21,503 nucleotides of DNA. It comes from a virus. Location of the stretch: the IMG/VR virus record IMGVR_UViG_3300008450_000543, positions 1-21,503 of that record; one strand, 5' to 3'. Shown piece by piece: positions 1-21,503 of this stretch (position 1 is the stretch's first letter; every line of letters begins with the position of its first letter). The translations under genes and the position numbers were made by a program. Below the pieces are notes generated by a model. That model worked only from the letters and a program-made list of their open reading frames with translations, ran no database searches and was not told the DNA's origin.

Positions 1-23
1 AGCGAGGGCTGGCTGGGCGGCAT
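1..23 (-). CDS. Start of a gene cut off by the window edge (tentative)
   Basis: An ATG at 21-23 directly abuts the TGA stop of the preceding gene (24-26) and opens a frame reading MPPSQPS before the window ends. The only support is the tight coupling seen throughout this operon. Seven codons allow no statement on function. Confidence 0.25.
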
Positions 24-167
24 TCAGCGGTACTGCCACCCTGGGGGCAACACGTGACGGGTGTCGGTGCGTTGGATACTTGCGATGATGTCCTGACGGC
101 TTGGTTGTCCTAAGACCAGGCGGGAGGTGAGGAAGCGTGTGAGTAGTTCGGTGTTGATGCGTATCAT
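24..167 (-). CDS. Small hypothetical protein, 47 residues
   Basis: I do not recognise this protein. It starts MIRINTELL and ends PPGWQYR, is rich in arginine and threonine, and shows no signal peptide or membrane segment. The frame is open further upstream to an ATG at 210-212, but the ATG at 165-167 is preferred because it overlaps the stop of the upstream spanin-like gene in an ATGA junction, the same arrangement used by many gene pairs here. It lies in a cluster of exported or membrane-anchored small proteins, but nothing in the sequence ties it to lysis. A reading frame this short could be non-coding; the coupled start is the main argument in its favour. Confidence 0.45.
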   Translation of the reverse strand: MIRINTELLTRFLTSRLVLGQPSRQDIIASIQRTDTRHVLPPGWQYR

Positions 168-625
168 TTGACGAAGAGTAAGGTGAGTGATGTAAAGGTA
201 GCGGCGATCCATCCTCGGCGTGACTTCTTGACCTTGGTGACCTCCTTATTGCAGTTCAGCAGTTCACGCTCAAGACTATCCCTTTGGTCTGTTATTTCAT
301 ACAGTAAGGCCTGAGCGGTCTCATATCGCATGGTTTGTCGTTCAATGGTCTTGGCTTGCAGGTCTGAGTAGTTCTGATAGAGCTCAAGTGACTCACGGGT
401 CAGGCCAAGGTCTACCCGGTCGCTGTCGGCTTGGATGAGGTCTTGCAGCATATAGATGACCAGCTGCTTGGGTATGACTACCAGACTATCAGGGCTTGAC
501 TTTGGTCGAGTCCGCGTAGCGCTTTGCGAGTAGCTCAGTGAGCTCATTGCTAGACATAGCGCTGACGTAAGGATTGCTAGCCGTGCGGTTGCTGCGAACG
601 TGAACGATTTGAGGTTGCTTTGCAT
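164..625 (-). CDS. Exported coiled-coil protein with C-terminal membrane anchor (spanin-like)
   Basis: The 153-residue product has a hydrophobic N-terminal segment (about residues 9-33, ending SLSYSQS) that reads like a signal peptide, then DSLVVIPKQ, a long helical region rich in E, Q, R and L (about 70-135, ending in a KKSRR basic patch), and a C-terminal hydrophobic segment (about 138-152, GWIAATFTSLTLLF). Signal peptide, coiled coil and terminal membrane anchor together resemble a unimolecular spanin, the envelope-spanning lysis protein, but there is no good lipobox, so outer-membrane attachment is unproven. The ATG at 623-625 is chosen because it supplies the signal peptide. It gives a 137-nt overlap with the upstream gene in another frame. 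Starting at Met27 (547) would shorten the overlap to 59 nt but lose the signal peptide. Role inferred. Confidence 0.6.
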   Translation of the reverse strand: MQSNLKSFTFAATARLAILTSALCLAMSSLSYSQSATRTRPKSSPDSLVVIPKQLVIYMLQDLIQADSDRVDLGLTRESLELYQNYSDLQAKTIERQTMRYETAQALLYEITDQRDSLERELLNCNKEVTKVKKSRRGWIAATFTSLTLLFVK

Positions 626-836
626 CGATTTGTTGTTTGATGTCCTTAAGTTGTGTGTTGTAAGAGTTGATAGAGCGCTCCATCTGCTGAAGCTGCATGG
701 TGTGCTGTTCGACCTTGGTGTCGGTGTCCGCCCAGATGACGGTGTTGTCTACCGGCTTAGGGCTGAAGAGTTTGACGGTGATGAAGCTGACCGCGAAGAC
801 TAGGGCGAGGTCAAGCAAGAGTTTCTTGATGTTCAT
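489..836 (-). CDS. Membrane-anchored coiled-coil protein (inner-membrane spanin-like)
   Basis: The 115-residue product has a short basic start (MNIKK), one hydrophobic segment (about residues 6-24, LLLDLALVFAVSFITVKLF), then a polar periplasmic-type region with heptad-like spacing (about 36-75, rich in Q, M, I and K). Orientation and layout match the Rz-type inner-membrane spanin, which pairs with an outer-membrane lipoprotein to disrupt the outer membrane at lysis. It begins with an ATGA overlap (833-836) with the preceding secreted-protein gene, and its last 137 nt are shared with the next gene in another frame, as in Rz/Rz1 pairs. Such short membrane proteins diverge quickly, so the assignment rests on architecture only. 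A structural or signalling membrane protein is possible. Confidence 0.6.
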   Translation of the reverse strand: MNIKKLLLDLALVFAVSFITVKLFSPKPVDNTVIWADTDTKVEQHTMQLQQMERSINSYNTQLKDIKQQIDAKQPQIVHVRSNRTASNPYVSAMSSNELTELLAKRYADSTKVKP

Positions 837-1174
837 AGGCCTTTGAAGTAGAGGATAGCGTTGATGATTTCGTGCTTGTCCGCATAGGGTACTATGTCCC
901 GCAGCTGTGCGTTGATGGTTCGCACGTAGTTGTCCTGCTGCTTGGCTACTTTGGCGAAGCGTCCGGCGGTGTACTTGTTCTTGGGCACGCTGCCGTCAAT
1001 GTCAGCCCATGCGACTGTCTTCATCTTGGTAGCCACGCGGCAGGCCTCTTCGATGTAGATGTTAGTGAGTTGGATCTTGGTCATGCCTGCGAGCGCTGTT
1101 GAGTCATGCTCTGTCTGTGCCTGCGCTGCTCCTAGAGCAGCGGTGAGGGCGAGGGTGGTGATGAGGTGTTTCAT
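833..1174 (-). CDS. Small secreted protein of unknown function
   Basis: The 113-residue product begins MKHLITTLALTAALGAAQAQ, a textbook signal peptide with an AQA cleavage site near residue 19. The mature part of about 94 residues (TEHDSTALAGMTK onward) is mostly helical in composition with repeated polar and aromatic residues (YTAGRF, DNYVRTI), no cysteine pair in a recognisable motif and no further membrane segment. The ATG at 1172-1174 overlaps the upstream TAA stop (TAATG), which favours it over an in-frame ATG 39 nt earlier that would put a polar stretch before the signal peptide. It is followed by an ATGA overlap with the inner-membrane spanin-like gene. A periplasmic function, perhaps in lysis or envelope interaction, is inferred from context only. 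Confidence 0.6.
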   Translation of the reverse strand: MKHLITTLALTAALGAAQAQTEHDSTALAGMTKIQLTNIYIEEACRVATKMKTVAWADIDGSVPKNKYTAGRFAKVAKQQDNYVRTINAQLRDIVPYADKHEIINAILYFKGL

Positions 1175-1329
1175 TAGTATTGATTGAGATTCTGTTGTTG
1201 AGTGCGTTTCCACTTGCCATACTGCTCCGAGTGGGTTACGTCATGGTAGCTAGCACAGCTGGTGAGGCAGGTGAGTAGCAGCAGGCCGATGTAGTAGCGT
1301 CCCTTGCGCTTGACGATGTTCAGCCCCAT
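1174..1329 (-). CDS. Possible nested small lipoprotein (outer-membrane spanin candidate)
   Basis: An internal in-frame ATG at 1327-1329 would give a 51-residue protein: basic start with KRKGRYY, hydrophobic core IGLLLLTCLTS, lipobox cysteine at its residue 25, then a short polar tail ending in QQQNLNQY. This is the layout of a small outer-membrane lipoprotein such as an Rz1-type spanin. The gene for an inner-membrane spanin-like protein lies two genes downstream. It shares frame and stop with the winged-helix gene, so internal initiation would be needed to make it. The signal sequence is visible in the sequence; separate expression is inference. Confidence 0.35.
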   Translation of the reverse strand: MGLNIVKRKGRYYIGLLLLTCLTSCASYHDVTHSEQYGKWKRTQQQNLNQY

Positions 1330-1494
1330 GCCCCGCAGGTGAACGATGTCACGGTAGACGTTGCGCAGGGACGATCCTGACAGGGCTGCGAGTTCTTCCA
1401 TCGTCCCGCCCTTCTCAAGCGCTTCGGATAGTGCCAGCAGGCGCTTGCCCTTGGCGTTGAGTAGTCCTTCGAGTGCTATGCGATTGCTTGCCAT
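1174..1494 (-). CDS. Winged-helix DNA-binding protein running into a lipoprotein signal sequence
   Basis: The product (106 residues from MASNRIALEG) starts with a winged helix-turn-helix of the HTH_11/DeoR type: LLALSEALEKGG, then the HTH MEELAALSGSSLRNVYRDI, then the wing GLNIVKRKGRYYI. Immediately after the wing the same frame reads GLLLLTCLTSC, a hydrophobic core with a good lipobox (LTSC), then 26 polar residues. A DNA-binding domain followed by a lipoprotein signal makes little sense as one polypeptide, so an internal start is likely (see the 1174-1329 entry). The ATG at 1492-1494 overlaps the VRR-NUC gene by 19 nt; an alternative ATG lies at 1513-1515. The DNA-binding part is convincing; its target is unknown. 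Confidence 0.6.
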   Translation of the reverse strand: MASNRIALEGLLNAKGKRLLALSEALEKGGTMEELAALSGSSLRNVYRDIVHLRGMGLNIVKRKGRYYIGLLLLTCLTSCASYHDVTHSEQYGKWKRTQQQNLNQY

Positions 1495-1913
1495 TCGGTG
1501 TAGAATTGATCCCATGTCCGGGCGATAATGTAGACGCCACCTGCCTTCTCTATTTCAGCCTTGACGCGTTCCTGGTCGGGGCTCATCCTGTCCTTGCCTA
1601 TCTTGACTTCGATGGCTACGGTGATGGCTACCTTGCGGTCGCCTATCATAATATTCTTGGCGGCCATGATGTCGGCGATACCCTTTCGAGTTCCGCCCTT
1701 GCGCCACCGCCCGGTGCGCTTGTCGTAGATGCCTGTGTTGTTAATGCGGTCGGCATAATGTCCTGACATGCGCACAAACGCTTCAATGCTACGCGTGAGC
1801 TCGTTGGCGGTGGCGTCCTTGAAGGGCTTCACGTATAGCGCGTGTATCGGGACGTTGGGGTACTTCTCATGCTGTCGAAGCAGAGCCATCCGTTGCAGGT
1901 CCTTGAGGGTCAT
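1476..1913 (-). CDS. VRR-NUC family nuclease
   Basis: The 145-residue protein carries the VRR-NUC signature, a PD-(D/E)XK-type nuclease fold: GGTRKGIADIMA with the catalytic Asp81, then the strand VAIEVKIGKDRMSPDQ with Glu102-Val-Lys104 and Gln114, and the closing strand GGVYIIART. Length is normal for stand-alone phage VRR-NUC proteins. The family includes Holliday-junction-type and replication-repair nucleases, so a role in recombination or genome processing alongside the ERF annealing protein upstream is likely. The first ATG (1911-1913) overlaps the previous gene by 47 nt; a second Met at residue 9 would reduce this to 23 nt. Family assignment is firm; the DNA structure it cuts cannot be read from sequence. 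Confidence 0.85.
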   Translation of the reverse strand: MTLKDLQRMALLRQHEKYPNVPIHALYVKPFKDATANELTRSIEAFVRMSGHYADRINNTGIYDKRTGRWRKGGTRKGIADIMAAKNIMIGDRKVAITVAIEVKIGKDRMSPDQERVKAEIEKAGGVYIIARTWDQFYTEWQAIA

Positions 1914-2091
1914 ATTCGCGTATGACCTTGATAAGCTCCTCGTGGCTGACGTCCTTCTTGTAGCGCATCAGGGCGACTTGGTCAAGCAGGGCAAGGAACG
2001 GGTCGTCAAGGTATGCCTTGTGCCTATCCCGTAGCTCTGAGAGCCTGCGCTCTAGGTGTTCAATCTCCTTGGTGAGGGGTGTGGTCATCAT
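1867..2091 (-). CDS. Small helical hypothetical protein, 74 residues
   Basis: I do not recognise this protein. The first 30 residues (TKEIEHLERRLSELRDRHKAYL) have heptad spacing of leucines and look like a short coiled coil, followed by DPFLALLDQVALMRYKKDVSHEELIKVIREYDP and a polar tail. There is no signal peptide or membrane segment. The start is either of two consecutive ATGs (2086-2091). It overlaps the upstream gene by 32 nt and the VRR-NUC gene by 47 nt in different frames, so it belongs to the same transcript. A small oligomerising partner of the recombination proteins is conceivable but is only a guess from neighbours. Confidence 0.55.
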   Translation of the reverse strand: MMTTPLTKEIEHLERRLSELRDRHKAYLDDPFLALLDQVALMRYKKDVSHEELIKVIREYDPQGPATDGSASTA

Positions 2092-2407
2092 GCGAAGTTA
2101 GTTCATCGGGTGGCTCGTTGTGTCCGATCTCGTTTATGAGTTCATCTAGTTCGATAAGCTTGTCGCTTATCTCTTGCATGTTCTTAACTATCAGCGCCTT
2201 GACCTTGCCAAGCCCTGTCCAGTACTTGTTCTTGTCGTAGCCGATGACCATGTCATGTCCTTTGGCCTCCCATGCTGCGAGCTTCTCAAGGGACTCGCAG
2301 TAACTGTCGAACAGGCGGTCGCGCTGGTTGATGAGCACCCACTTCTTGAGGCTGATGTCGGCCTTGAAGCTGCCCATGATTACGTTGTGTCGTGGTGTGT
2401 GTGTCAT
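2060..2407 (-). CDS. Hypothetical helical protein, 115 residues
   Basis: I do not recognise a family. The protein is predicted to be helical and soluble, with an aromatic and charged central region (LAAWEAKGHDMVIGYDKNKYWTG broken across two helices) and an acidic C-terminal half (LIELDELINEIGHNEPPDEL), ending in a histidine-rich tail (SHDDHTPH). The ATG at 2405-2407 forms an ATGA overlap with the stop of the upstream 66-residue gene, which supports this start over the later Met11. It sits among the small genes between ERF and VRR-NUC and is probably co-expressed with them. Function unknown. Confidence 0.6.
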   Translation of the reverse strand: MTHTPRHNVIMGSFKADISLKKWVLINQRDRLFDSYCESLEKLAAWEAKGHDMVIGYDKNKYWTGLGKVKALIVKNMQEISDKLIELDELINEIGHNEPPDELTSHDDHTPHQGD

Positions 2408-2604
2408 GATACGAGGTCGTCTAGGTTGATGTTATATTCATCCATGATGCGTTCGATGCTTTGCAGTATCTGCTTGCGTGTGTTGCCTAAATTCTGATTC
2501 TTGATAGACCAAATGACCAGTGCTAGGTCGGTGGCCTTGACACATCGCATGTGAGCTTGCCGCTCGTCGTGATCGTTCAGGTCGAAGGTGAGGGTGGCGG
2601 TCAT
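2404..2604 (-). CDS. Small hypothetical protein starting MTATLTFDL, 66 residues
   Basis: The N-terminus MTATLTFDLNDHDERQAH, followed by an amphipathic helix (RCVKATDLALVIWSIKN) and an acidic tail (MDEYNINLDDLVS), resembles a group of short phage proteins of unknown role, often annotated only as hypothetical; the resemblance is from memory. No catalytic motif, signal peptide or membrane segment is visible. Its start overlaps the stop of the 40-codon gene upstream and its stop overlaps the next start, both as ATGA junctions, which fixes both ends. Probably part of the recombination or replication operon. Confidence 0.65.
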   Translation of the reverse strand: MTATLTFDLNDHDERQAHMRCVKATDLALVIWSIKNQNLGNTRKQILQSIERIMDEYNINLDDLVS

Positions 2605-2723
2605 CGCTTTGGCTTTTGCTTCTTAGACTTGTTGAACTGCGCGTAGCAGATAGCATACGCTTGGTCTACTGTCATGCCCTGACGTAGCAGGGTCTTGACA
2701 CAGTCTTCTACTTGTTTAGGCAT
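2601..2723 (-). CDS. Very small gene, 40 residues, with CVK-AYAIC motif
   Basis: A 40-codon frame begins at the ATG 2721-2723, overlapping the stop of the upstream gene (2716-2718), and ends in TGA at 2601-2603, overlapping the next ATG. The product starts MPKQVEDCVKTLL, continues through QGMTVDQAYAICYAQF and ends in a lysine-rich tail (KSKKQKPKR). The pairing of a CVK helix with AYAIC a dozen residues later is a short motif I recall from many phage proteins, where its role is unclear. Coupled junctions at both ends and the basic tail argue that it is translated. The two cysteines could be structural; nucleic-acid binding through the tail is speculation. Confidence 0.65.
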   Translation of the reverse strand: MPKQVEDCVKTLLRQGMTVDQAYAICYAQFNKSKKQKPKR

Positions 2724-3108
2724 GGTCGGTGGGTGTTGGTGGTGTGTACACTAGGTTTCCATCTACGTCTTCAATGCGTATCTCGCCGTTGACGAACTCG
2801 ACCATCGCGGCGTAGAGCGCCTGCTGCTTGTGCATAGGTAGTTCCATCATGAGCTTCATCATGTCCGACCACACGACCGAGTTCTCGACCAGCTCGTCAA
2901 ACAGCGCCTTGTCGTCTGCCCATGAGTTGAACAGGGACTTGGCTGAGTTGAGGTAGGTATTGAGCACCTGCTTCTGCCGCATCTTTAGCTGGTCTTTCAG
3001 AACGTATGCCCACCCTTCGGCCTGCTGGCTAAGGGATAGGAACATGAACATCGCCCAATGGTTAGGGTTCCATGTCGGTGCGGCGGTGGTGACGGTTACT
3101 TGCTCCAT
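2716..3108 (-). CDS. Hypothetical protein, 130 residues
   Basis: I do not recognise a family. The protein begins MEQVTVTTAAPTWNPNHW, has a helical middle with many methionines and aromatics (MKLMMELPMHKQQALYAAM), and ends in an acidic, proline-rich tail (YTPPTPTDHA). The hydrophobic stretch WAMFMFLSLSQQAEGW near residues 18-33 is too short and too polar at its edges to be a clear membrane segment. It overlaps the upstream gene by 13 nt and the 40-codon gene downstream by 8 nt. Position right after the ERF pair suggests a function in DNA metabolism, but there is no direct evidence. Confidence 0.6.
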   Translation of the reverse strand: MEQVTVTTAAPTWNPNHWAMFMFLSLSQQAEGWAYVLKDQLKMRQKQVLNTYLNSAKSLFNSWADDKALFDELVENSVVWSDMMKLMMELPMHKQQALYAAMVEFVNGEIRIEDVDGNLVYTPPTPTDHA

Positions 3109-3575
3109 GTTGTCTTGTATGTTGTCGTTGATGTCTTTACAGGTGGCAAGATACGCACGAGCTCGCCGGTCTCTTCATTGACGATGGTGGTAGCGTTCTT
3201 GATGCTACGTAGGAACTTCTCCCGCTCCTTGCGGCGTGCGGTCAGGTCGTTGATGGCAGCTGTCAGGTCATTGTACTCGGCATCGTTGCAGCCTGAGTAG
3301 TCGTATTTAGTACCCGCCTCGATGACCTCGAAGGTAGCCCCGAATAGGACTATCTCTTCGCCCTTGGTGTAGGCGTTCAGCTCGTCAAGCACGCGGCCTC
3401 TGAGCTCGTCCTTGATAGCGTCGAACAGGTCGGTCATGGACTTGACGTTCAGCGCTACCTGCGTGGCCTTGAGGTGACCTTCGTCAATGAGTGAGATGAT
3501 GGATGCCGCACGATCGCGGATGATCTCTTTGGTGAGCGCTACTGGCTCGCTGTCTAGTTGGATGTCGGTGTTCAT
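3096..3575 (-). CDS. Conserved-looking partner gene of the ERF protein, 159 residues
   Basis: The protein has an N-terminal helical region (EIIRDRAASIISLIDEGH), a central part with the stretch GEEIVLFGATFEVIEAGTKYDYSG, then a helix with many charges (TARRKEREKFLRSI) and a polar C-terminus. From memory, phages that carry single-strand annealing proteins often have a neighbouring gene with this KYDYSG...KEREKFL pattern, but I know no assigned activity. It begins with an ATGA overlap (3572-3575) with the ERF gene, so the two are translationally coupled. A helper or regulatory role in recombination is inferred from this coupling only. Confidence 0.65.
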   Translation of the reverse strand: MNTDIQLDSEPVALTKEIIRDRAASIISLIDEGHLKATQVALNVKSMTDLFDAIKDELRGRVLDELNAYTKGEEIVLFGATFEVIEAGTKYDYSGCNDAEYNDLTAAINDLTARRKEREKFLRSIKNATTIVNEETGELVRILPPVKTSTTTYKTTWSK

Positions 3576-4192
3576 GCTTCGGTGAGTTGTTTAAGTTGTG
3601 ATGCGGTGATTTGATACTTCTGCTTGACCTGGTCTATGCTACCGCCGTTGGCGATGAACTTGGCCACCTCGGGTAGCTTCGACTCAGGCAGGTGTGGTAG
3701 AACGGCAGCCTGACTGTCATCGGCATCCGTGTCCTCGTCCGCGTTCAAATTTAGAAGGGCTGAAATAGCGTATCTTTTTAAGTACGTCAGCCCACCCCCC
3801 GCGTTTTGGAGTGCGTTGGTGTTGTTGCCTTGCATCGGTATGAAGCCGACCTTGCTGGCGATGAACTGACCGCTCACGTGCAGCAGTTGGGTGATGACCT
3901 CCGGGCCTGCAAGGGACTGAATCAGCATCAGCCCGTGCTTAGCAAGTGCAGGCTTGGTCTTGGCGATGATCTCGTCAAGGGTCGTGTAGCTGCGCGTTCT
4001 GCCACCTCCGACCGGTACGGTGCGGTCTTTGGTGATGCTGACGGGCTCCTTGTGGAACGCAAGCAGGGCGGCTAGTACCTTGTCCTGCGCGGTTGAAGTC
4101 CAATAGTTGTCGGTGTGCCAGGTGATCCCGCTGGCTGGGGCTTGAGGCGAGCCGCTGTGCTCGGTGTCAAGTAATTGTTTTGTTGCTCCCAT
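3572..4192 (-). CDS. ERF-family single-strand annealing protein
   Basis: ERF proteins anneal complementary single-stranded DNA and drive phage recombination and genome circularisation. The 206-residue product shows the family pattern: AALLAFHKEPVSITKD, then YTTLDEIIAKTKPALAKHGLM, the segment around residues 105-130, and the diagnostic GGGLTYLKRYAISALLNLNADEDTDAD (about 132-158), where the glycine run, Tyr-x-Lys-Arg-Tyr and acidic end are hallmarks. The C-terminal 45 residues form a small helical tail (ASQLKQLTEA) of the kind used for partner contact. Starts 8 nt after the winged-helix-like gene and overlaps the next gene by 4 nt. The nearby VRR-NUC nuclease makes a recombination module likely. 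Confidence 0.9.
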   Translation of the reverse strand: MGATKQLLDTEHSGSPQAPASGITWHTDNYWTSTAQDKVLAALLAFHKEPVSITKDRTVPVGGGRTRSYTTLDEIIAKTKPALAKHGLMLIQSLAGPEVITQLLHVSGQFIASKVGFIPMQGNNTNALQNAGGGLTYLKRYAISALLNLNADEDTDADDSQAAVLPHLPESKLPEVAKFIANGGSIDQVKQKYQITASQLKQLTEA

Positions 4193-4200
4193 TGTGTTGT

Positions 4201-4515
4201 TTATTGATGATTAGTTCGATACCAATTTCTAAATTGACGTGATGCTATTTCGTAAGCTATCGTGTCGGCATGCGCTTCACCTAGTTCGAAGTACTGATAC
4301 TTGGGCTTGTACAGGACACGGCAGTCCACTAGGAACTTTGTAAAGTAGGAATGGCTCTTGGTCTTCTTGAGTATGTATCGCATCTGATAGCCACTCGCTT
4401 GACCATGCCGTGAGAGGTAGGTGACTATGGCCTTGATGACTTCGAAGTCCTTGTCAAGTAGCTTCTGAGTCATGAACACGCTCTCTCTGAGGTCTTCTAC
4501 AGATTGATGTACCAT
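4201..4515 (-). CDS. Winged-helix-like hypothetical protein, 104 residues
   Basis: The segment FEVIKAIVTYLSRHGQASGYQMRYILKKTKSHSYFTKFLVDCRVLYKPKYQYFEL reads, in pieces, like a winged helix: helix, helix, recognition-type helix, then a two-strand wing ending YQYFEL. The C-terminus is basic (RQFRNWYRTNHQ). It could bind DNA, but the family is not clear. The N-terminal MVHQSVEDLRES resembles the start of the HTH protein encoded at 4603-4854. The ATG at 4513-4515 overlaps the 34-codon gene by 19 nt; Met15 (4473) is an alternative that begins just before the folded part. It is followed closely by ERF. Confidence 0.55.
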   Translation of the reverse strand: MVHQSVEDLRESVFMTQKLLDKDFEVIKAIVTYLSRHGQASGYQMRYILKKTKSHSYFTKFLVDCRVLYKPKYQYFELGEAHADTIAYEIASRQFRNWYRTNHQ

Positions 4516-4601
4516 AGCATGTGGTCGGCTTTAGTGATGAAGAAGTCGTGGATACATGGCTCGCGGTGCAGCTTAGTGCAGGCTTGCAGGTAGGTGTACA
4601 T
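4497..4601 (-). CDS. Very small hypothetical gene, 34 residues
   Basis: The ATG at 4599-4601 follows one base after the TGA of the HTH gene, and the frame runs through MYTYLQACTKLHREPC and HDFFITKADHMLWYINL to a stop that overlaps the next gene. The frame is open further upstream as a serine- and asparagine-rich extension to 4787, but that part lies opposite the well-supported HTH gene in another frame and looks non-coding. Close coupling on both sides is the only support. Aromatic-rich composition; no motif that I recognise. Confidence 0.4.
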   Translation of the reverse strand: MYTYLQACTKLHREPCIHDFFITKADHMLWYINL

Positions 4602-4602
4602 G

Positions 4603-4854
4603 TCATTGAAGACCAGCTGCCTCACGCTGCTCGCGTTGCTTGGCAAGGATGCGCTTAAGTTGTTCGACCCGGTCGGTGCGTTGCTTGATGATGGTTTGTG
4701 CATGTTTGATGATGAGTTGTGCTGTGTCATTGCGTTGAAGGCCTCTGAGGGATATTTGAACTGTCTTTGGTGTGACTCCGATTTCACGGGCGATAGTGCT
4801 TACGTCTCCGTATTCTAGAGATTCACGAAGATCTTTTAACTGATGCGCTTTCAT
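4603..4854 (-). CDS. Helix-turn-helix DNA-binding protein, 83 residues
   Basis: Residues 17-37 (DVSTIAREIGVTPKTVQISL) have the helix-turn-helix pattern with Ala-Arg-Glu at the start of the first helix, the Ile-Gly-Val turn and Thr-Val-Gln-Ile in the recognition helix. The remainder is one long basic helix (IIKQRTDRVEQLKRILAKQREQRE), probably for dimerisation. I start it at MKAHQLKDLRE (4852-4854), which gives an ordinary small phage regulator; the frame is open for 31 further codons, but that low-complexity threonine- and serine-rich stretch overlaps the upstream gene more deeply. It lies about 220 bp downstream of a repeat-rich promoter region and is a good candidate for an autoregulator of this operon. 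Confidence 0.7.
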   Translation of the reverse strand: MKAHQLKDLRESLEYGDVSTIAREIGVTPKTVQISLRGLQRNDTAQLIIKHAQTIIKQRTDRVEQLKRILAKQREQREAAGLQ

Positions 4855-5071
4855 GTATGATGTGTTGGATTTGTTCGCGTTGAGTGATGTAGTCGTTGAG
4901 CCACTTTCGGCAGTGGTCACCCCACCCGCCCTCTTGATAGCAGTCAATGAGTACTGCGAGGTGGCGCTTGGCTTCCTGATAGTTACCTTCAGTAAGGTGA
5001 CGGAGGATGACGTTCTCTAGGTGGCCGGTAAGGCGGGCAGCTATTTCGCAGCCTATATAGTCCTTGTTCAT
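4823..5071 (-). CDS. First gene of the recombination operon, hypothetical, 82 residues
   Basis: I do not recognise a family. The product starts MNKDYIGCEIAARLTGH, has a helical middle (LRHLTEGNYQEAKRHLAVLIDCYQ) and a Gly-Trp-Gly-Asp turn before a final helix. The ATG at 5069-5071 is chosen over an ATG at 5114-5116, because the 15 intervening codons consist of tandem repeats, a palindrome and a promoter-like element (separate entries) and encode a low-complexity peptide. With this start, five bases separate the promoter element from the ATG, implying a leaderless or nearly leaderless transcript. The end overlaps the HTH gene by 32 nt. Confidence 0.6.
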   Translation of the reverse strand: MNKDYIGCEIAARLTGHLENVILRHLTEGNYQEAKRHLAVLIDCYQEGGWGDHCRKWLNDYITQREQIQHIIHESASVKRSS

Positions 5072-5076
5072 GCCGT

Positions 5077-5084
5077 CAAAAGTA
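5077..5084 (-). promoter_or_regulatory. Promoter -7 element (TACTTTTG), Bacteroidota type
   Basis: On the minus strand this reads TACTTTTG, a full match to the Bacteroidota -7 consensus TAnnTTTG. It lies 5 nt before the chosen ATG at 5071. I see no -33 TTTG match 19-21 nt upstream; that place is taken by the repeats at 5087-5116, which suggests control by a bound regulator. Confidence 0.5.
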
Positions 5085-5086
5085 TA

Positions 5087-5116
5087 ACTTCCGGAAGTAT
5101 GGAAGTAGGGAAGCAT
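5087..5116. promoter_or_regulatory. Putative operator: 12-bp palindrome fused to three tandem 8-bp repeats
   Basis: On the plus strand, ACTTCCGGAAGT (5087-5098) is a perfect 12-bp palindrome. Its right half begins a run of three 8-bp units, GGAAGTAT (5093-5100), GGAAGTAG (5101-5108) and GGAAGCAT (5109-5116). The array lies immediately upstream of the promoter element at 5077-5084 and overlaps where a -33 element would be. This is the layout of a repressor or activator binding site. The HTH protein encoded at 4603-4854 is the nearest candidate ligand; that link is inference. Confidence 0.5.
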
Positions 5117-5162
5117 AAAAATAATTCCTAACTATCTGACATTCAGGCACAAAAAGTTACAC

Positions 5163-5194
5163 CTGAGCCGATTCCTACAGGCTCTGAGCCGATT
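5163..5194. repeat. Two 11-bp direct repeats, 21 bp apart
   Basis: CTGAGCCGATT occurs at 5163-5173 and again at 5184-5194, exactly 21 bp apart (two helical turns), between the metallophosphoesterase stop and the operator array. The second copy is part of an inverted repeat GGCTCTGAGCC (5180-5190), and on the minus strand GAGCC/GGCTC can pair around a 10-nt loop, followed by an ACTTTTTG stretch. It may be a second regulatory site, a weak terminator for the metallophosphoesterase gene, or both. Confidence 0.4.
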
Positions 5195-5196
5195 AT

Positions 5197-6210
5197 TTAC
5201 ACCAGCTCCCCGTCAATTATCTTGTAAAGCTTGACCCGGAAGGCACCCGCATCGTCTAGCCGTTCCACTATGCTGAAGCCGTGACACCATTGATTAATGC
5301 CGTAGGTGTATTCAGCGTCCAACCGGCAGAGGCACCCTTGCGCCCACGCTCCCTGCACATGGCCGTCCATCGTGCGGGTGATGTACTCTTGGTTCTGATG
5401 CCAATGGCCGAACAGCACGTTGGACTGCGTCTTCATGTAGTAGGTGCGGGCGATGTTGACTACGCCCATCCCTGCCCTGATCTCGTGGCCATGAATGATG
5501 TTCAGCCTGCCAAACTTGACCCCGATGTTGTCGGGTAGAAACACAATGCCGTGCTCGCCAAAGTTGATGATTCTATCAATGTTGAACAGGCCGTCAAACA
5601 TGCCAGCGTTCTCCTTGATCCACCTGTCCAGACGAGCCTCATGGTTGCCAAGCTTAAAGTAGATGGTGGCCTCAGGAAAGCGCTGCTTCAGCTGGTCAAC
5701 GAAGAAACGGAAGATGTCAATCTCAGCCTTGACACTAGGCTTGCGGCTATCCTTGCTGAACTTACTCAGCTGGTAGAAGTCAAGGATGTCACCGTTGAGC
5801 AGGATACTATCCACGCCCTTGTCCTTGCCCTCACGCAGGGCTATCATGAGCGCCTCGCGGTCGTGGTATGGGAAGTGGATGTCGGATAGCACTAGCATGC
5901 GCTTGTGTTCTACCGTAGTCCATGACAGGATGCTAGGCTCACCATGGTCAAGGTCGGCGATGGTAGAGTCAGATGCCTGGTCTTGCATCTTCAACTGAAT
6001 GAAGTTGTAGACCCGACGCGCATCGGCAAGCATACGCTGTGCATTGTCATTGAACTCTACCCCAAACTCACCACGATACCACTTCTGCACATCGGCAAGC
6101 ATGGCCTTGGGGTTGGCCACAATGAACTCATAAAGCTGATCGAACTCTTTCTCGTATATCTTAGGGCGCTGCGAATAGTGCTTGCATAGTATCCTGTATT
6201 CGGGTTTCAT
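5197..6210 (-). CDS. Metallophosphoesterase (calcineurin-like phosphatase fold)
   Basis: The 337-residue protein has all the metal-binding motifs of the calcineurin-like phosphoesterases in order: SDIH (Asp110, His112), LLNGDILD (Asp141), LGNHEARLD (Asn189, His190), IIHGHEI (His240) and FGHWHQNQE (His269, His271). Enzymes of this family cleave phosphomonoesters, phosphodiesters or nucleotides with two bound metal ions. An N-terminal region of about 100 residues (KHYSQRPKIYEKEF..., helical) precedes the catalytic domain and could bind nucleic acid or a partner. Many phages carry such enzymes near replication genes, but the substrate is rarely known. It directly abuts the upstream 95-residue gene and is the last gene before the repeat-rich control region. 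Fold certain, substrate unknown. Confidence 0.9.
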   Translation of the reverse strand: MKPEYRILCKHYSQRPKIYEKEFDQLYEFIVANPKAMLADVQKWYRGEFGVEFNDNAQRMLADARRVYNFIQLKMQDQASDSTIADLDHGEPSILSWTTVEHKRMLVLSDIHFPYHDREALMIALREGKDKGVDSILLNGDILDFYQLSKFSKDSRKPSVKAEIDIFRFFVDQLKQRFPEATIYFKLGNHEARLDRWIKENAGMFDGLFNIDRIINFGEHGIVFLPDNIGVKFGRLNIIHGHEIRAGMGVVNIARTYYMKTQSNVLFGHWHQNQEYITRTMDGHVQGAWAQGCLCRLDAEYTYGINQWCHGFSIVERLDDAGAFRVKLYKIIDGELV

Positions 6211-6498
6211 CTAGTTCGATCGGTAGAAGCTTATCATCTGATTCTGTTGGTTGTCCATGTATTCTTGCCACGCCGTGAAGATAACATCGTACCTCACGCA
6301 GGCCACTATCACTTCGCCGTCTTGCATGACAACGTCGGTATTATTAAAGTCTACGCTCTCCTGAATATAGCTGATGTTTGAGAACGGAATGCACGCCACA
6401 CGCTTGAAGTACTCGGCAGGCGTGGATAGCATCGGGTCATCGTTATCTTCATGGCTTGCACACCAGATTTGACAGCGGAGAAAGTGTTCGATTTGCAT
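6211..6498 (-). CDS. Hypothetical protein, 95 residues
   Basis: I do not recognise a family. The N-terminal part contains cysteines (FLRCQIWC) and an acidic stretch (HEDNDDP); the middle, from about residue 33, looks like a small mixed alpha/beta domain (VACIPFSNISYIQES, VVMQDGEVIVACVRYD) and it ends in a helix with aromatic residues (FTAWQEYMDNQQNQM). There is no signal peptide or membrane segment. The stop lies directly next to the ATG of the metallophosphoesterase gene without spacing, so the two are probably co-translated. The start at 6496-6498 is the first ATG after a 37-nt gap from the methyltransferase-like gene. Confidence 0.6.
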   Translation of the reverse strand: MQIEHFLRCQIWCASHEDNDDPMLSTPAEYFKRVACIPFSNISYIQESVDFNNTDVVMQDGEVIVACVRYDVIFTAWQEYMDNQQNQMISFYRSN

Positions 6499-6535
6499 AG
6501 TATGAAGGTACTATGCGACCTTGCCTGAGGCAGTA

Positions 6536-7078
6536 TTATTTCGGGTAAACAAATAAACATCCGCGCTTGGCACCGGTGGCACGCTCGTTATATTCATGCC
6601 AGAACTTGTCACCATAAGCCTTGGCAACCGCGTCCTTGACATAGTTCCAATCGTACACGATGCCCGGATACTCATCATACCCAAACGACTTGCCGGGTAC
6701 CTTGAAGTCATGGATGACGAGCACGGGGCGCTTGCCTGACTCGCCGATGATTTCAATTTCTTTCAGCAGGGGATTCTCGAACCAATGCGCGTCAAGGAAC
6801 ACCAGCACCTGACCTTCAGCCTTGGCCAATGCCTCGCCAAGGAACTGCTGAGAGGGCTTCAGCTCATGGTGTACGTTGGTAATACCTTCAAGCTGCTCAA
6901 GGGCTATCTGATAGGTAGGCTCATGGATTTCGCAGGTGTAGACCTGGTCGAAGTTCTTGGCCAGCCACTTGGTAGTATCAGCGTAGTAGGTACCCGTCTC
7001 AATGACGGTCTTGATGTTCCATGTCTGCTTAATCTCAAGGAACTTGTCCTCTAGATGTGTGTCATTATTGAACGCCAT
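6536..7078 (-). CDS. Class I SAM-dependent methyltransferase-like protein
   Basis: The 180-residue protein has the features of a small Rossmann-fold methyltransferase: motif I TVIETGTYYADTTKWLA (about residues 24-40, Glu-x-Gly-x-Tyr and Asp-Thr-Thr), an acidic end of strand 2 at VYTCEIHE, and the strand 4 motif VLVFLDAHW, followed by VLVIHDF. The pattern resembles the TylF/Methyltransf_24-type group, which act on small molecules or sugars rather than DNA; no NPPY- or PC-type DNA methylase motif is seen. It overlaps the holin-like gene upstream by 14 nt, an unexpected place for an enzyme. Together with the glycosyltransferase at 15726-16568 it may modify a glycan on host or virion. Fold likely, substrate unknown. 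Confidence 0.7.
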   Translation of the reverse strand: MAFNNDTHLEDKFLEIKQTWNIKTVIETGTYYADTTKWLAKNFDQVYTCEIHEPTYQIALEQLEGITNVHHELKPSQQFLGEALAKAEGQVLVFLDAHWFENPLLKEIEIIGESGKRPVLVIHDFKVPGKSFGYDEYPGIVYDWNYVKDAVAKAYGDKFWHEYNERATGAKRGCLFVYPK

Positions 7079-7274
7079 CGGTCTCGTTGGTCGCGAAGTT
7101 GGTCAGGAACTTGCCGATGACACCTGCAAACAGGCATATCAGGGCGATGTACTTGTCATCGTTCAGCACGCTGTAGGTAGTGGCCAAAGTTGAGATGCTA
7201 AGAAGGGTGTCTCCCATTGCACGGAAGAACTTAGGCGTGGGTGCCCAGTAGTTTTTCGGGTTGATTTCTATCAT
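7065..7274 (-). CDS. Small membrane protein, holin-like
   Basis: The 69-residue protein begins with a polar, proline-containing segment (MIEINPKNYWAPTPKFF) and has two hydrophobic segments, about residues 20-37 (MGDTLLSISTLATTYSVL) and 41-60 (YIALICLFAGVIGKFLTNF), separated by DDK, with a polar tail. Two short membrane helices, small size and position right after the endolysin gene fit a holin, which releases the endolysin through the inner membrane. The pattern PTPKFFR-MGD followed by GVIGKFLTNF is one I associate with small phage membrane proteins of the Bacteroidota. A second candidate is encoded upstream of the endolysin. Function is inferred. Confidence 0.6.
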   Translation of the reverse strand: MIEINPKNYWAPTPKFFRAMGDTLLSISTLATTYSVLNDDKYIALICLFAGVIGKFLTNFATNETDGVQ

Positions 7275-7292
7275 GGCGGTGAAGTTAGGGTG

Positions 7293-7300
7293 TATCTTTG
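7293..7300 (+). promoter_or_regulatory. Possible plus-strand -7 element (TATCTTTG)
   Basis: TATCTTTG matches TAnnTTTG on the plus strand in the short gap between two minus-strand genes and lies 28 bp before a plus-strand terminator-like hairpin. No -33 match at 19-21 nt upstream. It may be chance, since several matches of this degenerate motif also occur inside genes. Confidence 0.2.
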
Positions 7301-7327
7301 AAACGTGTCCTAGTTCGTTGTGTTGTG

Positions 7328-7360
7328 GGGGCGCAGTCTACATGGCTGCGTCCCTTTTTA
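7328..7360 (+). terminator. Terminator-like hairpin with T tract, oriented plus
   Basis: GGGGCGCAG (7328-7336) pairs with CTGCGTCCC (7346-7354) in a 9-bp stem with one G-T pair around a 9-nt loop, followed by TTTTTA. The T tract is on the plus strand, against all genes; on the minus strand the hairpin overlaps the end of the endolysin gene and is not followed by T residues. It may block antisense transcription or end a short plus-strand RNA. Confidence 0.45.
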
Positions 7361-7814
7361 TTTGAAAGTGCATGAGGTCAGGCCGTGTCGGCCAGTCGCC
7401 TCCGCAGTCAACAAACTTACGGGATACGTTGAGGAATTCCTTGGTGAATGGTTTCAGCTTGCGGGCGATGCACTGATCGCGTGTCAGGCCGAGGGGGTTG
7501 TGGGAAGCGTTGAGGTCAATGGCCATGCCGAACGCATGTATGCTCAGGCTGGTCAGTCCGCGCTTGGTTCGCACGTTCCAGCAGCCGTCGTAGGTGGTGA
7601 TCTCTTTGGCAAGGTCAGCATCGGCTAAGGCGTAGAACCAATCCTGCGCTATAGCCTTGAAGACTTTATGTATGTAGATGCGAGAGGGCAGGGTCGGAAT
7701 GGCCTTGTCAAGGTCTTTGGGTATTGTCCAAATGACCATGTTGCGCTGCTCCCACAGGGCAGTTGATGTGGCGGGGTTACCATACTTCTTGATTAGTTCA
7801 GCGCTGCTTACCAC
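7338..7814 (-). CDS. Peptidase M15 family endolysin (VanY-like peptidoglycan peptidase)
   Basis: The 158-residue protein has the zinc site of the M15 (VanY/D-Ala-D-Ala carboxypeptidase, Ply500-like) family: SIHAFGMAID with His93 and Asp100, and RPDLMHFQI with His149 as third ligand and Asp146 in the position of the catalytic acid. The Cys-Gly-Gly-Asp-Trp motif before the last ligand is also typical. It cuts peptide bonds in peptidoglycan stems or cross-links. There is no signal peptide and no separate wall-binding domain, consistent with release by a holin; small membrane proteins are encoded on both sides. It overlaps the upstream membrane-protein gene by 17 nt. Exact bond specificity cannot be read. 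Confidence 0.9.
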   Translation of the reverse strand: MVSSAELIKKYGNPATSTALWEQRNMVIWTIPKDLDKAIPTLPSRIYIHKVFKAIAQDWFYALADADLAKEITTYDGCWNVRTKRGLTSLSIHAFGMAIDLNASHNPLGLTRDQCIARKLKPFTKEFLNVSRKFVDCGGDWPTRPDLMHFQIKRDAAM

Positions 7815-8025
7815 AGATGCGAGTCCAAAAGCGTTTGAATGATGTCTTGATAGGACTGCCGAGCAAGGTGTCTAGGCCGACGACTATGGCCACGCTATAG
7901 GATGTATGCTGAAGAGTGATGCTTAAATCTACCTCGCTGATGAATGCGCTGATGTGGCCGAGTACGATGAAGGCGCAGGAGCTAAGGAAGCCTTGTGCAG
8001 AACCGCTATCGATAGTGTTGCTCAT
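7798..8025 (-). CDS. Small membrane protein, holin candidate
   Basis: The 75-residue protein has two hydrophobic stretches, about residues 11-29 (GFLSSCAFIVLGHISAF) and 41-56 (SYSVAIVVGLDTLLG), and a basic C-terminus (KTSFKRFWTRICGKQR). Size, two membrane segments, basic tail and the 17-nt overlap with the endolysin gene match a class II-type holin. It is the first gene after the tail-module terminator, and a TAnnTTTG element ends five bases before its ATG (8023-8025), so it probably opens the lysis transcript. With a second holin-like protein at 7065-7274, one may be the holin and the other an antiholin or pinholin. Inferred from topology and context. Confidence 0.6.
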   Translation of the reverse strand: MSNTIDSGSAQGFLSSCAFIVLGHISAFISEVDLSITLQHTSYSVAIVVGLDTLLGSPIKTSFKRFWTRICGKQR

Positions 8026-8030
8026 GGATG

Positions 8031-8038
8031 CAAAGGTA
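8031..8038 (-). promoter_or_regulatory. Promoter -7 element (TACCTTTG) for the lysis genes
   Basis: On the minus strand TACCTTTG fully matches TAnnTTTG and ends 5 nt before the ATG at 8025, the same spacing as at 5077-5084. It lies 6 nt past the terminator hairpin. The -33 position falls inside the hairpin and shows no TTTG. A leaderless transcript would be expected. Confidence 0.45.
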
Positions 8039-8044
8039 AAGCAA

Positions 8045-8064
8045 GGGCCCCCCGAAGGGAGCCC
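8045..8064 (-). terminator. Strong UUCG-loop terminator of the virion operon
   Basis: On the minus strand GGGCTCCC pairs with GGGGGCCC (one T-G pair) around a TTCG loop: an 8-bp GC-rich stem with the extra-stable UUCG tetraloop, 15 nt past the tail-tube stop. It is followed by TTGCTTTACCTTTGC, only moderately T-rich. It most likely ends, or partly attenuates, transcription of the head and tail genes. Confidence 0.75.
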
Positions 8065-8079
8065 TCACTAGCCTGAATT

Positions 8080-8637
8080 TTACTGGACGATAGGAATGTA
8101 ACACTCAGAGAAGATGCCATCAGGAATCTCGTAAGGGCAAGGCAGGTTTGAATTCTGCCACTTCAAGGTCACCTCATAGGTCAACACGGCCTTCAGGTCG
8201 TCTGCTACTGGCATCTTAGGTGTGATGGTGACAGGTGCACCAGCTTCCCAGATCTTGGTAGAAGTACGGAACCAAACAGTGTAATCGGTTGAGTCCTTGA
8301 TAGCGTTGTAGAAGTCGCAGTTGGCTGTGGTGTTTGGGTCTTTGTAAGTCAACACGTGGCTGATACCACCATTGACGAACTCAGAGTCGCCAAAACCCGT
8401 CAGCTCAACCCCGGTACCCCCGTCGTAAACGCCCGAGGTGGCCCATAGTACGAAGATTTCACCATTGCCCAGACCTGTGTTCCACTCGGTAGGGTCTTCA
8501 GGGTCGGTGAAGCTAAACGTGTTTTTTACATAGGCAATACTACGAATTCTCGAGTATTCATAGGTAGGGCAGGGGTTACAGGTATATTGTGGAATAGCAC
8601 CACCGCCACAATTCGATGCAGGATAATATACTGACAT
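8080..8637 (-). CDS. Tail tube (major tail) protein candidate
   Basis: The 185-residue protein is mostly beta-rich and polar (FTDPEDPTEWNTGLGNGEIF, VTLKWQNSN), with a cysteine-rich N-terminus (SNCGGG, YTCNPCP) and a helix-breaking start. Length, position directly after the tail-completion gene and a strong terminator behind it fit the major tail protein, which forms the tube. The leader before the ATG at 8635-8637 is A-rich without a Shine-Dalgarno sequence (AAAACATC). N-terminal CxxC followed by a GRIR-like basic segment (YSRIRSIAY) is reminiscent of tail proteins from other Bacteroidota phages, from memory. Assignment rests on context and composition rather than a family motif. Confidence 0.65.
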   Translation of the reverse strand: MSVYYPASNCGGGAIPQYTCNPCPTYEYSRIRSIAYVKNTFSFTDPEDPTEWNTGLGNGEIFVLWATSGVYDGGTGVELTGFGDSEFVNGGISHVLTYKDPNTTANCDFYNAIKDSTDYTVWFRTSTKIWEAGAPVTITPKMPVADDLKAVLTYEVTLKWQNSNLPCPYEIPDGIFSECYIPIVQ

Positions 8638-8650
8638 GATGTTTTAGATT

Positions 8651-9253
8651 TTAACAGGTTGGACAATCACTAATGCAAGTAACGTCGTAGTCCGTCGTGA
8701 TCGTGTAATCTAATGCGAAGTAGATGTGATGCGGATGCACGGGGTACGTCGTCGCTGGTAATTTGTATTCGTTGGTGTAGATGCCAACGCCGTCGTAGTT
8801 GGTGCTCTCGGCTTCGATATTGACGCCGTATAAGCCAGGGTACTGACTGAACTGTGAGTATTTCAACTGCTGCTGAACAGCAGAGGTAAGCAGGAACGAT
8901 AGCTGCTGCGGCTGCATCTTAGTGCGGATGCGGTCGGCGAAGCAAATGAGTCGCATGCGAGCCTCTTCACGGGCTGCGTTGCCGCCGTCACCGAAGGCTA
9001 CTGGCGCATCTGTGACGCTTGTCTGAAGGCAGCGGTGGTAGATGACTATGCTGTAGGTGTCGTTGAATCCTGAGAAGGTAGTGCCGCCGTTGAAGTCTAC
9101 TAGTGCAGGGATGCCGTCCTGATTGCCATTATAGTTACGCGGCAGTATTTCGCTGAGTCCGAACAACTGCTTGATGAAGCGCTTGTCATCGACCAGCTTG
9201 CCCGTCTCAAGCGTGCTGTTAATGATGGTGACAATCTCGTTGAGGTATGGCAT
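8651..9253 (-). CDS. Tail completion / tail terminator candidate
   Basis: The 200-residue protein starts with a helix (LNEIVTIINSTLE), has a central mixed region with YSIVIYHRCL, a helix EEARMRLICFADRIRTKM, and a beta-rich C-terminal half (YGVNIEAESTNYDGVGIYTNEYK) ending in the cysteine cluster CISDCPTC. Helix followed by beta sandwich, about 150-200 residues, and position between the gp10-like gene and the tail-tube gene fit the tail terminator or completion proteins that cap the tail at the neck. Its ATG overlaps the upstream stop by one base. No definite family motif; the role comes mainly from gene order. Confidence 0.55.
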   Translation of the reverse strand: MPYLNEIVTIINSTLETGKLVDDKRFIKQLFGLSEILPRNYNGNQDGIPALVDFNGGTTFSGFNDTYSIVIYHRCLQTSVTDAPVAFGDGGNAAREEARMRLICFADRIRTKMQPQQLSFLLTSAVQQQLKYSQFSQYPGLYGVNIEAESTNYDGVGIYTNEYKLPATTYPVHPHHIYFALDYTITTDYDVTCISDCPTC

Positions 9254-9705
9254 CAGGCAAATACTTTGTCTAGGTAGGCTTGTACTATTGTGCGTACGTC
9301 GTTGAGTTCTTGATCGGACAGGGCGAAAATCTTGCCAAAGCGCTCTTCAGCCCAGTCGGCTTTGTTTGCATTCAGACTATTATCATATCCTAGTCCGTAC
9401 TCAGTGTCAGATAATGGAATTATCTTCCAATCATTCTGCATATCACCTGTGTAGAATAGGACTACCTTGGGGTCGCTAAAGTTTTTAGCCTTTATGCGCT
9501 GCTTAAGGTATCCATCCGAATAGGTACCTATGTTCGACCCATCAGCTTTCTTGCCATCGGTATGGATGCGCTCCTGAATGACGCCCACCATACTGACAGC
9601 TATCTCGCGCAGTAGGCTGTCGGGGCTGATGCCACCGCCTGCTGCACCTGAGAGCTTCTTAGACAGGTCGTCCAATCCGCTTGCATCAACGGTCGTGGTA
9701 ATCAC
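9253..9705 (-). CDS. HK97 gp10-like head-tail joining protein
   Basis: The 150-residue protein reads like the gp10/virion-morphogenesis family of neck proteins: an N-terminal small helix (DASGLDDLSKKLSG), a second helix (LLREIAVSMVGVIQERIHTDGKKADG), the hallmark YSDGYLKQRIKAK and VLFYTGDMQNDWKI segments, then GLGYDNSLNANKADWAEERFGKIFALSDQE. The pattern helix, IHTDGKKADG, then L-F-TG-M with a tryptophan and a final ERFG-IFALS is typical of proteins that complete the head-tail interface. It sits between the 338-residue neck protein and the tail-completion gene, with a one-base overlap to the latter. Good confidence in the family, moderate in the exact position. Confidence 0.75.
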   Translation of the reverse strand: MITTTVDASGLDDLSKKLSGAAGGGISPDSLLREIAVSMVGVIQERIHTDGKKADGSNIGTYSDGYLKQRIKAKNFSDPKVVLFYTGDMQNDWKIIPLSDTEYGLGYDNSLNANKADWAEERFGKIFALSDQELNDVRTIVQAYLDKVFA

Positions 9706-9738
9706 TTCTTAGGCCTTGTCTTTTTGCATCCACACATA

Positions 9739-10755
9739 TCAATAGAAGCTTGTTGTTTCCCGTAGTTGGACTCCGCCGCTGCACTCAATGCAGCAGTCGC
9801 ACGCTAAATTGAATCCGCCTGCTATCTGCTCAAGCGCCTTCATGTATTCGACTTGATACTCCTCACGCAGTTCCTTGGCGCGTTGCAAGTTGACAGTCGT
9901 GAACTGATTCAGCTTGCTGCTGTACAGCTGCTCGGTGAGTAGCTCAATGCCGCAGAGATACCACCAAGGGCGGGTGAAGAGGGACTTGTTTGTGCAGATG
10001 AGATTGTCCCATGTGCACACTATGCTGAACGTGGCTGTAAGCCCGTAGGTATTCGTAGTTTGTGACTCAAGTGCGTCATTTGTGAACGCATCCCACATGG
10101 TCTCTGTGTAGAAGCCATTGAGTCGTATGTCGCAGCAGCCCGGTGTTTGGTGATAGTTGGGTGCTTCGGTGGTATAGTAGGCAGAGATTGAATCGTTAGG
10201 GCTAGGCGTGACATAGACCGCGAGTGCCTGAGCGTTGAACGTCTGGTTGATTTCGATAGTGTTCCACCCGTCAAGTGTCAGCTCGTAGTTGCCCGATGAC
10301 CAAAGCAGCTCGTTGGTATAAGCATCGTACACCACGAATATTCCTTTCTCCTGCACCGATCCGTAGAAGTAAAGCTGCTGAATGTGAATAGCGTTCAGCG
10401 GTGATGCGATGTAGTCGTAGTTCTTAGCCTCGTTCATCTGAATGATGAAGCCAGCCTTTGACCCTACTACCGCAGCCTTAGTGACGTTGGTCACATGCTT
10501 CGGCATATTGATAGCGTTGGTCAGGCTCTTGAGTCGGTATAGCTTACCCATCGCCTCACGCACGTCAAGGCTGAATCGTGACTGCGCCCGTATCTGAATC
10601 ATTGACCACAGGTCAAGGTAGGTCTTCTCCTCTTCGTTGGTGAGGCTCACCATCTGCTTGAGGCTTATGCCTGGCAGGTCGTTGATATAGAAACCCGAGG
10701 CGGGTGCGGACGAGCCGCACCCTCTCAAGCCAATATAGTCAGTTAGGCAGTTCAT
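9739..10755 (-). CDS. Neck or connector structural protein, 338 residues
   Basis: I do not recognise a family, but position immediately after the capsid gene (2 nt gap) and before the gp10-like gene suggests a head-tail connector or neck component. The N-terminus (MNCLTDYIGLRGCGSS) has a Cys pair around a hydrophobic core. Residues about 25-80 are helical (LKQMVSLTNEEEKTYLDLW, IRAQSRFSLD), like connector proteins. Residues about 90-220 look beta-rich (GIFVVYDAYTNELLWSSG, LDGWNTIEI), resembling a jelly-roll. The C-terminus is helical (RAKELREEYQVEYMKALEQ) and ends in a cysteine cluster CDCCIEC. This combination of connector-like ends and a beta domain could decorate the neck. Role inferred from context. 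Confidence 0.5.
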   Translation of the reverse strand: MNCLTDYIGLRGCGSSAPASGFYINDLPGISLKQMVSLTNEEEKTYLDLWSMIQIRAQSRFSLDVREAMGKLYRLKSLTNAINMPKHVTNVTKAAVVGSKAGFIIQMNEAKNYDYIASPLNAIHIQQLYFYGSVQEKGIFVVYDAYTNELLWSSGNYELTLDGWNTIEINQTFNAQALAVYVTPSPNDSISAYYTTEAPNYHQTPGCCDIRLNGFYTETMWDAFTNDALESQTTNTYGLTATFSIVCTWDNLICTNKSLFTRPWWYLCGIELLTEQLYSSKLNQFTTVNLQRAKELREEYQVEYMKALEQIAGGFNLACDCCIECSGGVQLRETTSFY

Positions 10756-10757
10756 GC

Positions 10758-11891
10758 TTAGCTGTTAGTGATTGCGTAGCGGAGTGAACCGTTAGAACCA
10801 GCGAGAACGTCAGCACCATCATACGCGTCGGTAGGCGTGGTGAACAGGCCGTAGCGCTTCTTGATGAGCAGCAGGTAGCCGCGTGCAGAAGTCACGTTGT
10901 CGGCGTTGATGTAGCCGTTGGTGATGTTAGCACCCAAGTCCTCGGGGCAATCAACGTACTTCACTTGCAAGTCGAACTGGATGTTTCCGAGTCCGTTCGG
11001 TGTCCAGCACTGAGTGCGTGGGTCAACGATTGAAGTGAAGAACGAAGAGCCGCGCTGACCTGCGAATGAGCCTACGTTGTCGAAACGCTCTACCAGGTGA
11101 ACGCTACCGGGAGCGAACATACCTACGTGCTGAGCGCCCCAGGTAGAACCAGTCTGACCGGAAGCGTAGAAGTTGAAGTCGGAAGCCAAGGCATCAGGAT
11201 TGAAGCCAGTTGCAGGTGACAAGCCACCGCGCTGCTTCTGGATGCTGTAAGCGTGCATGAGTGAGCCGAGCGCACCTACGAACACAGGCGTGTCGCAGAA
11301 CTCGTTTGCCTGTGCGTCAGTCAAGAGCTTAGTCAAGCCAGTGCCGAGGTCATTCAGGTTTCCGTCCTGCTCGATGTTCACGGTCACGGCAGTAGCTGTT
11401 CCGGTAGCCTTGTGCTTACCAAAGCTAGAAGCCATGCTGGTGGTCAGCACGTTCTCCATCTTCTGGTAAATTCCGTTCATTGCGTTCAGGATGCCGCGCA
11501 GGTGCTCGGTCATGATTTGAGTCGCAGGCTGACCGATTGCTACTGTGCGGGAAGCTTCCTCGCAATACCTCCGAATGGTATCGTCAGGTATCCAAATTCC
11601 CACTTGAGCCACATTATTGACAGATACTGTCGTCTCTTTGTAAGCGGGGATTACGTCAACGGCGCAAGTGTCGGTAGTAGATACCTGAGACACGGTAGTC
11701 CTAGGCATGTACTTGACGTTCACGTCACGGTAGTGACCTTCACGGTAGCCGTCTTGAATGGTTGAAGGGCGGTCAGGTGAAGTGACCAACATGTTTAAGA
11801 AGCCCGGGATGGTTACCTTTTGGCCGGGGTAATTCTGCCCTGCGATGCTATCAAGGTGAAGCAAGAGGGCTTCGCAATATCCATTTGCCAT
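10758..11891 (-). CDS. Major capsid protein
   Basis: The 377-residue protein lies between the scaffold-like and neck genes and has the size and layout of a capsid protein: N-terminal arm, a segment with MPRTTVSQVSTTDTC, a helix rich in Ala and Gln (QPATQIMTEHLRGILNAM) that could be the long spine helix, an A-domain-like part (DTPVFVGALGSLMHAYSIQ, GMFAPGSVHLVERFD), and a beta-rich ending (DLQVKYVDCPEDLG, RGYLLLIKKRYGLF). The leader before ATG 11889-11891 is A-rich without Shine-Dalgarno. A 106-nt gap separates it from the scaffold gene, the longest untranslated stretch in the virion module; I found no promoter match in it. I see no clear HK97-type signature, so the fold is inferred from context. 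Confidence 0.8.
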   Translation of the reverse strand: MANGYCEALLLHLDSIAGQNYPGQKVTIPGFLNMLVTSPDRPSTIQDGYREGHYRDVNVKYMPRTTVSQVSTTDTCAVDVIPAYKETTVSVNNVAQVGIWIPDDTIRRYCEEASRTVAIGQPATQIMTEHLRGILNAMNGIYQKMENVLTTSMASSFGKHKATGTATAVTVNIEQDGNLNDLGTGLTKLLTDAQANEFCDTPVFVGALGSLMHAYSIQKQRGGLSPATGFNPDALASDFNFYASGQTGSTWGAQHVGMFAPGSVHLVERFDNVGSFAGQRGSSFFTSIVDPRTQCWTPNGLGNIQFDLQVKYVDCPEDLGANITNGYINADNVTSARGYLLLIKKRYGLFTTPTDAYDGADVLAGSNGSLRYAITNS

Positions 11892-11997
11892 GATTTATGG
11901 TGGATTTGAATTGTTAGAAGCTGGTTGCCACATGTAGTGGCGGTGTATTGGCTTGCGCCCTCTTGTTGGTGCCTTGCGGCCGTATCGTTACTTCGCA

Positions 11998-12879
11998 TCA
12001 GATTAGTGATGATCCCGCCTTAAAGTCGGCGAGTGCCTTGCTGGTCTGCGATTTGGCCGCAGGTGCAGCAGGCTTTGCGGGCATCGGTGTACCTACGGCT
12101 GCAGCGGTAGTGGTGACTACCCCTGGCGCTTTGTTGACCTTGAGTAGCTTCGCTTCAGCCAACACGCTATCCGTGAAACTACGCATATCAATGCTCTTAT
12201 TGTCAATCGTGAAAGGCAAGTCAGGCGCTTCGGCGTTGACGAGCTTGATGCCGTCCTCGGTGTAGAGGTACTTGCCGCCTTTCTCCCTGAGTTTCTTCTC
12301 CCAAAGATTGCGAGCCGTTGAGATAGTGACATCCTTGTCAAGGTCTAGCGCGTAGTCATATCCGCTGAAGATAGCGTTGAGTTCTTTGTCGGTGAGCTGA
12401 CTCTTCCAATGGCTGTTGACCTTGTCCACATCCTGCTTGCGTGCTTCGCGCTCGGTGTTGAGCAAGCCTTGCAGCTCGTTGATCTTGTCGACAAGGGCTT
12501 TTTTCTCGCCACCCGTTGCACTGATAGCCTTCTCCTTTGCTTCGGCAATCGCCTTGGATAGCATCGGGATCCGGTTGTAGGTGGACTGCTCGCTTAGGAT
12601 GGACTGCTTGATGTCATCATCGAAGCCGAACTCGTCAAGGACGTCCTTGATTTTGGTGTCAACGCTGTTGAGCGCGGTGGCGGTGAAGTGCTTCTTGACA
12701 ATCGGGTTGATCTTGGCCTCGTCTTCTGTCATCAGTCGAGACTGAGTCATGGACACAAGGGTCGAAGGTACCTGCACCTGCATAAGAGCAGGGTTGGTGA
12801 CTACCATCTTGATAGCCTCGTCAGCATTGTCAATGCCGATGCGGTCGGCTACCGTCTGGATATATTCAGCTAAGGTCAT
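11998..12879 (-). CDS. Scaffold-like protein
   Basis: The 293-residue protein sits directly before the capsid gene and has the composition of a scaffold: helical, charged and with a coiled-coil segment (about residues 120-160, KKALVDKINELQGLLNTEREARKQD). The C-terminus is low-complexity, alanine- and proline-rich (TTTAAAVGTPMPAKPAAPAAK) and ends KALADFKAG, as in many scaffold proteins whose tail contacts the capsid protein. N-terminal residues (EYIQTVADRIGIDNADEA) form a small helical domain. There is no recognisable maturation protease domain. The ATG at 12877-12879 overlaps the small upstream gene by 14 nt. Function inferred from position and composition. Confidence 0.65.
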   Translation of the reverse strand: MTLAEYIQTVADRIGIDNADEAIKMVVTNPALMQVQVPSTLVSMTQSRLMTEDEAKINPIVKKHFTATALNSVDTKIKDVLDEFGFDDDIKQSILSEQSTYNRIPMLSKAIAEAKEKAISATGGEKKALVDKINELQGLLNTEREARKQDVDKVNSHWKSQLTDKELNAIFSGYDYALDLDKDVTISTARNLWEKKLREKGGKYLYTEDGIKLVNAEAPDLPFTIDNKSIDMRSFTDSVLAEAKLLKVNKAPGVVTTTAAAVGTPMPAKPAAPAAKSQTSKALADFKAGSSLI

Positions 12880-13111
12880 TAGTTGTTCCCTTCTCGGGCG
12901 TTGGTGTCTGTGTCGGTGTGAGGTCTACTGTCTTGGTCTTAGCGGCGACCTTAGCCTTGGTGACTTTGATGTCTTCGGACTTTGGTCGAATCTCGCAGAT
13001 GCGGTCAAGGTTGTTCTTAATCATCTGCTCCCGCACGTTCATCTCGTTGTCGGCAGGGAACTCGTACCACAGCTGGCCGTCCCGCCATACTTCTAAGAAT
13101 TTCTGTTTCAT
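12866..13111 (-). CDS. Small protein with lysine- and threonine-rich tail, 81 residues
   Basis: The 81-residue protein has an N-terminal folded part (FLEVWRDGQLWYEFPADNEMNV, then a helix REQMIKNNLDRICEI) and a disordered, lysine- and threonine-rich tail (VAAKTKTVDLTPTQTPTPEK). I recognise no family. The first half, with WRDGQLWYEF, looks like a tiny beta hairpin plus helix. It lies between the MuF-like and scaffold genes, where many phages keep small head proteins such as decoration or accessory factors. A promoter-like element with a near-match -33 precedes it. Function unknown. Confidence 0.6.
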   Translation of the reverse strand: MKQKFLEVWRDGQLWYEFPADNEMNVREQMIKNNLDRICEIRPKSEDIKVTKAKVAAKTKTVDLTPTQTPTPEKGTTNDLS

Positions 13112-13129
13112 GTGTCTCGTTGTTGACTA

Positions 13130-13160
13130 CAAATATACACCCGCTTCACGCGTTGGCGAA
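13130..13160 (-). promoter_or_regulatory. Internal promoter upstream of the scaffold and capsid genes
   Basis: On the minus strand TATATTTG (13130-13137) fully matches TAnnTTTG, and TTCG (13157-13160) lies 19 nt upstream, three of four bases of the -33 TTTG at the normal spacing. It sits in the 34-nt gap after the MuF-like gene, 18 nt before the next ATG. It would add transcription of the scaffold and capsid genes, which need high expression. Confidence 0.5.
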
Positions 13161-14066
13161 CTGGTCACGCAACGACTTTGGAACAATGGCCGAACTGACA
13201 GGGCGAAGCTGGTGGTTGCAGTTGTAGCCGCCCCTGTTGATGCGGAAGTTGGCTGCGTTGGTGCCGGGTATCATCCCGTGTGGTAGGCCAGTCTTGTCAT
13301 AGATAGGCACCTGCTCACCGCAGATGTCGCCGCTGACAATCTCTTCAAGCTGGCTGACGTGTATGTATGGCAGGCATCCCTTGGCCGCATCGGTCAGTGC
13401 CTTGCAGAACGGGCGGGTGGTCTCCTTGTTCGACCCGACGTAGATGTACCACTCAAGGCCTAGATCATCGCTCACGATTTGTGAGTAGTTGGCGCTGTAC
13501 TGATTCAGGCTGTCGGTCACTATCTGCTTGGTGTACTTGACTAGCTTGCCATCCAGCCCGTCCTTGCCAAGGATAAAGTCCCGCGTCTGCTCAATGAACT
13601 CAGCCCTGCTACCACCGGTAGTGACGTTCTTGACTAGTATGTCCCGGATGGGTGAGACGAAGTTCGCCCCGATAGCGTCCTCACCTAGCGCGTCAACTAC
13701 CGATTCCTGAGCAAGGTTCTGCACCTCCTTAAGTACGGCAGGCACAGTGAAGCGCCCGACGGTGGCCGTGAAGTACTGATTCTGCAGCTTGGTGACCTGT
13801 TCGTAGGTCTCTATCAGTTCGTCAAGGTCGTCAACGTATTCCTTGGTGAAGATGACCTTGTTGAGTTCAGCCTTGATCTTGGCAATGGTCTTGATATTCT
13901 TGACAGTTGGCTTGATACGCCCGTTGGATGTCTCAAGCTCAGAGGCCAAATCAAGCACGACGGCATAGGTCTGCTGCTGAAGGTCAGGCATCTTGCCGTT
14001 AAAGGTGTCAATGCGCGTCTCAATCAGCGACAGGATGTCTTCTATCAGGTCATCAGCCTTGGCCAT
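13146..14066 (-). CDS. MuF-like phage head protein
   Basis: The 306-residue protein is helical over its first 200 residues (DDLIETYEQVTKLQNQY, SLNQYSANYSQIVSD) and ends in the MuF-type domain: WYIYVGSNKETTRPFCKAL, with Thr-x-Arg and Cys221, then NFRINRGGYNCNHQLRPVS, with Cys283, His285 and Arg288. MuF proteins bind the inside of the head near the portal and are needed for head assembly or are ejected with DNA. The gene follows the portal gene with a 14-nt overlap, the standard place. No additional toxin domain follows the MuF domain. Family assignment is good; it lies upstream of an internal promoter. Confidence 0.8.
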   Translation of the reverse strand: MAKADDLIEDILSLIETRIDTFNGKMPDLQQQTYAVVLDLASELETSNGRIKPTVKNIKTIAKIKAELNKVIFTKEYVDDLDELIETYEQVTKLQNQYFTATVGRFTVPAVLKEVQNLAQESVVDALGEDAIGANFVSPIRDILVKNVTTGGSRAEFIEQTRDFILGKDGLDGKLVKYTKQIVTDSLNQYSANYSQIVSDDLGLEWYIYVGSNKETTRPFCKALTDAAKGCLPYIHVSQLEEIVSGDICGEQVPIYDKTGLPHGMIPGTNAANFRINRGGYNCNHQLRPVSSAIVPKSLRDQFANA

Positions 14067-15726
14067 CTACGGGTGTTGCAGGTCGAACTGTGACCTCGTT
14101 GGCGTACTGTGTCATGACCTGCATCTGCTGCTCGTAGGGCAGTTCTGCAAAGCCTTCTACCGACTCAAGCGCACGGGTCACGAACTTGTTGATATTGGCA
14201 TGGATGACCATGTCATTGCGGGTAATAGCCCCAAAAGTCTGCTGAAGCGCGATGGTCTCCTCAGGCACGCCCGCGAACGGGTCAAGCTTGAGCTTCAACA
14301 CGACCATGTCCTTGATGTTCGAGTCGTTGAACTTCTTCGATGCAAGCTCTATCTGTGCCGCGTTGATGATAGCCGGGTCGACCTTGGCTTGGGTCATCAT
14401 GCTTAATTCATCAACCAACACCTTGCCTGATAGCATGTCGAAGCGCTCAGGCACGGCGATGTAGGGCAGCAGCTCGTTGATGTCGGACACGATGCCACCG
14501 TAGCGCCATGCACAGATGTCGTAGGTCACCTCGTCCATGATGCGGACGATGTCCTCCGCAATGCTATGCACGAAGCTGTACAGCTCTTCGCGGTCTACCT
14601 GCTTGGCCACCCCTGACTGAGACAGTGGAACTTCAGCTAGGAACTCCATGTTAATAGCGCTCAGTGCGTCGTACAGGTGTTGGCGGATGCGCTCTTCTTG
14701 TATCTTAACGATGCCTGTGTCCTTCTGCACGTAGCCAACAGGTGGCGTAGGGATAGCCGGATCGCCTGCGCGGGGTGCTGCAACAATCAGGTTCTCGTAG
14801 GGGTTGAACGGAGCAAGGCCTGAGCCTGTGCAGGACGGGCACTTGATAGGCGCTGAGTTTTCGCGGGGAATCTCACCCACGCCCTTACACCTTCCGCACT
14901 GCTGAGCCTGCATCGCCCACATCGTACTGTGGATGTGCTGAACAACTTCAGCTTGCAAGTCACTGTACTCACGCACCGCCTCGTTCATCTTCGGAACCAT
15001 GCTGCTGATACGGGACTCGTACAGCACGCCGTCCTTGTAGTTCTCAAGGACTACCCCGTACATGGTACGGATAGGCATGTAGCCCAGCGGGTTCTCCATC
15101 TGAAACACCTCACGCGGCTCGCGGTCAACAAGCTCGAAGCGCTGAATCACGTCAGGCTGAACCATCCAATAGCCGTCTCCGTCGTCTTCCTTGAGCAGGT
15201 AGAACTTGCCCTCCTTGTAATCAATGATGTATTCAGATTCGAATATCATCGGATACGGCTCGTAGTACTCGTTCTCAGCTACCTCGAAGCGGGTCGGCAG
15301 GGTGAAGACCACCGCGTTGGCATCAATCAGGTATTGCTTCAACGCTACGTTGAACATCCAGTTGGTGAGGCTTCCATTGCGCGGGAACTTGCGCGTCAGG
15401 TAGGCTTCGGGCGTTTGGTCTTCAGCGATGACAGGCGGCACGTCCCTGTTGAATGACATCATCCAGTCGGGCGACTTGCGTATCTTGCTAAGGCTGTTGA
15501 ATACCTTGGTGAACACGGGCTTGGTGATGGGCACGAATATCTTGCGCCTGTAGTTCTGAATGTCGGATGACTCAGCAGGTCGGCGCTCTTCTATCAGCTC
15601 GCCAGGGTACTCACCGTCAGCATGGACTTCGAGAGCCTCTTCCATTTCGACTGAGTCCTTGTAGTACTTATGCCGAACGCTGTAGGCGATGTATGGTTCA
15701 AGGAATGAAGGTGCTACTGCTGGCAT
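14053..15726 (-). CDS. Portal protein with a four-cysteine (zinc-finger-like) insert
   Basis: The 557-residue protein has portal features: N-terminal YRRKIFVPITKPVFTKVFNSL, a mixed beta region (AVVFTLPTRFEVAENEYYEP, YIIDYKEGKFYLLKED), a helical part (EAVREYSDLQAEVVQHIHS) and a helical stem- and crown-like C-terminal half. The portal forms the ring through which DNA is packaged and leaves. After residue 275 there is an insert with CGRCKGVGE (Cys277, Cys280) and CPSCTGSG (Cys296, Cys299). The CxxCxGxG repeats are those of DnaJ-type zinc fingers, so a structural zinc is likely. The gene overlaps the upstream glycosyltransferase gene by one base and the MuF-like gene by 14 nt. Portal assignment rests on size, order and overall pattern. 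Confidence 0.75.
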   Translation of the reverse strand: MPAVAPSFLEPYIAYSVRHKYYKDSVEMEEALEVHADGEYPGELIEERRPAESSDIQNYRRKIFVPITKPVFTKVFNSLSKIRKSPDWMMSFNRDVPPVIAEDQTPEAYLTRKFPRNGSLTNWMFNVALKQYLIDANAVVFTLPTRFEVAENEYYEPYPMIFESEYIIDYKEGKFYLLKEDDGDGYWMVQPDVIQRFELVDREPREVFQMENPLGYMPIRTMYGVVLENYKDGVLYESRISSMVPKMNEAVREYSDLQAEVVQHIHSTMWAMQAQQCGRCKGVGEIPRENSAPIKCPSCTGSGLAPFNPYENLIVAAPRAGDPAIPTPPVGYVQKDTGIVKIQEERIRQHLYDALSAINMEFLAEVPLSQSGVAKQVDREELYSFVHSIAEDIVRIMDEVTYDICAWRYGGIVSDINELLPYIAVPERFDMLSGKVLVDELSMMTQAKVDPAIINAAQIELASKKFNDSNIKDMVVLKLKLDPFAGVPEETIALQQTFGAITRNDMVIHANINKFVTRALESVEGFAELPYEQQMQVMTQYANEVTVRPATPVDGQG

Positions 15727-16568
15727 CAGATGTGAGTTCTTTCTTTAAGTTGTGACCGTTTGTTAGCGATGGTCAGCGCTGGCATGTTCATCCGGTAGGA
15801 TGCGTTCTTCATAAACTCTTGATAAATTCTAAACTGCTGCGGCGGCAGGTGATTGCCCCCTGCTGAGAATGCGTAGTACTGCCGCTTGATCTCCATCGCT
15901 GACAGCACCTTGCGGATAGCAGGCTGCCAGTAGGTTGGCTGCCAAGGCATCTTGTGGGGCTTGTGTTCAACGGCTGCAAGGGCTAGGTTGAAGAATGGCT
16001 CGTCGGGCTTATCCCCTGCGAACTGTCGGGTGTGTAGTTTATTCTCTTTGTAGAACTTTAGAGCACCTACAAAGATACTATCAGCGAGCTCCCCCTTGAC
16101 CCAATAAATCCATTCAGATGATAGATCTATCCATTGGTTCACCTTGCCGTAGGCTTCTGCTAACTTGCCCGGGTCGACCCACTCACTGATACCCTTGTCG
16201 GGGTCGTTGACTCCTCTGTTGGCCATTGTCCACTCAATGCCTTCCATCTCTTGCCATAGCTGGCTGAAGTTGCACATCGGGCTGAACACCATGTCGGCAT
16301 CAACGAACAGAGTGCGGTCGTAGGGTGTGAGCTTGTTCAGGTAGAACTTAGCGGTGAGCGGCTTGTCCTTGACGGTCTCAGGCTTGGGCTTGATGATCTT
16401 GTCGAACACCATGCGCTGCCCTTCGTGCAGATGGGCGAGTGCCGCATCGTCCGCGATGACTGCCACCCGTTGCTTGGGGTCGGCTGACTTGATGGACAGC
16501 GCTAGGTTGTAAGCGAACCGCCCGTAGAGCGGGTGCTTGAGGGCTATGGTTAGGATGCCTTGGGTCAT
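15726..16568 (-). CDS. Glycosyltransferase-like protein (GT-A fold, DxD motif)
   Basis: The 280-residue protein starts with GILTIALKHPLYGRFAYNLA, the nucleotide-sugar-binding strand-helix of GT-A enzymes, followed by RVAVIADD, then the segment YDRTLFVDADMVFS with Asp-Ala-Asp, the DxD motif that binds the metal and the nucleotide sugar. The ending WPTYWQPAIRK and FAGDKPDEPFFN match the general pattern of GT8-like transferases. It would transfer a sugar to a protein, a cell-surface glycan or DNA. It lies between the tail-fibre-like gene (ATGA overlap) and the portal gene, co-transcribed with virion proteins, which suggests a virion or surface target. No membrane segment. Acceptor unknown. Confidence 0.75.
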   Translation of the reverse strand: MTQGILTIALKHPLYGRFAYNLALSIKSADPKQRVAVIADDAALAHLHEGQRMVFDKIIKPKPETVKDKPLTAKFYLNKLTPYDRTLFVDADMVFSPMCNFSQLWQEMEGIEWTMANRGVNDPDKGISEWVDPGKLAEAYGKVNQWIDLSSEWIYWVKGELADSIFVGALKFYKENKLHTRQFAGDKPDEPFFNLALAAVEHKPHKMPWQPTYWQPAIRKVLSAMEIKRQYYAFSAGGNHLPPQQFRIYQEFMKNASYRMNMPALTIANKRSQLKERTHI

Positions 16569-18505
16569 GAGTAATAGATGGGTAGGGCGAAGTTGATACC
16601 ACTTAAATCTGAAATTGATATTGACAATGAAGGCATAGGCGAAGGTATTGTTCCATTACAAATCACATTGACAGAAAGAAGTGCGCCTGATAATGTGCAT
16701 GAAGTTGAAGTTGTAGATGTACCAAATACTGTGTTAATCTCTATGCCTATCGTTGTTGCAAAAGATGCCCTATCAATACCATCAGTTAAATCATAAGAAC
16801 CTGTTGCGGCTGCTGCTTGTACACCTGCATCATCCCATTGTAAATATAAAACCTGTACTGCAGTCAAATCTAGTCCTGTTGTATCAAACTCATCCATCAA
16901 CACCTGTACCTGAGTCAAGGCAGGCGGCAGCTGTATGATCTGCGGCGGACAGATAGTATTAGCCATCACCCCGCAGGCCGACCCGAAGATAGCCTCTTCA
17001 TGGAAGACGGTCACGCGGGACTGCGCTAGGTTGTACCGCCCGTTCTCATTCCATTCAGGCTCGTAATCCTCGGTCGGGTAGTAGAACGCATACCCATCAA
17101 TGAACAGCTTCTGCCCTAGCAGCTGCGTGCGTGTGCAGTCGTGAGCGTACTCGTCCATGTAGTCGAACCATGCCGTGCGGGCTTTCTGACTCTGAGCGTA
17201 CGACCGCCCTGTGTTGCCACTGCTGTACAGGTACTCTTCGCCAGCGTTACGGTAGACGGGGTTGAAGGCCAACACCCGCAGGCGCTGTGTCAGCTTGAAG
17301 TCGGGGTTGGCGATGTCTCCGAAGTAGAAGCCGAAGGCATATCCATCGTTCCACGACTCGACTAGCTTAGTGCAGTCCCATGTTGCGCCACCAGACTTCA
17401 ACAGAGCGCGGTTGACGCTTATGTATAGCACGTTGTTATCACAAGGGTCTTTAATGTCTACCCTGAGCGGTATGCAGTCGCTAGGGATGCCGTTCATGTT
17501 CCAGTCTAAATTCTCCCAATCTATGCACTGAACAAGCCTGTCATTGAATGCGGTTGGGGTTAGGCCGTCAGCCTTGTAGAAGTTGTTGTCACTTCGAACA
17601 GTCACAGTTGCGGTAGATACATCACCGTAGTCTTTCACATTGACCTGTGACACACATCCGTTGAAGTTGTCTGTCTTAGTGAACACAAGGTCAGTCCCAG
17701 CGGTTGGTGTTCCGTAGAACTCAAAGCTACCATTGCCCGATGTAGTTCCGAGCAGAACGCTGCCAAGATAAACCTCTAGCCCACCCTGAGTGCAGCTATC
17801 AATCACCAATGTCACGCCGTGGTAGTTGCCCGTAGTGGTAAACGCGGTCGTGTTGATAAGGTCACCTGAGTCAATCACTAGTGAGCAGAACTTGCCGTTG
17901 GCTCCGTCGAAACTGTATGACCAAGTAGGCAGGTCATCTGGTGCTTCGTCTTGCCAGCAGTCAGTCCATTGGTTAAGTTCAAGATTTACAATATCCCATG
18001 TATCTGCAACAGCCGTCCCAGTTACAAAAAAGGCAACTGTTATAGGTGTTTCGTATGCTGTAAAATATACATTATAATTTCCATCAGCATTTATGGTTTG
18101 AGCAATATATAGATTCGAACCTATAAGTACTGAAATATCAGCTGTTCCAGTATAGTTTTCTACTGTGAATGATAAATTGTAAACCGCATTTTCAATAGCC
18201 GTAAAAGTCTGTCCTGCGCTTGCTCCTAAAACATCAGCCCCTGCATAGGCCAAGGTTGAACTACCGCTAGTAGTCCACCCACCCGCTACTGTCCAAGCTC
18301 CTAACTCATCTGCACCCACGGGATCCATTACCATGTCAGGCTCACAGATAGGCTCATCACATTCTTCCAATATCCATTGAACGCAGGTGATATCCCCATC
18401 CTGAACGAGCTGGGCATAAGCCTTCGGGTCGTTGTTCAGACAGGGGTAATCTCCGATTGGCTTTTCGAAGATGAACGGCTGGTTAGGTATAAACTCAAGA
18501 GGCAT
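16565..18505 (-). CDS. Tail-fibre / receptor-binding-like protein with jelly-roll modules
   Basis: The 646-residue protein is beta-rich. Residues about 1-60 include a cysteine-rich linker (CVQWILEECDEPIC). Residues about 66-178 (WTVAGGWTTSGSSTL, YNLSFTVENYTG, WDIVNLELNQ) look like a CBM4/9-type carbohydrate-binding jelly roll. A second such domain, about 197-293, has GGLEVYLGSVLLGTTSGNGS and NFNGCVSQVNV. The middle (300-520) is the conserved-looking core, and the C-terminal 105 residues are low-complexity beta. The regions 17980-18240 and 16579-16880, encoding domain 1 and the C-terminus, are visibly AT-richer, as if exchanged between phages. It overlaps the upstream gene by 11 nt and the glycosyltransferase gene by 4 nt. 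Receptor binding is inferred. Confidence 0.6.
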   Translation of the reverse strand: MPLEFIPNQPFIFEKPIGDYPCLNNDPKAYAQLVQDGDITCVQWILEECDEPICEPDMVMDPVGADELGAWTVAGGWTTSGSSTLAYAGADVLGASAGQTFTAIENAVYNLSFTVENYTGTADISVLIGSNLYIAQTINADGNYNVYFTAYETPITVAFFVTGTAVADTWDIVNLELNQWTDCWQDEAPDDLPTWSYSFDGANGKFCSLVIDSGDLINTTAFTTTGNYHGVTLVIDSCTQGGLEVYLGSVLLGTTSGNGSFEFYGTPTAGTDLVFTKTDNFNGCVSQVNVKDYGDVSTATVTVRSDNNFYKADGLTPTAFNDRLVQCIDWENLDWNMNGIPSDCIPLRVDIKDPCDNNVLYISVNRALLKSGGATWDCTKLVESWNDGYAFGFYFGDIANPDFKLTQRLRVLAFNPVYRNAGEEYLYSSGNTGRSYAQSQKARTAWFDYMDEYAHDCTRTQLLGQKLFIDGYAFYYPTEDYEPEWNENGRYNLAQSRVTVFHEEAIFGSACGVMANTICPPQIIQLPPALTQVQVLMDEFDTTGLDLTAVQVLYLQWDDAGVQAAAATGSYDLTDGIDRASFATTIGIEINTVFGTSTTSTSCTLSGALLSVNVICNGTIPSPMPSLSISISDLSGINFALPIYYS

Positions 18506-20501
18506 GTTCTGATTCTCTATTGGTAGTCAGGACGAAATCCGCCCTACTAAATGTGTGATTGTACTTCAACTCTTTAATCCATCCGTATCGGTATGGCTGG
18601 TTTTCCATTGCAAATCCTATACGTCCTGTCGGATTATTCAACACGCCGTTGAACTCCTGCTGTGTCATCGGATAGCTAAACTTGTGTAGCTGAACCTTTA
18701 TTAGGTTAGGGTCGATGTCAAGGAATGTGCCTCCGGTGATTGACGTGTCAACGACTTCAAGAAAGGTCTGTGATGCACTTGTCAATATAGTATAAAGCTG
18801 GCCATTGGTATATATATTATTGGCTGCAACTGTTAATGGATAGCTTTTAATTCTCATGGTGATATAATCACCAGCATTCATATTGATAATCTGATTATTT
18901 AGATTCCTAGTGAGTACGGTATTAAGTGAGTAACCAGCAGCCCAATATTGACCTGGTGCAAAAGCTCCAGCGCCTAAAATAGTCGAATGTGCGCCTATAT
19001 AAAATCTATTTAAGAGATTATTGCTACTATCATAATGATCTACTGTAAATTGATAATAATTACCAAAACCACCAGACCCACCACCAGGATTTCCAAAAAC
19101 AATAGTCACCTGAGCCTTGATATTATAAGCTGCTGTTTGTGGTGCTGTGTATTTCGCAGTTAGTGTGTCAAAATTATTCCCGAAATCAAACGACTCAGAA
19201 TTTAAGAAGAAATTAAAATCCTCACTATTCAATAGATTAGTATGCTGAAGCAGTCCATTTCTGTACGCATACATTTGACCATCTTTACTATCTACGTAGT
19301 ATGATGCCAAGCTTGCACTCAAGTCCTCAATGTATCTATCTGCTATGCTGGCATTGTTCAGAAGAGCATTGTAGTGATACTTGGGCGGGTTGATGTTGAA
19401 CATATTGTCATTGGTCGTCCGCCCGGTATTGTCATCCGTGTAGATGCTATTGAGTAGGAATGTGTTGTTATCGTAGCCCTGGTCAAGGTTATCCACAACC
19501 CTCTGAATGATGTTGCTGCTTACTATCCAGTTGGCAGTTAGGTCAAGTGCCTGGTCAAGGTTGCAGCTACTAAGCAAATGGAACTCTTCAGCCTTGAATC
19601 CGAAGTAGTCAATATCCTCAGGGAAGTCAAGGGTCAGCGTGTCATCGGTAGGACTACCCATCTTGACCAAAGCGTAGAGCTTAGATGTATCGAAGCTAGT
19701 CTCAATCTCGTACACAGATGATGCGAAGAATGTGACGCTGTTCCCGAACAGATATTCAATCGACTCAATGCGTACTATTGGCGATGTGTATGGGTCTTCG
19801 ACAAGCAAGACAATCGGGATACGCTTGTTGATTTCGTTGAACAGGTCAAGGAAGCTGAACGGAATCCATCTAGCATCTTCAACAGATGGAACTACACCCC
19901 TAAGGCGCTCGCCTACTGTGATGCACAATCCGTTCCAATTACCCGTAGCACCAAAGGTGTCGCTACGGAATCCGACTGAAGTCTCAGTCATGAAGTCAAT
20001 GAAGTACCTGAATGCCTCTTCTATGCGGCAGGCTATTACTGTTCTGACTGAACTATTTGTACCTACGTTGAAGACCTCTAGGTCATACTGCTCAATCGCC
20101 GTGATAGGCTGCTTGAGCTTAGTGAACGCCCCGTCAAGCGATGTCTTGATGTTCTTGTTGTTGTTAATCTTGCTGAAGAACGACTTGTCATTGACCTTGC
20201 ACTTGATGGTACAAGCACGCTCATCAACCACGCAGTCCGATATGAACATGATCCCATTGAAGATGGTCAAATAGTCATCATCGCACATCTTCTTGATTTC
20301 TACCACCACCTCCGTGCAGAAACTATCGTTTTGAATCTTGTCAATCAGGTAGTCGTAACCAGTTGAATCAAAGGTTAAATCGTACTCTTGAAACAACAGA
20401 AACAGATTCTGCTGATTATCCCGCTTGATAGTAGAAGACACGTCCTTCCAGTTGGTCGCAGATTCAACCAATGTGCCATCTAGGTAGAACTGAAACATCA
20501 T
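18495..20501 (-). CDS. Tail-tip / baseplate-like protein with inserted jelly-roll domain
   Basis: The 668-residue protein starts MMFQFYLDGTLVESATNW and continues with beta-rich tail-type sequence (VVVEIKKMCDDDYLTIFNG, ACTIKCKVNDKSFF), a pattern I associate with distal tail or baseplate proteins from Bacteroidota phages, usually annotated as hypothetical. Residues about 300-430 are helical and polar. Residues about 435-585 contain a jelly-roll-like domain (YTAPQTAAYNIKAQ, YYQFTVDHYDSSNNLLNRFY, NAGDYITMRIKSY), visibly AT-richer in DNA (about 18750-19200). The C-terminus again resembles the first part. It starts with an ATGA overlap with the tape-measure gene, the normal neighbour of distal tail proteins. 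Role inferred. Confidence 0.6.
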   Translation of the reverse strand: MMFQFYLDGTLVESATNWKDVSSTIKRDNQQNLFLLFQEYDLTFDSTGYDYLIDKIQNDSFCTEVVVEIKKMCDDDYLTIFNGIMFISDCVVDERACTIKCKVNDKSFFSKINNNKNIKTSLDGAFTKLKQPITAIEQYDLEVFNVGTNSSVRTVIACRIEEAFRYFIDFMTETSVGFRSDTFGATGNWNGLCITVGERLRGVVPSVEDARWIPFSFLDLFNEINKRIPIVLLVEDPYTSPIVRIESIEYLFGNSVTFFASSVYEIETSFDTSKLYALVKMGSPTDDTLTLDFPEDIDYFGFKAEEFHLLSSCNLDQALDLTANWIVSSNIIQRVVDNLDQGYDNNTFLLNSIYTDDNTGRTTNDNMFNINPPKYHYNALLNNASIADRYIEDLSASLASYYVDSKDGQMYAYRNGLLQHTNLLNSEDFNFFLNSESFDFGNNFDTLTAKYTAPQTAAYNIKAQVTIVFGNPGGGSGGFGNYYQFTVDHYDSSNNLLNRFYIGAHSTILGAGAFAPGQYWAAGYSLNTVLTRNLNNQIINMNAGDYITMRIKSYPLTVAANNIYTNGQLYTILTSASQTFLEVVDTSITGGTFLDIDPNLIKVQLHKFSYPMTQQEFNGVLNNPTGRIGFAMENQPYRYGWIKELKYNHTFSRADFVLTTNRESEHAS

Positions 20502-21503
20502 AGCAGTTGACGCGGGTTGATTCCTTTCTTAAGTTCTGAAGCTATCGCCTGTGCAAGATAGTCAGCATTGTTGACATCTACGCCCTTATTCTTGGCCATT
20601 GCCCTGCCCAGCGCCTGAGTGTCTACGTCAGCCTTGACCTTGATAGTAGGCATCTCGCCTCCTGTGCGCTTCATGACTGCGCTGTTGAGCGATGTAGTGC
20701 GGATATCCCGCTTATACAACGCATCAAGTGTAACCTTGTTGAAGTCGAACACGGGCTCGTTGACTACGGTCATATTCTTGTTACGTGTAGTTACGAACTC
20801 GTTCAGCTCCTTGCTACTCACCTGCTTGGTGTAGATAGCCCTGATGACCGCAGCGTATTCCCTGTTGGTCTCAGTCGGGATGACCGCCTCACCTGGCCTG
20901 AGCATGGCCATGACTGAGTCGTCACCCGTGTCGTGACCGGGTACTGCGAGCGTTCCTTGTTTGAATTTAGGGAGCGGGGTCGCGATTATTTTGGCAAGGT
21001 TTGCTCCTGCTAAGGCAGCGGTAAATACCAAGGCAGCAGGAACGGCCGCTATTGGTTTAATTGTTAAAACATTGGTTAATGCCTCTGCAAAGTTTATGCT
21101 GGCTTGAAATATAGCCGCCTCCTTATTAGCACGGGCTTGCTTAAGCTTTAGTTGTTTAAGCTTTTCCTGATATTGCTCTTCAGTTATAAGTTCTTTTTCT
21201 TTTTGCTCTTCAAGTTCAGCTACCTGACGGTCGATGCTAGCGCTTTGAAGAGTTGAAATAAAATCAAATGTCTCAAAGAATAGCTCACGTTGTAAATCAG
21301 CAAGCTCCTTATCTAATGCCTTTTGTTCTTCAACTGAATCTCGCTTTAATTGCAAAGCTTTCAGCTCTTCTTCGGAATAATTCTGACCCCATAACTTCTT
21401 AATTGCAATCTGCTCTTCAAGGCTTGCTATCTCAGCGTCACGATTAGCTTTACGAAGTGCATCAGTATCCTTAAAGTTCTTTTCATTTAGCAAAAGCTTA
21501 TTC
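20498..21503 (-). CDS. Tape-measure protein, C-terminal part (5' end outside window)
   Basis: The frame is open to the right edge, so the start lies outside the window. The visible part of about 335 residues begins with a long charged coiled coil (EEQIAIKKLWGQNY, ELEEQKEKELITEEQ), then an alanine-rich hydrophobic segment (AAVPAALVFTAALAGANLAK) and a C-terminal domain with FKQGTLAVPGHDTGDDSVMAMLRPGEAVIP. The GDDSV-A-L-PGE-V motif is common at the end of tape-measure proteins, which set tail length and sit inside the tube. The coding strand is AT-richer in the first 500 bases of the visible part. It is followed by an ATGA overlap with the tail-tip gene. Confidence 0.8.
   Translation of the reverse strand, partial: NKLLLNEKNFKDTDALRKANRDAEIASLEEQIAIKKLWGQNYSEEELKALQLKRDSVEEQKALDKELADLQRELFFETFDFISTLQSASIDRQVAELEEQKEKELITEEQYQEKLKQLKLKQARANKEAAIFQASINFAEALTNVLTIKPIAAVPAALVFTAALAGANLAKIIATPLPKFKQGTLAVPGHDTGDDSVMAMLRPGEAVIPTETNREYAAVIRAIYTKQVSSKELNEFVTTRNKNMTVVNEPVFDFNKVTLDALYKRDIRTTSLNSAVMKRTGGEMPTIKVKADVDTQALGRAMAKNKGVDVNNADYLAQAIASELKKGINPRQLL

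Follow-up and report, generated by a model that had tools for sequence, protein, structure and literature searches.

The regulators Aca1 and Aca2 repress their own operons, and their inverted repeats overlap the core promoter (PMC9410906, PMC8434428). Among Bacteroidota promoters, those of F. johnsoniae start transcription 4 to 5 nt after the -7 box and have a barely detectable -33 element (PMC6847099). Very short leaders are rare in such hosts; leaders under 10 nt account for 3.7% in B. thetaiotaomicron (PMC7366714), and 5.5% are leaderless in F. psychrophilum (PMC9723704).

Here, we analyze a locus that combines a promoter of this type with a layout resembling that of Aca-controlled operons. 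The window spans an entire viral record of 21.5 kb (21,503 nt), which is probably a fragment and carries its genes on the minus strand. In minus-strand order, a metallophosphoesterase gene is followed by a 125-nt intergenic stretch, gene A (82 aa), a gene for a helix-turn-helix (HTH) protein (83 aa) and, further on, an ERF recombinase gene. We consider it probable that positions 5069 to 5116 (minus strand) form the operator-promoter of the gene A-HTH-ERF operon, and that a dimer of the HTH protein binds a dyad there and represses the operon, i.e., negative autoregulation. The features are as follows.

5197 to 6210, minus strand: metallophosphoesterase gene, the syntenic anchor (Pfam Metallophos, PHROG 221; 63 to 66% identity in L002 and L003)
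5093 to 5116, plus strand: three tandem 8-bp repeats, half-sites in direct order (GGAAGTAT at 5093 to 5100, GGAAGTAG at 5101 to 5108, GGAAGCAT at 5109 to 5116)
5087 to 5098, no strand assigned: perfect 12-bp palindrome ACTTCCGGAAGT, not kept in relatives
5086 to 5107, minus strand: candidate operator dyad TACTTCCATACTTCCGGAAGTT (TACTT-N12-AAGTT), the sole TACTTN12AAGTW match in the window
5077 to 5084, minus strand: -7 promoter element TACTTTTG (TAnnTTTG, fitting TAHHTTTG), identical (TACTTTTGAC) in L002 and L003
5069 to 5071, minus strand: predicted leaderless ATG of gene A, 5 nt (ACGGC) after the -7 box; transcript start expected at 5071 to 5072
4823 to 5071, minus strand: gene A, ORF for an 82-aa three-helix protein, first gene of the operon (model pLDDT 89)
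4603 to 4854, minus strand: HTH gene (83 aa), the proposed autoregulator, kept in all syntenic loci (AlphaFold pLDDT 91.9)
3572 to 4192, minus strand: ERF single-strand annealing recombinase gene (Pfam ERF, E 6e-14; PHROG Erf-like)

In the model that we propose, a host sigma factor would read the -7 box and transcription would start at the ATG at 5071 or one base before, so that the mRNA would be leaderless. A dimer of the HTH protein, the product of the second gene, would bind the 22-bp dyad, which overlaps the -33/spacer region, and block RNA polymerase; the extra direct half-sites may take further HTH molecules. The operon, including the ERF recombinase, would be on at first, with expression presumably early, and be damped once the HTH protein accumulates.

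Relatives were gathered through a phosphoesterase search, an HTH alignment, and a second, wider phosphoesterase search. The related viral contigs that carry the HTH gene share the order metallophosphoesterase, intergenic promoter, HTH gene, and ERF recombinase. The intergenic stretch of the window aligns with those of L003 (score 60, shuffle maximum 34), L002 (48, shuffle maximum 32), and L012 (47, shuffle maximum 30), while the alignment with L017 was not convincing against shuffles. Single-sequence queries with gene A and ERF found no relatives in the viral contigs, a query with the HTH protein found none among annotated phages, and GTDB genomes searched with the HTH and phosphoesterase alignments yielded neither a host nor a prophage. 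The promoter type suggests that the host is probably a member of the Bacteroidota. Elsewhere in these contigs, predicted cytosine DNA methyltransferase genes lie downstream in L002 (8241 to 9377) and L010 (7123 to 8160), recognized by eye from the motifs GIGGF and GGFPCQPYS, and no counterpart was seen in the window; the window also has a 16-bp perfect palindrome within a coding region (TCAAGGACGTCCTTGA, 12635 to 12650).

Promoter and predicted leaderless start of gene A

Several observations bear on where the operon starts. First, TAnnTTTG alone is not enriched in the window (12 found versus 8.5 expected). However, TAHHTTTG with an ORF's ATG 4 to 6 nt further on occurs in nine de-duplicated cases in the phage group versus 0.25 for control motifs. 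Because this arrangement recurs across these phages, a leaderless start is credible, and the peak at 4 to 6 nt upholds the start at 5071 proposed in the sequence-only reading. Second, the 5-nt spacing between -7 box and ATG is also present in L003, L010, and L011. Third, the 4- to 5-nt spacing of F. johnsoniae would place the start of transcription at the first base of the ATG or at the base preceding it. The layout is not uniform: L018 is without a perfect -7 box, and in L002 and most of group B the ATG of the window and L003 is replaced by ATC, with a later start and a short leader. A second cluster of TAHHTTTG-to-ATG spacings lies near 28 to 33 nt in the phage group (contigs L141-L148 and the window). 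Altogether, leaderless starts are likely a habit of these phages, judging from their sequences, compared with about 4 to 6% of host transcripts. Another leaderless layout is present in the window at 8025 to 8062 (minus strand), in which TACCTTTG (8031 to 8038) is followed by CATCC and an ATG at 8025; immediately before this layout is a GC-rich hairpin (gggctcccttcggggggccc), which may mark the end of the gene upstream.

The sequence-only reading had named translation from the ATG at 5114 to 5116, which would make the repeats coding, as an outcome that would overturn it. From 5116 onward there is indeed an open frame of 97 aa. Nevertheless, we regard this alternative as extremely unlikely: no relative has a counterpart of that ATG, the alignment of the window with L003 has a 1-nt indel inside the element, a complete fold is predicted for the 82-aa product of the ATG at 5071, whose first helix begins at residue 3, and the -7 box with 5-nt spacing recurs.

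An automatic terminator call on the palindrome was rejected, as it overlaps the conserved promoter, and RNA folding of the leader region in the window gave nothing above shuffles (z 0.24). Between the phosphoesterase stop and the operator, L002 (6011 to 6068) and L003 (6014 to 6064) have a hairpin and, after it, seven consecutive T; this is likely a terminator and has no clear counterpart in the window. Right after its phosphoesterase stop, the window has an 11-bp direct repeat, CTGAGCCGATT (5163 to 5173 and 5184 to 5194; 5163 to 5194 overall), which was not seen in relatives.

The conserved 22-bp dyad

The palindrome, the three repeats, the TAnnTTTG match, and the ATG 5 nt further on, which had drawn attention to 5071 to 5116, are all present and can be read directly from the sequence. 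Perfect palindromes of at least 12 bp are ordinary in the window (7 versus 5.3 expected), so the palindrome alone means little. Three tandem 8-mers this alike are expected 0.155 times per random window, and the one case found lies within an intergenic promoter; the suggested search of the remaining sequence found TACTTCC only in this array. The two outer rungs of the array have counterparts in L003 (TGCTTGCG TACTTTTG). The rung nearest the palindrome is specific to the window and is replaced by AATTA in relatives; the triple repeat arises because ACTTC occupies the place of this AATTA. Thus, the three tandem repeats are not conserved as such. Instead, as judged from alignment, the conserved unit is the 22-bp dyad TACTT-N12-AAGTW (5086 to 5107), which has AATTA at its center in relatives.

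Among the contigs searched, four distinct phages (the window, L002, L003, and L018) have a single copy of TACTT-N12-AAGTW each, and no copy lies outside this promoter. The dyad sequences of the relatives are as follows.

L003: TACTTTTGTAATTACGGAAGTA
L002: TACTTTTGTAATTATCAAAGTA
L018: TACTTACGAAATTGCCCAAGTA
L064: TACTTGTGTAATTATAAAACTA

A consensus of 19 positions was built from L002 and L003 alone and compared with shuffles as the null. The window matches it at 15 of the 19 positions (p=0.001 in shuffles), and the scores of L018 and L064 were reached in none of 2000 shuffles. Weaker matches were found in L065, L010, L012, and L017, and L008 was not above chance (p 0.09). Dyad symmetry exceeds chance in the window, L002, L003, L018, and L064; among these strong cases the dyad of the window is the least symmetric, and its center differs from that of the 12-bp palindrome. 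The larger subgroup, L008-L017, is without the N12 dyad but keeps AATTAC-RAAAGT and two TGCTT half-sites, separated by one extra 8-bp step according to the gap in the L003-L017 alignment. A search for further operators in the contigs found none. A degenerate form of the operator pattern gave 29 matches in all viral contigs, with the HTH gene only in the two known relatives; the other matches look like chance, as none has the HTH gene.

Across loci, between 1 and 13 bp separate the dyad from the -7 box, whereas the half-site spacing is fixed, which fits a separate binding site rather than a promoter spacer. In the window, L002, L003, and L064, the dyad ends 1 to 2 bp before the -7 box, i.e., an inverted repeat overlaps the core promoter. 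These distances also bear on the idea that there is no operator, and that a promoter and its spacer have simply been kept by kinship, with the upstream TACTTTTG in L002 and L003 serving as a second -7 box of tandem promoters. That element does fit TAnnTTTG and in L003 precedes the ATG by about 29 nt, the 28- to 33-nt spacing is also enriched in these phages, and the whole intergenic region is alignable among the window, L003, and group B. By contrast, the window (TACTTCCA), L018 (TACTTACG), and L064 (TACTTGTG) have an upstream element that does not qualify as a -7 box but still retain TACTT at the N12 distance from the inverted half, and the distance to the real -7 box varies. We therefore hold the promoter-only explanation to be improbable.

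The HTH protein and the genes in front of it

The HTH protein is predicted to fold into four helices, which comprise a LacI-like HTH and, C-terminal to it, a helix of 37 residues that could serve in dimerization. Its best fold matches are LacI proteins (Foldseek probability 0.98 to 3h5t; VIA Z 6.3 over 45 residues, a middling value), and Aca2 (7vjq) is only a weak fold match; no significant family was found in Pfam, PHROGs, PADLOC, or NCBIfam.

The HTH gene tends to accompany the dyad, and in L010 and L011 it is the first gene behind the operator, where TAGGTTTG or TAGTTTTG is followed by TACCC and the ATG (5 nt after TTTG). Of the loci reached through the phosphoesterase alone, scores on the dyad consensus behind that gene are 14 to 19 of 19 for the five that carry the HTH gene and at most 13 for 72 of the 73 that do not. 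Since these 73 also have more distant phosphoesterases, this association is partly phylogenetic. Sequence comparison thus favors the HTH protein as the likely ligand, as had been suggested.

Alternatively, the dyad could be a real operator with a different ligand, a regulator from the phage or the host other than the HTH protein, or binding could activate the promoter by replacing the missing -33 contact. No TTG precedes the -7 box in the promoter stretch of the window, while most relatives have one 16 to 23 nt upstream. Direct repeats at 8-bp steps resemble the sites of MetJ- or omega-type ribbon-helix-helix proteins, which would favor another ligand; the HTH protein itself is not of this type, as its model has no strands. 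Against another ligand, the HTH gene is the only regulator-like gene in every syntenic locus, in addition to its first position in L010 and L011. Against activation, most relatives keep the -33-like TTG, and the absence of this element from the window is weak evidence because it is barely detectable in F. johnsoniae promoters (PMC6847099). We consider either version unlikely, if less so than the promoter-only explanation. The same reasoning divides the earlier argument that a bound protein probably controls this promoter because the repeats replace the -33 region: a conserved dyad and predicted operator does overlap the promoter of the HTH-ERF operon, but a missing -33 box does not require a protein in its place, given how weak this box is in Flavobacterium. 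Autoregulation by the HTH protein remains the reading that we prefer.

The stretch separating the operator from the HTH gene forms a slot whose content varies among phages, from 0 to about 5 small genes (L008-L019, L064, L065). In one subgroup the slot usually ends with gene A, whose homologs in L002, L003, L018, L064, and L065 are very divergent (17 to 37% identity); a fold search with gene A gave no useful match. The slot of L065 holds a DNA methyltransferase (4754 to 5620), and the other slot proteins had no informative family matches. By analogy of layout with acr-aca operons, the slot might be a cargo site for small, fast-changing counter-defense proteins, with operator and HTH gene as a new Aca-like signature in Bacteroidota phages. 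We regard this as doubtful; if the slot does carry such genes, operator and HTH gene could be used as bait for more.

Comparison with known systems

Autoregulation by an HTH protein from its own operon is a sensible but ordinary form of phage control. The locus offers a testable operator-regulator pair for an uncultured phage group, probably infecting Bacteroidota, in which regulation has been little studied, and in which leaderless starts are likely used repeatedly though they are rare in the likely hosts.

The promoter resembles sigma-ABfr (TAnnTTTG) promoters of Bacteroidota in the -7 box of the window, the 5 nt to the expected start, and the upstream TTG of most relatives. It differs in that the window is without a -33 TTTG and in its predicted near-zero leader, which is rare in hosts. 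By its middling fold match, the HTH protein would share with the LacI-family headpiece an HTH of the same layout; unlike LacI proteins, it has only 83 aa, consists of helices only, has no ligand-binding domain, and ends in a long C-terminal helix, and identity is low.

As in a lambda-type CI/Cro immunity region, a candidate operator overlaps a promoter beside a small HTH gene and recombination genes. Unlike that region, there is a single operator per contig, and no divergent repressor gene adjoins it in the window. The locus had been said to look like an autoregulated early switch; a lysis-lysogeny switch is not supported, since there is one dyad per contig and tyrosine integrase (PF00589) is absent from 10 contigs, which may be fragments.

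The closest likeness in layout is to the Aca autorepressors of acr-aca operons. Here, no known anti-CRISPR gene is present, the operon is an ERF recombination operon, and the promoter is of the Bacteroidota type. The families searched (Pfam, PHROG, PADLOC, NCBIfam) gave no significant match that would tie the HTH protein to an Aca family, and the likeness would be a functional parallel set by layout. In both, a small HTH protein is encoded within the operon that it is proposed to control, an inverted repeat lies within the core promoter, and variable small genes are found between the promoter and the HTH gene.
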